This document shows positions 1 to 64,000 of a stretch of DNA of 64,000 nucleotides, piece by piece (within the stretch, counting starts at the first letter, position 1; the number at the start of each line of letters is the position of its first letter). A program made the translations under genes and the position numbers. Below the pieces are notes generated by a model. It was given only the letters and a program-made list of their open reading frames with translations, was not told the DNA's origin and did no database searches. Origin of the DNA: an uncultured Pedosphaera sp. (GTDB lineage Bacteria > Verrucomicrobiota > Verrucomicrobiia > Limisphaerales > Pedosphaeraceae); assembly GCA_903918755.1 (NCBI GenBank), contig CAIXFN010000082.1, forward strand, positions 1-64,000, read 5' to 3'.

Positions 1-72
1 CCACCCCTCCGGGGATCGGCTGCGCTCGCCTCGCTACGCTCGCCTTCGCTCCGCCTCACCCCGGAGGGGTGG
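1..72. repeat. GC-rich inverted repeat (hairpin)
   Basis: Perfect 14-bp arms CCACCCCTCCGGGG (1-14) and CCCCGGAGGGGTGG (59-72) flank a loop made of short reiterated GCTCGCCT/CGCTACGCT words. It may be a dispersed intergenic hairpin or a strong terminator for a gene left of the window. It is cut by the window start, so its true extent is unknown. Confidence 0.6.
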
Positions 73-874
73 CGGCGGGGAGAAGAAAGACAAATTACAG
101 AAAGAGTTTTACACCGGCTTTTCGCGGTTCGATTTGGCATTTTCTTCGCAACACCTATGGACACTGAAAGCATATTGCGATCCCAATCAGACTTGTTTTT
201 AAAGGCAAGCCACATCCGATTACAGTGTTCGGCCGCCATTCGCCGCTTGCCGGCCCGATCCTGCGCAGCTAATCACTGTGCTGCTCTGGCGTCACCCCAC
301 TTAATACGGAGTGGGTAAATGTGAAACTCGCCGCTGGACCCGTAATTGAGCCAATTCCGATGGTTGGGTCGGCGCCTGGCCGGGGCTGATTGCATATTCG
401 CGTGGTCATCGAGTACCGTACAGTCACAAACAACTAAAAGATGGATGGGTCCAAACTGGTGGATTTTGAACGGGAGGGGGAGGACGTTCAGGGTAATGAC
501 CCGAACACTGCCACCGTCGCCTGCGCTTGGTCCGCTTCTCCAAATATCATGAGCCGGGCGACCCCCTTATCGCTGTGCAAATCGTGACATCCCAAGGCCC
601 GAAACAGCTCAGCCCGCATACGCTCCTCGAACCAGGCGTGAGCAGAGATCATAATCCGAAATTGAGAATTGACGACTTCGATCCAGTTTCATATTGTCAT
701 GCGAATGGTGGCACAATAGGTCTCCATCGGCTTTGTGCCGAGCAGCTTGAGCTTGAGAAGAAACATTTTTCTAGGGCGATTTGAAATGTATTAATAATCT
801 GTCAGTAAAGATCGTCATTCCCATAAGATAAAACGAGTTGGAAATTAGCATGCAGCAGGTAAACTTGTGATTTC
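73..874. other. intergenic, no supportable gene
   Basis: Short open frames exist (for example about 346-552 and 527-784, plus strand) but they overlap one another, lack convincing ribosome binding sites and resemble no family I know. The DNA becomes AT-rich towards 800, marking the left edge of the accessory island. I see no RNA gene. Confidence 0.5.
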
Positions 875-1414
875 ATGCCAAACACTTCATCCAAGGTAGA
901 TTCCGCTATCGATCCCTTGCGGATCGCAGAAAAGATTACTGAGGTTGTAGCGGCGATTCTTTCGACGGCTTTTCTATCTGGCATCAATATTGTTGTTTCG
1001 GGCCATTTGCTCGGCTATGCTTTGAGCATCAGCGGGGAGGAAGAAGCAACGAATGATGGAAATGTATTCTGGCTTCGCATTCCATATATATTTAGTATCC
1101 GAGTTCGAGGCGCTCTTGTTGTTGCTGGATTCACAGCCTACTCAGTTTCCTTGGCTTTGACTGGAACGATATTGCCAAAATATGCCAAATTGATTTTCAT
1201 TGACAATTTAAACGCCACTACTTCTCAATGGAACGCCTGCCAGGGTCTTGCCGCTCTCGTGAGTGTTGTCTTCTGTTTGATGTTGGCAGCATTCAGGCTG
1301 CTATTCGATCTTTGGAGAGCAAAGGAACTAACTAATACTAGAAAAGTTGAAGTGGATACGCCAGAGGCGCGTGTCAAGAAGCTTGTCAGCGACAATGAGA
1401 GGCGAAATGGATAA
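875..1414 (+). CDS. small multi-spanning membrane protein, unknown function
   Basis: 179 aa, no family recognised. Three hydrophobic stretches are visible, at about residues 27-50, 84-105 and 124-148, followed by a charged cytoplasmic-looking tail rich in Lys/Arg/Glu. The last 8 bases overlap the start of the next gene (ATG at 1407), so the two are very likely translationally coupled. This suggests the protein is a membrane partner of the ParA/MinD-like ATPase. Composition is AT-rich like its two neighbours and unlike the GC-rich core after 6 kb, which points to horizontal acquisition. The start is the first ATG of the frame; no strong Shine-Dalgarno is seen. Confidence 0.65.
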   Translation: MPNTSSKVDSAIDPLRIAEKITEVVAAILSTAFLSGINIVVSGHLLGYALSISGEEEATNDGNVFWLRIPYIFSIRVRGALVVAGFTAYSVSLALTGTILPKYAKLIFIDNLNATTSQWNACQGLAALVSVVFCLMLAAFRLLFDLWRAKELTNTRKVEVDTPEARVKKLVSDNERRNG

Positions 1415-2618
1415 TATTGAAAGCAAAACAGAGCCCTATGTGATGGCGATACTCAGTGGAAAGGGCGGAACTGGCAAGAGCATCATTGCGGCTTCGCTCG
1501 CTTACGTTTTGGCCAATTGCGGTTTCAAAACTCTACTAGTGGACGTAGATCTTTTCACGGGTGGCCTTTCATTTTATGTTTTAGCAGAATATCCGGCCCA
1601 TCGCTCAGTAGCTCTCCAAAACATATTCCTCGGAGTTGCAGATCAAGAATTCAAGCATCTGCGCCCAACTCCAATTCCTAACGAGTTTTGCGAAAAGAAT
1701 TTATTTCTCTTACCGGCAATTGCTAGCAAAGCAAGACGTCATTCAGAGCTTGTAATCAATTCACAATTCCAAAGTGTGGATTCGTTCTCGAGAACTCTTC
1801 AGGAAATCTTAACGAACGTCAACCGCGCACAGAAGTTTGACTATATTTTAATCGATACCCGTGGAGGGACTGACTTAACAAGTGTTGGCAGCGCGCTCGT
1901 TGCTGACGGTTTCATTGTTGTAACCGAAGCTGACAAGACATCGTGGGACGTAGGTGAAGTTCTCTTTGCCGCCATTCACGATGCCCAAAAGGAAACTTCA
2001 CATTTTGCACACGCTCTGGGATTCATTCTAAACAAAAATGTTTTACCACCCGAAGCAATTGTGGCGTTTCTTAAGCAACGCTGGGAATGCCCTCACTTGG
2101 CTACCCTCCCACTCGATGAAAATGCAATCAGATTTTATCAAGAGGACCGAGTCCCAATTGCAGCAGACCCAACCTGCCCTTTCAGTGCGGGACTGATTCC
2201 GATCGTTCGTAAATTGTTTGTGTCCGAGGCCTGGGCTCCTGACAATACTTATAGACTCGGCATACTTGAGAATCGTGCAAAACAGGCCGCTAAATTGCGA
2301 GTGGATCTTGTTCAGTTAAGTAAGAAGGTGGATCGTGCATCATTTACAATAAGGCTTTATTCAACCGCACTTGTATGTGCTTTGATGGCTTACTTTATTT
2401 TTATATTTTACAGACTTGGTAATTCTGCTGTCGGTTCGCTGTTGTTGACTGTTGCACCTATTTTGATTGTCTTGATTACCGTAACGGAACCTAGAATTCT
2501 CTTTGGGGTTATCAAATTGCTTTCAGCTTTGAGATGGCCTAACTCCAAAAAGCGCTCATCAAAAGGAAGCATCTTTCGAAGCAAAAATTCAAAGAAATTG
2601 AAAAAGACAGGAAGGTGA
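1407..2618 (+). CDS. ParA/MinD-family P-loop ATPase with C-terminal membrane anchor
   Basis: 403 aa. Residues 18-25 are GKGGTGKS, the deviant Walker A motif of the ParA/MinD/SIMIBI class, with the signature lysine. A Walker B-like ILIDTRGGTD follows in mid-protein. Two hydrophobic segments (about residues 318-336 and 342-360) and a very basic tail of about 30 residues end the protein. Canonical ParA/MinD proteins lack such segments; MinD uses an amphipathic helix. The start at 1407 was chosen over 1347/1395 because it overlaps the upstream stop by 8 bases and has a purine-rich GAGAGG just upstream. The role is inferred: nucleotide-switched scaffold or positioning factor at the membrane, or sensor in a defence module with the neighbouring SIR2 protein. 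The ATPase class is secure; the biological role is not. Confidence 0.8.
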   Translation: MDNIESKTEPYVMAILSGKGGTGKSIIAASLAYVLANCGFKTLLVDVDLFTGGLSFYVLAEYPAHRSVALQNIFLGVADQEFKHLRPTPIPNEFCEKNLFLLPAIASKARRHSELVINSQFQSVDSFSRTLQEILTNVNRAQKFDYILIDTRGGTDLTSVGSALVADGFIVVTEADKTSWDVGEVLFAAIHDAQKETSHFAHALGFILNKNVLPPEAIVAFLKQRWECPHLATLPLDENAIRFYQEDRVPIAADPTCPFSAGLIPIVRKLFVSEAWAPDNTYRLGILENRAKQAAKLRVDLVQLSKKVDRASFTIRLYSTALVCALMAYFIFIFYRLGNSAVGSLLLTVAPILIVLITVTEPRILFGVIKLLSALRWPNSKKRSSKGSIFRSKNSKKLKKTGR

Positions 2619-2937
2619 AACCATCATTGCGGTGCCTTTACTTGGTTTTGTCTATAATACCTAAAATGGCCTTCAGTTACTTCATTTAGTTAATGCCTGA
2701 ATGTCTTGATTCTACCAACGTAGATCCGTGCCGAGCGGCTTCGAACAAGACTTGAGAATCAATTATCGTCTGATGAGCCTGTGCGACCGACGTGAGTAAA
2801 TTTTCTTGGATGGTGTCAATCGATAAGATTATCGCAATAATAGCGTTATTTACGAATACGTGGGTCCGCTCACAAACCAGTGCGATGAAACCATTCTAGC
2901 TTATTCAAACCAAAAAGCAAAGCCGAGGTTATCTTCA
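2619..2937. other. convergent intergenic region of the island
   Basis: AT-rich gap between two convergent genes. It holds a short dyad CGATAA-GA-TTATCG near 2820 that could help termination. A start-less open frame of about 60 codons on the minus strand ends near 2695; I do not call it a gene. Confidence 0.4.
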
Positions 2938-4959
2938 TCAAGCACTCCGAAGCATTTTGAGCTTTGCCATTGCATTGTCTATAAGGCTAGCCGGCAATCC
3001 GTTCATTTTAGTGATCTCAGTGAAGTCATCTAGAGCTTGTTGATTATCGCCGTTCTCTGCGGCGGAAATTCCACGGTTAAGTCGAGCCATTGCAACCAAT
3101 TCAATGGGAGAGCCTACCTGAGTGATTACAGCAGCATAATCTGCCATTTCCTTTATTGAATCGCCCATTCTGCCGAATTCATAAGCACGGTTTATCCGTG
3201 CCCTAGCGACGCGTTCCACTGGAACTCCTACTTTTTTGATCAATGTCGTATAATCCATTATTGCGCTTGAATGGTCTCCTCTTTGTCCTAAACTGGCGGC
3301 CCTGTTAAATAGCGCTTTTGTAACGATGTCAATCGGCGCATCTTCGAGTTTTATTATTGATCCGTAATCTGTAATTGCGTTCGCAAAATCTCCCCTCATG
3401 CCTAGCACGGCTCCACGGCTAAATAGCGCTTTAGCAACTTGTTCTACCGGGGCACCCGGCATAACAATTACGGCTGTGAAGGCCACAATGGCCTCTTTGA
3501 GATCACCTTGCTCAACGTTACACTTACCTATTCGAAAATGTGCAATTGCTTGATTGGCTTTTGATAGACGTGAATCATTTAATAGGTGTAAATAGTTGTT
3601 CAATGCCTCTGACCAATCTCGATTCAAATAATTGAGATTGGCGCGGCGTTCCAATTCGGCGAAATCGTCCTCGAATTCCAGGGATCCTATAAAACGCTTC
3701 TGAGCCTCCTCAAGCTGGTCTACGATTTGCATTCGCATCGTTTCGACATCCAATTCTGCCTCCGATTCCTCGCCTCTTTCTTCTTCATTATCTGGTTGAA
3801 TTTTGGCACTTTTTATTCCTGAAAGATTTACACATTTTAACTGCGAGATCAAAGGCCTGATCGGGTTGAAAAGCATTTCCGTGTTGGGCGCACCAGGGCA
3901 AAGGCGAGCATGCAGATCGGCCATAAAGTTGCCGCCATCTTCGATTTCGATCCAATATGCGTTTGTGTGCTTACTTAAGAAATCGGCGGACTTTGTGGAA
4001 ATACTATCACGATTTCTCACTAGCCAATATAGATTGTTGGAAAAAGCCGGCGTTTGCCTCAAGGCTTCTAGTAAGCAGTCGTCCCATCCACTGTATCCCA
4101 AGACAATGATTCCATGACTGCCAAAATATGGAACTAGATCACGGGCATTCTGCCTTTTAAGGTGCGCAATTTCGTTTGCACCATTCGCCATATAGGGTCG
4201 ATGAACGCTACCGTGTGCGTAGAAGAGATGCATCGCTGGATGGCCATCCGTCTGCAAGGCATCGGCTGACAACGCTTCGGGCCGATCGGTCATGTAGTAA
4301 AGGAGTTGGAATAGTTGTAACGATGTTTGTAATAATGGATCAAAATTGGTTGTGAAAATTGTTCGTGCAAATTCACGCCTTCCTGTATACATGTATTTTC
4401 CGCCTGATCCTAAATCATTGGAACCCTTTTGTAGCGATAGGAGTGATGCAAGGTAGAAATGGGTGGCGTTCAGCCTGGTACCGGGAGGCCCGTTTGCCAG
4501 TGTGATATCGCGCATGTACGCGCGTTGCCTTTCCGGAGAATCCAAACCACCGACCTGATTGGTTCCGAATAGAACTTGGTAGGCTTGGGGAATAGAGGTG
4601 GATTCAGGGAGACCTTTATCGTTTAAGATGATTTGTGATGTAGGGTTGTTAGCGCAAAAGTTTTTCCAAAACATTCTTGAGCAGGCCAAACGCTCGGCGC
4701 TTGTTACTAACGAAGTTTTGGATTTGAGTTTAGCAGCTAACCATAACGGAATACTCTTCTCGTGGATCTCCTTTGTTCGGGGATCCGGTAAGCCCAGCAT
4801 TTCTTTAGCGGTCGGAACCACACCAGAACTGGCACCTGCCCCAAGGATCAATGTATAAGCTGGCGGGTCATTCACATCGCCCGAGCGGAGAACATCCTCA
4901 ACTTTGGCGAGCATGGTCTCTTTGGTCATCTTCTTGTCGTCAAAGTTAGGTTCAAGCAT
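2938..4959 (-). CDS. SIR2-domain protein with C-terminal TPR repeats, candidate NADase effector
   Basis: 673 aa. The N-terminal half is a SIR2-like Rossmann domain: GAGAS at residues 40-44 (NAD loop), TTNFD at 203-207, a His-Gly pair at 249-250 (candidate catalytic His) and VLGYSGWDD near 286-294. These match the SIR2 domains of anti-phage effectors such as ThsA and DSR2, which hydrolyse NAD+. An acidic linker (about 385-410) leads to five or six repeats of about 41 residues (430-665) with the pattern A+AxxxRGxxxGxxGDxxxAIxDY, a TPR type often fused to TIR or SIR2 domains. All key residues are present, so activity is plausible. It is convergent with the ParA/TM gene pair in the same AT-rich island. 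The start could also be the ATG at 4929. Family assignment is strong; the defence role is inferred. Confidence 0.82.
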   Translation of the reverse strand: MLEPNFDDKKMTKETMLAKVEDVLRSGDVNDPPAYTLILGAGASSGVVPTAKEMLGLPDPRTKEIHEKSIPLWLAAKLKSKTSLVTSAERLACSRMFWKNFCANNPTSQIILNDKGLPESTSIPQAYQVLFGTNQVGGLDSPERQRAYMRDITLANGPPGTRLNATHFYLASLLSLQKGSNDLGSGGKYMYTGRREFARTIFTTNFDPLLQTSLQLFQLLYYMTDRPEALSADALQTDGHPAMHLFYAHGSVHRPYMANGANEIAHLKRQNARDLVPYFGSHGIIVLGYSGWDDCLLEALRQTPAFSNNLYWLVRNRDSISTKSADFLSKHTNAYWIEIEDGGNFMADLHARLCPGAPNTEMLFNPIRPLISQLKCVNLSGIKSAKIQPDNEEERGEESEAELDVETMRMQIVDQLEEAQKRFIGSLEFEDDFAELERRANLNYLNRDWSEALNNYLHLLNDSRLSKANQAIAHFRIGKCNVEQGDLKEAIVAFTAVIVMPGAPVEQVAKALFSRGAVLGMRGDFANAITDYGSIIKLEDAPIDIVTKALFNRAASLGQRGDHSSAIMDYTTLIKKVGVPVERVARARINRAYEFGRMGDSIKEMADYAAVITQVGSPIELVAMARLNRGISAAENGDNQQALDDFTEITKMNGLPASLIDNAMAKLKMLRSA

Positions 4960-5976
4960 GACTATGAAGTCTTTCTTGCGCTAATGGTGGTATGGTTTTT
5001 GAAATTTCAGACATTGCTATTCGGATGTCGTGAGTATGATGATCACAAATTGGCGTGGTAACGCTGCTTGGAGGCGAAAGCAGGCCTTGGGTTAAAGTTT
5101 GCTATATTTCCGGTCGTTATCACAGTCATTGTTTAAATACCTGAGGACTCAAATGTTGGCAAGCTTTTCAGTGGATGGATTCACTGGATTGTGCTTTCAG
5201 TGGTTTGATTCGCCAACTATTTTGGGGCGATTTCGCCTTGGCTGTTTCAGTGCGTTAGGTTTCGCTGCGGCTGGCGAGGGAAGGAGATGCGCATTCACCC
5301 GGTTATGCCGCTCGCGATTGCTCCGCGCGAATTAGCGGAAGCGGGGATCTTTGTCTTGCGTAGCATCCTTTGGGCGCGAGCCGGGGCTGCTTGGGCGGCT
5401 GTCGATTTGCGCATGCCTTAGTTTTGGTCGGATGGTGTGGTGGATGTTACTCATCGCCTAATGTTTCCACAATTCTTTCAAAAACGCGTTTTTATATCCT
5501 CTCATAGGAATGCTTTATCGCGAATCTTGTGCTAACACAGAATTTCGTGGGAGAGATTTGCGGTGCTCGAAAGGTAGCACCGGCATTGGCCAGGGGAGGC
5601 TTGGGCTCGCCTACCGGCTGGCTGACGTTAAATCAGTCCTGGGCGCACTCGCGCTGTGGGCTATTGAAGGGGTTCCCGGCTATCACCTGGAACCTGCCGA
5701 ATCGGATGTGACTGAGTTCCGTTGTCGCGTGCCTGCTGCCTGAAACTCGCCTTAAATTCCACGAGATCGTTATGCGGGGGTTTTCCGAATGGGCGTGGCC
5801 ATCTTCAAGGCCCCTATCGCACCCGATTAAAATTCTGCTGGAGCCCCGCGGGTTGCGTGTCGCTCCAGAGGTAGGGTGGCGTGGCGGAGAAATTTGTCGC
5901 TCTCTGCGCTTCCGCTGCCAGGCCTCCGAAGCATTCAGCGAAGGGGGGTGAGCCTCTCCCCTCGGATTCGCCCCTT
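4960..5976. other. gene-poor stretch, about 1 kb
   Basis: The first 200 bases are presumably the promoter region of the minus-strand SIR2 gene. Open frames here (5099-5335, 5510-5743, 5633-5980) show no family features. Near 5494-5512 lies ATCCTCTCATAGGAATGC, resembling part of the repeat at 7855-8060, so this may hold a decayed copy. Composition shifts from AT-rich to GC-rich across the stretch, marking the right edge of the island. Confidence 0.45.
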
Positions 5977-7101
5977 TCACCGATCAAAGAGCAACATCAG
6001 ATACGCGCCGAACAGCAACAGATGGACACAACCGGGGAGCACGTTGGTTCGCGGCAGGGAAAAGGTCAGCATGCTGGTCACCAGCGTGAGCAGGAGCATC
6101 ACCGTGTCGGTGGCGTCCAAGCCGAGCACCAACGTGCGTCCCGTGACCAGCGACACAGTGATGACGAGCGGAATGGTCAACCCGATGGAGGCCAGCACCG
6201 AACCGAGCAGCACGTTCACCGCGCGCTGCAAGCGGTTGGCCAGGGCGGCGCGGATGGCGGCAATGGATTCCGGGGCGAGCACCAGCAGTGCCATGATGAA
6301 TCCGCCCAGGGCGAGCGGCGCTTTCAGTTTGAGCACCATGGCGTCGAGCGGCGCGGCCATTTGCTTGGCCAGCAGGACCAGCGGCACGCCGTAAAGCCCC
6401 AGCATCACGGCATGGAAAAGCATGGGCCGGGAAGAATGCACTTCCGACCCGGGGGCATCGCCGGGAGCTTCCGGCATGGTGAAGAAACCCCGATGACGCC
6501 GGTTCTGCACCAACAAGAAGACCGAATAAATGCCCACGGACATCAGCGAGAGAAACACCATTTGAAATTTCGAGAGCACCGGGCCGGAGGTGGCGCGCGT
6601 GAAATTGGGCAGGACCAGTCCGAGCACGGTCAGCGGCAGGATCATCAGGAGAAATGCGTTCGCGCTTTGAAGATTGAAGGATTGCTCCCGGTGGCGGAGA
6701 CCGCCCAGCAACAGCGCGAGGCCCAGGAAACCATTGAGCACCAGCATGACCACGGCGAACATGGTGTCGCGGGCGAGCGTCGGCTTGGCTTCGCCGGTGG
6801 ACATGACGAACGCCACCATGCACACCTCCAAGCCGGTGATTGCCAGCGTCAGGAGCAAAGTGCCCAGGGGTTCGCCCAGCCGGTGGGCCAGTTCATCGGC
6901 GTGCCGGACAATGGCGATGGCGGCGGTCAGGATGACCGTGCAAATCACCCCGAGCAAAGCAACCAACATCACCGGCTGTTCCAAGGCGGCGGCCATCCCG
7001 CCTTTGCCCAGCAAGCAGCCAGCGAGCGTGACCACGGCGAGGGCGAGCGGCCATTCCCGCCACAAAGGACTGGGCGCTGGAGAGCAAGGCTTGCCTACCA
7101 C
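5977..7101 (-). CDS. chaA: ChaA-type Ca2+(Na+)/H+ antiporter
   Basis: 374 aa, about the usual length for ChaA (366 in E. coli), with around ten or eleven membrane segments. Both CaCA alpha repeats are recognisable: GEPLGTLLLTLAITGLEV in the first half and LVLAPESIAAIRAALANRLQ in the second, the latter carrying the conserved Pro-Glu-Ser that coordinates the cation. It exchanges cytoplasmic Ca2+ or Na+/K+ for protons at the inner membrane. The start is a GTG at 7101-7099 that overlaps the stop of the upstream lipoprotein gene, so the two form a coupled operon. Cation specificity cannot be read from the sequence. Confidence 0.88.
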   Translation of the reverse strand: MVGKPCSPAPSPLWREWPLALAVVTLAGCLLGKGGMAAALEQPVMLVALLGVICTVILTAAIAIVRHADELAHRLGEPLGTLLLTLAITGLEVCMVAFVMSTGEAKPTLARDTMFAVVMLVLNGFLGLALLLGGLRHREQSFNLQSANAFLLMILPLTVLGLVLPNFTRATSGPVLSKFQMVFLSLMSVGIYSVFLLVQNRRHRGFFTMPEAPGDAPGSEVHSSRPMLFHAVMLGLYGVPLVLLAKQMAAPLDAMVLKLKAPLALGGFIMALLVLAPESIAAIRAALANRLQRAVNVLLGSVLASIGLTIPLVITVSLVTGRTLVLGLDATDTVMLLLTLVTSMLTFSLPRTNVLPGCVHLLLFGAYLMLLFDR

Positions 7102-7622
7102 AAATGCTCTTTGGTTTGGTAGGGTACCGGCGCGCTGGTTTTGGCAGAAAGCTGATAATGCACCGATTCTTCACTGCGGTAACTGGTTTTCAAGCGATAG
7201 CCCCCTTTGGCCGAGGCGCCCATCCGCTGGTCCTTGCGCTGAACCAGGCTATTCCCATCGGCAACCAATGCCACTTGCACGGGAGTCACCCAGCCATCCT
7301 TGAGTTCCACCTCAACCACACAGGGTTCGCCCACCACGAGATTCAGAAACGTGACTTGCAAACGATATTGTCCGGGCGACAAGGCCAGCCGCAACCCGCC
7401 ACCGGCCGGCGGTCGGAAATCGGAAAAAAGTTTCTTAAAGCCTTGCGCACTCTCATCCCAGCGCGCCACCTGCCAATAAAAATCCCCGGATGGATCGGTG
7501 TGGAAATCCACATAGCCCGTGTTGGGGCGGGCTTTGGGTGGATTGACGTTTCCCGTGGCGCACCCACCCGTCCACAAGACGAGGACCGTGAAGGAAAAAA
7601 GCAGGTGAATTTTGCGATTCAT
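7095..7622 (-). CDS. predicted lipoprotein, unknown function
   Basis: 175 aa. The N-terminus (two positive charges, a hydrophobic run, then the lipobox TGGC at residues 18-21) is a signal peptidase II signal, so the mature protein is probably a lipid-anchored periplasmic or outer-membrane lipoprotein. The rest is beta-rich and resembles a small Ig/PEGA-like domain (SPGQYRLQVTFLNL, then VVEVELKDGWVTPVQVALV). The gene ends inside the first codons of chaA and is read on the same strand, so the two are probably co-expressed. No named family recognised. Confidence 0.75.
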   Translation of the reverse strand: MNRKIHLLFSFTVLVLWTGGCATGNVNPPKARPNTGYVDFHTDPSGDFYWQVARWDESAQGFKKLFSDFRPPAGGGLRLALSPGQYRLQVTFLNLVVGEPCVVEVELKDGWVTPVQVALVADGNSLVQRKDQRMGASAKGGYRLKTSYRSEESVHYQLSAKTSAPVPYQTKEHLW

Positions 7623-7854
7623 GAATTAATTTTGGTTCGCATAGCTTGCTGGTTCTGCGCTGAATTTCAATAATAATGGGGCGACGATCGGTTGCTTATA
7701 ATCGACCTGCCGCGATCATTGGGAAGTCGGCGCGCTGGTGCTTTCCCTGGCTCGCCGGGAGGTTTTCCCCTCCTCCATTGTCACCCTTGGCGGAAATTCG
7801 GGGGATCCGTTCCCAAAATCGTTAACCAAACAGACCCCATTTGTTCTAAAATCC

Positions 7855-8060
7855 CCCGCCAAAATCCTCTCGTAGGAATACGACCCCCGGGATCCCCTGC
7901 TAAAATGAATCGGAAGGCCGGGCAGCGCGCGCGAGAAGACACAGCCGTAGCGGCCACCCGCGGATTCTTTCCGCGAACCAGCCGTCGCCCCAACGGCCCG
8001 AGGCGGACCCGCTCCTTGACATATTAAAATCGATCCCGGCAATCGCCGCGAAGTCAGCCG
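7855..8060 (+). repeat. dispersed repeat family 2, copy A
   Basis: Compared by eye with the reverse complement of 54515-54725, this stretch shares, in order, a TAGGAATACGA block, ACCCGCGGATT, and the block GACATATTA followed by GATCCCGGCAA, with diverged DNA between. Length is about 200 bp. No coding potential is apparent. Confidence 0.6.
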
Positions 8061-8242
8061 CCTAATCGGTCGCCACTGGCGGTCCCCGCCGCGTGCCTGC
8101 TGCCCCAAGCAGCAGCGCGCGCGGCACCTTGGGGCCTGATTCGCAGCTAATCCCAATCAAAATAGTCGGGTTTTCTGTTCCGATCACGCCGACGTTTCCG
8201 ATAAACCCTTCATCCGCTGGTACCCAGTCCAGGTTCATGAAG

Positions 8243-8690
8243 CTTAGTCCAACTTCCGGACAGTTAATCCAGTTTCGCGATAATCCCTCCGGTTCCCCAA
8301 ATCACCCCCGAACCTCCGGCTGGCCGCACCCAACCGCCTAAAAACGGAACTCCCAACCTTGCGCCGGTCTTCCCCCGGCTCGGAGTTCCGCCTTCAGGCG
8401 GTTGGAGCTACCGCGGACCACCCCGCTATCGGCCTTGCGGACCGTTAGTCCAGTTTCCGGACAGTTAATCCAGTTTCGCGATAATCCCTCCGGTTCCGCA
8501 AACCATCCCCGAACCTCCGGCTTGCCGCACCCGACCGCATGAATGCGGAACTCCAAACCTGACGCCGGTGCCTCCCCGGCTCGGAGTTCCGCCTTTGGGC
8601 GGTTGGGGCTACCTTGGACCACCGCGCTATCGCCTTTTCAGACGGTTAATCCAACCTCCGGACAGTTAATCCAGTTTCGCGGCGACCCAC
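8243..8690 (+). repeat. 201-bp tandem repeat (about 2.2 units) with hairpins, family 1
   Basis: The core GGACAGTTAATCCAGTTTCG begins at 8258, 8459 and 8660, an exact 201-base period. Each full unit also carries a large hairpin with arms GGAACTCC/GGAGTTCC extended by CAACCGCC/GGCGGTTG (about 8330-8405 and 8530-8608). Diverged copies of the core occur on the other strand at 53774, 53881, 53984 and 54116. Confidence 0.85.
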
Positions 8691-8782
8691 CGCTTCCTCA
8701 GGCCATCCCCGAGCCCCATCCAGCGCTTCCCTCCTTCCGACTTCAATCCAGGTCGGTTGCATCCGAGGCTGGGCGGCAATCT

Positions 8783-9724
8783 TCAATACGGGCTGGCCCC
8801 ACTCTTCAGCGCGGAAGTGCGCCGGGCCAGCCACAGAATGTCCACGTTGTTCGGGACTCGTCCGAAATTCAATTGATTGATATCCAAGACTTTGGCGTTC
8901 AGGCCGCCCCGGCCCACATCGATGGATTGCATCCATTTGTGGATTTCAGCATGGCCATCCATGAAGGAAAAAGCCCCGGAATTATTGTGAAAGCCGGCGG
9001 GAACATCCACCCAGCCTTGGCTGGCAGTATCGGCGGCGCTGTCGGGCATCCGAAAGCCGAAGGCGCCGTCGTTGTTGCTGGCGGGATGTTCGTCGGTGAA
9101 CACCCACAAATCCGACGGGGAAGGGCTGGTGACACTGGATTCCCGGCTGTACACCCGCCATCTGCCACCCGGATTGGCCATGTTGATTCCGACCTGGGCG
9201 GAGTCGAGCCAATACCCGGGGGTAGGGGAGGCATCGCCAATGGCGTACGTGCCGACCGACTGGCTGGCGGAGACGCTGCGGATGCGGTGGACAATGCCGA
9301 CCCCGGGGCGATTCACCGTGCTCCAGTCCGCCGGGCACTGATAAATGCCGGGGCTCTTGGTATAGGGCGCCAGAACCGCGACTTTGGGGTTCAAGAGGGT
9401 GGCGGTGTCCCAATTGGCCGGATTGGACCCGTCGAAATCCAGGACACCTTGCAGCCAGCCATCGCCGCCATAAGTGTTGGGGAAGAACGTGCCGTGATTG
9501 TCGTCGGCATAGAGCTTGAAAGCCAGCACCAGCTGTTTTTGGTTATTCACGCACTGAATCCCCTGCGCTTTGACCTTGGCGCGGGCGAGGACCGGGAGCA
9601 GCATGCCAGCAAGAATGGCGATGATGGCGATGACGACCAGCAATTCGATCAGGGTGAATGCTGCCCGCGGATTCCAGGGCGGGGTCGGTAGGGATGAGGC
9701 GGTGGAGCTGGGCGAGGCAAGCAT
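8783..9724 (-). CDS. type II secretion/type IV pilin-like pseudopilin (prepilin N-terminus, H-X9-DG-like C-terminus)
   Basis: 313 aa. Residues about 22-45 are [20 protein letters not shown], the classic prepilin signal: cleavage before Phe, Glu at mature position +5, then a hydrophobic helix. The C-terminal half carries the FTDEHP-NND and [12 protein letters not shown] motifs of the expanded H-X9-DG pseudopilin family of PVC bacteria. Such proteins are processed by a prepilin peptidase and probably assemble into pseudopili or surface structures. Planctomycetes and Verrucomicrobia carry dozens of paralogues, so the specific role is unknown. It is divergent from the next gene with only 24 bases between starts. 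Confidence 0.85.
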
Positions 9725-9748
9725 GGCCGACTCGGATACGATTACCTC

Positions 9749-10162
9749 ATGCCAGTGTCAAGACGTAATCCCCACAAAGTCCTTGCGTGTGTGCCGGGTG
9801 TCTGGTTGAATTCCCATTGGTTGCAACTTGAATCCAAATCGCATGGCCGCAACCCGGTGGCCAGAGCAGCATTGGCGGGAATGCTGGTCCTGATGTTGTT
9901 GGTTGCTTCCCTGCTGGCCGCCAGTCCTTCTTTGCATCAATACCTGCATGAAGACTCAGCCCCCGGCAACGAGCTTTGTGTGGTTTGCCTTTTGGCACAC
10001 GGCCAGCTCGACCACCCGGCGCCCGCGGCACTGCTGAGTTTCTTGGTTTTTTCCCTGGTGATATTGACTTTGTCCGCCCGGACTTTTCCGTTCGCCTGCA
10101 TTGATCGACGCCTTTCGCCCACCCGCGGTCCGCCCGCACTTTTCCTCCTCCCCATCGTTTAA
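9749..10162 (+). CDS. small membrane protein with His/Cys motif, first gene of metal-uptake cluster
   Basis: Up to 137 aa. A signal-like hydrophobic helix (about residues 41-58) is followed by a short extracytoplasmic loop with HQYLHED, then [14 protein letters not shown], and a second membrane helix (about 96-112). The clustered His and Cys residues could bind a transition metal. It lies 82 bases upstream of the porin and zinc-type binding-protein genes on the same strand, which supports a metal-related role. The start is uncertain: a GTG near residue 37 or the Met at residue 45 would give a cleaner signal peptide. No named family recognised. Confidence 0.6.
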
Positions 10163-10243
10163 TTGGTTTTTTGTTTGGTGAACTTTGGTTGATATCTGGC
10201 GCTGCCGCGTTGGCGGATTTGGGCCAGTCAGGAGAGATGCAGC

Positions 10244-11716
10244 ATGAGATTTTTTAGATGGTCCGTTTGCGCGGGCGCTTTCTGTTTGAGTGCCAGCCTT
10301 TTGTCAGCGCAGGTAACAAATGAAGTGGAGGATTTGAAGCGGCAACTCCGGGCTGCCACCGAGAACTTCGAGAAGGCGATGAAGGAACAGCATCAGGTCA
10401 TCAATGCCCTGACACAACGCCTGGATGAAATGCAAAAGCGGCAGACCGCCGCCGATGAGAAGCAAAAACTGGCGGAGCAATTGGCCGGAGAACTTTCCAA
10501 GCCAGTGCCGCTTCCCGCCCCGGCGACGCCCCTGGCTAGTCCGGCCTGGTCCGCGAGCCAGCCCCTGACGATTGCCCGGGCAGGTTCGGCGTACATGAAT
10601 ATTAGTTTCGACACCCTCATGACCGTGGGTGGGTCGACCGCCGGTGATCCGTCCGCGCGCTTGCAACTCGGCGATCACGATCCGATCAAGAACGGGTTTT
10701 CGCTGCGCAACGCGGAAATCACCCTGGACGGCGCGGTGGACCCGTATTTTAAGGGCTTTGGCAACATTGTGCTGAAGTTGGACAAGAACAATGAGACCGC
10801 GATTGAACTGGAGGAAGCTTACCTGCAATCGACCTCGCTACCCGAAAACCTGCAGCTTAAGGGCGGCCAATTCTTTGCGGGGTTCGGACGGCAGAATCCG
10901 CAGCATCCCCACACCTGGGCGTTCGTGGACCAGCCAATTGTGCTGAACCGGGCGTTCGGTCCGGAAGGGCTGCGCAGCATCGGCACGCAATTATCCTGGC
11001 TCGTGCCGGTGCCGTTTTACACCGAGGCCTTTTTGGGGGTATTTGACGGGCAGGGGGGCACCGCCTTCAACTTCCGGAATCCGGGCGACCCCGACGCTTC
11101 CGGAGTCAACCGCTTTCACGGCCGGCGGACCATCGATGCCGGTTTGAGCGGTCCCCAGGACCTGGTTTATGTGCCGCGGCTGGCTTCCTCGTTCGAGTTG
11201 ACGGAGCAACAGACCCTGGTGGCGGGCCTGTCCGGGGCTTTCGGGCCGAATGACACGGGACTCCGGAGTCGGACCGAGGTTTACGGCGCGGACGTGTATT
11301 GGAAATGGAAATCGGCCAATGCGTCCGAGGGATTTCCCTTTGTCTCCTTCCAAAGCGAGGTCTTGTTCACTCGGGCCGGGGCGGGGGCCGATCCCACGGC
11401 CCCGGGAGGCGGACTGGCGGCGGAGAATCTGCATGACTGGGGCTTTTACGGCCAGGTTCTGTGGGGCTACCGTCCGCATTGGGTGGCGGGTTTGCGAGGG
11501 GAATACGCCAACGGGAATACGGGGGCTTACGATGCGTCCGACATTTATCGGGGGCAACGCACCAGGATATCCCCCAACCTGACCTGGTTTCCTTCGGAAT
11601 TTTCCAAGTTGCGGCTGCAATACAATTATGACGATGGCGAATACCTGGGCCAGCAACATTCCGTCTGGCTCCAACTCGAATTCCTGCTCGGAGCGCATGG
11701 GGCGCACAAATTTTAA
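10244..11716 (+). CDS. outer-membrane porin-like beta-barrel with N-terminal coiled coil
   Basis: 490 aa. A signal peptide (residues 1-22, cleaved after LLSAQ) is followed by a coiled coil (about 25-85, rich in Glu/Lys/Gln), a Pro/Ala linker and a long stretch of alternating beta strands ending in a C-terminal Phe, the hallmark of outer-membrane barrels. The pattern (FGNIVLKLDKNNETAIELEEAY, then GGQFFAGFGRQNPQHPHTWAFVD) resembles the phosphate-selective porin O/P group, though here the context is metal transport. AGGAGAG about 7 bases before the ATG is a good ribosome binding site. It lies 21 bases upstream of the zinc-binding protein gene and is probably the outer-membrane entry route for its substrate. 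Confidence 0.78.
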   Translation: MRFFRWSVCAGAFCLSASLLSAQVTNEVEDLKRQLRAATENFEKAMKEQHQVINALTQRLDEMQKRQTAADEKQKLAEQLAGELSKPVPLPAPATPLASPAWSASQPLTIARAGSAYMNISFDTLMTVGGSTAGDPSARLQLGDHDPIKNGFSLRNAEITLDGAVDPYFKGFGNIVLKLDKNNETAIELEEAYLQSTSLPENLQLKGGQFFAGFGRQNPQHPHTWAFVDQPIVLNRAFGPEGLRSIGTQLSWLVPVPFYTEAFLGVFDGQGGTAFNFRNPGDPDASGVNRFHGRRTIDAGLSGPQDLVYVPRLASSFELTEQQTLVAGLSGAFGPNDTGLRSRTEVYGADVYWKWKSANASEGFPFVSFQSEVLFTRAGAGADPTAPGGGLAAENLHDWGFYGQVLWGYRPHWVAGLRGEYANGNTGAYDASDIYRGQRTRISPNLTWFPSEFSKLRLQYNYDDGEYLGQQHSVWLQLEFLLGAHGAHKF

Positions 11717-11737
11717 CCAAGAGAAAGCCTGAAAATC

Positions 11738-12658
11738 ATGAAACGTTTTTTGCATTACTTGAATCTGGCCGTTTGGCTTGGCCTGGCGCCGCTGGCGGCG
11801 CAAGCCAAGTTAAAGCTCATCGCCACCACGGCAGATTTTGGTGCCATCGCCGAGGCCGTGGGGGGCGACAAGGTCGAGGTGACGAGTCTGGCGCGGGCCA
11901 CCGAAGATCCCCACTTTGTGGACGCCAAACCCTCATTCATCGTCAAGATGAACCGGGCGGACGTCCTGCTGGAGGGCGGGGCGGAACTGGAGATTGGCTG
12001 GCTGCCGCCTTTGCTCGACGGTTCGCGCAACACCAAATTAGCCGCGGGCGCCCCGGCGCACATCATGGGTAGCCAGGGGGTGCGGTTGTTGGAAGTGCCG
12101 AGCACGCTCGACCGTTCCAAGGGGGATATTCATGCGGCGGGAAACCCCCATTTCATGACCGATCCCGCCAATGCGCGGATCGTCGCGGTTCACGTGGCGG
12201 AAGTGCTGAGCGAGCTCGACCCGAAGTCGGCGGAGACCTATCGGGCGAACCTGAAAAAGTTTACGGATGCGCTGGACGCCCGGATGACTGAATGGGAGCA
12301 TTTGCTGGCCCCGTACAAAGGCCAGGAAGTCGTGGCGTATCATAATTCCTGGCCGTATTTCGCGGAACGCTACGGTCTCAAAATGGACCTTTTTCTGGAG
12401 CCAAAACCCGGCATTCCGCCCACCCCGGCGCATCTCGCCGAAGTCATCACGCGCATGAAAGCCAGCGGTGCGCATGTCATTATCGTCGATCCATATTTAA
12501 ACCGCAAAACCGCCGAGACGGTGGCCCGCAACACGGGAGCCGCGGTGGTGGATGTCACCCAATTCCCGGGCGGGATCAAGGGGACGGAGGGCGGGTACAT
12601 TGCGATGATGGATCACGTGGTCAATGCGCTGGCCAAGGCGCTGGCAACGAAGCCTTAG
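11738..12658 (+). CDS. znuA: periplasmic Zn/Mn-type ABC transporter substrate-binding protein (cluster A-I)
   Basis: 306 aa with a signal peptide (about 1-22, ending AAQA). It belongs to the ZnuA/TroA/PsaA family. The ligand positions are readable: His in EDPHFVDAKPS, His in NPHFMTDPANA, His in AYHNSWPYFAERYGL and Asp in IIVDPYLN. The third ligand is His, as in zinc-binding ZnuA, whereas manganese-specific PsaA has Glu there, so zinc is the better guess. The usual His-rich loop of ZnuA is absent. It is followed after 7 bases by the permease gene. The gene symbol is by family; specificity has not been tested. Confidence 0.85.
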   Translation: MKRFLHYLNLAVWLGLAPLAAQAKLKLIATTADFGAIAEAVGGDKVEVTSLARATEDPHFVDAKPSFIVKMNRADVLLEGGAELEIGWLPPLLDGSRNTKLAAGAPAHIMGSQGVRLLEVPSTLDRSKGDIHAAGNPHFMTDPANARIVAVHVAEVLSELDPKSAETYRANLKKFTDALDARMTEWEHLLAPYKGQEVVAYHNSWPYFAERYGLKMDLFLEPKPGIPPTPAHLAEVITRMKASGAHVIIVDPYLNRKTAETVARNTGAAVVDVTQFPGGIKGTEGGYIAMMDHVVNALAKALATKP

Positions 12659-12665
12659 AACCAAC

Positions 12666-13526
12666 ATGAGCGAAGCACTTGAGGTTATGAAGTGGCCGCT
12701 GATTGCGTGCCTGTTGCTGCCGGGGTTCCTGGTTTACCTGGGGCTCCATATTGTGCGCCGGGAGATCATCTTCGTGGATCTGGCCTTGGCGCAGGTTGCC
12801 ACATTGGGCACCTGCGTGGCCATCCTGCTGCATTACGAGCCGGGATCCACCCCAGCCTACCTGATGTCCCTGGGCTTTACGTTTGTGGGCGCCATCATCT
12901 TCACGATCACGCGCAATCAGGGGCACCACCACGTGCCGCAGGAGGCCTTGATCGGGATTGTTTACGTGGTGGCCGCGGCGCTCGGGATTGTGCTGTTGAG
13001 CAAGAGCGCGGAAGGGAACGAGGAACTGCGCCGGACGCTCATCGGGGATGTCCTGCTGGTGGACCCGCATCGCGTGCTCAAAACCTTCGCGCTTTTTTGC
13101 GGGGTGGGGGCGGTACACTACATTTTTCGTCGGAAATTCTTTGCCATTTCCTTTGAAGCCCAGCGAGCCGCCGCGGAGGGCCTCGCGGTGCGGTGGTGGG
13201 ATTTTCTTTTTTACGTCTTGTTCGGCTTGGTCGTCACCAGTTTTGTCCAGATCGGGGGGGTGTTGTTGGTCTTCTCCTACCTGATTGTGCCGGCCGTCTG
13301 CGCCAATTTTCTGGCTTCGAAATTGCGCTCACTGCTGATCATCGGCTGGATTATCGCCACCACGTGCAGTGTGCTGGGCCTTTACGTTTCCTATGAACGT
13401 GATTATCCCACCGGCGCGGCGATTGTCTGCGTCCTGGGCTTGGCGCTCTTGCTCGTGGGGCTGTATGTGCGATTTGTGCGGCGGGGCCCGGCGCCCACCG
13501 CGGTCTCAGTCCCGCGGGGCGGCTAA
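12666..13526 (+). CDS. znuB: metal ABC transporter permease (ABC-3 family)
   Basis: 286 aa with seven to eight membrane segments. Family features include RREIIFVDLALAQVATLG near the N-terminus and the coupling region around EAQRAAAEGLAVRWWD. A cytoplasmic QGHHHVPQEALIG stretch is His-rich. The start at 12666 was preferred over an upstream in-frame ATG at 12624 because the latter would overlap znuA and add a non-conserved basic leader. It works with the upstream binding protein to carry zinc or manganese across the inner membrane. No ATP-binding subunit gene is present on either side: the next gene is atpB. Confidence 0.85.
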   Translation: MSEALEVMKWPLIACLLLPGFLVYLGLHIVRREIIFVDLALAQVATLGTCVAILLHYEPGSTPAYLMSLGFTFVGAIIFTITRNQGHHHVPQEALIGIVYVVAAALGIVLLSKSAEGNEELRRTLIGDVLLVDPHRVLKTFALFCGVGAVHYIFRRKFFAISFEAQRAAAEGLAVRWWDFLFYVLFGLVVTSFVQIGGVLLVFSYLIVPAVCANFLASKLRSLLIIGWIIATTCSVLGLYVSYERDYPTGAAIVCVLGLALLLVGLYVRFVRRGPAPTAVSVPRGG

Positions 13527-13757
13527 AAAGCCGGCCTGGCTCCCGGGTTCGAACCCGCCCGGGAAATTTGCGTCTTCTCGGGATGGGCCCGCCCATCCGG
13601 GGCGGGCGGCCATTGCTTGTTGTAGGGCAGCAAAAAAAGGCGAAAAAAACGCTTGTGAATATTTTCACGATCAGGCAATTTCTCCCCCGCTTTCGACAGA
13701 TGCGGAAAATTGCCGCGGGACGTTTGTCCCCGGAAACAGTCACTAAATTTAGACACA
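13527..13757. other. intergenic region upstream of the atp operon
   Basis: About 230 bases expected to contain the atp operon promoter. GC-rich dyads lie at 13542-13565 (CCCGGGTTCGAACCCG and flanks) and near 13583-13610. The right half is AT-rich, with a plausible -35 TTGTGA at 13654 and CAATTT 17 bases further on. Confidence 0.4.
13655..13668. promoter_or_regulatory. short dyad, possible operator near the atp promoter
   Basis: GTGAATATTTTCAC: 5-bp arms GTGAA/TTCAC around TATT, in the AT-rich part of the atpB upstream region and overlapping the tentative -35 hexamer. Weak evidence: short dyads occur by chance. Confidence 0.25.
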
Positions 13758-14657
13758 ATGCGCCTCGTTAAAGTTATATTGATGATCCTCTGGATGGCGT
13801 CCTTCCCCTTGCTGGGTAGGGCGGCAGAGGTGGCCCATGCCGAAGGTGCCAAGCATGAGGAAGGTATTCCCCTGCATCCGGTGGACATCGCGAACATCGG
13901 CGGCTTCCCGATCACCAATTCCATGGTGGTCACCTGGATCGTGGCGCTGGGACTGATCATTTTTGCCCGCCTGGCCACCAGTCATTTGAAAGAAGTGCCG
14001 TCAGGAATGCAAAACTTCGCGGAATGGCTGGTAGAAGGCCTTTACGGTTTTCTTGGCAATATTATCGGGGATCAAATGGTCAAAAAGACCTTCTGGTTTT
14101 TTGGCACGATTTTCATCTTCATTGTTTCCTGCAATTGGTTCGGGTTGGTTCCGGGAGTGGGAACCGTCGGCTGGAAAGAAGCCGGTTCCTCGGAGATTAT
14201 CCCTTGGTTCCGCGGCGCGAATGCCGACCTGAACATGACTTTTGCCATGTCGATGGTCTTCTTCGGTTGTTGGATCGTCTGGGCTCTTCAAGCCAATGGC
14301 GTGGGCGGAGTTTTGACGCACATCTTCGGGGCCAAGGGCAATACCAGCGGCGCGCTAAAAGTGCTCATGACGGTGGTGTTCCTGATCGTGGGTGTCCTGG
14401 AAGTGGTTTCTATCTTGTTCCGCCCGGTTTCGCTGAGCTTCCGGTTGTTCGGGAATGTTTATGCAGGCGAAAGTATGCTGGAAGCGATGTCGAAGATCGT
14501 TCCGAGCTTGGCATGGTTGATCCCTATTCCTTTTTACTTTCTCGAACTCTTGGTGGGCGTGGTTCAGGCCCTCGTGTTCATGCTCCTGACCTCGGTGTTC
14601 ACCTTGTTGATCACCTCGCATGAAGAGGGCCACGGCAGCGAAGAGCACCACCATTAA
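13758..14657 (+). CDS. atpB: ATP synthase Fo subunit a
   Basis: 299 aa. Subunit a forms the proton half-channels next to the c-ring. The essential Arg lies in SLSFRLFGNVYAGE, and the last helix carries ELLVGVVQALVFMLLTSVFT. The N-terminus has a signal-like hydrophobic stretch followed by a His-rich periplasmic segment (VAHAEGAKHEEGIPLH), and the C-terminus ends in a HEEGHGSEEHHH-type tail. The ATG at 13758 was chosen because earlier in-frame codons lack any conserved sequence. First gene of the eight-gene atp operon; no atpI precedes it. Confidence 0.96.
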   Translation: MRLVKVILMILWMASFPLLGRAAEVAHAEGAKHEEGIPLHPVDIANIGGFPITNSMVVTWIVALGLIIFARLATSHLKEVPSGMQNFAEWLVEGLYGFLGNIIGDQMVKKTFWFFGTIFIFIVSCNWFGLVPGVGTVGWKEAGSSEIIPWFRGANADLNMTFAMSMVFFGCWIVWALQANGVGGVLTHIFGAKGNTSGALKVLMTVVFLIVGVLEVVSILFRPVSLSFRLFGNVYAGESMLEAMSKIVPSLAWLIPIPFYFLELLVGVVQALVFMLLTSVFTLLITSHEEGHGSEEHHH

Positions 14658-14726
14658 ATCAAACAATTTGGCGGTTTGACCGTGTTCAATCGCGGGAGCC
14701 GTCGGAAACAACCAAAGGAAACTGAT

Positions 14727-14939
14727 ATGTTAATGCCCATGTTGGCAGAGTTGACCGGAAATATTCACGTTGCATTCGCCGCCCTCGGTGCGGCCATCGG
14801 CGTGGGTATCATTGGCATGAAGGCTTCGGAAGCGGTGGGACGCAATCCCGGCGCCGCGACCCCGATCCTCGTTCAAGCCATCTTGAGCACAGCGTTCGCC
14901 GAAGGCATCGTGTTCTTCGCGATCTACCTGGCTCACTAA
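14727..14939 (+). CDS. atpE: ATP synthase Fo subunit c
   Basis: 70 aa, the usual size: two helices joined by the polar loop with RNPGA (MKASEAVGRNPGAATP). The ion-binding carboxylate is the Glu in STAFAEGIVFF. It is followed by Gly-Ile rather than the Ser-Thr of Na+-coupled rings, which favours proton coupling. AAAGGAA lies 7 bases before the ATG at 14727. The gap to atpF holds a strong hairpin (14946-14969) that could help set the high c-subunit stoichiometry. Confidence 0.96.
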   Translation: MLMPMLAELTGNIHVAFAALGAAIGVGIIGMKASEAVGRNPGAATPILVQAILSTAFAEGIVFFAIYLAH

Positions 14940-14945
14940 TCAACC

Positions 14946-14969
14946 GGCGCGGGGCGGGTGCCCCGCGCC
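14946..14969. promoter_or_regulatory. stem-loop between atpE and atpF
   Basis: Perfect 9-bp arms GGCGCGGGG/CCCCGCGCC around a CGGGTG loop, starting 7 bases after the atpE stop. No T-run follows, so it is more likely an mRNA-stabilising or attenuating hairpin than a full terminator. Confidence 0.6.
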
Positions 14970-14993
14970 ACCATTTTCCCAGTATTTCCGAGT

Positions 14994-15539
14994 ATGAACT
15001 CTTTGATCTTTTTGGCAGCTGCCGGGCCGCTGGATGCGGCGAAGGAAATTTCGCGCACGTTTGGTTTGGATTGGCCGCATTTCATCGCGCAGGTCGTCAG
15101 CTTCCTGATCGTGGCCGGGTTGCTGGCCAAGTTTGCCTATGGTCCGATCTTGAAGGTGCTTGAGGAGCGCCGCCACCGGATCGCTGATGGCCTGGCCAAC
15201 GCGGACAAGATCAAAGCGGAATTGGCCCGGACCGAGGCGTCCCGGCTGGAGATTTTGAACAAGGCCAATACGCAGGCCAACAAGCTGATCGAAGAGGCCC
15301 GCACGGCGGCCGCCCGGGTGTTGGAGCAGGAAACCCAAAAAGCCATCGCCACGGCCGAACAGATCATCAGCAAAGCCAAGGAAGCCGCCGCCGCTGATCG
15401 GTCCAAGATGCTCTCCGAACTCCGCCGCGAAGTAGGCAACCTGGTGGTCGATACCACCGCGAAGGTCACGGGCAAGATTCTGACGGCGGACGATCAAAAG
15501 CGTCTGGCCACGGAAACGACCCAGCAACTCTCGGCCTAA
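14994..15539 (+). CDS. atpF: ATP synthase Fo subunit b
   Basis: 181 aa. One N-terminal membrane helix (about residues 28-46, FIAQVVSFLIVAGLLAKFAY) is followed by a long Ala/Glu/Lys/Arg helix typical of the peripheral stator, ending in a delta-contacting region. The start at 14994 was preferred over an upstream in-frame codon at 14958 because that codon lies inside the inter-gene hairpin. Anchors F1 to Fo together with subunit delta. Confidence 0.95.
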   Translation: MNSLIFLAAAGPLDAAKEISRTFGLDWPHFIAQVVSFLIVAGLLAKFAYGPILKVLEERRHRIADGLANADKIKAELARTEASRLEILNKANTQANKLIEEARTAAARVLEQETQKAIATAEQIISKAKEAAAADRSKMLSELRREVGNLVVDTTAKVTGKILTADDQKRLATETTQQLSA

Positions 15540-15563
15540 GCTAATCCGGTAATCGGCAGCGCG

Positions 15564-15956
15564 ATGAAAATCTCCAAACAAGAACGGCGTGAAGCGAAGC
15601 AGCTTTTTCAAAGCTGCGTCCCCGGTGGCATCCTTGACGAAAGCAAGGTCCGTCAGGCGGTCACGGCAGTAATCGCCCAGAAGCCCCGTGGCTATGCGGG
15701 CATCCTCAACCACTTCCAGCGGTTGATCAAGTTGGAGATCGACCGAAGGACCGCCCGGGTGGAGAGCGCGGTGACCTTGAGTGTCGCCGAGCAGGCGGCG
15801 GTGCAGCAAACCTTGACCCGGCAATACGGGCCCGGGTTGAATCTTTCCTTTGCCCAGAACTCCGCCCTGATCGGCGGGTTGCGCATTCAGGTGGGCAGCG
15901 ACGTTTATGACGGCAGCGTCAAGGCCCGGTTGGAAGCTTTGCGCGAGTCCTTTTAA
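15564..15956 (+). CDS. atpH: ATP synthase F1 subunit delta (short form)
   Basis: 130 aa against about 175-180 in most bacteria. The C-terminal region is typical ([35 protein letters not shown]), matching the family signature with its Gly-Gly and the final arm that contacts subunit b. The N-terminal six-helix domain is reduced. Its position between atpF and atpA confirms identity. The reading frame is intact, so this is a compact delta rather than a pseudogene. Confidence 0.9.
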
Positions 15957-15985
15957 TTTTTCATCATTTCGGAACCATTGACGCT

Positions 15986-17518
15986 ATGAGCACCTTATTA
16001 CAAGACATCCAGTCTCAAATCTCGGGGTTGAAGACCTCGGTCTCCCGCCAGAACGTGGGGGTTGTGCGGGAAATCGGCGACGGCGTGGCCAAGATTGAAG
16101 GCCTGACGGCGGCGATGTTGAACGAGATGTTGGATTTCGGCAACGGCGTGGTCGGTCTGGCCTTGAACTTGGAAGAGACCGAAGTCGGCGCCATCATCCT
16201 GGGCGACTACACCGGCATTCGCGAAGGTCAGGAAGTGCGCACGACCGGCAAGCTCTTGCAGGTGCCTGTGGGCAAAGGCCTGCTCGGCCGCGTGGTGAAT
16301 TCCCTGGGCCAGCCGGTGGACGGCAAAGGTCCGGTGGTGAGCGACGTGAGCTACCCCGTCGAGAAGATTGCGCCGGGCATTATCAAGCGCCGCTCCGTGA
16401 GCCAGCCGCTGCAAACCGGCATCATGGCGGTGGACGCGATGATCCCGATTGGTCGCGGTCAACGCGAACTGATCATTGGTGACCGTTCGACGGGCAAGAC
16501 CACCATCGGGGTGGACACGATGATCAATCAGGCGCGGATCAACAAGGCCGGTCTGGCCTCGGGTGAGAAGGATTTCCGCCCCATCTATTGCATCTACGTG
16601 GCCGTGGGCCAGAAGCAGTCCAATGTGGCCCGTGTCATCAGCGTGCTGGAAGAAGCCGGGGCGATGCAATACTGCATCGTGGTCACCGCGACTGCGGCCG
16701 ATTCCGCCACCAACCAATATCTGGCCCCGTTCGCGGGTGCCGCGATGGGCGAATGGTTCATGGACAATGGCATGGATGCGTTGATCATTTTTGACGATCT
16801 TTCCAAGCACGCGGTGGCTTACCGCCAGGTCTCGCTGGTGCTGAAACGTCCCTCCGGCCGCGAAGCGTATCCCGGCGACGTTTTCTATCTGCACAGCCGT
16901 CTGCTCGAACGTTCGGCGCGCGTGAGCGAACGCTACGGTAACGGTTCCTTGACGGCCCTGCCGATCATCGAAACCCAGGCGGGTGACGTTTCGGCCTACA
17001 TTCCCACCAACGTGATTTCGATCACGGACGGACAGATTTACCTGGAAACGGATTTGTTCTATCAAGGTATCCGTCCCGCGATTTCCGTTGGTTTGTCCGT
17101 CTCTCGCGTCGGTTCCGCGGCGCAGATCAAGGCCATGAAGCAGGTGGCCGGGCGCATCAAGGGCGATCTCGCCCAGTTCCGCGAATTGGCTGCCTTTGCG
17201 CAGTTCGGTTCGGATTTGGATGCGGAAACCCAGGCGAAACTTGAGCGCGGCAAGCGCATCGTGGAAATCTTCAAACAGCCGCAATACAACCCCCTGGCGG
17301 TCGAAATCCAGGCGGCGGTCCTGTGGACGGTGCAGAACAAGTTCTTTGATGATGTGGCCGTGGAAAAGGTCAAGGATTTCCAGAACAAGCTCACGGATTA
17401 TCTCTCGAGCCGGAAGTCGGATTTGATGGCGAAAATCCTGAAGGAAAAAGCCCTCACCGACCCGCTCATCGCGGAACTGAAGACGGCGGTGACCGAGTTC
17501 AAGCAAACCTACAAGTGA
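15986..17518 (+). CDS. atpA: ATP synthase F1 subunit alpha
   Basis: 510 aa, full length. The Walker A motif GDRSTGKT sits at residues 165-172, and the alpha-specific Arg finger region [19 protein letters not shown] is present. Non-catalytic nucleotide-binding subunit of the F1 hexamer. It lies 29 bases after atpH and 8 bases before atpG. Confidence 0.98.
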
Positions 17519-17526
17519 GTTGAGCC

Positions 17527-19868
<2,342 letters not shown>

Positions 19869-19940
19869 TGAATCTCGGAACCGGGCGGGCAGGGCTGAAC
19901 AGCCCCGTCCGCCGGGTGAAGAATATCGAACAACTTGATC

Positions 19941-20351
19941 ATGGCCAACACCCTGAAGCTTGAAATTGTCACTCCGGACGCGGTGACTTATTCCGATGAC
20001 GTGGAAATGGTCACCCTGCCGGGCGCGGAGGGTGAAATGGGGATCTATCCCAACCACGTGCCGTTGATGACGCAGATCGTAGCCGGCGAAATTTCGGTGC
20101 GCAAAGGTGGCCGGGATTTGTTTCTCGCCGTGGGTGATGGTTTCGTTGAAATCACCGGTAAACGGGTGGCGGTCATGACGGACATGGCCATCCTGGCCGA
20201 CAACATTGACGAGGCCAAGGCGGAAGAGGCCCGCCGACGGGCGGAAGCCCGCCTAGTGGAGAAGCTGGATGACGAGGAAACCGCCACGGTCAATGCGGCA
20301 CTCGCGCATTCCGCCGCCCAGCTGCGCGTCAAGCGTCGCCAGGGCCGCTAA
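19941..20351 (+). CDS. atpC: ATP synthase F1 subunit epsilon
   Basis: 136 aa. The N-terminal beta sandwich is clear (LKLEIVTPDAVTYSDDVEMVTLPGAEGEMGIYPNHVPLMT), followed by a two-helix C-terminal arm (EEARRRAEARLVEKLDDEE) that can inhibit hydrolysis. The ATG at 19941 was chosen over a TTG two codons earlier. Last gene of the operon; a strong bidirectional terminator follows. Confidence 0.95.
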   Translation: MANTLKLEIVTPDAVTYSDDVEMVTLPGAEGEMGIYPNHVPLMTQIVAGEISVRKGGRDLFLAVGDGFVEITGKRVAVMTDMAILADNIDEAKAEEARRRAEARLVEKLDDEETATVNAALAHSAAQLRVKRRQGR

Positions 20352-20375
20352 GTCCGGACGTTCCGATTGGTTTTC

Positions 20376-20400
20376 AAGGCGCGGGAAATTCCCGCGCCTT
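20376..20400. terminator. bidirectional terminator between atpC and ppk2
   Basis: Arms AAGGCGCGGG and CCCGCGCCTT (10 bp, perfect) around AAATT, with TTTTGTTT beyond on the plus side and an A-rich left flank. It separates the convergent atp operon and ppk2 gene. Confidence 0.85.
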
Positions 20401-20440
20401 TTGTTTATGGATTAAAGCTCCGAGGGATCCAGTCTCGGCG

Positions 20441-21235
20441 CTATTTGATCTTGATCCCCGAAAGATCTTCCCGGGATTTGGGCCACTTCATTTTGAGTTT
20501 TTCCAACGCCTCTACCACAACTCCCGCCACGACGTAATCCCGGTACCATTTATGGTCGGCCGGGACGATGTGCCAAGGCGCCCAAGGGGTGGAGCAGTGG
20601 TTAAGGACGTCCTCGTATGCGGTTTGAAATTTATCCCAATGCTCCCGCATTTTGATGTCATTGATTTCGAACTTCCAGTTTTTGGCGGGGTTCGCCAACC
20701 GGGACTCGAGACGTCGTGCCTGTTCCTCTTTGCTCAGATGAAGAAAGAACTTTAAGAGGATGACCCGGTTACCGGTGAGATATTTTTCGAAGGCGTTGAT
20801 TTGGGTGAACCGCGCGCGCCAGACCCGGGCAGGTTGCAAATTGAGAACGCGCACCACCAGGACATCTTCGTAATGCGAGCGGTTAAAGACACCAATGTTG
20901 CCGTATCGCGGCACGGCTTGATGAATGCGCCAGAGAAAGTCATGAGCCAGTTCCAGATGCGAGGGGGTCTTGAAGTTGGAAGTTTCGACCCCGGCGGGCG
21001 TGACAAACTCCAGCACGCGTTTTCCGGTGCCGTCTTTGCCGCTGGTGTCCATGCCCTGGAGCAGGATGACCACCGAAGCGGCCGCGTTCGCATAAAGCAG
21101 TTGCTGCAATTCCCCGATCCGCGCGCAAAGCCGGTTGGTTTTTTCGCGGGTGGCTTCCTTGTGGAGTCCGGCGTGGTGGGAGGGGGAGAAATCCCGGAGT
21201 CGGATCTTGGGCTTTATTTTGATCGGTTGGGACAT
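20441..21235 (-). CDS. ppk2: polyphosphate kinase 2 family enzyme (polyphosphate:nucleotide phosphotransferase)
   Basis: 264 aa, the size of single-domain PPK2. The Walker A motif GMDTSGKDG is at residues 61-69; the lid and Walker B regions follow (VFNRSHYEDVLVVRV, RVILLKFFLHLSKEEQARR). These enzymes use polyphosphate to phosphorylate AMP, ADP or other nucleoside phosphates in the cytoplasm. FNRSHYEDVLVVRV resembles the class III or AMP-active groups, but substrate class cannot be fixed by eye. Convergent with the atp operon. Confidence 0.92.
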   Translation of the reverse strand: MSQPIKIKPKIRLRDFSPSHHAGLHKEATREKTNRLCARIGELQQLLYANAAASVVILLQGMDTSGKDGTGKRVLEFVTPAGVETSNFKTPSHLELAHDFLWRIHQAVPRYGNIGVFNRSHYEDVLVVRVLNLQPARVWRARFTQINAFEKYLTGNRVILLKFFLHLSKEEQARRLESRLANPAKNWKFEINDIKMREHWDKFQTAYEDVLNHCSTPWAPWHIVPADHKWYRDYVVAGVVVEALEKLKMKWPKSREDLSGIKIK

Positions 21236-21378
21236 GCCCTATATGCTACCCCATCCAGGCCAACGGCGCCCGGACTTTTTGTGTCTGACGTCTGGTCCGC
21301 CGGGGTAGGTAATTCAAAAAACTGGACATTCGCACGGAGCACTCCGCAACGTTGTTTCGGGGTACCGTATGCCATAGT

Positions 21379-22764
21379 ATGGAGAAAGTGACGGACATGG
21401 CCGAATGCGTGAAACGGGCGATTGGGTCGCGGCAACTGCTGCGGCGCGGGGAGTCCGTGCTGGTTGCCGTATCCGGCGGGGTGGATTCGATGGTGCTGCT
21501 CCATTTGCTTGCGGGTTGGGCCGCAGTGGAGGGTTGGAAATTGACCGTGGCCCATTTTAACCATGGATTACGGGGTCGCAGTAGTGATGCCGATGAGCGT
21601 CTAGTGCGTCGAGTGGCCGGGAAATTGGGTTTGGCGGTGCGGTTCGAAACCGGACCGGTGGGGGAAACCGCCCGGCGGGAGGGAATTTCCATTGAGATGG
21701 CGGCCCGGCGCCTGCGCCATGCCTTCCTCGCGCAGGCCGCGGCGGCAGTGGGAGCGGGTACGATCGCTTTAGCCCATCACGCGGACGATCAGGTGGAGTT
21801 GTTCTTCCTGCGGTTATTGCGGGGCAGCGGGGCGGAAGGCTTGGGCGGGATGCGCTGGGAGAGTCCGTCCCCGGCCGATCCGCGGATCCGGTTGATCCGG
21901 CCTTTGCTGGACCAAACCAAGGCGGCATTGCGACAGTTGGCGGCCACTGCGAAAATTGTATTTCGCGAGGATGCCAGCAATGCTCGGGACGACGCGCTGC
22001 GCAACCGGCTGCGCAATCAACTTTTGCCGCTTTTACGGGCGGAATACCAACCGGCGCTGGATTCGGTGATCCTGCGGGAAATGGACATTCTCCGCGAGGA
22101 ATCCTTCGTTCTGGACAGCATCGCGCAAAGAGAATTCGCAAAAAGCCCGGCTGGTGGCGAATTTGCCCGGCTGCCGACGGCCATCCAGAGACGCAATTTG
22201 CAGCGGCAACTATTGGAATTGGGGATTATCCCTAGTTTTGACTTGATTGAGAGTCTCCGCCAGAGCGAAGGGACTCCCATTTCCCATGCCCCGGGGCTCA
22301 CAGTGCAACGGGATGGAGCTGGCCGGCTGCTCCGGGAAATGCCCGGAACGCATGACTTTTCGAGCACTTCCGCAAGGTTACATTTGACCGCTGAAAGTGG
22401 AGTGTTAACCTTTGAAGGTGTGGAAGTTAGGTGGAATCAGGTGGCTCAACCCGGGATAGCATTGCCCAGCCGCGACCCGGGGGTGAACTGCGAGTGGTTT
22501 GACGCCGAGCAGGTGGGGACCGAGATTGTCTTGCGACATTGGCAGCCGGGAGACCGATTTCAGCCTTTGGGGATGCCGGCGCCAGTCAAACTGCAAGATT
22601 TGTTTGTCAATCAAAAGGTCTTGCGGAACCTGCGGCATCGGTTAGTTGTAGGGGTGACCCGCACGGGCCAGTTGTTTTGGGTGGAAGGATTGCGGATGGC
22701 TGAGGGCTGCAAGCTTACTCCCGGAACACGACGGCGGTTGCAATGGCAGTGGAAACGATTATAA
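21379..22764 (+). CDS. tilS: tRNA(Ile)-lysidine synthetase
   Basis: 461 aa. The PP-loop motif SGGVDS is at residues 32-37. AHFNHGLRGRSSDADE and AHHADDQVELFFLRLLRGSG follow, both typical of TilS. The enzyme attaches lysine to C34 of the CAU-anticodon tRNA so that it reads AUA as Ile. The C-terminal TilS domain is present (LRHWQPGDRFQPLGMPAPVKLQDLFVNQKVLRNLRHR). The start could be 21352, 21379 or 21397. It sits 58 bases upstream of ftsH, the same tilS-ftsH order seen in many bacteria. Confidence 0.95.
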   Translation: MEKVTDMAECVKRAIGSRQLLRRGESVLVAVSGGVDSMVLLHLLAGWAAVEGWKLTVAHFNHGLRGRSSDADERLVRRVAGKLGLAVRFETGPVGETARREGISIEMAARRLRHAFLAQAAAAVGAGTIALAHHADDQVELFFLRLLRGSGAEGLGGMRWESPSPADPRIRLIRPLLDQTKAALRQLAATAKIVFREDASNARDDALRNRLRNQLLPLLRAEYQPALDSVILREMDILREESFVLDSIAQREFAKSPAGGEFARLPTAIQRRNLQRQLLELGIIPSFDLIESLRQSEGTPISHAPGLTVQRDGAGRLLREMPGTHDFSSTSARLHLTAESGVLTFEGVEVRWNQVAQPGIALPSRDPGVNCEWFDAEQVGTEIVLRHWQPGDRFQPLGMPAPVKLQDLFVNQKVLRNLRHRLVVGVTRTGQLFWVEGLRMAEGCKLTPGTRRRLQWQWKRL

Positions 22765-22822
22765 TACGTTTAGCAGCCCGCGCGTGAAGCGGGGGCTACG
22801 GGTTAAAAATAGGTGAAATGTA

Positions 22823-24868
22823 ATGTCTGACGACAACCGAAATCTTGACGAAGACCGCCAGCGCAAAAACGGCGAGTTCAGAATGCCCGCCCGCAATTGG
22901 ATCGTATGGATCCTGATCATCTGCTGCGTGGTGGTGGTAATGCTCCTGCGCGGCAACTATGAAACGGGCGGCGAAACTTGGACGCAGCACCAGTTCATGC
23001 AGTACGCCGAGTCCAACCTCATCACCAGCGCGGTGATTAATTTCAGCCCCCAGTCCCCGTACATGACCGAAGTGGTCGGTACCTACGCCCGCCCGGTGGA
23101 AAAGGTCGAAGGCGACGCCAGCAAGACCAAGCCGGCGGATGCGGTGGGCCATTTCCGGGCCAAAGCCCATCTGACGGACAAGGAATGGATGAAACTCCTG
23201 AACAAGGAGAATTACACCGCGAAGGAGCCGAATCCGATGGTTCTCAGTGTCATCTGGGGGGTGTTGCCGTTCCTGATAGTGGGTACGATTGTCTGGTTCG
23301 TGTTCATCCGCCAGATCAAGATGGCGGGCAAAGGCGCCCTGAGTTTCGGCAAGAGCAAGGCCCGAATGCTGGCCAAGGAAAAGAACAAGACCACCTTCAA
23401 GGATGTGGCCGGGGTGGAAGAGGCCAAAGAAGAGGTCTCCGAACTCGTGGAGTTTCTCAAGGACCCCAAGAAGTTTCAGAAGCTGGGTGGGCGCATTCCC
23501 AAGGGCGTATTAATGGTGGGGGCCCCCGGTACTGGCAAAACCTTGCTGGCCAAGGCCATCGCGGGCGAAGCGGATGCCGCGTTTTTCAGTATCAGCGGTT
23601 CGGATTTCGTGGAGATGTTTGTCGGCGTGGGCGCCAGCCGGGTACGGGATATGTTCGAACAGGCCCGCAAGAATACTCCCTGTCTGATTTTCATTGATGA
23701 AATTGACGCGGTGGGTCGCAGCCGGGGCCATGGTCTGGGTGGCGGTAACGACGAACGTGAGCAGACGCTGAACGCACTGCTGGTGGAAATGGACGGTTTT
23801 GACACGCAGGAAGGCATTATCATCATTGCGGCCACCAACCGGCCGGATGTGCTGGATCCCGCGTTGCTCCGACCGGGTCGGTTCGACCGTCAGATCACGG
23901 TTAATCTTCCCGATGTCCGTGGCCGGGAAGCAATTTTGAAGGTCCATGCCAAGAATGTGAAGCTGGATCCGACGGTGGATTTGGGAATCATCGCCCGCGG
24001 CACCCCGGGTTATTCTGGCGCCGAATTGGCCAACCTGCTGAACGAGGCGGCCTTGCTGGCCGCCCGGACGGGACGTCGCGCCGTGGGTATGGTGGAATTG
24101 GAAGAAGCCCGCGACAAGGTCCGCTGGGGCCGTGAACGCCGGAGCATGGCGATGACCGATGAGGACAAGAAGTTCACGGCCTGGCATGAAGCCGGGCATG
24201 CCTTGGTGAATGTCATCCTCAAGCACACTCATCCCCTGCACAAGGTTACCATCATTCCCCGCGGTCAGGCTTTGGGCTCAACGATGTATCTGCCGAAGGA
24301 CGACATTCTCAACCGCCGCCGCAAAGAAATGCTCGACATCATCGCCGTCACCATGGCGGGACGCATCGCGGAAGAAATCGTCTCCGACGACATTTCTTCG
24401 GGAGCCATGGGCGATATTCAGCAGGCCACGCAAATGGCCCGTGCCATGGTCACCCAGTGGGGCATGAGCGACAAGTTGGGCATGGTTCAGTACGGGGAAA
24501 ACAACGAGTACGTTTTCCTGGGCCGGGAAATGGCGCGGAGCAAGGATTACAGTGAGCAAACCGCCGTCGAAATCGACATGGAAGTCAAGCGGATCATCGA
24601 CAACGGTTTCCGCGTGGCCACGGAGTTGATCACCGCGAATCGGGACAAGTTGGAAGCCATCGCGAATGCCCTGCTGGAACACGAGACTTTGGAAGGCTCG
24701 CAGGTCGAAGAAATCATCCGTACCGGATCGTTCACGCTGCCTCCCCCGGCTCCGAAAGTCGATCCGCCCTCGGGAGCCCAGGCGGCCACTGTGCTGCCGG
24801 AGAACCCGCCCAAGCCGATCGCTCCGCACCTGCCGGGATTGGGTTCGGCCGCCCCGGCCACTGCCTAG
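22823..24868 (+). CDS. ftsH: ATP-dependent zinc metalloprotease FtsH
   Basis: 681 aa. Two membrane helices (about 26-42 and 141-162) flank a periplasmic domain. The AAA+ module has Walker A GAPGTGKT (233-240), Walker [11 protein letters not shown] and the second region of homology [20 protein letters not shown]. The M41 protease zinc site HEAGH is at 455-459. A Pro-rich tail ends the protein. It degrades misassembled membrane proteins and short-lived regulators as a hexamer. AGGTGA precedes the ATG at 22823. Hairpin terminator downstream. Confidence 0.97.
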
Positions 24869-24903
24869 GCGTTCGGCTCCCTTGCGGGAGTAGCTCGACT
24901 CTC

Positions 24904-24931
24904 AACGCCGTCGGCTTGTGCCGACGGCGTT
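24904..24931. terminator. terminator between ftsH and the convergent sugar-nucleotide operon
   Basis: Perfect 12-bp arms AACGCCGTCGGC/GCCGACGGCGTT around TTGT, between two convergent genes. The following T-run is short, so it may work partly as an mRNA 3' hairpin. Its right end touches the stop codon of the minus-strand gene. Confidence 0.75.
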
Positions 24932-27900
24932 TAGGTTTCCCAGACGCAGAGTTGGTTGACGAATTCCGCAGATCCGTCCCGGAGCCAACCGTCCAACTGG
25001 GCCTGATCCTTCAATTGCTGTCCCCGCCGGCGGGGCACCACTACAAAGCGTTTCTCGAGTTCCGGCAAGGCGGTCATATCCACCCAAAGTTTCTCGAACT
25101 GGCTGACGGGAAAGACATCTTCCTGGCCATGGCCCCAGCGTTTCTTGACATCCTTGATGGTGATGTAGGTGGGTAGCCGGACCGCCAGAGCCCGCACCGC
25201 TGCGGCACAGCGTTCGGAATTTTCCAAATCGCTCCGGCGCAATCCGAAAATCTTGAGGAGTTTGTCGATGTTGATCCAGCAGGTGTTGGAATTGTAATAG
25301 CGCAAGTGGAACTCGTCCTCTTCCCGCGGCATGGCCAACCCTTCCACCAGGCGAACCTGCCCGTTCACACGCGCCAAACCGCCGCCCCGGTCCTCCAGAC
25401 GACGGGTGATCACTTCAAAGGTGAGACAGGCATCCTCGGCCAGATGGCGACCGAAAAGCGTGGGATCGGGATCAGCCCCCAGGGTGTCAATGTTGTGCAG
25501 CATCAGATGGCGCAACTGGGGGCGCTCGGCAATGAGGCGGGCCAGGACGCCGTTGCGCAGGAGATTAGGCACTTCGAACCAGTGGCCCACGGGATGCAGG
25601 CATTGCGCGGGAAGATTGTCGGCATAGTCCGTACCTTCGCCGGTGGTATGCGCCCAATTCAGCAGCGCCGCCCGCAGGCTTTCGCGGACTTTCTGTTGCT
25701 GTTCATCAAGGCGTTGCTGCGGCATCTCTTCCCATAAAAAGCGCAGGTCGCGAACCATGGGGATCATGCGTAAACCGATGGAACGGCCGGCGGAGAGCAG
25801 GAGGGGGCCGGGATAATTGTAGTTGCCATGGCGCCGCAGCCAATCGGCAGTGGCCTCTTGGGTGAGGTAGCTGGTCGTGAAGATGTGGGGAATTGCCAGT
25901 CCTGCCATTTGCCCGATCCTCCGGCTTTTTGCCAGATGGGTCTCCAGAAAAGTCCGGTGGCGGCCAGCGAACTTGCAAAACGGGTGCAGGGCCTTGACGA
26001 CCCCGGCTCCTTGCGTCCAACGACTACCCACGCCAGCCGCGAGGGTCACCACGGCGAGTTCGCCGCGCGCCAACGCTGCGAGCCCGGCGGCGTGAAACGA
26101 GTTGCCGGTCCCAGATACTTCGGGAAGCACATCGGTGTCCTGGGCGTCCTTGATGTCGGCGTTTGCGGGCAGGCGGTTTTGGGACAGGCCGATACGACCC
26201 GATTTCAAGTCATCGCGGATTTGTTCATGCTGTTCGCGATCAAAACCGTTTTGTTGCAGCAGTTCGGCCAGGCTTTGTTGCTTTCCTCCATCCGTTTTCA
26301 AGCGCGGCAACAGCCGGTCAAACAACGATTGCATCATGTTGGCCAACTCGGGTCGCGCGCGGCAGGCGGTTCCAAAATTGTCCAATTCCGCCCTTTGGGC
26401 TTTGGTGAGGGATTGGGGGTCGGCACGCAAGCGGCGGGGAACATGCAGGGCGTAGTATCCGCGCGGCAGCAGCGCCTCGGAGCCGGTCAACAATTCCGCC
26501 CAGGTGCCCCGTTCGTTGATCGCAAAATCATAAACCACGGGTTCCGTGGCGAAGGGCAGGGCATGCTGGAGGTCCCGTTTGGCCTGGGACATGATCGCCT
26601 GCAGGCGGACCTGGGCCTCGGCTTTCCGGTGCGGTGCAACAATGAATCCCATGCCACCACCCGACATGCCGCCCAGCATCCAAAAACCCCAGAAATCCGC
26701 GCCGAATTCCTGCTGGGCGGAAGTGATGAGTGATTCCGTGAAGGCGTTGCTCGCCCAGGGGATGATAGTCTGGATGGGCTGGCGGAAATTGCGCGTGGTC
26801 AACTCGCCCACCTTTTGCACAGCACCTCCCCGCAGGGCGGCCACGATCTGGTCCAGCATCGCGATGGCTTGCTGGCGTCCCCGCCATTCGGCGGCCGAGC
26901 GCAGCAGGTACTTTTCCGTGACCATCTCGAGGATGGGGCCGACGTTTTGCGCCATACCGCCATGAATCAAGACCAGACTTTGTTGCAATCGCTCCCGGGT
27001 GGCGGCGGAAACTTCGTGCTGATCCAGGATATGATGGGAGGGCATGAGGCGCCCGCGGCTGATGCCGTATTCAGGGTCCCCGGGCGCGGCGGCCACGCCG
27101 CAAATTAATTTCATTCCCGGCCAGACCCCGCCGGAATCCTGCCAACCGCCGCCCGAACCGCCGAGCCATTCGCCGAGCAAAGCGCGGGCGAGAACCACCC
27201 GGCGTTCCTCTTCCGCCAAACCGCCCGTTAAGGACTGGGCTTGACCGGTGGCCCGCATGCAGACGGAAATCAAAGCTGCCAGCAGGTTGGTCGAAACCGC
27301 CAGCCGGGAGCCTTTGGGAATGTCGTTGACATGGCTGACCAGTTCCAATCCCCGACCTGGCCCAACGACCCGCTCCAGCAGGCCCGCAAAATCCAGCCCG
27401 GAACCTTCAATGCCCGGAGGCACCAGACCCGAAGCAATGACCGCGGCCTTGAGCAGGCCCAGATAATCCCGGGCAAAATCAAACACTTCTGCGAGGCTGG
27501 TGATGTCCGCGGTGGCCATGAGGTCCACGCTGGTCAGGCGTAACAACGGCTCGTCAATGACGCGCAGGCAGACCTCTACGGGCGGGTGGGGAGAGGCATC
27601 GCGACCGTGCACCCCCAGGTCGATGGAGACATTCAAAGCGCGGGCGCCTTCCGGGAAATCCATCCCGAGAAAAAAGATATCGCTCCAGCCCGAATGACTC
27701 AAATCCATGCGGACCGGAGTTTGTTCCCGCAGCACGGGATACGTGCCATCGGGATTCCGGCGCAACAATTCTGGTCTTAGCCGCAGCGGGTGATCCGCCG
27801 GGTGCCCCATGCGGAACATCCATTGGTTCCCGCGGACGGAACGGACACTCCGCCGCACCTGATCAGCCAGTGTTTGGAAAGCCAACCGTTGGTATACAGT

Positions 27901-28254
27901 GGCCAAAGCACTCGAGATGGCATCGCTGGCGCCGTGCTGTTTTTGTACCGTCAGGAAATTCTCCAGGGCTTCCTCAAAGCGGCGGTCGAGCAGGTGCTGG
28001 AAGCCGCGGAAGGGGATCATGCCGCCGGTGCCGGCGGGGATTTTGCCAGGCAAATGAAAGCGGTGGATGGCGTAGAGGAAGAACAGGGCACGAACGCGTT
28101 CGTAGAGATTTTCGCTGGTGCGGCGAAACGCCTCAAGTTCTGCGCAGGCGTCCAGAAGTTCGGCGGTCGAGGCCGCGGCACAAACGGATTCCAGCGGGCG
28201 GTTGCGGATTTGGGGATCCGCTGAGGTGATGATTTCGATGAGTTCGCCGGACAT
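24931..28254 (-). CDS. putative bifunctional GHMP-type sugar kinase / UTP-dependent sugar-1-phosphate uridylyltransferase
   Basis: 1107 aa, much longer than either family alone. The middle (about residues 200-620) resembles GHMP kinases of the L-fucokinase type: NDIPKGSRLAVSTNLLAALI as the ATP-binding motif and GGMSGGGMGFIV as motif 3. The C-terminal third (from about 735) resembles UDP-sugar pyrophosphorylases: VVTLAAGVGSRWTQGAGVVKALHPF as the nucleotide loop, then LMLHNIDTLGADPDP with the metal-binding Asp, and RYYNSNTCWINID. A kinase-pyrophosphorylase fusion would salvage a free sugar directly to a UDP-sugar. The plant enzyme FKGP has the same logic but the opposite domain order. It lies 8 bases downstream of a GalU-like gene. 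The substrate is unknown. Confidence 0.75.
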   Translation of the reverse strand: MSGELIEIITSADPQIRNRPLESVCAAASTAELLDACAELEAFRRTSENLYERVRALFFLYAIHRFHLPGKIPAGTGGMIPFRGFQHLLDRRFEEALENFLTVQKQHGASDAISSALATVYQRLAFQTLADQVRRSVRSVRGNQWMFRMGHPADHPLRLRPELLRRNPDGTYPVLREQTPVRMDLSHSGWSDIFFLGMDFPEGARALNVSIDLGVHGRDASPHPPVEVCLRVIDEPLLRLTSVDLMATADITSLAEVFDFARDYLGLLKAAVIASGLVPPGIEGSGLDFAGLLERVVGPGRGLELVSHVNDIPKGSRLAVSTNLLAALISVCMRATGQAQSLTGGLAEEERRVVLARALLGEWLGGSGGGWQDSGGVWPGMKLICGVAAAPGDPEYGISRGRLMPSHHILDQHEVSAATRERLQQSLVLIHGGMAQNVGPILEMVTEKYLLRSAAEWRGRQQAIAMLDQIVAALRGGAVQKVGELTTRNFRQPIQTIIPWASNAFTESLITSAQQEFGADFWGFWMLGGMSGGGMGFIVAPHRKAEAQVRLQAIMSQAKRDLQHALPFATEPVVYDFAINERGTWAELLTGSEALLPRGYYALHVPRRLRADPQSLTKAQRAELDNFGTACRARPELANMMQSLFDRLLPRLKTDGGKQQSLAELLQQNGFDREQHEQIRDDLKSGRIGLSQNRLPANADIKDAQDTDVLPEVSGTGNSFHAAGLAALARGELAVVTLAAGVGSRWTQGAGVVKALHPFCKFAGRHRTFLETHLAKSRRIGQMAGLAIPHIFTTSYLTQEATADWLRRHGNYNYPGPLLLSAGRSIGLRMIPMVRDLRFLWEEMPQQRLDEQQQKVRESLRAALLNWAHTTGEGTDYADNLPAQCLHPVGHWFEVPNLLRNGVLARLIAERPQLRHLMLHNIDTLGADPDPTLFGRHLAEDACLTFEVITRRLEDRGGGLARVNGQVRLVEGLAMPREEDEFHLRYYNSNTCWINIDKLLKIFGLRRSDLENSERCAAAVRALAVRLPTYITIKDVKKRWGHGQEDVFPVSQFEKLWVDMTALPELEKRFVVVPRRRGQQLKDQAQLDGWLRDGSAEFVNQLCVWET

Positions 28255-28262
28255 GGGGCTGG

Positions 28263-29099
28263 TCAGTGGGCTTCCTGGGCGAGCAATTCGACGATTCCGG
28301 CGAGGACTTCTGCTCGCGCCGGACTGCTTAGTGCGAGCGCCAGCTGAGCGGTGAGGAGGCCATACTTCAAACCAATGTCAAACCGCCGCCCCCGCAATTC
28401 GCAGGCCAGGTAGCGTTCCCGATTTGCCAGATTGGTCAAGGTGTGGCTCAGCCCGACCATCTTTCCGGCTTCGACCTCGGCAGCGAGCAATTCCATGAGG
28501 GCGGGAGTCAGGACATGCATGCCAAAAAAGCAAAGATAATGACCCGCGCGCAATCCTGGCACGATGAGGCGTTGTTCCGCCACGGTCGGAGTGGGTTTTT
28601 CCAGAACCTCAGAGATTATGTACAGCCCTTTATGGTTGCCCGCGAGCCGGCCGCCCGCGGCGCCGTAATAAGGCAGCTTGCTTTCGTGGGTGGCCTGGAC
28701 GGCGGAAACGGAACAGGCCTCGGCCTTGGCCACCTCCACGAGCTGGCGAGCACTGCTCCGCGCCTCCTGACTCAAGTAAAGATGGTCGCCCACCAGGAGG
28801 AGGAATGGTTCGGAGCCGGTGAATTCATGGGCGCACCAGACGGCGTGGCTGTAACCCAGGGGTTTTTCTTGCGCCACGAACTGCAGGCGTTTGCCATGCG
28901 GTTCCGCCGCGGTACGGTAAGCTTCCTCGTCGCCCGGGTGAACCACCACACAGATTTCCTCCGCACCGGAATTTAGCGCTTCCTCGACAATGATGGCCAG
29001 GGCGGTCTTAGTTTCTCCGTCGCGGTCAACCAGTTTCTGCAATGGGAGTGTCCGCTGGCTCGGGCCGGCGGCAGTGATGACGGCTTTTTTAACATCCAT
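28263..29099 (-). CDS. GalU-like nucleotidyltransferase with altered signature
   Basis: 278 aa, about the size of GalU/RmlA-type enzymes (UTP:glucose-1-phosphate uridylyltransferase family). The fold is recognisable from [10 protein letters not shown] at the N-terminus, [13 protein letters not shown] and LLLVGDHLY. The normally conserved GxGTRxLPxTK loop reads [11 protein letters not shown] and the following PKE motif is missing (VDRDG). The Arg and Leu-Pro are kept. This could be a diverged active enzyme or a regulatory partner. It is the first gene of a two-gene operon with the kinase/pyrophosphorylase fusion. Confidence 0.75.
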
Positions 29100-29172
29100 A
29101 CATTCTGCGATTGCGCGCTTTCAGTGTGCCAGCCTCGGGGTAATTGGCCACAATATTTTGCGGACAAAAAAA

Positions 29173-29203
29173 GGCGCGGCGGGAAAATTTTCCCCGCCGC
29201 GCC
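29173..29203 (-). terminator. Rho-independent terminator of the LamG gene
   Basis: Arms GGCGCGGCGGG and CCCGCCGCGCC around an AAAA/TTTT centre, preceded on the plus strand by seven A residues, i.e. a T-run on the minus strand. It lies 30 bases beyond the stop of the 29233-32049 gene. Confidence 0.85.
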
Positions 29204-29232
29204 TGGGTCAGTCTTTGGCCCGATGGGCTGAA

Positions 29233-32049
29233 TTAGAATCCGGCCCGGTAGAACAGGGCGTTTCCGGCCGGGTGGGCCGGAGTCGGTGGCAGGAAGGGAT
29301 ACGGGGGCACCGCATTCGTCACAGGAGTCCAGATGGCTTGCGCGCCCAAGTCTGGTGAACTGAAGAGCGAGCCCACCGGCCAGGTCAGACTTTGACCAAT
29401 TCCCAAATCGTCAAAGTTAAACCGCAGCACCAAGGCGTTGGGATCGATGACGGAATCTGCCGTGGCAACGGATTGGATTTCTGTCGGCGTGAGGATGCGT
29501 TGGTAGATCCGGAAGTCATCCAGCAGGCCGTTGTAACGCTTCCAATAGCCGTCATGGGACATACCGATTTCAAGCTGCTGGTTCGCCGGCCAGCTCCAGG
29601 TGGCACTGACATTGCCAGAGCCTGCAAAAACGCCGTCGATGTAAACCGAAATCGCTTCACCCACGGTCTGACTGTAGGTGACCGCGACGTGGTGCCAGTA
29701 GGTGTCGGGGAGGTAGCCGACGTTGAAGGCGTTATTGGCGCCGGTTTGATCCTGCCAGAAAAGTGATCCATCGTTGTGCAGCACGATGACCGCCCCGTTG
29801 GTGGTCCGGCGGTCGAACAACATGGCGCCTTCGGTCCCCGGACCGGGCACGGAAGGTCCGGACAGGATCCAGAACATGATGGTGCCGGTGGGCGAATTGA
29901 AATCCGGGTCGGCCGGCACGGTGATCTGGCTATTACCGGCGAAAGATTCGATGCCGTAGTGGATGCCGTTCAAGCCATCGCTGACGGTATTGGTCCACGT
30001 GGCGTTGTGATTCGCGCCGTGATGGAGGCGACCCACTGGTTTGGTATCGGCGATGTAACCGCCCGGCACCACGGTGAGGGAAAATGGTGCCGTGCCCAAG
30101 GTTCCAGTGTAGGCGTGCAAGCCGATCTGATGGGCGGTGAGGGCCACGGAATAGATGGCCACATCGGACAGGGAGCCGTTGAAATAGGAGGTTTTGTCAC
30201 GATCATCCCGGCCGATCGCGGTGGTGAACGTAGGATCCAGCGGGGCGGGTGTGCCGGAAGCGGTGGCCGCCAGGGTCCCATCCACATAAATGAATCCATT
30301 GGCGCCGCTGCGCACCGCAGCCACATGGTGCCAGCGACCGTCATTCACGGCGCCCGAAGTTCCGAAGCTGTATTGGTAGCTGCCGCCACCGAAAACCATG
30401 AAGGTCAAAGTGCCGGCGGCGGACACGGCGAAGGAGTATTCGCCATTGTAACCGTTCACATAGCGCTGCTGGATGATCACACCGTTGGCTGTGGCGGTGG
30501 TATTGATCCACGCTTCCAGCGTGAAGTCCGTTGTGCCAGCCAGCGAAGGTCCGGTGCCACAGTCAATATAGGAGCTGGCCCCGTCGAACAGGTAAGCCTT
30601 TTTCGTGACGTCAAAACCGGCATACGACGGCGGTTGCGGACCGGGCACCGCCAGGGAAATCCCCCCCGTGTTGGTGCCGGGGTTGTTCCGGCCGGAATAA
30701 TCCAAGGCCAGGGTGCCGTCCGTTTCATTCAACGGCCAGTAGGCCGCGGGAGCATCCTTCGCAGTTCCGGTCGTGTACAAGCCGGGGGAGGGGACCACCG
30801 TCAGGTGGTTCGTGGCACTCTGGATTTGCCCATACAGATTCGTCACGATCACCGAATAATCACCGCTGGCGGCGACCGAAAGATTGGTGAGGGCCAAGGT
30901 CGGGCTGTTGCCGCCGACGTGGGTGGTGCCGTTCAGCAGCCAGGAGTAATGCAGGGGTTCGGCTCCCGCCGCCGCCACACTCCACTGGGAGAAATTGGCA
31001 CCGGCAAAAACTGTGCCGCTCACGCCCTGAAGGTTCACGTTGAGGGACGGAGCCGCCACTACCGTCACCGCGGCCACCTGGCTGGTGGTGGCGCCGTAAA
31101 GATTAGTAACGACCAGGTCATACAAACCATTATCCGCATTGACGATGGCCGGCTTGGTATAAGTGGCGCTGGTGGCGCCTGGAATGGGAACGCCGTTTTC
31201 GCGCCATTGGAAATGCAGATTGTTGGTGAGCGCCACAACCCCCGCGGTAAGGGTGAGACCGGCTCCAAGGTTGTTCGTGGTGCTGACGGGATCTTTGCTT
31301 ACCACGGGTTGATCCGTGAGGATAAAGCCGGCCAGCACGGAACGATGACCGGAAGTTTTCGGCTGGCAATTGAGATTAATGGTGTCACTGGTGAAGGCCC
31401 CGCTCGGGGCGCTCAGACCGACCGTGCCCCCCAGCGAATAGCCATCGTTGACCGGGTTTGGCTTGTAATAGGTGGAGTAGGCCACCGTATTCGTGGTGAC
31501 TCCATCCGTGATATCCACGTTGTTAAAGGCGGCCACGCCGTTCTCGGCGGCGATCGTCTGGATGGCATAACCGTGGGGAAAGACAGACGCCAGTCCGCTG
31601 ATCGCGACCGTGGGCGACTTGCCAGTGGCGTTGCCGTCATCGAGAAACCCCCACGTCACCTCGTCGTTCCCAGGGGCGACGGTTTCGGGGTTCCAACCGG
31701 CGACCTGCTCCCCGATGCCGGATTGCCAGGCGTTGGGCGCCTGAACCTGGACGGTAAGGGACGAGCCGATCATGAAACTGGTGTCAATGGGGTTTTGACA
31801 ATCCAAGGGGTCGGGGCTGTTCCAGTTTTCCACGGCCACCCCGAACGCCCGGCCAGTGACGGGGAAACCGGTGGTTTGATACCCGGATCCGAACCCGACG
31901 GCTTGCGGCGTGACGGTGGAATCATAGTACCAGGCCTGGAAGTTGAGTCCGACCGTGGTGCCGGCTTCGGCTGCGCCCAACATGAGAGCAGCGGCGGGGA
32001 CGGCGAGGAGGTTTCGTTTTAGGTGAGCAGGGAGAAGTTTTCTTTTCAT
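29233..32049 (-). CDS. large secreted protein with Ig-like and two LamG/concanavalin-like domains
   Basis: 938 aa with a signal peptide (about 1-29). An N-terminal beta domain (about 30-260, with VGLNFQAWYYDS) is followed by Ig-like repeats (SATYTKPAIVNADNGLYDLVVTNLYG and similar). Two LamG jelly-roll domains come next: about 450-640 (FDGASSYIDCGTGPSLAGTT, DGRWHHVAAVRSG) and about 700-880 (YWHHVAVTYSQTVGEAISVYIDG). Such domains bind glycans or proteins at the surface. No catalytic residues or sorting signal are clear. The gene stands alone with its own terminator. Function unknown beyond adhesion or carbohydrate binding. Confidence 0.85.
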   Translation of the reverse strand: MKRKLLPAHLKRNLLAVPAAALMLGAAEAGTTVGLNFQAWYYDSTVTPQAVGFGSGYQTTGFPVTGRAFGVAVENWNSPDPLDCQNPIDTSFMIGSSLTVQVQAPNAWQSGIGEQVAGWNPETVAPGNDEVTWGFLDDGNATGKSPTVAISGLASVFPHGYAIQTIAAENGVAAFNNVDITDGVTTNTVAYSTYYKPNPVNDGYSLGGTVGLSAPSGAFTSDTINLNCQPKTSGHRSVLAGFILTDQPVVSKDPVSTTNNLGAGLTLTAGVVALTNNLHFQWRENGVPIPGATSATYTKPAIVNADNGLYDLVVTNLYGATTSQVAAVTVVAAPSLNVNLQGVSGTVFAGANFSQWSVAAAGAEPLHYSWLLNGTTHVGGNSPTLALTNLSVAASGDYSVIVTNLYGQIQSATNHLTVVPSPGLYTTGTAKDAPAAYWPLNETDGTLALDYSGRNNPGTNTGGISLAVPGPQPPSYAGFDVTKKAYLFDGASSYIDCGTGPSLAGTTDFTLEAWINTTATANGVIIQQRYVNGYNGEYSFAVSAAGTLTFMVFGGGSYQYSFGTSGAVNDGRWHHVAAVRSGANGFIYVDGTLAATASGTPAPLDPTFTTAIGRDDRDKTSYFNGSLSDVAIYSVALTAHQIGLHAYTGTLGTAPFSLTVVPGGYIADTKPVGRLHHGANHNATWTNTVSDGLNGIHYGIESFAGNSQITVPADPDFNSPTGTIMFWILSGPSVPGPGTEGAMLFDRRTTNGAVIVLHNDGSLFWQDQTGANNAFNVGYLPDTYWHHVAVTYSQTVGEAISVYIDGVFAGSGNVSATWSWPANQQLEIGMSHDGYWKRYNGLLDDFRIYQRILTPTEIQSVATADSVIDPNALVLRFNFDDLGIGQSLTWPVGSLFSSPDLGAQAIWTPVTNAVPPYPFLPPTPAHPAGNALFYRAGF

Positions 32050-32230
32050 ATCAGGTAATGGAACAACATACGACGCAATGCCGCCTCCCTGTGGCCGAGC
32101 ATGTCGCGCCCGGATTTTCGCAGGGTTCGCGACAGAAAAAATTTACCAAACCCGAGTCTTTCCGCCAGCCCAAACGTTCGATATTGGGTCTGCCATTGGG
32201 TAATGGTTTCCCTTATCCCAAGGCGGGGAC

Positions 32231-33790
32231 TCACTTGAAATAACCAAAGGCGCGCAAATAAGGGGCGAGTTCGGATTGCCAGGGCGCGAGCGCGCTCGCG
32301 TAGCGCTCCCAACGCCCCACGGCCCGGGAATGAACGGGTTGGGTGACGTCATGATAGGTGGGGGCATACAGCACTTTCCGGCGCGCGGATTCGTGAAAGC
32401 GGGCCTGAGCGGGATGCCATTCCAGACCGAGGAATGCCGCGACCCGGCGCCCCTCCCTGGCGAGGTCCCTCACCAGATCCTCATAGCGGGTCTCAATCCA
32501 TTCAAAACCGCCGAGTTCCCGCAGCCGCAGCCATACATCCATGAGATCGCGGTAGTGGCGCACGGTGCGCTCCAGGCTCAGAAAGTTTACGTTGGTGGCG
32601 TTGAGCATGATATTCAGGAAATAGCAACTGATGACCACGTCCCGCGGATCCCGCAATGCGATAATCACTTTGAGCTCCGGAAAGACCCGCAGCCAGAGGT
32701 TCAGCGACATGGTCGGGGAGGGGTTTTTGTCCAACAATATCCGGGCGGTGGTTCCCTGCGGGATCTCGCGCAGCAGGCTTCGCAGATAGCGGCGTCGCAT
32801 TTCGGCGGCTTGGGCGGGTGGCAAACGGTCCAATTTTCGCACGGGCAAATCGTGTCCGGGTGGCGGGGAGAAAGGCTTGGCAATCTCCTGGGTAAAGGCG
32901 GCGGGTTCGTCCAAAGCCAAAGCGTCCGGATGAGCGTCCAGAACCTGCTCCAATAGGGTGGTGCCGCTACGCGGATGCCCGCCCAGAAACGCGAATTGAT
33001 ACGCCTCCCTGGGTGGCGGAGCTTCGGAGCGCCAGCGACGGATCATAGCCGGAGTCATTTGTGCCAGCAGCGCCCTTCGCTGCCGGTCAGTTTCGTCATA
33101 GCTCCGCTCCAATACCGAGGTGTTCGTGATCGTCCGCACCTGAGCCTTTGCTTCCGCCAGCCAGCGCAGGACTTCATCCGTCTGGCCCAGTTGGTCCAAA
33201 ACAACGGCCAGCAGATGGCGACTGGCGTATTTGACGTAGGGATAACGCGGTCCGTCCTTGATCAGGTCCCGCAATTCCGGCTCCGCCTCCGCATTGCGCT
33301 TCATGCGGTGCAGGAGGAAAGCGCGGAAATAGCGCACCTGATCATCCCGGGGATGGTGGCGGCGGCAGGCCTCCACACAATCCCAGGCTTCCTCCAAGCG
33401 GCGTTCCTTTTCAAACCATACCGCCAGATTGATGCGGGCATCGACGCGTTGCGGATCCGCGGCTACCGCCCCCTCGAAGCAGGCCCGCGCTGCATCCAAT
33501 TGGCGCAGTCCGAGGTACTGGTGGCCCAGGCTGCCCAGCAGGGCGGCGTTGGTCGGCGCCAGATGTGCCGCTCGTTGGTATGCGGATTCCGCCTCCGGGA
33601 AATCCAGTTCTCCGGCGGCGGCATTACCCAGTTCGAACCACAACTCGGGAATGGCTGGAAAACGGCTGACCAATTCCCGATAAATGGCGAGGGCCGGGCC
33701 GGGTTGTCCCCCCAGCAGTTGGGCTTGCGCATTTTGCCAACGGGCCACATCCCGCGGGCTGCGTTGCAATTCGATCAGGCTGCCATGCAT
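32231..33790 (-). CDS. TPR-sulfotransferase
   Basis: 519 aa. Four or five TPR units occupy about residues 10-215 (ALAIYRELVSRFPAIPELWFELGNAA and following). A sulfotransferase domain covers about 265-519: the 5'-phosphosulfate loop is FLGGHPRSGTTLLEQVLDAHPD and the 3'-phosphate loop is IALRDPRDVVISCYF, so PAPS-dependent sulfation of a protein, peptide or glycan is expected. The start at 33790 was chosen because the upstream extension of 104 codons is low-complexity, Arg-rich and overlaps the divergent gene. The acceptor is unknown. Confidence 0.85.
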   Translation of the reverse strand: MHGSLIELQRSPRDVARWQNAQAQLLGGQPGPALAIYRELVSRFPAIPELWFELGNAAAGELDFPEAESAYQRAAHLAPTNAALLGSLGHQYLGLRQLDAARACFEGAVAADPQRVDARINLAVWFEKERRLEEAWDCVEACRRHHPRDDQVRYFRAFLLHRMKRNAEAEPELRDLIKDGPRYPYVKYASRHLLAVVLDQLGQTDEVLRWLAEAKAQVRTITNTSVLERSYDETDRQRRALLAQMTPAMIRRWRSEAPPPREAYQFAFLGGHPRSGTTLLEQVLDAHPDALALDEPAAFTQEIAKPFSPPPGHDLPVRKLDRLPPAQAAEMRRRYLRSLLREIPQGTTARILLDKNPSPTMSLNLWLRVFPELKVIIALRDPRDVVISCYFLNIMLNATNVNFLSLERTVRHYRDLMDVWLRLRELGGFEWIETRYEDLVRDLAREGRRVAAFLGLEWHPAQARFHESARRKVLYAPTYHDVTQPVHSRAVGRWERYASALAPWQSELAPYLRAFGYFK

Positions 33791-33901
33791 CGGCCGCACT
33801 TTCCCACACCTCCGGCGACCCTCCAAGCGAAAGCCGCCGGGCTGACCTAATTCTAGTACCAGGTTCTTTCCATCTCGGCGGAGGCCGCCTATGCTTTCAC
33901 C

Positions 33902-35245
33902 ATGTCCGTGCCGCCGCAATCGCGCTTCCATCTTTTCTTGACCGGCTGCTCCGTGGCTGGCTGTCTCTTTTCCGGAGCCGGCGCGCGAGGTGGGGAGGCG
34001 GTACGTCCACGGATGGCGGAATTTATCGGGATTAACGGCCACACGGTGCAGTTCCAACCCAAACTTTACCGTCGGGTCGCGGGAATGGTGCGGGATTACC
34101 ATCCCGTGGAATGGGATTTGGGATTGGAAACGGCGGTATTGCCACCCTTTCCGCAGGCCAAAAATGGCGTGGATTGGAGCCGGGTTTATGGTTCGTGGCA
34201 GCGGGAACGCTGGAATGTTGATGCCTGTTTAATGTTCGAAACGATTCCCCTTCCGAAATGGAAGGAATTGGAGGCGAATGCCCGGGCCTATGGTGCGGCG
34301 TTTGCCCGGGAGTTTGGCCGCTCCGGGAAGCGCAAACTGGTGGATTCGGTGGAGATCGGTAATGAGCCGGGAAAGTGGAGCGATGGGGACTACACGCGGA
34401 TGTTTCGAGCGATGGCAGCGAGTATTCGGGCGGCTGACCCGCAGTTAAAGATCGTCACTTGCAATCTGGCCACCGGCAAAGGTGGTGATTACGAAAAGAG
34501 TGTCGCCTGCGTGGCGGAAACCCCTGAGCTCTTTGATGTTCTCAATATTCATAGCTACCCGCAGTTGGAAGGTTGGCCCACGTGGCGGCGCAGCTTTCCC
34601 GAAGACCCGCGATTGGGGCGCTTCTTACCGGACCTCTTGGATCTCTGCCAATGGCGGGACACTCATGCCCCGGGAAAGGCGGTATGGCTGACGGAATTTG
34701 GTTATGACAGCAGCACCAAACCGGCTCCGCCAGGGGGCGAAGCCGCCAAGTGGGTGGGGGTGACGGACGTTCAGCAAGCCCAATGGCTCGTCCGTTCTCT
34801 TTTGGTCCTTTCCGCGCTACCGGTGGACCGGGCCTACATCTATTTTTTCAATGACGAAGATCAACCCGGTTTGCATGCCAGTTCCGGGCTGACCCGGCAT
34901 TTTGCACCGAAGCCGGCCTTTCACGCGGTGGCGCATCTGCAACAAGTGTTGGGAGAATCCCGCTTTTCCCGGATTATCACGAATGAACCGGGCCGCTTGC
35001 GAGTGCAGGAATACCGGGCCCAGGGCGGCAAGACGATTTGGGTGGCCTGGTCGCCAACCGGAGTGGACAAAACCGCGCAAGCGACTTTGACAGGTTTTTC
35101 CGGGAAATTGCTGACGGTGCAGCAGATGCCCCTGGCCGCCGGTTCCGCGGCTGAGGTCTCGGTGAGCAGGGAGACTTCCGGAGGCATTTCGCTGATGGTG
35201 GGTGAAAGTCCGGTTTATCTAGTTTTTGAGAAGCGTGGGGAATAG
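33902..35245 (+). CDS. secreted clan GH-A (TIM-barrel) glycosidase-like protein
   Basis: 447 aa with a signal peptide (about 1-30; an internal Cys pair makes lipidation possible but unclear). The acid/base Glu lies in VEIGNEPGKWS and the candidate nucleophile Glu in VWLTEFGYDS, the spacing expected of clan GH-A retaining glycosidases. NIHSYPQLEG and YIYFFNDED fit barrel strands. The C-terminal beta domain (from about 360) is also typical. No specific GH family can be named by eye. Divergent from the TPR-sulfotransferase gene, which may hint at sulfated glycans as a shared theme. Confidence 0.78.
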   Translation: MSVPPQSRFHLFLTGCSVAGCLFSGAGARGGEAVRPRMAEFIGINGHTVQFQPKLYRRVAGMVRDYHPVEWDLGLETAVLPPFPQAKNGVDWSRVYGSWQRERWNVDACLMFETIPLPKWKELEANARAYGAAFAREFGRSGKRKLVDSVEIGNEPGKWSDGDYTRMFRAMAASIRAADPQLKIVTCNLATGKGGDYEKSVACVAETPELFDVLNIHSYPQLEGWPTWRRSFPEDPRLGRFLPDLLDLCQWRDTHAPGKAVWLTEFGYDSSTKPAPPGGEAAKWVGVTDVQQAQWLVRSLLVLSALPVDRAYIYFFNDEDQPGLHASSGLTRHFAPKPAFHAVAHLQQVLGESRFSRIITNEPGRLRVQEYRAQGGKTIWVAWSPTGVDKTAQATLTGFSGKLLTVQQMPLAAGSAAEVSVSRETSGGISLMVGESPVYLVFEKRGE

Positions 35246-35434
35246 TTGCTCAGAAGGGAGGCTTATTTAAGTCTGGGCGTATGGGATATTATTATGCTGG
35301 CGAATCGGCGTGATTGATGCCATAATTTGAGCAGGTTGCAAAACCGTTCCCGTTTTGAACCTCCGGCGAGACACTTTGCCGGCGGAAATTTGACCCTCCC
35401 CACCGCCATATTCCGGGGGGACGTGATTGTTACC

Positions 35435-38400
35435 ATGACCAATTCATTGCCTGAGAAATTCCACCCGATTTCAGCGGAACTGCAATCCGCGATCGAAGCA
35501 CGGGGTCTGGAAATTTTTTCCTTGATGCAGGGCGAAGCGCCTGGAGTGTTCAGCTACCGGAACGTTTCCGGCCGGCTCATGGACTGGTCCATGCGCAATG
35601 AGAATTTAAAGGTGCAATTGTTCCGGTTTGTGGATGTCCTGCCTTGCCTGACAACACCGAAGGAAATTGCGCGACATGCCCAGGAATACCTCGGGGATGG
35701 GGCGGCGGGACTGCCCGCCTGGGCGGAATGGGGGGTCAAGTGGTCGCCGCGGTTGCCTTGGTTGACGGCTTGGGCGTCCCGTATCGGGGTTCACCAGATG
35801 GCGCGCACGTTCATCCTGGCTCCCAACGGGGCGGAAGCCGTTCCCGGCCTCAAGGCCATGCGGCGCACGCCTCTGGCTTTCACCGTGGATATCCTGGGGG
35901 AAACCGTGGTGAGCGAACGGGAAGCTGATGAGTATCAGGCGCGGTACCTCGAGCTGATTGAGAGTCTCGCCAAGGAAGCCGGTAACTGGCCGGAGGTGGC
36001 CCAGATTGACCGGGATGATCAGGGTGAATTGCCGCGCGTGAACATCTCAGTGAAACTTTCCGCGCTCACGGCCCAGATTCATTCCACCGATCCCGAGGGG
36101 GCCATGCGGCAAATCGCGGGCCGGTTGCGACCACTTTTGCAGGCAGCGCGCGACCGCGGGGTGTTTATCAATTTCGACATGGAGAGTTCCGGGTTGAAGG
36201 AACTGACCCTGACCTTGTTCATGCAACTCCTCGATGAGCCAGCGATGTGGGATTATCCGCATGTGGGCCTCGCGTTCCAGGCGTATCTGCGGGAATCCCC
36301 GCAGGATTTGGAACGACTGATCGCCTGGAGCCGGACCCGCTCGCAGCGCGTGACCATCCGCCTGATCAAAGGAGCCTATTGGGATTGGGAAACTGTGATC
36401 GCTGCCCAACGCGGCTGGCCGGTGCCCGTTTTTGAGCGGAAGGTGGACACCGATGCCAATTACGAACGGCTGGCGCGACGGTTGCTGGAAAATGAGCAAT
36501 CCATCAACTGCGCCTTTGCTTCTCACAGCGTGCGCAGTCTGGCCGCGGTCATGGTCATGGCGGATGAGCTGAAATTGCCGCGGCGCCGATATGAGTTTCA
36601 AATGCTGCATGGCATGGCGGAACCCATCAAGGGAGCCTTGGTCAAAATGGGGTATCGTGTGCGCGATTATTGTCCCATTGGCGAAGTCCTTCCGGGCATG
36701 GGTTATCTCGTGCGCCGATTGCTGGAGAACACTTCCAACGAAGGATTTTTGCGGGCCACCTTTGCGGATCATGTGGCCCCCCGTGAATTGTTGCGGGACC
36801 CGGCCGCCGCGCCGGCCGGCACCCCGGTGGAAACTCGTTCCGCCCCGATCTCTAACCCAGGAAAACCCATGGATGAAGTTATTTTCAACAACGAACCCCT
36901 TACGGATTTCTCCCTCGCGGGAAACCGTGAACTGATGCGGGCGGCGATTGGCAAAGTTCGCGCGGCCCTGGGCGGCAAGTTTCCGCTGAACATTGGCGGC
37001 GAGGAGCATTGGACCGGGCAGGAATTGGTTTCCCGCAACCCGGCGAATCCCAAAGAGATCATTGGCCGCGTGGCCAAGGGTGGACGCACGGAAGCGGATC
37101 TGGCGGTCACGGCCGCGCTGGCGGCCCTCAAGGACTGGCGACGGCAGAGCGTCTCCGCGCGGGCGGCGGTGCTCGAGCGCGCGGCGGAACTGATGCGCCA
37201 GGAACGTTTTGAAATCTCGGCCTTGGAAGTGCTGGAAACCGGCAAGACCTGGATTGAGAGTGACGCAGATGTGGCCGAGGCGATCGATTTTTGCAATTAC
37301 TACGCCGGAGAGATGCGGCGCATTGCCTCGGTGCGGTACGCGGTGCCCGGCGAGACGAGCATGCACCAATATTCCCCCCGGGGAATCGCCCTGGTTATCG
37401 CCCCCTGGAATTTTCCGTTGGCAATCCTGTGTGGCATGGTGACGGCCGCGATGGTGGCCGGTAATGCTGTGATCATGAAGCCTTCGGAACAATCCTCGGT
37501 GGTGGGAGCGAAATTCATGGATCTGTTGCGCCGTGCAGGCACACCGCCCGGAGTCGTGAATTTTCTGCCGGGATCCGGCGAGGAAGTGGGCGCCTACCTC
37601 GTCGAACATCCGCAGGTGGATTTGATCGCGTTCACGGGGTCGCGGGAAGTGGGCCTGAAGATTTATGAGGCAGCCGGTCGAACCCGCCCAGGCCAGCGGC
37701 AATTGAAGCGCGTGGTTTGCGAGATGGGCGGCAAAAATGCGATGATCATCGACAGCGATGCGGACTTGGACGAGGCCGTGCCGGCCGCATTGTATTCCGC
37801 GTTTGGGTATCAGGGGCAAAAATGCTCGGCGCTTTCGCGATTGATTGTCCTCCAGGAGAATTACGACCGGGTCGTTGAGCGACTCGTGGAAGCGGCCAGG
37901 AACTGGACGGTGGGGATGCCGGAAGATTCGGCGAGCCAGCTGGGTCCGGTGATTGACGAGGCCGCGTTCAAGCGGATCAAAATGTACCTGGAATTAGGAA
38001 AGCAGGAAGGGCAGTTGGCGTTTCAGGGCAAGATACCGGAAGGAGATGGATATTTCATCCCGCCGACCATTTTCAAAAACATCGGGCCGCAATCACGATT
38101 GGCGCAGGAGGAGATTTTTGGTCCGGTGCTTTGTGTGCTCAAAGCGGCGAATCTGGATGAGGCGCTGGCCTGGGCGAATGGAACGGATTACGCGCTGACC
38201 GGCGGATTGTTTTCCCGGAGTCCCGGCAACATCGAACGTGTCAAAGCTGAGTTGGAGGTTGGCAATCTTTACATCAACCGCGGCATCACCGGCGCTTTGG
38301 TGGCCCGGCACCCGTTTGGAGGGTTCAAAATGTCCGGCGGCGGGACCAAGGCGGGCGGGAAAGATTACTTGCAAAACTTTTTGGTGCCCCGAGTGGTGAC

Positions 38401-38446
38401 CGAAAATAATTTGCGGCGCGGTTTCGCGCCGGAAGAAAAAGCGTAA
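35435..38446 (+). CDS. putA: bifunctional proline dehydrogenase / L-glutamate-gamma-semialdehyde dehydrogenase
   Basis: About 1003 aa from the ATG at 35435; an in-frame TTG at 35327 is possible but less likely. The PRODH barrel covers about 60-450 and carries RDYCPIGEVLPGMGYLVRRLLENTSNEGF. The aldehyde dehydrogenase domain follows (about 490-990), with the catalytic Cys in YQGQKCSALSRL and the Glu in CEMGGKNAMII. Together they oxidise proline to glutamate with FAD then NAD+. There is no N-terminal DNA-binding domain, so it is not the autoregulatory E. coli type. It stands alone and is convergent with the next gene. Confidence 0.95.
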   Translation: MTNSLPEKFHPISAELQSAIEARGLEIFSLMQGEAPGVFSYRNVSGRLMDWSMRNENLKVQLFRFVDVLPCLTTPKEIARHAQEYLGDGAAGLPAWAEWGVKWSPRLPWLTAWASRIGVHQMARTFILAPNGAEAVPGLKAMRRTPLAFTVDILGETVVSEREADEYQARYLELIESLAKEAGNWPEVAQIDRDDQGELPRVNISVKLSALTAQIHSTDPEGAMRQIAGRLRPLLQAARDRGVFINFDMESSGLKELTLTLFMQLLDEPAMWDYPHVGLAFQAYLRESPQDLERLIAWSRTRSQRVTIRLIKGAYWDWETVIAAQRGWPVPVFERKVDTDANYERLARRLLENEQSINCAFASHSVRSLAAVMVMADELKLPRRRYEFQMLHGMAEPIKGALVKMGYRVRDYCPIGEVLPGMGYLVRRLLENTSNEGFLRATFADHVAPRELLRDPAAAPAGTPVETRSAPISNPGKPMDEVIFNNEPLTDFSLAGNRELMRAAIGKVRAALGGKFPLNIGGEEHWTGQELVSRNPANPKEIIGRVAKGGRTEADLAVTAALAALKDWRRQSVSARAAVLERAAELMRQERFEISALEVLETGKTWIESDADVAEAIDFCNYYAGEMRRIASVRYAVPGETSMHQYSPRGIALVIAPWNFPLAILCGMVTAAMVAGNAVIMKPSEQSSVVGAKFMDLLRRAGTPPGVVNFLPGSGEEVGAYLVEHPQVDLIAFTGSREVGLKIYEAAGRTRPGQRQLKRVVCEMGGKNAMIIDSDADLDEAVPAALYSAFGYQGQKCSALSRLIVLQENYDRVVERLVEAARNWTVGMPEDSASQLGPVIDEAAFKRIKMYLELGKQEGQLAFQGKIPEGDGYFIPPTIFKNIGPQSRLAQEEIFGPVLCVLKAANLDEALAWANGTDYALTGGLFSRSPGNIERVKAELEVGNLYINRGITGALVARHPFGGFKMSGGGTKAGGKDYLQNFLVPRVVTENNLRRGFAPEEKA

Positions 38447-38458
38447 CCCACGCGATGG

Positions 38459-41400
38459 CTATTGCAGGACGCGGTAAAAGCGGGCCGCATCGGTGGCGTT
38501 AGGGTCGGTAAAGATCAGCAATCCACTGGTTGGTTGGTTCGTGGCCAGCGAGAGCCAATCCACCAGGTTGGTGGAAACTTGAATGACATAATCCCGGCCG
38601 TCGATGCCTTGGAATTGGAAGGTATATTGGCCATTCAGGTAAGCTCCGGACACCAGTTGGATGGGCACAGGGGCGGACGGGGTGGCCATGGCTTCGAGGG
38701 AGACCGGGCTCTCGCCGCCGCCATTGATGGCGGAAACGACATAAAAATATGCCGTGCCGTTGGTCAAGTTCGCGTCGAGGAAATTGGTGCTGGTCACCAC
38801 AATAAGGTTGGTAAAACCGCTTCCGCTGTCGGGGGAACGTTGTACGCGATAGCTGGACGCTCCCGGGCTCGCGTCCCACGACAGTTGCACCTGGGCATCG
38901 CCGGCGATGGCACTGAAGTTGGTGGGTGCTTCGGGAGGAGCGAGCGGCACGCCGTTAAGTTGGAGGGAATTGGGGCTCTGGCCGTTCGTGCCGTATGTGG
39001 ATATCATATAATAATAGTTCGTCCCATTCATTAAACCCGTATCCGTATACTGGGTTGCCGTGGTAGCGCCGATCCACTGATACGGTCCCTGATTGGTGAG
39101 CGATCGAAGCACATCATACGTTCCGGCGCCGGAGACGGCGTTCCACGACAAATTGATCTGCGCGTTACTGGCGGACAGACTGAATCCCGAAGGTGGCGAG
39201 GGGACGGTCCCGGCAATAATTCTGCAGGAAGACATGTTGTCATTGAGCCCACTCCGCAGGGCGAAATTGGGAGTGTCGGAATTGAGGTTCCAGACGGCGC
39301 CGCCGAAATTGTCGTCCTGGTAGATGGCGACGGTCCAGCCAGTGGGAATCCGACAGGAGGTGGTGGTGTCATTGGGGGCGCCGGCGGTCTGGAGTTGCGC
39401 CAGAGTATATGAACCGGCGGTGAACAATTGACTGGCGCCGCCGCCATAATTGGCATCGGCAAAAAACGTGACACCCACTCCCGGCCGGGCGCTCACTTGA
39501 CTGGAATTGGCAGTTTGGATCGCGGCGTTGACCGCGCTCACCACGTAATAATAGATGGTGCCATTCGTCAGTCCGGAATCGGTGTAGGTGTTGGAGAAAG
39601 GAGCGCCGACGGTTTGATAAGGGCCACCGCTGGTGTTGGACCGCTTGACGTTGTAGCTCGAGGCGCCCGCGATCGCGTTCCAAGAGATGATTACCTGCGA
39701 ATTGGCGGGGGCGGCGCGCACCCCGGTGGGCGTGGTCGGATTGGCTTCCCCGGCATGAACGACCGTGTTGATCTCGGTCGCGCTCAAGCCGCGGTTGTAA
39801 ATGCGAACTTCATCCAACCAACCGTTGAAATAGTCGCCATTGGCAGCGCTGCCATTCTTCGTGCCGATGACCAGAGGATCGCTCGTGGTGGTGAGCACTC
39901 CGCCGGCCACCTGGCTAGCTTGCAAACTGCCGTTGGTGTACAGGGCCATGGTGGTGCCGTTCCAGGTGGCGGCGACATGCACCCAAACGTTGGTGGCGGG
40001 GAGGGGGCAGGTGAGAGTGCCCACCCCGTTGGGATTGAACTTGAGCACGCCATTTTCGGCGAGCAGACGGTATTGATTGTCCGAGTTGCCCTTTTGGATA
40101 ATCCGGCGGTTCCCCGCCCAATCCACCGCCTTGATCCAAGCCGTGATGGTGAGACCAGCGGTTGCGGTCAAGGAGGCGGAACTGGCCACCGCAATGGACT
40201 GGTTATTGGTGGCGACAAAGACCAAGGCGGCCGCGCCAATGCGGCCGGGGGTGATTCGCGCCGGACTGTTGACCAAAGTGCCGGTATTCAGATTGCCGCT
40301 GGCATCGATTGTCGTAGAACCCGTGGCTTCATCGAGATGCCAGTTTGCCACGAGTCCCGCAGTGACATCCCCCGTGCCGTAGGGGGTGGCTTGGGCAAGA
40401 CTCGAGTTGGCACTCTCGCCACCGGAGCTCACGGCGGACACCTCGTAATAATAGGCGGTCCCGGGCGTCACGCTGGTGTCGTTATAGTCCGTCGCGGCCC
40501 GGGCAACGAGCGTGGTAAACGGTCCACTGGCAGTGGCGGCCCGCTTCAGATTGTAGCTGGAAGCTCCGGGACTGGCATTCCAAGTCAGACTGACGCCCGG
40601 ATAGTTATCCGGTCCGGCGGTCAATCCGGTGGGGACGGAGGGAGGTCCGAACGGGGCGGCCGCCAATTGCGGGGAGGGCCCGCTGGGCCCGCCCGCACCC
40701 ACCGCGGTTACCTCAAAATAGGCGGTGACCCCGTTGGTCAATCCCGTGCAGGTGTAGTTGGCGCCCACGAGGGTAGCCAAAGTAACAAAGTTTGCGCCGC
40801 TGGTGAACGAGCGTTTCAAATTGTAGGCGGTGGCCCCGGGGACCACCGGCCAACTGAGCGCCAGTTGGGAGTTGCCAATCCGGGCGGTGATTCCAGCGGG
40901 AGCAGCCAGCGGGGCATAGGTAAATGCTCGCGGGGCGGAAGGGTTGCCATTGGCGGAAACAATGAGCGAATAGTTGCCGGCGGGCAATCCCGCGGGGAGT
41001 TCGAATTCCGTCGTCACGACACGGGTCCCGGTCATGACGCTGGTGCTGTTCCAACCATAGGTGCGCGCATAGTAAACGCTGCCGGAGGTGTTGTTGGTCA
41101 GGCGGACGAGGGGATAATTGCTGTCCATCTGCCAGTCGTCGCCATAGGCGGCGCCACCCGAGATTCCGTTCAGCCGGAGTCCGGTGAGGTGATACGTGCC
41201 ATCGGATTTGGCGCTGATGCTGTTGATAACGGGTTGGCCAGCCGCCAGGGGGCTGCCATCGGGAAAGTAAACGTAAAGTTCCCGGCTGCCCTGGCCGGAA
41301 ATAAACAAGACCGAGCCGTCCGGCAGATCCAACATGGAGGTGACAAAGGGGGCATTATTAAAGGTGGCCCCGGTGGGACCGTTCACGGCGGTGAAGGCAT

Positions 41401-42394
41401 TGGCCACGTAATCGTATTCGTAAAAGGAAATGGGACCGACGTAGTCATTGGTCGGTCCGAGGGCGCACAGAATTTTGCCGTTCGCCATCATGGCCGCGGG
41501 GGCGTCCACCGCGCCCAACCCAGTGCCCCCAAGCACCATTTCCGGGCCGGCCACCCAGGTCCCGGCGCTGGTGGTGGTGGCGCCGGGGGTGTAGATGGCG
41601 GTGTGGGTGGTCGCCCCAATATAAAAGGCCTTTCCGTTGGGCAGCAGGAATCCGGCGCCCAACTCGCCACCGAAGCCATAGAGCGCCACGGGCAGGTTGC
41701 CATCGTTGAACCATTGGTTGAGCGAGGGGACATAGTGTTCCGTTTGCGTCCCGAAGGCATCGATGGTCAGAATGTTGTCATTGGCCAGTTTGACCCAACA
41801 GACCTCGTCCTGACCACGGGCGGAAGATGCGGCGGCGGTGATCGTATTGAGCAACGGGTTGTAAAACCAGACGCCGGACCCGGTGGTGCCCTGCAGTACG
41901 GTCCCGTTTGGCAGCATTTTGGATGCGGCATCGGAGTACGTCGGGTCGCTGGCCGGGATGATGACGTCGGTCCAGGAGTCGGTGCCGGGATTATAAACCT
42001 CGGCCCGGTCCTTGCCGGTGCCGTATTCCCCACCGGCGACGTAAAGATTGCCGTTGGTGAGCACCTGCGAGGAATAAAAGAGCCGGGTGTAATGGGAGGC
42101 CGCGAGAATGGTCCAGGTGCCATTGACGTAACTCCCATGCGCATCTGGCTTCAGGCGATACCACCCATTCCCGCCGTCGCCGCACATCACGGTGCCGTCG
42201 CCCAGCAAGAGGGCGTTATTAAGGCCTGCCGGGGGAGCGTGCGCCAGCGCGGACCAGGCGCCACCCGCGTGGGCGGCAGGAACAAACAAGGGAAGGGCGA
42301 GGATTAAGCAACCAAGGAGCCAAAGGGCAGATGCGCTTCGGCCCCGCCCCAAGAGAGGGGCGGCAGTAGTGGCGGCAACAGAATTGTTCGGCAT
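38459..42394 (-). CDS. giant secreted protein: kelch/galactose oxidase-like, fibronectin III, LamG and crystallin-like domains
   Basis: 1311 aa with a long signal region (about 1-43). Domains in order: a kelch propeller (about 45-380) with the galactose oxidase-type early-set Ig domain after it (PVINSISAKSDGTYHLTGLRL); several fibronectin III repeats of the pattern PTGLTA-YPGVSLTWNASPGASSYNLKR; a LamG domain (about 690-900); more FnIII; a beta/gamma-crystallin-like unit (VTFFADANYGGGASQLF); FnIII; and a C-terminal domain ending FYRVLQ that resembles the end of the 50419-53598 protein. The Cys-Tyr cofactor and copper ligands of true galactose oxidase were not identified, so activity is doubtful. 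Confidence 0.82.
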   Translation of the reverse strand: MPNNSVAATTAAPLLGRGRSASALWLLGCLILALPLFVPAAHAGGAWSALAHAPPAGLNNALLLGDGTVMCGDGGNGWYRLKPDAHGSYVNGTWTILAASHYTRLFYSSQVLTNGNLYVAGGEYGTGKDRAEVYNPGTDSWTDVIIPASDPTYSDAASKMLPNGTVLQGTTGSGVWFYNPLLNTITAAASSARGQDEVCWVKLANDNILTIDAFGTQTEHYVPSLNQWFNDGNLPVALYGFGGELGAGFLLPNGKAFYIGATTHTAIYTPGATTTSAGTWVAGPEMVLGGTGLGAVDAPAAMMANGKILCALGPTNDYVGPISFYEYDYVANAFTAVNGPTGATFNNAPFVTSMLDLPDGSVLFISGQGSRELYVYFPDGSPLAAGQPVINSISAKSDGTYHLTGLRLNGISGGAAYGDDWQMDSNYPLVRLTNNTSGSVYYARTYGWNSTSVMTGTRVVTTEFELPAGLPAGNYSLIVSANGNPSAPRAFTYAPLAAPAGITARIGNSQLALSWPVVPGATAYNLKRSFTSGANFVTLATLVGANYTCTGLTNGVTAYFEVTAVGAGGPSGPSPQLAAAPFGPPSVPTGLTAGPDNYPGVSLTWNASPGASSYNLKRAATASGPFTTLVARAATDYNDTSVTPGTAYYYEVSAVSSGGESANSSLAQATPYGTGDVTAGLVANWHLDEATGSTTIDASGNLNTGTLVNSPARITPGRIGAAALVFVATNNQSIAVASSASLTATAGLTITAWIKAVDWAGNRRIIQKGNSDNQYRLLAENGVLKFNPNGVGTLTCPLPATNVWVHVAATWNGTTMALYTNGSLQASQVAGGVLTTTSDPLVIGTKNGSAANGDYFNGWLDEVRIYNRGLSATEINTVVHAGEANPTTPTGVRAAPANSQVIISWNAIAGASSYNVKRSNTSGGPYQTVGAPFSNTYTDSGLTNGTIYYYVVSAVNAAIQTANSSQVSARPGVGVTFFADANYGGGASQLFTAGSYTLAQLQTAGAPNDTTTSCRIPTGWTVAIYQDDNFGGAVWNLNSDTPNFALRSGLNDNMSSCRIIAGTVPSPPSGFSLSASNAQINLSWNAVSGAGTYDVLRSLTNQGPYQWIGATTATQYTDTGLMNGTNYYYMISTYGTNGQSPNSLQLNGVPLAPPEAPTNFSAIAGDAQVQLSWDASPGASSYRVQRSPDSGSGFTNLIVVTSTNFLDANLTNGTAYFYVVSAINGGGESPVSLEAMATPSAPVPIQLVSGAYLNGQYTFQFQGIDGRDYVIQVSTNLVDWLSLATNQPTSGLLIFTDPNATDAARFYRVLQ

Positions 42395-42485
42395 GCAAAG
42401 CCCGGTAAACCGGGGACATGCCTTAGATAAGCCCGGGTCCGGCGCTTGTCAAACTCACCGCCCGCGGGTGAGGCGAACGCGGGAG

Positions 42486-43988
42486 TCAGTGAGCCGGAAT
42501 TTTGTTCAGCGTATAATAGGCGGAATCGTGAAGGAGGGTTTCGCCACCGGCGGAACGAACCCCCGGGACATGCAGTTCATGGATGTGGCCTTCCACCAGT
42601 CCATCAATCACGAGGCGGACTTTCAACTTGTCGGCGGAAACCCGGGCCTCTTTGATGATCGGTGTGGTTTGATCCACTTCCGGGCTGCCGTAGCTGCTTT
42701 GGTAAATGTAGATGAAGCTGCCCATGGTATAGGAGGCCGGTTTGGCGGCGGACTCGGCATTGACGGGCTGGGTAAACGTGAGTTCAAAGCCGTCCGGCCG
42801 GGCGTTCATGGCTAGAATTTCGAAGGGATTCTTGCCCGTCCAGACCAGTCGCTGGAGGGAAAAGGGCTTTCCTCCGCGCGCCCCCCAACCACGGTCCGTG
42901 CCGAACGAAAACAGGGAGCCATCGCTGGCGAATTCCTCGCCCAGATTGCCGGAACCAAATCCCTGGCGGAACGGGAAGCAAGCGCCCTGATATTTTTCAT
43001 CCACCTTTTCGAGATAGGCGCGCATGACGGTGGAGTGGGTTTGTTCGCCTACGAAAATCTGTTCCTGGAACGGTCCGAATTTGCCCTTGCTCAGGTCGCA
43101 GGCGATACCGCTCGCGGACTGGCCCATTTTTTGGTACGGGAAATAAACCGCCGGCAGCATCAATTCCGGAATGCGTTTAGCCTCTTCATACATGCGGCCG
43201 CCACTTTTCGGTTCCACCGGTTTTTTCATGCCGGTAGCGGCAATGATGTTCTTGGTCAACGGATCATCGAACCATTTGAATCCAATGGGATGTCCGGCAA
43301 AAGAGCCTGGTTTGAGCCAATTCAATTTGCAGGCCCCGTTCCAAGGACCCTGATTGTCCGTGTAAAAGCAGTCGCCCGCCGCATTGAAACCGATGCCGCC
43401 CGGGGAACGAATCCCCGTGGCCGTGGGGATCATTTTCCCGTCCGGTGAAACCCGCACACACCAGCCGCGCAAGGAACTGTCGCTGGAGAACGAGCCGGTG
43501 AGGGTCAAGACAATCCACTGAAAACCCTCGCGGTCGAATTTCGAGCCGAAAATGTATTCGTGGTAATCACCACTGATGCCCCAGGCGTCGCAAACCGTTT
43601 CCACGATGTCCGCCCGGCCGTCGCCGTTCGTATCCTTCAAGCGGGTGACTTCGCCCCGTTGAACGGCGTAGACCCAGCCATCACGAATGGCGAGGCTGAG
43701 GACCTCATGCAGGCCGCTGGCAAAAAGGGTCCATTTGGGATTGGGATGATCGCCCAGCACGCCCGTGCCGATCCAGATTTCACCGATACGGGTGGAACAG
43801 GCCAGGGTGTCGGGGGGAAGAAACAGCAGCCCTCCCGCTTCGAATTGGACGCCCGGCGGAGTGGGGAGGTCGATCATTCGATAGACCTCATTTTCGCGCG
43901 TTTCGAGCGATTGAGCGCCCGCCTGCGGGCCGGGAATGAGCAAGGCGGTGGCCAGGCCGACCGCAACGACAATGTTTCTGCTTACCAT
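42486..43988 (-). CDS. secreted beta-propeller protein of the PQQ-dependent sugar dehydrogenase-like type
   Basis: 500 aa with a signal peptide (about 1-25). Repeated propeller blades include [15 protein letters not shown] and [20 protein letters not shown], as in large PVC-group membrane-bound dehydrogenase-like proteins, often annotated as DUF7133 or sugar dehydrogenase. Its start overlaps the stop of the upstream multiheme cytochrome gene by several bases, so they are coupled and presumably exchange electrons. The C-terminal part is a beta domain ([22 protein letters not shown]). PQQ ligands were not verified, so cofactor and substrate are open. Confidence 0.78.
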
Positions 43989-46732
43989 GAAATATCCTCG
44001 ATGATTTCGGCCCCGTTTTTCTGGAATCCAACCGGCACCAACAATTCATACTTGCCATTTCGCTGGCGGACGGTGGGCTCGGAATTCTGGAAGGTCAGGC
44101 GCAATTGCCCATCAATCAGAAAAGCTCCTTTGCCCTTGTTTTCGATGCTATCCCCCACCGCAGCGCGGTACCAAAGGAACGGGGCGGGGGAATGGGCGGT
44201 CAATTTGAGGGTGCGCCGGAAACTGACATCGGTGGACCCGGGATTTTCGACCGGCAGGAAGAAATCATCCACGTCCACCTGATTGAATTTGTATTTGAAG
44301 GTCGGTCGACGTTGAGCGTCGTACGTATAGCCACGGAATTGGTATCCGGCGGACTTGCCGACAGCCGTCGGCCAGGCTTCGGCGGTGGACGGAAGAAAGG
44401 CAAAGGGTGCTCCGGACGGCAGGTTGACGACAGCATAACCCAGCGGGGGTTCAAACCCCTCGCCCCGGCCGGTCCAGTGCCGCGAGGCATCCATGAAGGG
44501 GCCCTGCCAGAGGAGAGCCAGGCGCATGTCGTTGGCATCGAAGGCGAGGTCCACCTTTTCCGGATAGCCGACGCCGATGGCGCGCGGCCCGGCTCCGGTG
44601 ATAAAATTCCGGTAAATGACGGGTTCGGTCTTCGCGAATAACTCATGACGGGCCGGAATGAGCCCCGGCGGCAAGGCGGCTGCCTTGCCGGCACTGAGAT
44701 AAGACCAGAGCGCGGTGATCTGGGCTTCCTTGTCACCATTCAGGATGGTCTTGTTCGCGGCGACGCCATCCGGCCAGAAAGGGGGCATGCGGGTGCCAGG
44801 ACGAAGCGTCTGGGGATCGAGCAAATAACGGCGGAACCAATCCGAATTCAGACGTTCCGCCACGGTGGTGAGATCCAGGGCGGGAACCCCGAGGGAAGCA
44901 TGGCCGGCAAAGACATGGCAGGCGATGCAACTCAGGCCCTCGGTGCCGACCAGGCGTTGACCGTTCCGGGTGGCGGTTTTTTCGACGGCAAGTTCCGGAC
45001 CGCTACGTCGGCCGGCATCGGCCTGCAGGAGCGCTTCCATCAAGGGGCGAACATTGTCGGCTCCGAATTCCGGCATGCGCGTCACCATGTAGGGGCGGAT
45101 GCTGGCGCCGGTCAGCAAGACTTTTTCCAACCACGGCTTCTGGAGTTTGGCCCCCACCCCGCTGAGATGCGGCGGCAAGGCACCTTCCTCGCCGAGGTCC
45201 ACGCTGGCTTTCGCGGTGAAGTATTCCCGGCGGAGACCTTGGGGAGCGCCCTGGCCATCCCGGCTGTGACAGGCATAACAATTCAGCTCGGTCATGGTTG
45301 CCACGACCCGGTCTGCGGCGGGCAGGGGTTGGGTCAAGCGGGCGAGTTCGGGAACAAAGGCCAGGAGCTCGCGGCGTTGTTCCGCAGTGAAATGGTAAGT
45401 GGGAGCCGTCGAGGGCGGGGTGGCAGAAAGGCAGCCGCGGGCGTCGCCGGTCAATTGCGACATCGGCCTGGCTTTCGTGGTCGATTCTTCCAAGCCATGG
45501 CAGGCCGCGCAATTCAACCGGGTGTAATACTGCCGGCCCAGCGCGACTTTTGCCGAGTCCAGGGTGAAAGGATCGCCGCCAGCGGCACGCATCGAACGGC
45601 CACCATCGGTGAAGAGCACCGCGGTGGGAATTTCCCGCTTCGCAAAACTGGGACCGGCATAGGACACCGACAATTCGCGATCACCACCGCTGTCAAAATA
45701 GCCGACAGTGAAGCGATGGTCCCCTGCTTTCAGCCGGATCCGGCCTTGCGTTTCGGTGGCGGGATGAACGCCATCATTGTCCACGACCGTTTGGCCGTCG
45801 ATTTGGACGCGGGCGCCATCGTCCGAATTGCACCAAAATTCATAGTCACCATCCTGGGCGATGGAGAGCAGGCCGCGGAACCGGAGCGCCATTTGATTCT
45901 TCTGCGGCCCGGAAGCGGTGGAGATCCGGGAGGCACGACCCGAAGCAGCCGGTTTGAGGCGATCGAAATCCGGCACTTTCTGGAAATTGCCGTTATAAAA
46001 GTCGAACGCCAATCCGGGTTCCTTGACTGAGGAAGAAACGGTCCCCGCGAGATCGCGCAGCAGGTAAAAAGCAATGGAACGCGCCTCCACTTTGGTCAGA
46101 CGCTGGGAAGGCATCCGCCCGGCGGGGCGGGATTTCAAGGGGTCAACGAGAAAATCCGCCAGGTCATCCAAAGTGAACTTTTTGGCGAGATTGCCCAGCG
46201 GAACAGAATTGGAGCGGAGGGTGGCCAAGGCGGCGAGCGCACCGTCTTCCTTACCAACCGGCAAATCCTGGGGGGCGTGGCAGGCGACGCAACCGACCGT
46301 GTGGAACAAATTACGACCAAATTCCGCGGCCTCCGAATTGAACGCCGTGACGGGGGGCGGGGGCGGGGCCTGCCGGGACGCCAGATAATGGCTGAGGGCT
46401 TCGGCGGCAGCCGGGCGTTCCGCGGCCGGTAGCGATTGGAGGGAATCGGGCATGGTGGTCCCGGGCACCTCTGATTGCGGTTGGAGCAGAAAGTCCTTGA
46501 TCCATTGGGGCGACAACCGGGCTCCGGCCTCACCAAGCCGGGGGGCCGGGCCGGGGAGCAGACGATTCTGCAGGGCGGCGGAGGGCTGATGGCAGGCGCC
46601 GCACTCGAAGCGGCTGACCAGCAACTCGCCGGGGGCCGGGGCGGCGAGGGCCGAAAAAGGATTAACCGCGAGGCTAATCGCGCCGAGCAAAGCTCCCGCG
46701 AATCCGGTTTTCAGGACAACAAATTTCTTCAT
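43982..46732 (-). CDS. five-heme cytochrome c with PA14 domain
   Basis: 916 aa from the ATG at 46732, which gives a clean signal peptide ([17 protein letters not shown] onwards); an ATG at 46771 is the alternative. Five heme-binding CxxCH sites are visible: CGACH, CVACH, CAACH, CYACH and CIACH. Between the second and third lies a PA14 domain ([17 protein letters not shown] to [13 protein letters not shown]), a carbohydrate-binding fold. The architecture is typical of secreted PVC cytochromes. Role inferred: electron transfer from the coupled propeller dehydrogenase at a glycan surface. Confidence 0.85.
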
Positions 46733-46839
46733 CCGAGGCGGGGCTGAATATTCATGGTTGCTGCGACGCATGCTGGTGATTAAGCGCGAAAATGGCGAGT
46801 ACTCTTTGGAGCTATAAAGAGGACTAGGTGGCGGGCGGG

Positions 46840-48384
46840 TTATCGCAAAGCCGAAGGCAAATCGGAAATTATGTTGGCAAGTGTTTCCAATACCGGCCCC
46901 GTGTGCTGGGCGCGGATGTCATCGCCCAATTGGATGGTCGTGATCGCGTCGAGCCGGGGCAGAATGACGCAAAACGTGTTGTTGGCCATGACGCCAATCA
47001 GATCGCCGTTCTTGCTGAACACGAGGTCGCCCGCCGAGGGATTGAATTTCCCAAACAAACCCTTCAAGGAATTGCGATCCATGATCAGGTAATTGGGGAT
47101 CGACAGGTCGATTTGGAATTTGCATTCCCCGTAATAATTATCGCGGGTGCCGACCACGACGGCCTCCTGAAAGGCAAGGGGGTTGGGGGCCAATTGATAG
47201 ACCTGACCACCCAGAGCCTGCGCCTGGGCCTTGGTGACCGGGATGAGGACCACCCGGGGGTCGGTTTGCAGAAAGGAAATAGCAGGCATGGCGCAACTGG
47301 CATAATTGCGGGAAAGCATCGCGGTAAGCGACTGCCATTCGGCCCCGGGCACGGAGAGGGTGAGGGGGGTGTCCCGGATGTGGCAGAGTGCAAAAGTATT
47401 GGTGCCATTGGAGACCAGCACGATTTTGGTGTCCTGGCGCTTGTTGGACTCGATGCCGAAAAGTCCGGCCCGCATGGCGTCGAAATGGAGGTCCACCCGA
47501 TTGGTGGCCACGGCGCTAAACACCGCATTGGGGGCGAGGGGATGATTGGCGTCAATTTTTTGAGCCAAGGCCCCGGTATTGGCGGCGAGAGTTTTGACAC
47601 TGTCAGCCAATTTGGCCTTTTCCGCCCGCTCGGCCTTCACTTGCTCCTGCAGGTGGACGGCATTTTCGGTGGCTGCCTTTTTCTCGGACTCGGCCAACTG
47701 CAGTTGCGTGTTCAGGCGTTGCTTTTCCACCTGGGCGACCTGGTTGCTTTGGGCCAATTGGGCCAATTGTTCCTGCAAGGCCGCGGCCCGGGCGGCCTGC
47801 TCCTTGGCCTCCGCCTCCGTGGCAGCGAGGCCTTCCTTGGTCAGCATGTTCTGGACAGCATTATTCTTGAGCTCGTTGTTCAGGGCCTGGAGATTGCTGA
47901 TGGCAGTCTGGTATTGCCCCTGCAGGCTGGCTTGCTCCTGCTGCATGCGGTGCGCCCGATCCTCGCTGGCCGCGACTTGTTGCTGGAAAATGCGGACTTG
48001 CTGCTCGCGGTCCTGAATCTGCTTTTCCTGATTCTTGATCTGCTGCTCCCGGGTCCGGATCAGGTTTTCCGTTTCCTGCAATTGCTTTTCCCGTTCCTTG
48101 ATGACCGATTCCTGCTCGGCCAAAAGGGCCTGTTTTTGGCCCAGCGAGGCACGAGTCTGCGCCAGTTCGCTGAGCAATTGCGCATGATCCTTGCGCTCCT
48201 CGGCCAGGGCCTGGCGCATGGCGTCGCCGAGATCCTGCCGGGCGGTTGCGGGTTTGGGAGTCGCCGCCGTGGGAACGGTCGGGGGATTGGCCTCATCACC
48301 GACCTTGCTGATGTCGAGCGTGGAGAAAGTCAACAAACTCACCAGCAGGAAATCGCAAATGACGATGAGAATGGAGCGGTTCAT
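46840..48384 (-). CDS. ExbD/MotB-like anchored coiled-coil protein with degenerate trypsin-like tail
   Basis: 514 aa. One N-terminal membrane helix (about residues 4-21, ILIVICDFLLVSLLTFS) contains an Asp, as in MotB, ZorB and ExbD/TolR stator helices. A Pro-rich linker is followed by a long Gln/Glu/Ala coiled coil (about 55-285). The C-terminal part (about 300-500) is beta-rich. Its NPSAGDLVFSKNGDLIGVMAN looks like the GNSGGPLVNKDGELIGI region of trypsin-like proteases but lacks the Ser, so it is probably catalytically dead. The gene starts at the ATGA overlap with the upstream membrane protein gene, and the two are surely coupled. Function unknown. Confidence 0.65.
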   Translation of the reverse strand: MNRSILIVICDFLLVSLLTFSTLDISKVGDEANPPTVPTAATPKPATARQDLGDAMRQALAEERKDHAQLLSELAQTRASLGQKQALLAEQESVIKEREKQLQETENLIRTREQQIKNQEKQIQDREQQVRIFQQQVAASEDRAHRMQQEQASLQGQYQTAISNLQALNNELKNNAVQNMLTKEGLAATEAEAKEQAARAAALQEQLAQLAQSNQVAQVEKQRLNTQLQLAESEKKAATENAVHLQEQVKAERAEKAKLADSVKTLAANTGALAQKIDANHPLAPNAVFSAVATNRVDLHFDAMRAGLFGIESNKRQDTKIVLVSNGTNTFALCHIRDTPLTLSVPGAEWQSLTAMLSRNYASCAMPAISFLQTDPRVVLIPVTKAQAQALGGQVYQLAPNPLAFQEAVVVGTRDNYYGECKFQIDLSIPNYLIMDRNSLKGLFGKFNPSAGDLVFSKNGDLIGVMANNTFCVILPRLDAITTIQLGDDIRAQHTGPVLETLANIISDLPSALR

Positions 48385-50054
48385 GAGCGGGTGGCCGCGG
48401 CTTCCTCCGCGCGGGCGGTGTCAGCTTCCAACAAAAGACGACGGCGGGTGGGACGCAGTTGGAAAATCTTGAAAATGGAAACGAACACGATGCCGAAAGA
48501 AGTGGAGGAATAAGCCGCCATGAGGCTGCCGTTGATGATCTTGAGGGATGCCAAAATCAAACAAATGATCGTTCCGGCAAACCCGAGATACAACCCGGCA
48601 TCAAACAGGTGTTCCTCGTTTTCGAGCAACTTCAATTTCAGCCGGGGCGGCGCGGGTTGGCGGCGGATTTCCGCAAGTTTCATCAGGCAGGCGATGTAAA
48701 TCAGGCCCTGAAGCACGAAAAAGAGCAGCAGAATCAGGAGATTATAGGGTTGAGTCATAGTCGATGGGGGGGAACCCGGATTCACTGCGGGGACGGCATC
48801 CCCCACCTGGGGCAGACGCAGTCGAAAGGACGGTGCCACTTTCTGGTTATCCTGGGCGAGAAACGGCTCACTCAGAATTAGTACCACGAGCAGGAAGCCG
48901 AGCGCGAACAAAATCTCACGGGCGAGGCCGATTCCGGGCGATGGCCGGACGGAGCGCAGGCCCTGCCAGCCGAAAGCGAACAGGAAACCGGCGCCCAGGA
49001 AAAGCAGCCATTTGATCGCCAGGGCAACCCGCGGCATCAGCCAGCAATACCCCAACGTCAGCGAGACCACGGGGGCCAAGGGCGGCAGCAGGCGGGCCTG
49101 CTGCCGCAGCGGGGAAACGAAGACGGGCTGTTGGCGGTCGAGCAACTCCCCGATACCGCCCCCGCCGGTGGCCAGGCTGGTGATCAGATCATGCAACCCA
49201 GTGCGGCTGAAATTCAGCAGGTAGTGAACCGTGTCCGCCGGCCGCCCGGAAAGGGCGACGGCGGTAAACAGGTGCGGCCAGGGAAGGACGCCTTCCCGCA
49301 CTTGGTTGACCAGCAGACGCAGAGTTTCGGCATCCTCCACCCGATGCGTGAAGGCGACCAATTCACCCCAGTTCAAGCGTTGGCCGAGGGACATGAAATC
49401 CAAGAGGATTTGTTCCAAAGGCTCGGTCTCCCCGCCGTGATTGGCCGCGGCGACCAGTCGCCCGATCTCACCGGTGAGGCTTTTGCTCAAATGATCCCCG
49501 TCCAAGAGCAGACCACAGACGGCGATGGCCGCATCAAGGGCTTGTCCGGAAGGTGATAACGAAGGCGGGAAAATGACGGTATTGGTCAACTGGCGGAGAC
49601 CAAGCAATTCACGCGCCGGGGTGCGGGGGGATCCGCCCAAATAGGCGAGAAGTCTATCCCGGTTTTCAAAGCGCAAGGCCACATCGGTGATGGGGGCCGT
49701 CCCGTTGGTGCCGATTTCGGGTTGGCGCCCCAGTTGGGTGGACCAGAGGGGGACGGCTTCGCCCCAGGCGCGCAACTCCGGTTGCGTGCGGCTGAGGGTG
49801 GCAATCGCCTCGGCCAATGGGTTGGTATCCGGAAGGGCCAGCAATTGCGCGGAATGCAGGAGCAAAGTGGCCGAGGAAAGTCTTTGGGCGGCGGCCTCGG
49901 TCAGTCCCAAGCCGGTTATGCCTGGCAATTTGCGACCGGCCCGCTCCAGAACGGCCACGTCCACGCCGCGCAGATAAATGGGCATGATCCAACCGGCGAT
50001 GAGCATCGCCAGGCCAAAAACGGCGCAAGCCAGGAACCGGAGGCTTTTTGTCAT
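48381..50054 (-). CDS. polytopic membrane protein, ExbB/MotA-like C-terminus
   Basis: 557 aa. N-terminal membrane helix (about 8-28), a soluble region of about 290 residues, then six or so membrane helices. The last two (LYLGFAGTIICLILASLKII and SLMAAYSSTSFGIVFVSIFKI) resemble the GLLGTV and ALTTTxxGLxxAI helices of ExbB/TolQ/MotA proton channels, including the small polar residues lining the pore. It overlaps the next gene (ATGA), whose product has an Asp-bearing stator-like helix, so a two-component ion channel is suggested. Not a known member of the motA, tolQ or zorA families by eye. Confidence 0.6.
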   Translation of the reverse strand: MTKSLRFLACAVFGLAMLIAGWIMPIYLRGVDVAVLERAGRKLPGITGLGLTEAAAQRLSSATLLLHSAQLLALPDTNPLAEAIATLSRTQPELRAWGEAVPLWSTQLGRQPEIGTNGTAPITDVALRFENRDRLLAYLGGSPRTPARELLGLRQLTNTVIFPPSLSPSGQALDAAIAVCGLLLDGDHLSKSLTGEIGRLVAAANHGGETEPLEQILLDFMSLGQRLNWGELVAFTHRVEDAETLRLLVNQVREGVLPWPHLFTAVALSGRPADTVHYLLNFSRTGLHDLITSLATGGGGIGELLDRQQPVFVSPLRQQARLLPPLAPVVSLTLGYCWLMPRVALAIKWLLFLGAGFLFAFGWQGLRSVRPSPGIGLAREILFALGFLLVVLILSEPFLAQDNQKVAPSFRLRLPQVGDAVPAVNPGSPPSTMTQPYNLLILLLFFVLQGLIYIACLMKLAEIRRQPAPPRLKLKLLENEEHLFDAGLYLGFAGTIICLILASLKIINGSLMAAYSSTSFGIVFVSIFKIFQLRPTRRRLLLEADTARAEEAAATRS

Positions 50055-50285
50055 CTATTTTATGCGTGCCTGCAACCATGACCCCCGGCGGGGCATTAGA
50101 ACTGCGCGATCCATTCGCACGGCGTTCATGCCTGCGAGTGGCCTTCCGGGTGCTGCCTCCGTTTCGACGAACGCGATCATGGTCTTGTTCAATTCAGGTG
50201 CGACTTTCTGTCCCGGCCGAGGCCCCAGCCACCGGCCGACGGGCCAGCGATTCCGGAGGCAACGGCACCCCAAGAGTCGGTTCAT
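50055..50285 (-). CDS. possible small basic protein upstream of the ExbB-like gene
   Basis: 76 aa, rich in Arg and Pro, no family recognised. It has a reasonable ribosome binding site (AAGGA about 8 bases before the ATG at 50285), and its stop codon touches the start of the 48381-50054 gene, the arrangement expected of a coupled leader gene. Low complexity of the first 30 residues argues for caution. Confidence 0.35.
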   Translation of the reverse strand: MNRLLGCRCLRNRWPVGRWLGPRPGQKVAPELNKTMIAFVETEAAPGRPLAGMNAVRMDRAVLMPRRGSWLQARIK

Positions 50286-50363
50286 GAATCATCCTTCCAT
50301 TCTGGCGGAAGTTGTCGGGTTTGGCGACAACCAATTGGGGAGGGGCTGGGAGAAAATAAAAAG

Positions 50364-50396
50364 GCGGCACCGCCGGGGGAGAACCGGCGGTGCCGC
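50364..50396 (-). terminator. Rho-independent terminator of the 50419-53598 gene
   Basis: Perfect 13-bp arms GCGGCACCGCCGG/CCGGCGGTGCCGC around GGGAGAA. On the minus strand it is followed by CCTTTTTATTTTCT, the expected T-run. Confidence 0.88.
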
Positions 50397-50418
50397 ATGC
50401 CAGGGATGGACGGGGGGC

Positions 50419-53400
50419 CTACGGGCTGACTGGATTGGCCAGGCGGTAGAATTTGGGCGTACCTCCGGCCGGGTTGACGGTGACCGGGCCGATGACGGAA
50501 CTGCCGACGTTGGTCCAGGGGCCATTCAAGGAATTGGCGGACTGGAGGTTGTAGGTTCCCGCCCAGTTCAGCACCAGGCTGGTCGGACTAGTGAAGTTTG
50601 CCACGAGGGTCGGAGTGGACAAACTAGGACTGGGATACAACTGGCTGGTGGGAATGATTTGGAGAGCCTCGTTGGGGCTGGACCACAACAGTTGGATGAC
50701 AGAGGGGCCGGTGACCTGGAAGTACTCCAGCACCAGGTCGCATTTCTGGCCAGCGGCCAGGTTGATCGTGCCGCTCCGGGTCGTCTGCCCCTGCGCCTGC
50801 CACTGGTTCACGACGAGTTGACCATTGATCCAGAGACGGGAACCGTCGTCGGACGAAGTGGAGAAGGTGTAAAGCCCACTGTAAAGCGGCTGGACCTGAC
50901 CATGCCAGCGGGCCATGAAGTAGGTGGTCGAGATGGCGGGATCCAGCGCGCCGGTTGCGAAGTTCAGATCAATAATCGGATCCAGGCGTGTGAGGGTTGG
51001 TGCCCCGATGAAATTACCAAAGCCGTTGGTCATGTTGCTGTAGTAATCGCCGGTCAAGCCCGTGCCGGTGCCGGGCACGCCAACGTCCAGGGCGGCGAGC
51101 GGACTGGGCCAGGCTTTGCCGCTGGCGTCGAAGACGATTGCCCCGTACGAGCCCGCCTGGGTGGCTTGGGAATTGGTGATGGTTAGCGTGTCCCCGTTGG
51201 CACCGGCAATGTTGGTGCCATTGTATTGCCATTGGAACGTATATCCCGCGGGCGCGCTGCCCAGCCCGAGATCGAAACTGGCGCTGGCGCCCGGGGCGAC
51301 GAATTCGTTGGTGGGGGCATTCAGAGCCAGAATGTTAACATAGCCCTGGCCCAGTCCTCCAACGCTGTCATTGATATAGTAGCTAAATTGATCGGGGCCC
51401 ACGTAGCCGGCCACCGGGGTGTAGATCAACGAGGCACCGATTTGATTCACATTTCCGTTGCCGTTGGTGCTGGAGGCGTCCGCATTTGAGAAGCTGAGGT
51501 CATTGCCATCCGGATCCGACGAGGATTGCAGGAGCAACGACAGCGGAATGGTCAGATTCTGGTTTTGGTAGGCCACGTAGAAAAAGCTCCTGGTTACTGG
51601 AGGCTGATTGGTCGGCACCAGGGTGAGGGTGGCCACCTGGCTGGTGACGGCGCCGGAATCGTTACTGACCACCACTTTGAAAGTCGAACCTTGCGCGCCG
51701 GCGGTGGGATTCGCAAAGGTAAGCACCCGATTGGTGGCGCCAAGGAGGGGGGTGCCATCCGCCAGCCACTGGTAATTGAGCGGCGGCCGGCCGAGCGCAA
51801 CGACGGAGAAGGTGGCCTGGCTGCCATTGGCGGTCGTGGATCCATCCTGCACGACGGCGCTCACCGGCTGATTGGTAATGACCGGCAGGCCGGGCGGCAA
51901 GGCTTGTCCGATGCTGTTGACCTCAACCCGAATGGCGGTAATGCCCGCCCCGGTGAGATTATTGACGAAATCAATCGTGTTGATGCCCGAAACGAAGCCA
52001 TTGGTGACGGCCCACGTGGCAACGTAAAGAGTTCCGCCTGGATTGATCGCATTGCCCGTGCTCTTCCCGTTCACCAGAATGTCGCTGATGGTCCCGTTGG
52101 CCCACAGATTGCCGGAAAGCTTCATGGTGGACGGATCCGCCTGGTCGATGAGGAACGTGGAGCGATAGTAATAATTCCCGGCGGGCGAGCTTTGGGTTAC
52201 CCCGCCGGCATTGCCAATGGCGCCCATCCACATGGAAAAACTGTTGGTGGGGGCGAAGGCGCCATTCGGGCTGGCAAATTGCAGCGGGTTGCTGTTCTCG
52301 AAAATCTCGGAAATCGGTCCGAGATAGTTGGGATCCGCGCTCTGGAAAAGGGTCCAATTCGGATCCGCGATGTCCCCCGCGGAAAGTACGCCATTGGTAT
52401 CCAGTCCGGTGTTGGCCAGACCGGTCGCGACCGCCCCGATGGTGACCTGGGCCACGGAACTGGTGATGCTGCCGTAAGCGTTGGTGACGATCAGGGTATA
52501 GGCCCCGCCGTTGGCAAATGTAATATGAGGTACGACGAGAGTGGTGTCGGTCTGGCCGGCGACCCGGGTGCCATTCAGATACCATTGATAGCCCAGCGGC
52601 GGGGTGCCGGAAACGAGGGCGGGAATCGACAGGGTTTGGTTGTAACCGGCCAGGGTGGTGGCGGGTGGTTGTTTGGTGAAGGATGGAGGGTTCAACGCGC
52701 CGCCCGTGACGAACGCCATCTGGTTCGAGCGCAGGCAAACGTTGCTGATGCGGATTTCATCGATGCTGCCGATGATTCCCTCGTTATTGCCGGGGTTGCT
52801 GGTGGTGTTGCGGGCGCTGCCGCCGACGCCCAATCCGGGTTGGGAGGCGCCCAACGGGGTGCCATTCAACGGGCGGGTGGCGGTAAACTGGCCCAACTTG
52901 TCCGCCGCGATGCGATTGGCATCCAGGAGGGTCCAATAAAAGGTGAGTTGGAAGGGAGGATCCGAGTTGGTCGGATTGTTGCCGGTAAACGTGACGGCGA
53001 CGTGGTACCAAGTATTGCTGATGGCGGCATCGGGTCCGGTCGTGGGGAGGGTGGACTTGAAATCGTCGCCCGTCGATCCCGCCAGGAGGTCCCATTCCAT
53101 GACGCCGTTAAACACGCGCCATTGCCAGCCCCGGTTGCCGAGCCCGAGCCCGTTGTCACCGGAAACGATTTCATAGTCTCCCGCGGCCGTGGGGCTGCCC
53201 GTAAATTTCACCAACGCTTCAAAAGAAAAAGCACCGCTGTCCGGATTGCAGAATTGGGAGACATCCGAGAACGCCCCACCATATAGTACATGCTGCTTGT
53301 TGACGGGCGCCCGGAGGCAGTTGCCCAAACCGGGGAAGGATGCCACACCGAGATTGACGTTGGTGTAGGGCAGCGTTCCGGCGGTGGGCAGGCCGAGATT

Positions 53401-53598
53401 CGTCAGGGTGATCGGGCTGGTGGCGACGGCGTCCGGGGTGGTCAAGCCGTCCGGTCCGTCCAGGTGCCAGAGGTGGAGCGTCGTGGCGTTGTTGGTGTAG
53501 GGGATTTGGAGGCCCGCCTGGGCGGTGCCTTCCTGCAAGGTGATTGCGCCTGCCAGGCAGAGCGCAAAAAGGGATTGCTTCATCATATTGGGCGACAT
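50419..53598 (-). CDS. large secreted protein: LamG, Ig-like and PA14 domains
   Basis: About 1059 aa from the ATG at 53598 (ATGs at 53586/53583 are alternatives), giving a signal peptide that ends near TAQA. Codons further upstream to 54060 read through the repeat region and are not conserved-looking. Domains: LamG-like (about 30-280, GAFSFEALVKFTG and NTWYHVAVTFTGN), Ig-like repeats (QTLSIPALVSGTPPLGYQWYLNG), a cadherin-like stretch (SDPDGNDLSFSNADAS), a PA14 domain (about 890-1010, TGLTGDYYSNMTNGF to SSDDGSRLWINGQLV), and a C-terminal domain (NLQSANSLNGPWTNVGS to FYRLANPVSP). It probably acts in surface attachment or polysaccharide binding. Confidence 0.82.
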   Translation of the reverse strand: MSPNMMKQSLFALCLAGAITLQEGTAQAGLQIPYTNNATTLHLWHLDGPDGLTTPDAVATSPITLTNLGLPTAGTLPYTNVNLGVASFPGLGNCLRAPVNKQHVLYGGAFSDVSQFCNPDSGAFSFEALVKFTGSPTAAGDYEIVSGDNGLGLGNRGWQWRVFNGVMEWDLLAGSTGDDFKSTLPTTGPDAAISNTWYHVAVTFTGNNPTNSDPPFQLTFYWTLLDANRIAADKLGQFTATRPLNGTPLGASQPGLGVGGSARNTTSNPGNNEGIIGSIDEIRISNVCLRSNQMAFVTGGALNPPSFTKQPPATTLAGYNQTLSIPALVSGTPPLGYQWYLNGTRVAGQTDTTLVVPHITFANGGAYTLIVTNAYGSITSSVAQVTIGAVATGLANTGLDTNGVLSAGDIADPNWTLFQSADPNYLGPISEIFENSNPLQFASPNGAFAPTNSFSMWMGAIGNAGGVTQSSPAGNYYYRSTFLIDQADPSTMKLSGNLWANGTISDILVNGKSTGNAINPGGTLYVATWAVTNGFVSGINTIDFVNNLTGAGITAIRVEVNSIGQALPPGLPVITNQPVSAVVQDGSTTANGSQATFSVVALGRPPLNYQWLADGTPLLGATNRVLTFANPTAGAQGSTFKVVVSNDSGAVTSQVATLTLVPTNQPPVTRSFFYVAYQNQNLTIPLSLLLQSSSDPDGNDLSFSNADASSTNGNGNVNQIGASLIYTPVAGYVGPDQFSYYINDSVGGLGQGYVNILALNAPTNEFVAPGASASFDLGLGSAPAGYTFQWQYNGTNIAGANGDTLTITNSQATQAGSYGAIVFDASGKAWPSPLAALDVGVPGTGTGLTGDYYSNMTNGFGNFIGAPTLTRLDPIIDLNFATGALDPAISTTYFMARWHGQVQPLYSGLYTFSTSSDDGSRLWINGQLVVNQWQAQGQTTRSGTINLAAGQKCDLVLEYFQVTGPSVIQLLWSSPNEALQIIPTSQLYPSPSLSTPTLVANFTSPTSLVLNWAGTYNLQSANSLNGPWTNVGSSVIGPVTVNPAGGTPKFYRLANPVSP

Positions 53599-53773
53599 GA
53601 TTCGTGGTTGAGTTGGGGTCAGGGTTCGGAGGCATCGTAAACAGAAAATACGGGGCAGGCAATCCCCGAGTTGGGCGCCAGATGACCAGAGGCGCGCCTG
53701 CGCGGGGTTTGGCGGGGCAGGTTGCGGAGAATGGGCGAGTGGCGCATTGGGCTCGGTCGGGCGGCGGGCGCAA

Positions 53774-54135
53774 CCTGGATTAAGTGTGTGGAACCTGGAT
53801 TTCGGGGTTCGGAGGGGGGCACCCGGTGGGCAACGGGACCAAGCAAAAGGTGCACACGAAGCCACGAAGGCACGAAAGGAAACTGGATTAAGTGTCCGGA
53901 GCTTGGACTTCGGAGAGGAGGATGGGTCCCATAATCTTATTGGGCTTATGGGGTGGGGGTTCCAGTCTTTTTGGCGCACGGGAAACTGGATTAAGTGTCC
54001 GGAGCCTGGACTGCCGGGGGAAATCGCGCTCAGAGGGCCGATAGCGCTCACGGAGATCATGGGGCGGCGGATTCCAGGTTGGGGGGATACGCGGGAACTT
54101 GGATTACCCGTCCGGAAACTGGATTAACCGCGTGG
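53774..54135 (-). repeat. diverged family-1 repeat cores (four copies)
   Basis: AACTGGATTAAGTGTCCGGA occurs at 53881 and 53984, with diverged versions at 53774 and 54116; spacing is about 103-132 bases. The reverse complement matches the core of the 201-bp tandem repeat at 8258/8459/8660. Each core is accompanied by a related CTGGA or TTGGA word. Confidence 0.75.
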
Positions 54136-54240
54136 AAACGCGACTCGTACCGTGGGCGCCGAGTTTACTTGCCACCCGTCTTGATTGCGCCGTCGTGGAA
54201 TCGCGCCGCCTTCAGGGCGCTGGAATTTGCTTCCAAAAAA

Positions 54241-54286
54241 CCCAGCCTGTCAGGCTGGGCTATCGAATCACGGCCTTTCAGGCCGT
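54241..54286. repeat. pair of short palindromes
   Basis: CCCAGCCTG-T-CAGGCTGGG (54241-54259) and ACGGCCT-TTC-AGGCCGT (54270-54286) are two near-perfect hairpins 10 bases apart, of the type scattered between genes in PVC genomes. Confidence 0.6.
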
Positions 54287-54514
54287 TACAAATCCGAGGG
54301 AGCTGACGAATCGGACGAATCTGGCGATTCTTTCGGGAATTTTGGGATGAGGCGCTCATGCGGCAGTGAAACCTGACTGCTTTAGTCGGGATTGGGTGCG
54401 TTTCTGTCGCCCAAGTTTCCGTTTGTTTTGGATAACAGGCGGCGTGGATGGCAAGGTGCCGCGTGCGTTGTCGGTGGAGGATAGGGCATGGGGCACGCGG
54501 CGGTAAACGCCATC

Positions 54515-54725
54515 CGTATCCGAGTCGCCGGGCGGTTGCCGGGATCCATAATAATATGTCAAAGAGCGAGTCCGCCGGTGCCGGTGGCAAAAGGCGGTCG
54601 GGCGGGCCAAATCCGCGGGTGTCCGGTGCGGTGGTGCCCGTTTCGAGCGCCGCGCGGGCCAGCTATCGGTTTGGTTATAGCACGGGATTTGGGGTTTCGT
54701 ATTCCTATGGTAGGAATTTCGCGAT
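54515..54725 (-). repeat. dispersed repeat family 2, copy B (inverted)
   Basis: Its reverse complement aligns by eye with 7855-8060: shared blocks are TAGGAATACGA, ACCCGCGGATT, and GACATATTA followed by GATCCCGGCAA, in the same order and at similar spacing. No coding potential. Confidence 0.6.
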
Positions 54726-54785
54726 GGATTTTGAGGGTCCATTCCGATCCGATCCGGGAGCGCAGAAATGACACCTGGGCAATTG

Positions 54786-54925
54786 CGCCCAAAGCTCACG
54801 GCAGATTCGCTGAGTCAGGTTTTGAGCGCGGTACGGGAATCAAAAACGATCCATGCTTTGGTGTGACCCGGTTCATCCTCCTTCGCTAAAGCTATGGAGG
54901 ACAGGACGGCGGATGGTTACGCGGG
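54786..54925 (-). repeat. attC-like site 1 (decayed, array end)
   Basis: The left half GCGCCCAAAGCTCACGGCAG resembles the common core; the right box GTTACGC overlaps the stop of the 54917 gene. It contains the hairpin element at 54876-54901. Most degenerate site of the array. Confidence 0.4.
54876..54901. repeat. TCCTCC/GGAGGA palindromic element, copy 1
   Basis: TCCTCCTTCGCTAAAGCTAT continues into GGAGGA to form an imperfect hairpin. Related words AAGCTATGGAGGACAGG recur at 55332-55349 and 56484-56500, each inside an attC-like site. Confidence 0.65.
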
Positions 54926-55228
54926 ATTGGTGTCATCTGGTGACTGCCGGCGCAAATACCATACGGCAATCATGCACGCGAGGTGAATGAGCAATGCAAC
55001 GACGCCGTGAAGGTAACTGAACCAGTAAGCGAACGGCGTGAAGGAGATGTCCTTGCCATGACTCCTGACCAGGTAGTGATCAACCACCAAGCGCCCCCCG
55101 CCGGGAAACGCACATGTGCCGTCGGTGACTGTGTGAACGACGAAGGCGACAAAGTTGGCGATGCCAAGGAATAGCACCACACGGTAGATGCGTTTGTGGT
55201 CGTCAGGCAAATCGGAGACGAGTTTCAT
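54917..55228 (-). CDS. cassette gene: small membrane protein
   Basis: 103 aa. Two hydrophobic helices (about 16-36 and 70-96) flank a loop with TCAFPGGGRLVVDHYLV. No family recognised. The ATG at 55228 was chosen because the frame upstream runs through the attC-like site of the next cassette. Its stop TAA falls inside the attC-like box GCGTAAC (54914-54920 on the minus strand). Last cassette of the array in the reading direction. Confidence 0.65.
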   Translation of the reverse strand: MKLVSDLPDDHKRIYRVVLFLGIANFVAFVVHTVTDGTCAFPGGGRLVVDHYLVRSHGKDISFTPFAYWFSYLHGVVALLIHLACMIAVWYLRRQSPDDTNPA

Positions 55229-55243
55229 GGCGTGCGTGCTGCC

Positions 55244-55392
55244 GTCTAATGTAGAAAACTGAAACACCGCCGACTCGCGACGGAAACCGCGATAGCAGAA
55301 CGGCCAGCGCCCTCCGCCCTCGCCAGGGCTTAAAGCTATGGAGGACAGGTCGCCGGGCAGGACGGCGGTTGGCCCCGGTGACTGGCTAGGCG
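55244..55392 (-). repeat. attC-like site 2
   Basis: Boxes GTCTAAT (55244-55250) and GCTAGGC (55386-55392), 149 bp apart end to end. The right box contains the stop codon of the 55386 gene. The centre carries the AAGCTATGGAGGACAGG element (55332-55349). Confidence 0.6.
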
Positions 55393-55790
55393 TGCTTTTC
55401 AATCTCAACCCCTATCCTTGTGGCGCTCGCATCGCGGCGAACAATGGTCTCAATTTCACGAGCAAGCAAATCATCGTCTGCCATCTGGTTTTTGCCGGTG
55501 AGCTTTTCGATAAACTTCCGATTCTTGTGAATCTGGATAATCCAGTCGGTTGGAGGTATCCCATTCCCCAGCTCGCCGCTCGCTCCAACCAAATATGAGG
55601 CGCCACTCTTTTGCGCATAAACATACCAACCCCAGTCTTCGGCGTCTGGCTCCGTGACATCCCAACCGACCTTGCGCAACTCCTCGCGAAGCCAGCTGAG
55701 CAATCCATGACCGGCGATAGGATTGATGGGGTTCGGGGGCTCTCTTGTGGCGTCGAACTTAGTTGTCGTGATTGAAATCAAATGTACCAT
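55386..55790 (-). CDS. cassette gene: hypothetical protein
   Basis: 134 aa, soluble, no membrane segments. Visible pattern: SWLREELRKVGWDVTEPDAEDWGWYVYA, then a Ser/Gly-rich strand and DWIIQIHKNRKFIEKLTGKN. The DAEDWGWY stretch suggests a compact alpha/beta domain. I recognise no family with certainty. The stop TAG lies in the attC box. Flanked by attC-like sites 2 and 3. Confidence 0.7.
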   Translation of the reverse strand: MVHLISITTTKFDATREPPNPINPIAGHGLLSWLREELRKVGWDVTEPDAEDWGWYVYAQKSGASYLVGASGELGNGIPPTDWIIQIHKNRKFIEKLTGKNQMADDDLLAREIETIVRRDASATRIGVEIEKHA

Positions 55791-55812
55791 AAAACCAAGC
55801 GCGCATTGGCAC

Positions 55813-55905
55813 GCCTAACGACCCAAGCTCAGCGACCCGGCGCACGGGACGCCACGAATGCAAACACGACGCTCCCGCCGGGGTGGCGGTAGAGCGTGGT
55901 GAGGC
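55813..55905 (-). repeat. attC site 3
   Basis: GCCTAAC (55813-55819) and GTGAGGC (55899-55905), 93 bp. The two halves pair over most of GCCTAACGACCCAAGCTCAG plus the following CGACCCGGC. One of the clearest sites. Confidence 0.8.
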
Positions 55906-55915
55906 GGCACAATGC

Positions 55916-56317
55916 TCATACATACCAATAATGCTGCGAGTGAAGCTGCGTCTGCCATCCAAAAAACCAAAAAGTCCACGCTCGTCCGCCGCCGCCACCC
56001 ATCGAAGCGAAGACGTAGCCGAAGTCTGAAACAAGAATGAACGGGCAAACAGCTCGCGGCGAACTGGTGTAGTGCCACGGAATCGCCGGAAGCTGCTGGG
56101 AGGGGGAAAAGGGATCTCGAACATTGATGTGCTGCACTCGCGTCGATGGCACCCTCTCGTTCGAGAAACCGCGGAATCCAAATGCGTGGTCCCAGTCGAA
56201 GCGGCGAATCACCGACGCGGGGCCGAACAGTGCCGTGACCCACCAGGCGAACAGATAAAGACCGACGATAGCCGCCAGCAGTCGTCGGAATTTCGTTCCT
56301 TTGAGTAGGGCGTTCAT
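55916..56317 (-). CDS. cassette gene: single-pass membrane protein, unknown
   Basis: 133 aa. One N-terminal helix (about 12-32, LLAAIVGLYLFAWWVTALFG) followed by an extracytoplasmic-looking domain rich in aromatic residues, ending FWFFGWQTQLHSQHYWYV with a SMGGGGGRAW linker. No family recognised. Stop 10 bases from the right box of attC site 3. Confidence 0.65.
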   Translation of the reverse strand: MNALLKGTKFRRLLAAIVGLYLFAWWVTALFGPASVIRRFDWDHAFGFRGFSNERVPSTRVQHINVRDPFSPSQQLPAIPWHYTSSPRAVCPFILVSDFGYVFASMGGGGGRAWTFWFFGWQTQLHSQHYWYV

Positions 56318-56322
56318 GTTCC

Positions 56323-56567
56323 GCCTAACGAAAAAACTGAGCCACCTCCGACTCGCAGCGTGAACCGCAACAGCGGAACGGCCAGCGCCATCCGTCTTCG
56401 CTCGGAGCTTCCGTCTCCGCTGGGATATTCGCCTGACAGGACGCCGAACAGGTCCGCCTTCGCCAAGGCCCTCTCCATCGCTGAAGCTATGGAGGACAGG
56501 TCGCCGGACAGGACGGATGGACGGGTTGGCAGTTGGCTCCGGCGACTGGTAAGCATTGCGGTTGCTT
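56323..56567 (-). repeat. attC-like site 4, enlarged
   Basis: A clear GCCTAAC box (56323-56329) followed by a core with CTGAGCCACCTCCGACTCGC. The other end is less certain (GGTAAGC 56549-56555 or GTTGCTT 56561-56567). At up to 245 bp it exceeds normal attC length, apparently because a palindromic element (56484-56500 and flanks) has expanded the centre. Confidence 0.5.
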
Positions 56568-56590
56568 GGAAGAGGCGGCGCATAAGAATT

Positions 56591-57160
56591 TCAATGCAGC
56601 TTTTCACCGCGCTTCAGCATCGCCACAAAATCAGCGATTCGCTGGCGACGTGTTTCGGGCTTTTTGGCAGTGGTGATGCGGATGAAAAAACCATAGCGTT
56701 GGGTTTTGTTTAGGGTAATGAAAAATGCCTTGGCAGCGGGCTCTCGCTCGAGAGCGGTGAGGAAATCCTCCGGCATCTCGGCGGTGCTGAAGCTGTGGTA
56801 AGCGGCTTCCCAGCGGCCATCGGCCTTGGCGGCAGCCACGGCAGCGAGTCCGGGGGGCTTCATGCGGCCTTGGCTTTCAAGCCGGGCCACATGGCCGGTG
56901 TTGATCTTTGACCAGACACTGCGCTTGCCACGTTTCGTAAACTTTTGCAGGAAGGCCGTTTCATCGAAGGCCTTTTTCTGGCCATCGATCCAGCCAAAAC
57001 AGAGCGCCTCGTCCAGTGCTTCCGCATAGGTCACCGTGGGAATACCACTCGCTTTTTTGGCGATCTTTAGCCAAATGCCCGGATGGTCGGAATGATGGCG
57101 TGCGAGCCATTCGTGAAACGCAGCGGCAGTAACGAAGGCGATGATGGGTTGCTCGGGCAT
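56591..57160 (-). CDS. cassette gene: YdeI/OmpD-associated family protein
   Basis: 189 aa from the ATG at 57160. The family features are clear: FHEWLARHHSDHPGIWLKIAKKASG, the EALDEALCFGWIDGQKK motif, SVWSKINTGHVARLESQGRMKPPG, and a C-terminal helix ETRRQRIADFVAMLKRG. The family (linked to bacteriocin or peptide protection in some annotations) is common in bacteria and often found in cassettes. Molecular function is not established. Confidence 0.85.
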   Translation of the reverse strand: MPEQPIIAFVTAAAFHEWLARHHSDHPGIWLKIAKKASGIPTVTYAEALDEALCFGWIDGQKKAFDETAFLQKFTKRGKRSVWSKINTGHVARLESQGRMKPPGLAAVAAAKADGRWEAAYHSFSTAEMPEDFLTALEREPAAKAFFITLNKTQRYGFFIRITTAKKPETRRQRIADFVAMLKRGEKLH

Positions 57161-57168
57161 AGATGCGG

Positions 57169-57305
57169 CTCTCAACTGGTGCGGAGGGACGGCAGACGGC
57201 CAGAGCTCAGGCACGCGGGATCAGATGACCTGAACCGCGAAGCGGAACTGGACCGGCCCACCCGCGCTGCCTGGAGCGATTTGTTCAAGTTATACAAGGT
57301 TAGGC
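57169..57305 (-). repeat. attC-like site 5
   Basis: The left half carries CTCTCAAC then GGCCAGAGCTCAGGCACG; the right box GTTAGGC (57299-57305) contains the stop codon of the 57300 gene. About 137 bp. Confidence 0.65.
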
Positions 57306-57689
57306 CACGGCGGACAAAGTGTGGACATCGCGGGACAGCAGCCACCGACCGTCGCGCTGCCGTCGATATACGGTCAGGCGATATCCGGCGAACTGTGCCA
57401 CCTGCCCGCCGGCGTGCGGCGTCACAGAGAGTGCGTCCCGGCTCCGTGTATAGGCGACTTCGCCGACAACAACGACCTCCTCCAACTCGCTGGTGCAACA
57501 GATCCGCATCTGCTGGTGGGCGACCAGGAAGTGGGACGAAAATTTATCCCGGCCGAACGGTGCCTGGTCGGTGGCGAAAAAAACGACATCCTGCGCTACC
57601 AAGGTGAGCAGCCGGGCCAGGTCACCGGCATTGACGGCATTCAGCCAGGTGGAATGCACTGCGCGGATTTCTCGTTCATCTGATGTCAT
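57300..57689 (-). CDS. cassette gene: SnoaL-like/NTF2-fold (DUF4440-type) protein
   Basis: 129 aa. A cone-shaped NTF2-like domain is indicated by STWLNAVNAGDLARLLTLVAQDVVFFAT, a central strand block and a final YRRQRDGRWLLSRDVHTLS, the standard C-terminal strand of DUF4440/SnoaL proteins. Members are small-molecule binding or isomerase-like; substrate unknown. The stop TAA lies inside the attC box. Confidence 0.85.
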   Translation of the reverse strand: MTSDEREIRAVHSTWLNAVNAGDLARLLTLVAQDVVFFATDQAPFGRDKFSSHFLVAHQQMRICCTSELEEVVVVGEVAYTRSRDALSVTPHAGGQVAQFAGYRLTVYRRQRDGRWLLSRDVHTLSAVA

Positions 57690-57702
57690 AGCGTGGCTTG
57701 TG

Positions 57703-57773
57703 GCCTGACGGCCCGAGCTGAGCGACGGCGGCCGACGAGTCGCGCCGCCCAGCGCTGCGGCGGTTGGTTAGGG
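57703..57773 (-). repeat. attC site 6
   Basis: GCCTGAC (57703-57709) and GTTAGGG (57767-57773), 71 bp, with the L-box-like CCCGAGCTGAGCGACGGCGG. The right box contains the stop codon of the 57768 gene. Confidence 0.8.
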
Positions 57774-58088
57774 CGCGGTTTTGGGCTTTCTTTTTCCATA
57801 CACTCCAAGTGCAATGCGTAGCTGGGGCGAGAGCTTCGGCTTGGGCTTCTTCTTCCTCACCGTCGGGATGCCGTAAGCGCGTCCCTCGCGCAAGGCTGTC
57901 TCGATGCGTGCCCACTCTTTGACATCATCCGTCCGTGGCGCTCTAAACCTCACGCCCATGAAGACCATCTCGCGCCCGCACTGCGGACACGCTTGAACGA
58001 CGAGTTGTCGAGTGCCGCGAACATAATCATGCGGTTTCTTGAACACCTTCCGGCAACTAAAACAAACGTGCTGGCTGAGTGGCGGCAT
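57768..58088 (-). CDS. cassette gene: small zinc-ribbon protein
   Basis: 106 aa. Two Cys pairs, CFSCRK near residue 9 and CPQCGR near residue 34, form a zinc ribbon. The C-terminal half is basic (VRKKKPKPKLSPQLRIALG, then YGKRKPKTAP), suggesting nucleic-acid or ribosome contact. A recurrent cassette-type protein of unknown function. The stop TAA lies inside the attC box. Confidence 0.78.
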   Translation of the reverse strand: MPPLSQHVCFSCRKVFKKPHDYVRGTRQLVVQACPQCGREMVFMGVRFRAPRTDDVKEWARIETALREGRAYGIPTVRKKKPKPKLSPQLRIALGVYGKRKPKTAP

Positions 58089-58102
58089 GATGTCAGAATG
58101 TT

Positions 58103-58194
58103 GCCTAACGACTGAAGCTCAGCGACAGCGACCACGAGGCGAGCCGATTGCAATCGCAATGGCCCGCTGCCGTTCGCTGCCGCCTCTGTTTAGG
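58103..58194 (-). repeat. attC site 7
   Basis: GCCTAAC (58103-58109) and GTTTAGG (58188-58194), 92 bp. The left core GACTGAAGCTCAGCGACAGC faces CCGTTCGCTGCCGCC on the right, the best-paired site of the array. The right box contains the stop of the 58190 gene. Confidence 0.85.
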
Positions 58195-58771
58195 GGCCGA
58201 TGTCTTTCGAGTCTGCATGGTGAATTTCTGGTCCGAACCAAAGTCCAGCACCCCGCTGAACTGCGGCAAAACAATGGCGGAGCACGGGGCGAGAGTAAAG
58301 CCTGACAGCGGTAAGGCGTCCCCGAATATGCCGCTGGATGGGTCCGGACAATTTCCGCAGCGCCGGCCAATCGCACTCATCAGTTGGGTGCAGCGAACGC
58401 TTACGAGCACCCGCCTCGTTGCAGTGCCCAAAGTGCGAATGGTAACCGATCCCCTCGCGAATGCCGTCGAGATAAAGCTGCATGAGGCCAGCTCCCTCCC
58501 CGGCGAAGCGGAATATATGACCTGGAACGCCAGTGAGAGTGATGCGGCGAATGACCGGCTGGGCCATGATGGACGGCGACCAGAGCTGCAAATGACCCGC
58601 TGGGTGCGTACCCAGCGGAAAGGCGGCCTCCAACTCGGCAAGCGTGCGAAACTGGCGCACCTCGCAGTCAAACCTCGACGACAACTCGTAAATGACAATG
58701 TCCTCCGAGAACACAAATTGAACAAGGTCTCGCAAGTCGTCGCCCAGAGCATAAAAATCAAGGTTAGCCAT
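58190..58771 (-). CDS. cassette gene: hypothetical protein, 193 aa
   Basis: Soluble, no membrane segment. The N-terminus LDFYALGDDLRDLVQFVFSE and VIYELSSRFDCEVRQFRT looks like a mixed alpha/beta fold. No catalytic motif or family recognised. The largest cassette product here with no assignment. The stop lies in the attC box; the C-terminus (DIGP) is encoded up to that site. Confidence 0.7.
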   Translation of the reverse strand: MANLDFYALGDDLRDLVQFVFSEDIVIYELSSRFDCEVRQFRTLAELEAAFPLGTHPAGHLQLWSPSIMAQPVIRRITLTGVPGHIFRFAGEGAGLMQLYLDGIREGIGYHSHFGHCNEAGARKRSLHPTDECDWPALRKLSGPIQRHIRGRLTAVRLYSRPVLRHCFAAVQRGAGLWFGPEIHHADSKDIGP

Positions 58772-58786
58772 TCAGCGTGCGAAGTC

Positions 58787-58879
58787 GGCTACCGACCCGG
58801 GCTCAGCGACAGGGTCTGCGGGACACGTCGATCCCAACCGGGACGCGATGGCCGGGCTGGCGGTAGCGCATGATTAGGC
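58787..58879 (-). repeat. attC site 8
   Basis: GGCTACC (58787-58793) followed by GACCCGGGCTCAGCGAC, and ATTAGGC (58873-58879) at the other end; 93 bp. The right box contains the stop of the 58874 gene. Confidence 0.7.
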
Positions 58880-59191
58880 CGCATTAGTAATCTGTGGCCA
58901 GGGCGAGTCAAAAACATATTCAATAGAATCGGTGTGCAGGCAGAAACGCCAGCTTCCATCCGGTAACGGCTCGGAATCAAAGCCGATGATGTCCCAAGGC
59001 AGCTCGCGGTTGTCGTCGGCGTGCGAATCATCCGCGGAAATAATGCGTGGTCGCTCGAAGCGAGCCTGGGTCGCAAGTTCTGCCCGGTCCCAAGGATGCA
59101 AAGTGAGCAACAGTGCCTCGGACGATAACTGAAAGGCACTGACCCAGTGTGCGCTGCCATCGCGAAAGAGTGCCTGTTCGATTGTGGTCAC
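58874..59191 (-). CDS. cassette gene: hypothetical protein
   Basis: 105 aa, soluble and acidic. Pattern: EALLLTLHPWDRAELATQARFERPRIIS, DDNRELPWDIIGFDSEPLPDGSWRFCLHTDSIEYVFDSPWP. The last part looks like two beta strands closing a small sandwich. No family recognised with confidence. The stop lies within the attC box. Confidence 0.7.
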   Translation of the reverse strand: MTTIEQALFRDGSAHWVSAFQLSSEALLLTLHPWDRAELATQARFERPRIISADDSHADDNRELPWDIIGFDSEPLPDGSWRFCLHTDSIEYVFDSPWPQITNAA

Positions 59192-59203
59192 GCGTGTGTA
59201 GTG

Positions 59204-59302
59204 GGCTAACGTTCAGAGGTCGAGCACGCGGCTTCAAAACCCGTGAACCGTGAAGCGGAACCGGAATGACCATTTCGCGTTGCTGGAAGCGATTTGTTAC
59301 GG
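59204..59302 (-). repeat. attC site 9
   Basis: GGCTAAC (59204-59210) and GTTACGG (59296-59302), 99 bp, with GTTCAGAGGTCGAGCACGCG as the left core. Confidence 0.7.
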
Positions 59303-59309
59303 CGTTGAT

Positions 59310-59789
59310 TCATGGATTAGTCATGATGCTCCGCAGTTTCCTGGCTTCAGCTGCGGGCAGCTTCTTGAGCAAAGGCCTGATGGTCTCATTGCCGACCATC
59401 TTGTCTTCGCGCATATAAAGCCAATCAGAAATATCTGCGTCTGGAACCTCAATCCTGTCTCCCAATTTTACGCTGGACAAAATCTCGGGGTCGTTGTTTA
59501 TCGTGCCCATAATCTTGCCAGTTTGCTTCTGGAGGTCGATGACCCAAAAATGTTCGGTGCCTCGCTTATCGGTAATTTTTACCTTCAGTGAAAACTCCCT
59601 CTCGCCATGCTCCGGTTTATCGAAAGTCTTCCAGAATTCGGGGAGTGTGCCGAGCGCCTTTGAAATGGCGGCAAGCATCTCAGGATCGTCGTCGGCAATG
59701 TCGATAATCGGATCCTTCTTAGAGCACGCGGCAAACAGGGCGAACAGTGCCGCAAGAATAGCCAGGGTGATGGGAGATGTGCGATTCAT
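59310..59789 (-). CDS. cassette gene: DUF2314-like lipoprotein
   Basis: 159 aa from the ATG at 59789. N-terminal lipoprotein signal with lipobox FAAC (residues 19-22), then an acidic linker. The rest resembles the DUF2314 fold (FSLKVKITDKRGTEHFWVIDL, GTINNDPEILSSVKLGDRIEVPDADISDWLYM), a small domain of unknown function found in many Gram-negatives. Longer frames upstream run into the next attC site, so the later start is preferred. Confidence 0.75.
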   Translation of the reverse strand: MNRTSPITLAILAALFALFAACSKKDPIIDIADDDPEMLAAISKALGTLPEFWKTFDKPEHGEREFSLKVKITDKRGTEHFWVIDLQKQTGKIMGTINNDPEILSSVKLGDRIEVPDADISDWLYMREDKMVGNETIRPLLKKLPAAEARKLRSIMTNP

Positions 59790-59807
59790 GGTGAGAGGTG
59801 TCGGGTA

Positions 59808-59900
59808 GCGTAACGACCCAAGTTCAGCAACCCGAACCGCGGGAAGCCGCGATTGCAACTGCAACGGCTTGCCGCCGTTCGTTGCAGCGCATGGTTGGGC
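59808..59900 (-). repeat. attC site 10
   Basis: GCGTAAC (59808-59814), then GACCCAAGTTCAGCAACCC, and GTTGGGC (59894-59900); 93 bp. Confidence 0.75.
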
Positions 59901-59928
59901 GATGTGGTTGAATTCGGAAAGTGCTGGG

Positions 59929-60300
59929 TCATGTGTCGGTTGCGGCGTGCAAGGCGATGCAGTTGCCTTCGGAATCGAGCACCTCCGCCCGGAAACCGTA
60001 TTGGCCGAGCGAGTGAATCTCGGACTGCACGGTGCCACCATTGGCGCGGACGGCTGCGACCGCGGCGCGCAGTCGCCCGGTGACGCCCAAATAAATCATC
60101 ACGCCATCAGCAGAAGGTTTGAAGCCCGGAACCACACAAACGCAACCCATAACCTCTCCGTCCTCGGTGGGGAGCCAGCCCGTTGGAACATCGCCAACCA
60201 TTTCTTTCCTTACGGGGGCAGCCAGAACGGCAGAGTAGAATTGGATGGCGCGGTCCAAATCCAGCGCGGGGATATCATACCAGACGACGTTTGGTTTCAT
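59929..60300 (-). CDS. cassette gene: VOC (glyoxalase/bleomycin-resistance fold) protein
   Basis: 123 aa, a single VOC domain: VVWYDIPALDLDRAIQFYSAVL, then MIYLGVTGRLRAAVAAVRANGG and AEVLDSEGNCIALHA. The last block carries the typical metal-side strand (DSEGNCIAL), but the full His/Glu metal set is not obvious. Members act as lyases, isomerases or binding proteins; substrate unknown. Confidence 0.88.
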   Translation of the reverse strand: MKPNVVWYDIPALDLDRAIQFYSAVLAAPVRKEMVGDVPTGWLPTEDGEVMGCVCVVPGFKPSADGVMIYLGVTGRLRAAVAAVRANGGTVQSEIHSLGQYGFRAEVLDSEGNCIALHAATDT

Positions 60301-60309
60301 GGTGTTTTC

Positions 60310-60387
60310 TTTATGTTGATCGGAGGTATTGCGCGTCGATGTTTTTTTGCGACGGCCTGCCGCCGTTCGCTGCAGCGCATGGTAGGC
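60310..60387 (-). repeat. attC-like site 11, half recognisable
   Basis: The right half GCCGTTCGCTGCAGCGCATG ends in GGTAGGC (60381-60387), as in sites 7 and 10. The left box is decayed, with no clear GCCTAAC. Confidence 0.55.
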
Positions 60388-60394
60388 GCGCAGA

Positions 60395-60715
60395 TCATGA
60401 TTTCCGAATAACCACAGCTGTGCCGTAACACAACACCTCGGTGGCCGAATTCACGACTTCAGAGGCGTCATATCGGACACCAACGATGGCGTTGGCTCCA
60501 AGATGTGTAGCCTGCTTCAGCATTGAATCGTATGCTTGCTGACGGGCCTGCTCGCACATCTCGGTGTAAGCGCCGATATTCCCACCGATAACGTTCTTGA
60601 GTCCGCCCATAATGCCTTGGGCGATGGTTGGTGAGCGAACAATGATGCCACGAACCAAACCCTTGTATTCGGTGATTTGGTATCCCTCGATGGTGAAGGT
60701 AGTAGTGATAAACAT
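60395..60715 (-). CDS. cassette gene: YbjQ-family (DUF74) protein
   Basis: 106 aa, the usual size. The sequence YKGLVRGIIVRSPTIAQGIMGGLKNVIGGNIGAYTEMCEQAR, then AMLKQ-type helix and GANAIVGVRYDASEV, is the standard YbjQ pattern (heavy-metal-binding-like pentameric fold, function unknown). Confidence 0.9.
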   Translation of the reverse strand: MFITTTFTIEGYQITEYKGLVRGIIVRSPTIAQGIMGGLKNVIGGNIGAYTEMCEQARQQAYDSMLKQATHLGANAIVGVRYDASEVVNSATEVLCYGTAVVIRKS

Positions 60716-60735
60716 AATTGAGATGGTGGGAGTGC

Positions 60736-60865
60736 GCCTAACGACAAAAGCTCAGCGGCCTGGCCCACCCGTCCTCCGTAGCAGTGCTGCTGCGGAGGAT
60801 GGACGGGACGCATGAAATGCAAACCGCGGGGTCATGCCGGATTCGCTGCGGCGCATGGTGGGGCC
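60736..60865 (-). repeat. attC site 12 with internal hairpin
   Basis: GCCTAAC (60736-60742), AAAAGCTCAGCGGCCTGG, and GTGGGGC (60859-60865); 130 bp. The centre is a strong palindrome (60768-60807). Confidence 0.75.
60768..60807. repeat. palindromic element inside attC site 12
   Basis: CCCGTCCTCCGTAGCAG pairs with CTGCGGAGGATGGACGGG with few mismatches. Related in sequence (TCCTCC/GGAGGA arms) to the elements in sites 1, 2 and 4. Confidence 0.75.
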
Positions 60866-60879
60866 AGGTCACACTCATC

Positions 60880-61293
60880 TCACATCCCCTCAATGCCCCG
60901 AAACAAGCCTTCATCATCAACGAGTCCGGCAAACTCCGCGAACCCCATGTTGGCAATCGAGAGGTTGCTGTCGATCTGAGAAATCGCCGCCGCAACGGCG
61001 CGAAACTCACGCCCGCGCTCCTCCCCTAAATCTACAACGAGCAGCGGATGGTCTGGCTGAGAAATCGCCACGCTGTCCGCAACCACCATGAAGGAATGCG
61101 GGTAGTCTTCTGGTAGCGCGGCCATCAGTTGCTCCACGGTCATGCCGTTATTCGCCCGGTCATCGACGACCTCCATGTTGAACAGGAAAATGTCGCCGGG
61201 CTCACGGGCTGCCCCGATGAGTCTGTCCCAGGCTGACTGGTCGGAGAAATCCGTTCGGATAAGCAGGGCGTTCTCAGATGTCGGTATGCTCAT
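60880..61293 (-). CDS. cassette gene: DUF6924-like protein
   Basis: 137 aa, soluble. The pattern ALLIRTDFSDQSAWDRLIGAARE, then DGMTVEQLMAAL-like segment, DHPLLVVDLGEERGREFRAVAAAISQIDSNLSIANMGFAEFA, fits the small DUF6924 family of unknown function. Family call moderate. Confidence 0.78.
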   Translation of the reverse strand: MSIPTSENALLIRTDFSDQSAWDRLIGAAREPGDIFLFNMEVVDDRANNGMTVEQLMAALPEDYPHSFMVVADSVAISQPDHPLLVVDLGEERGREFRAVAAAISQIDSNLSIANMGFAEFAGLVDDEGLFRGIEGM

Positions 61294-61313
61294 ATTTTTG
61301 GTGTAGTGTGGTG

Positions 61314-61404
61314 GGCTGACTTCCAGAGCTCAGCGACGGCGTCGACGAAGTGCGCCGGTTGCAATCGCGACGCTTCCGGGGGGTGCTGCAGCTCATCGTC
61401 AGGC
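61314..61404 (-). repeat. attC site 13
   Basis: GGCTGAC (61314-61320), then TTCCAGAGCTCAGCGACGG, and GTCAGGC (61398-61404); 91 bp. The right box contains the stop of the 61399 gene. Confidence 0.8.
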
Positions 61405-61710
61405 GGCATGATCGTATTTCCCAAGTATCTCTGAGAACTCGTCCTCAATATTGGCGAAAACCTCACAGTCGCAATGCCCGCCGTGCTCGCGCGACCAAGG
61501 AACGATGCGCTCCACGTCGAGGCCGCGTTTCGGGAGAAACTCTGTTGTGACTCGCAGCGTAGGGTCGCACTCCGCAGCGCCGTCGTCCTCAAGATGGTCG
61601 AACAAGTCGCGCAAATCTTGAGGAGGCATCGGAAGCGAAGCAATGACCTTCCGGTGCTCCTGCTCGCTCCACGCCTTCTTCAGTTCGACTTTGCGTGGGT
61701 CTTTGTTCAT
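61399..61710 (-). CDS. cassette gene: DUF2695 protein
   Basis: 103 aa. KKAWSEQEHRKVIASLPMPPQDLRDLFDHLE, CDPTLRVTTEFLPKRGLDVERIVPWSREHGGHCDCEVFANIED match DUF2695, a small family with conserved Cys/His residues of unknown function. Confidence 0.88.
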   Translation of the reverse strand: MNKDPRKVELKKAWSEQEHRKVIASLPMPPQDLRDLFDHLEDDGAAECDPTLRVTTEFLPKRGLDVERIVPWSREHGGHCDCEVFANIEDEFSEILGKYDHAA

Positions 61711-61724
61711 GGCGTATTAATGTA

Positions 61725-61895
61725 CACTAACGATAATTATACTGGATCACTCGTCAACATGAATCCTGCATCCGCCGCCTCCCCGCGTCGCCCGGGAGCT
61801 TCTGTTTTCACTTGCCAACTACACCGAACAGGACCGTCGGACGCGACGGCGGTTGCAAACTTGACGCGATAGCCGGGTTCGTTGTAACGCATGGG
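61725..61895 (-). repeat. attC-like site 14, enlarged
   Basis: Left box CACTAAC (61725-61731); the right half carries GGTTCGTTGTAACGCATGGGC (split as GGTTCGTTGTAACGC then ATGGGC). At about 170 bp it is longer than most, with no clear internal gene. Confidence 0.5.
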
Positions 61896-61924
61896 CTGCA
61901 TTGCTGGGAAAATGGCGCGCGTCA

Positions 61925-62407
61925 TCATGGCGCTTTCGGTTCATTCGGCTTTGGGTGGTGGGGCATTCCTTTTTCAGGGTGAACCTTCTTAACGGAGTAG
62001 CGGCTTGAGGCGCTGGCAAACGTTTTCGGCGGCTTGTCGGACATGTCGTTTTCCGCAATGGTCATTATCCCGTCCTCAATTTTGATGATGGCGAAGACTA
62101 CTGTGCCGATGGCATTAGTTGATGGGGGCGAACAATCTTTGATCGTGGCGTGCAGCTGCTGTGGGTCGGTGCCCAAAGGTAGCGTAAAGGTCGTCCTATA
62201 CCAGCCCACGTTGTTACGATAGTGGAGCGAGTTGCCCGTGATAATGATGGAACATTTGCCTCCCGCCCCTTCGCCTTCCCAAGAGCCTTGGAGAGGCTTT
62301 AGTTCTCCAGCGATTGGTGTCGGCGTACTCTGGCAAGCGGTGAACAAGGCCGCTAGTGACAAGGCCAAAGCGCCCGACATGAACTGTCCGTTGGTTGCTT
62401 TCTTCAT
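61925..62407 (-). CDS. cassette gene: lipoprotein with TIGR03067-like domain
   Basis: 160 aa. Lipoprotein signal with lipobox FTAC (about residues 22-25). LKPLQGSWEGEGAGGKCSIIITGNSLHYRN and FAIIKIEDGIMTIAENDMSDKPPKTF resemble the TIGR03067 repeat family common in Planctomycetes and Verrucomicrobia. First cassette in the reading direction; no integrase follows upstream. Confidence 0.78.
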   Translation of the reverse strand: MKKATNGQFMSGALALSLAALFTACQSTPTPIAGELKPLQGSWEGEGAGGKCSIIITGNSLHYRNNVGWYRTTFTLPLGTDPQQLHATIKDCSPPSTNAIGTVVFAIIKIEDGIMTIAENDMSDKPPKTFASASSRYSVKKVHPEKGMPHHPKPNEPKAP

Positions 62408-62758
62408 GCGGTGTGGAATTTGGCCTGTGTGTGCTGCGGCCTAGCAATAATTGTAATGTATGACATTCATGATAAAGCCAGCCTCCGCGCATCGCAAGGC
62501 TGTTCCTGCTTGATCTCAAATTTTCAAAACTTATTGCAGTATGGCGCTGATGTCGGACTGCTGGCTCCCAATTCCAAAGGTCGCAGAGCCGTGTTTGGCG
62601 CAACATTGTTGAGGGTGATGGGTTTGTTGATGGCTACCCGGGGTGCGGGCGCGCAACCCGTGCCAACACAGAGCCGTGGGGCACAAGGTTGAGAATGAGG
62701 AATGGGGGACGCAATTAAATTCTGTCCCCTTTTGCCGTTCTTCGGCATTTAGAGGTAG
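62408..62758. other. intergenic region at the head of the cassette array
   Basis: Holds a GCCTAGC box (about 62440-62446) that could be the last attC half-site or an attI remnant, an AT-rich stretch (62447-62480) that could serve as promoter for the array, and a hairpin at 62705-62729. No integrase fragment is seen. Confidence 0.45.
62705..62729. repeat. GGGGAC...GTCCCC palindrome
   Basis: GGGGACGCAATTAAATTCTG followed by TCCCC: a 25-base imperfect palindrome centred on AATTAAATT. Short GC-armed, AATT-centred repeats of this type are often mobilised by REP-associated tyrosine transposases; none is in the window. Confidence 0.55.
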
Positions 62759-64000
62759 ATGCAGGAATGGAATGATGTCGAATTGTTGCGCGAATACGTG
62801 GACCGCGGTTCCGGGGAAGCGTTTGCCGCGCTCGTCCGGCGGCACATCGACAAGGTTTACTCGGTGGCGTTGCGCCATTCCCGCAATCCGAATCATGCGG
62901 AAGAAATCACGCAGTCTGTCTTCGTTATTTTCGCCACGAAAGCGCGGGTCATCGGTCCCGGGGTGATCCTCGCGGGATGGTTTTACGAAACGGCGCGGCG
63001 CAGCGCGCTGACTTTGCTCAAGAGTGAAATCCGTCGCACCCGACGGGAAGTTGAGGCGCACCAGCAAACCATGATCGAAGCCAATGAAACGGACGCCTGG
63101 GCGCAAATGGCGCCCCTGTTGGATGCGGCCATCGCCCGCCTGAGTGTCAAGGATCGTCACGCGGTAGTTTTGCGATTCTTTGACGGCAAGAGCATGCAGG
63201 ATGTCGGCGCGGCGTTTGGGGCGAGTGAGGAGGCTGCCAAAAAGCGGGTCAATCGCGCGGTGGGAAAGTTGCGCCAGTACTTTTTGCGACGTGGAGTGGT
63301 GCTGTCGACTGCGGTGGTGGGGGCGGTCCTTTCCGCGAACGCCGTGCAGGCCGCCCCGGCGGTTCTGGCAAAATCCGTGGTCGTTGCCGGCCTGGCCGCG
63401 GGCGCAGCTTCGGGCACCACAACTTTGACGATCATTCAGGGAGGGTTGAAATTTATGGCATGGACAAAATTCAAAATGGGCCTGGGCGCGTTCATCGTCG
63501 TCGGGCTTTCGGTAGCGCTCCTGAAGGAACAACAGGCCCGGACGAGATTGGTCCGGGAAAACGCCTCCTTGCGGGATCAATTGGCGGAACGGCAAGGCGA
63601 TGATGCCAGTCGTTCCAGTCGCACTGTTTTGATCAGCAGCCGGCCGCATTTGCCGGCACCGCGAATGATGGCATTGACGCCGCCATCCGCGGGGGCGCCG
63701 GCGGAGGAGCTGCCACCGGGCAGTCTTTACGCCCGGTTGTTGAAAGCGGGGAGTGACGTCCATCTGACGGCGGCGCAAGTGGAGCCTTATCTCCGGGCGA
63801 ATGGGCGCAACGCCGGCAGTCTCCTGGCGGCTTTCCGGGCCACGGGTGAGGCGGCATTGTTGCAGGAAGCGTTGATGAAATATCCAAATGATCCGCAGAT
63901 GGATTTCGCCGCGGCGGTCAACAAGGATCTGCCACCCGAAGAACACCGCAAGTGGCTGGAGGAATTCAAAAAATCAGCGCCGGACAATGCCCTGGCAAAC
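62759..64000 (+). CDS. ECF-type RNA polymerase sigma factor with C-terminal extension (partial at window end)
   Basis: At least 414 aa; the frame is still open at the window edge. Sigma region 2 is EAFAALVRRHIDKVYSVALRHSRNPNHAEEITQSVFVIFATKA, and region 4 is LSVKDRHAVVLRFFDGKSMQDVGAAFGASEEAAKKRVNRAVGKLR. A Gly/Ala-rich hydrophobic stretch (about 185-225) and a membrane-like helix (about 240-258) follow, then an extracytoplasmic-looking tail, the architecture of the numerous PVC-group sigma factors that carry their own sensor part. AGAGGT 3 bases before the ATG is a good ribosome binding site. Confidence 0.9.
   Translation, partial: MQEWNDVELLREYVDRGSGEAFAALVRRHIDKVYSVALRHSRNPNHAEEITQSVFVIFATKARVIGPGVILAGWFYETARRSALTLLKSEIRRTRREVEAHQQTMIEANETDAWAQMAPLLDAAIARLSVKDRHAVVLRFFDGKSMQDVGAAFGASEEAAKKRVNRAVGKLRQYFLRRGVVLSTAVVGAVLSANAVQAAPAVLAKSVVVAGLAAGAASGTTTLTIIQGGLKFMAWTKFKMGLGAFIVVGLSVALLKEQQARTRLVRENASLRDQLAERQGDDASRSSRTVLISSRPHLPAPRMMALTPPSAGAPAEELPPGSLYARLLKAGSDVHLTAAQVEPYLRANGRNAGSLLAAFRATGEAALLQEALMKYPNDPQMDFAAAVNKDLPPEEHRKWLEEFKKSAPDNALAN

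What the first reader, a model, noticed from the sequence alone, without database searches (positions are those of the whole stretch)
1407..2618. ParA/MinD-like ATPase with C-terminal two-helix membrane anchor
Seen: the C-terminal 90 residues hold two hydrophobic helices and a basic tail, and the gene overlaps a three-helix membrane protein gene. Known: most ParA/MinD proteins cycle on and off membranes or DNA and are not integral. Inference: a permanently membrane-tethered ParA would act differently, perhaps as a membrane-integrity sensor.
Basis: partly seen in the sequence, partly recalled or inferred. Interest (0 to 1): 0.5.

Follow-up and report, generated by a model that had tools for sequence, protein, structure and literature searches.

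The report
MinD-like ATPase with built-in membrane anchor
A bacterial ATPase of the kind that normally hops on and off membranes or DNA appears to carry a permanent two-helix membrane anchor and is encoded together with a small membrane protein, next to a probable virus-defence gene, in what looks like acquired DNA; what it does is not known.

Summary
Window 1407-2618 encodes a 403-residue ATPase with a MinD/ParA core (residues ~8-277; motifs KGGTGKS and LIDTRGG; VIA-align Z 24.7 to E. coli MinD). After it come a predicted stalk helix, two hydrophobic helices (~317-336, ~341-362) and a 41-residue tail with 14 K/R and no D/E. These helices lie outside the soluble core, where MinD has its weak amphipathic membrane-targeting helix. 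The gene overlaps by 8 nt a 179-aa gene with three hydrophobic segments and no family above threshold. Both lie in an AT-rich patch (44-46% GC) beside a convergent SIR2-TPR gene of defence type. Of 84 other KGG-type ATPase ORFs examined, none had two hydrophobic segments after the core. No full-length relative appeared in samples of 387 phylum, 384 class and 196 order genomes (overlapping) or in plasmids and phages. Best reading: a horizontally acquired, membrane-integral MinD/ParA-type switch with its own membrane partner, perhaps in phage or element conflict. Anatomy well supported by prediction; function inferred. 'Membrane-integrity sensor' has no specific support. It is a single orphan example.

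The parts
875..1414 (+). 179-aa membrane protein gene; hydrophobic segments at residues 24-42, 81-99, 125-143; charged C-terminal stretch
   Evidence: no Pfam, NCBIfam or PADLOC family at E<=1; PHROGs only 0.087 and 0.1; single-sequence AF2 all helical, mean pLDDT 57.6
1407..2618 (+). 403-aa MinD/ParA-type ATPase with C-terminal membrane anchor (the finding)
1428..2237 (+). MinD/ParA ATPase core, residues 8-277: KGGTGKS (19-25), LVDVD switch I (44-48), FDYILIDTRGG (144-154), LNKN (208-211)
   Evidence: motifs; VIA-align range 8-277, Z 24.7 to 3q9l_A
2247..2354 (+). predicted stalk helix, residues 281-316, continuous with the first membrane helix in the model
   Evidence: AF2 helix 281-336, pLDDT about 40 in this stretch
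2355..2414 (+). hydrophobic helix 1, residues ~317-336
2427..2492 (+). hydrophobic helix 2, residues ~341-362
2493..2615 (+). amphipathic-looking segment (moment 0.61 at 362-372) and basic tail, residues 363-403, 14 K/R and 0 D/E
2938..4959 (-). neighbour: SIR2-TPR protein, 673 aa, convergent; context rather than proven part
   Evidence: Pfam SIR2_2 and TPR; PADLOC SIR2-pAgo and PDC-S65 models over residues 197-353

Best explanation
A two-gene, horizontally acquired module: a MinD/ParA-type ATPase fixed in the inner membrane by its own C-terminal two-helix hairpin, working with the three-segment membrane protein encoded just upstream. Proposed cycle: ATP brings two cytoplasmic cores together as in MinD; since the anchor does not leave the membrane, the cycle does not decide whether the protein is on the membrane but whether neighbouring subunits pair, which a ~36-residue stalk passes to the membrane helices and to the partner, changing its assembly or opening. 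Most likely use: conflict with phages or mobile elements, as a membrane-acting response. Shown by computation: the fold, the intact motifs, the position of the hydrophobic helices outside the core, the overlap, the AT-rich patch, the SIR2-TPR neighbour. Inferred: membrane insertion, topology (N-terminal core and basic tail inside), partnership, ATP-driven pairing, and the role. I put the membrane-anchored switch at about 0.85, partnership with the upstream protein at about 0.7, and the conflict role at about 0.35.
For: MinD/ParA fold: 282 PDB matches at E<=0.001, best Z 24.7 to E. coli MinD. Motifs intact. Hydrophobic helices beyond the core, both ends K/R-rich. 8-nt overlap and a GAGAGG 4 nt before the ATG. 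GC 0.454/0.438/0.463 for the three genes against 0.56-0.63 for the three genes checked further on. SIR2_2-TPR neighbour. ATPase found in no other genome of the samples; SIR2 gene in 0 of 7 family relatives. Among NCBIfam models the best is AAA_KGGVGR, below its cut-off; PADLOC candidate-defence model PDC-M28B matches the P-loop region, E 3.8e-12.
Against: One example only, so no conservation supports the anchor or the pairing. The best PHROGs match is a ParA-like partition family (phrog_164, 5.4e-22), which points to partition as easily as to defence. The SIR2 gene is convergent, 319 bp away, so not in the operon. The PADLOC match to the ATPase covers mainly residues 7-61, the generic P-loop region. 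A gene unrelated to defence beside the patch (the Na/Ca exchanger, 5977-7101) is also missing from the 7 family relatives, so absence there is weak evidence of acquisition. Model confidence is low (mean pLDDT 58.4; stalk about 40, membrane helices 60-70). In the tree the protein is a long, unplaced branch.
Confidence: 0.4

Rival explanations
1. A partition or positioning ATPase of an integrated mobile element, tethered to the membrane so that a cargo (DNA or a protein complex) is held there.
For: phrog_164 'ParA-like partition protein' E 5.4e-22 over residues 7-215; AT-rich patch; contig breaks in a repeat found at 21 places.
Against: No Pfam match in the small flanking ORFs tested at 346-549, 527-781, 802-987 and 5099-5332 and no ParB-like gene seen at 1-6000; no integrase recognised there; no tRNA in the window; partition ParAs are soluble and bind DNA (recalled).
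Confidence: 0.2
2. A membrane-regulated signalling or envelope enzyme in the manner of two-part tyrosine kinases, with the upstream protein as activator.
For: Membrane protein plus MinD-fold cytoplasmic ATPase; weak match to the tyrosine autokinase model TIGR01007, 36.5 bits.
Against: Score far below that model's cut-off of 108; ParA-type KGGTGKS motif; no tyrosine in the last 60 residues, where these kinases have a cluster (recalled); no polysaccharide genes seen next to it.
Confidence: 0.07
3. A chance or decaying fusion of a ParA-type gene to hydrophobic sequence, without a function of its own.
For: Orphan in all samples; long branch.
Against: Open frame throughout with similar third-position GC along the gene (0.35-0.43); all ATPase motifs kept; positive charge on both sides of the hairpin; neat overlap with the upstream gene.
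Confidence: 0.15
4. The hydrophobic segments are not membrane helices but cover part of a soluble assembly.
For: No experiment; low model confidence. A designed helical repeat chain matches the tail region at E 0.00028, probably by composition.
Against: Means of 1.97 and 2.56 on the Kyte-Doolittle scale, hairpin length and flanking charge fit insertion; core fold is complete without them.
Confidence: 0.08

Closest known systems
MinD (E. coli; 3q9l)
   Same: Core fold (Z 24.7, 231 residues aligned, rmsd 2.6, 18% identity); membrane-binding element directly after the core
   Different: MinD has a short amphipathic helix with weak, dimer-dependent membrane binding (passages of PMC6803595); here two hydrophobic helices. 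Far below the MinD model's cut-off (42.6 of 212.9 bits); no minE gene recognised beside it
AAA_KGGVGR ATPases (NF047398)
   Same: Best NCBIfam model (64.9 bits); D-S/T/A-R-x-G in the second motif as in the eight above-cut-off members
   Different: Below cut-off of 90 bits; canonical lysine in place of the arginine; outside their clade in the tree; none of the eight has the hairpin, though three are cut at the 3' end
MinD/ParA domains in NTP-dependent conflict systems (Kaur et al. 2020, PMC7159879)
   Same: MinD/ParA domain in a probable conflict setting
   Different: There the domain is fused to other effector parts and predicted inactive (passages seen); here the motifs are intact and the protein stands alone
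KAP NTPases (recalled)
   Same: P-loop NTPase with a two-helix membrane hairpin
   Different: Different P-loop class and hairpin inside the NTPase domain, as recalled; not tested here

Membership tests
MinD/ParA (SIMIBI deviant Walker A) superfamily | Deviant Walker A KGGxxK[S/T] with signature lysine | tested here: met
   KGGTGKS at residues 19-25; motif definition from a passage of PMC9178275
MinD/ParA (SIMIBI deviant Walker A) superfamily | MinD/ParA fold | tested here: met
   Pfam AAA_31, ParA and CbiA above cut-off
MinD (septum site) | Score over the MinD models' cut-offs | tested here: not met
   42.6 of 212.9 bits (bacterial), 49.2 of 201.75 (archaeal)
MinD (septum site) | C-terminal amphipathic targeting helix right after the core | tested here: not met
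   Stalk and two hydrophobic helices follow the core; an amphipathic-looking stretch comes only after them
AAA_KGGVGR | Score over cut-off (90 bits) | tested here: not met
   64.9 bits
AAA_KGGVGR | Inside the clade of above-cut-off members | tested here: inconclusive
   Outside the starred clade, but a long branch whose place is unsure
Bacterial tyrosine kinase (eps_fam) | Model cut-off and C-terminal tyrosine cluster | tested here: not met
   36.5 of 108.05 bits; no Y in last 60 residues
ArsA/Get3 | Score over Pfam cut-off | tested here: not met
   22.2 of 24.3 bits
Plasmid/chromosome partition ParA | Adjacent ParB/adaptor gene | tested here: inconclusive
   None recognised at 1-6000, but the contig ends 874 bp upstream of the operon and many adaptors are short and poorly conserved
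Anti-phage defence system | Protects cells from phage | not testable with these tools
   Only location beside a SIR2-TPR gene

The most novel reading that the evidence does not exclude
The founding member of a membrane-integral MinD/ParA class in which nucleotide-driven dimerisation acts directly on membrane helices and a dedicated membrane partner, serving as a trigger for a membrane-damaging defence response.
Probability: 0.15. Interest if true: 0.65.

Novelty: new variant of a known kind. Interest (0 to 1): 0.3.

Why it matters
MinD/ParA ATPases are understood as proteins that work by binding and leaving a surface. One that cannot leave would show that the same ATP switch can drive something else, such as pairing of membrane helices or gating of a partner, and could mark a further kind of membrane-acting defence module. 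With one orphan example the claim is a lead.

Tried and rejected
MinD proper, AAA_KGGVGR, tyrosine autokinase and ArsA/Get3 membership: scores under the curated cut-offs. SLATT or other known two-helix effector domains in the tail or in the upstream protein: no Pfam match near significance. PDB sequence matches to the tail (designed helical repeat E 0.00028, TMEM63/CSC1 E 0.03) taken as matches of helical composition, not followed. Weak CARF and PtuA matches to the ATPase (E 0.0026-0.032) taken as noise.

Search for full-length relatives: phylum sample, E<=1e-8, 2 of 387 genomes including the window's own; the other (G370) matches only residues 12-180 and is a 254-aa soluble type. Class 1 of 384, own only. 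Order 1 of 196, own only, E<=1e-6. In some searches at most 4 candidates per genome were scored. Plasmids: 333 records matched, 0 over 80% of the query; C-terminal part and membrane protein, no match at E<=1. Phages: 4 records, none over 80%. The last two kinds depend on short peptide patterns and are weak as negatives. Membrane protein in the phylum: 2 of 387 including own; the other (G161) is a MotA/ExbB-like ORF by eye (E 5.2e-4) and was not followed.

Tree of 80 ATPase cores: the window protein is an unplaced long branch (3.48), outside the Mrp half (fork support 94/77) and outside the KGGVGR and RGGTGKS clades. Viral structure library: only generic ParA/CpaE-like matches.

Papers: searches gave no description of an integral-membrane ParA/MinD in the titles and abstract openings listed; several term sets returned nothing at all, so this is weak evidence that none is in print. 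Preprints and most subscription journals are not in that library. Passages only were seen of PMC7159879, PMC6803595 and PMC9178275.

Changed on checking: the count of other KGG-type ORFs was redone with a wider motif and removal of duplicates, 84 instead of the 84 rows that included window copies and duplicates; an earlier hand count of 79 was dropped.

Full report
What is there. The ORF at 1407-2618 (+) encodes 403 residues. Pfam finds AAA_31 (1.8e-13), ParA (9.1e-13) and CbiA (6.4e-11), all over their cut-offs; NCBIfam's best model is AAA_KGGVGR at 64.9 bits, below its cut-off of 90; PHROGs gives a ParA-like partition family at 5.4e-22. The deviant Walker A motif KGGTGKS, the LVDVD switch, the FDYILIDTRGG motif and LNKN are present, so ATP binding and hydrolysis are expected.

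The anchor. Kyte-Doolittle peaks lie at 317-335 and 341-359 (1.97 and 2.56), followed by a tail with 14 K/R and no D/E in 41 residues; the 46 residues before hold 9 K/R and 5 D/E. A positive charge on both sides of a close-set hairpin suggests both ends inside the cell (inference). AlphaFold2 with a thin alignment of 7 sequences gives the core, then one helix 281-336, a second 340-360, a short one 362-374 and an unstructured tail; mean pLDDT 58.4, about 40 in the stalk and 60-70 in the membrane helices. Foldseek and VIA-align match only the core: the 50 rows listed span model residues 3 to 285, best Z 24.7 to E. coli MinD over 10-275. In MinD the same place holds the amphipathic membrane-targeting helix, residues 256-270, which binds weakly and needs more than one copy (passage of PMC6803595).

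How unusual. Most come from the window's phylum and many are Mrp-type, so this is a sample of the neighbourhood and not of all bacteria. Full-length relatives were not found (limits under Tried and rejected). In a tree of 80 cores the protein is a long unplaced branch, outside the Mrp half and outside both the KGGVGR and the RGGTGKS clades.

The partner. The gene at 875-1414 encodes 179 residues with three hydrophobic segments and a charged end. It matches no family at E<=1 in Pfam, PADLOC or NCBIfam and no plasmid record at E<=1. Its end overlaps the ATPase start by 8 nt, with GAGAGG just before the ATG, which suggests coupled translation (inference).

The setting. The three genes have GC 0.454, 0.438 and 0.463 and third-position GC 0.40-0.45, against 0.562-0.632 and 0.65-0.82 for the three genes checked at 5977-9724. 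The neighbour at 2938-4959 (-) is a SIR2_2-TPR protein whose SIR2 part resembles short-pAgo-associated and candidate-defence SIR2 models. It is convergent and 319 bp away, so not in the operon. ATPase and SIR2 gene are absent from the 7 family relatives searched, but so is the Na/Ca exchanger gene beside the patch, so the absence alone says little. The contig begins in a repeat found at 21 places on 21 contigs, 10 of them at base 1 of the contig, so what lies upstream cannot be seen.

Reading. The anatomy supports a MinD/ParA-type switch that stays in the membrane. Since its location is fixed, ATP can only govern pairing, shape or partner binding; the stalk and hairpin would carry this to the membrane and the upstream protein. 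The role in conflict rests on context alone and I give it about 0.35. A tethered partition ATPase is the main rival (0.2), a non-functional fusion next (0.15). A membrane-integrity sensor is not excluded but has no evidence of its own.

Novelty. In known MinD/ParA domains of conflict systems the domain is fused with other parts and predicted inactive (passages of PMC7159879); reviews seen in passages describe amphipathic helices as the membrane-binding elements. An intact MinD/ParA ATPase with a C-terminal hairpin is therefore at least a variant not met in what I could search; the paper searches were narrow and cannot show that it is new in print.

Noticed in passing
window 1-119: The contig starts in a repeat of about 118 bases with a 25-nt imperfect inverted repeat (arms 1-25 and 48-72); it matches at 21 places on 21 contigs of the genome, 10 of them starting at base 1 of a contig, so a multi-copy element probably breaks the assembly.
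   Followed up: partly
window 2938-4959 (-): SIR2-TPR protein with GAGAS, TNFD and HGS-type motifs by eye, resembling SIR2 parts of pAgo-associated and candidate defence models; found in 0 of 7 family relatives.
   Followed up: partly
L008/L020, about 1234-3467 (-): A 254-aa soluble RGGTGKS MinD-like ATPase lies next to a secretin-like ORF (by eye); two relatives in other families (L019, L021) form a tight clade with it. Possibly a pilus or secretion ATPase.
   Followed up: partly
window 5977-7101 (-): Sodium/calcium exchanger-type gene of normal GC that is also missing from the 7 family relatives searched.
   Followed up: no
L017 1387-3630 (+): A KGGTGR-type ATPase fused to what look like TIR-like domains, a conflict-type architecture in the same phylum (by eye from the sequence).
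   Followed up: no
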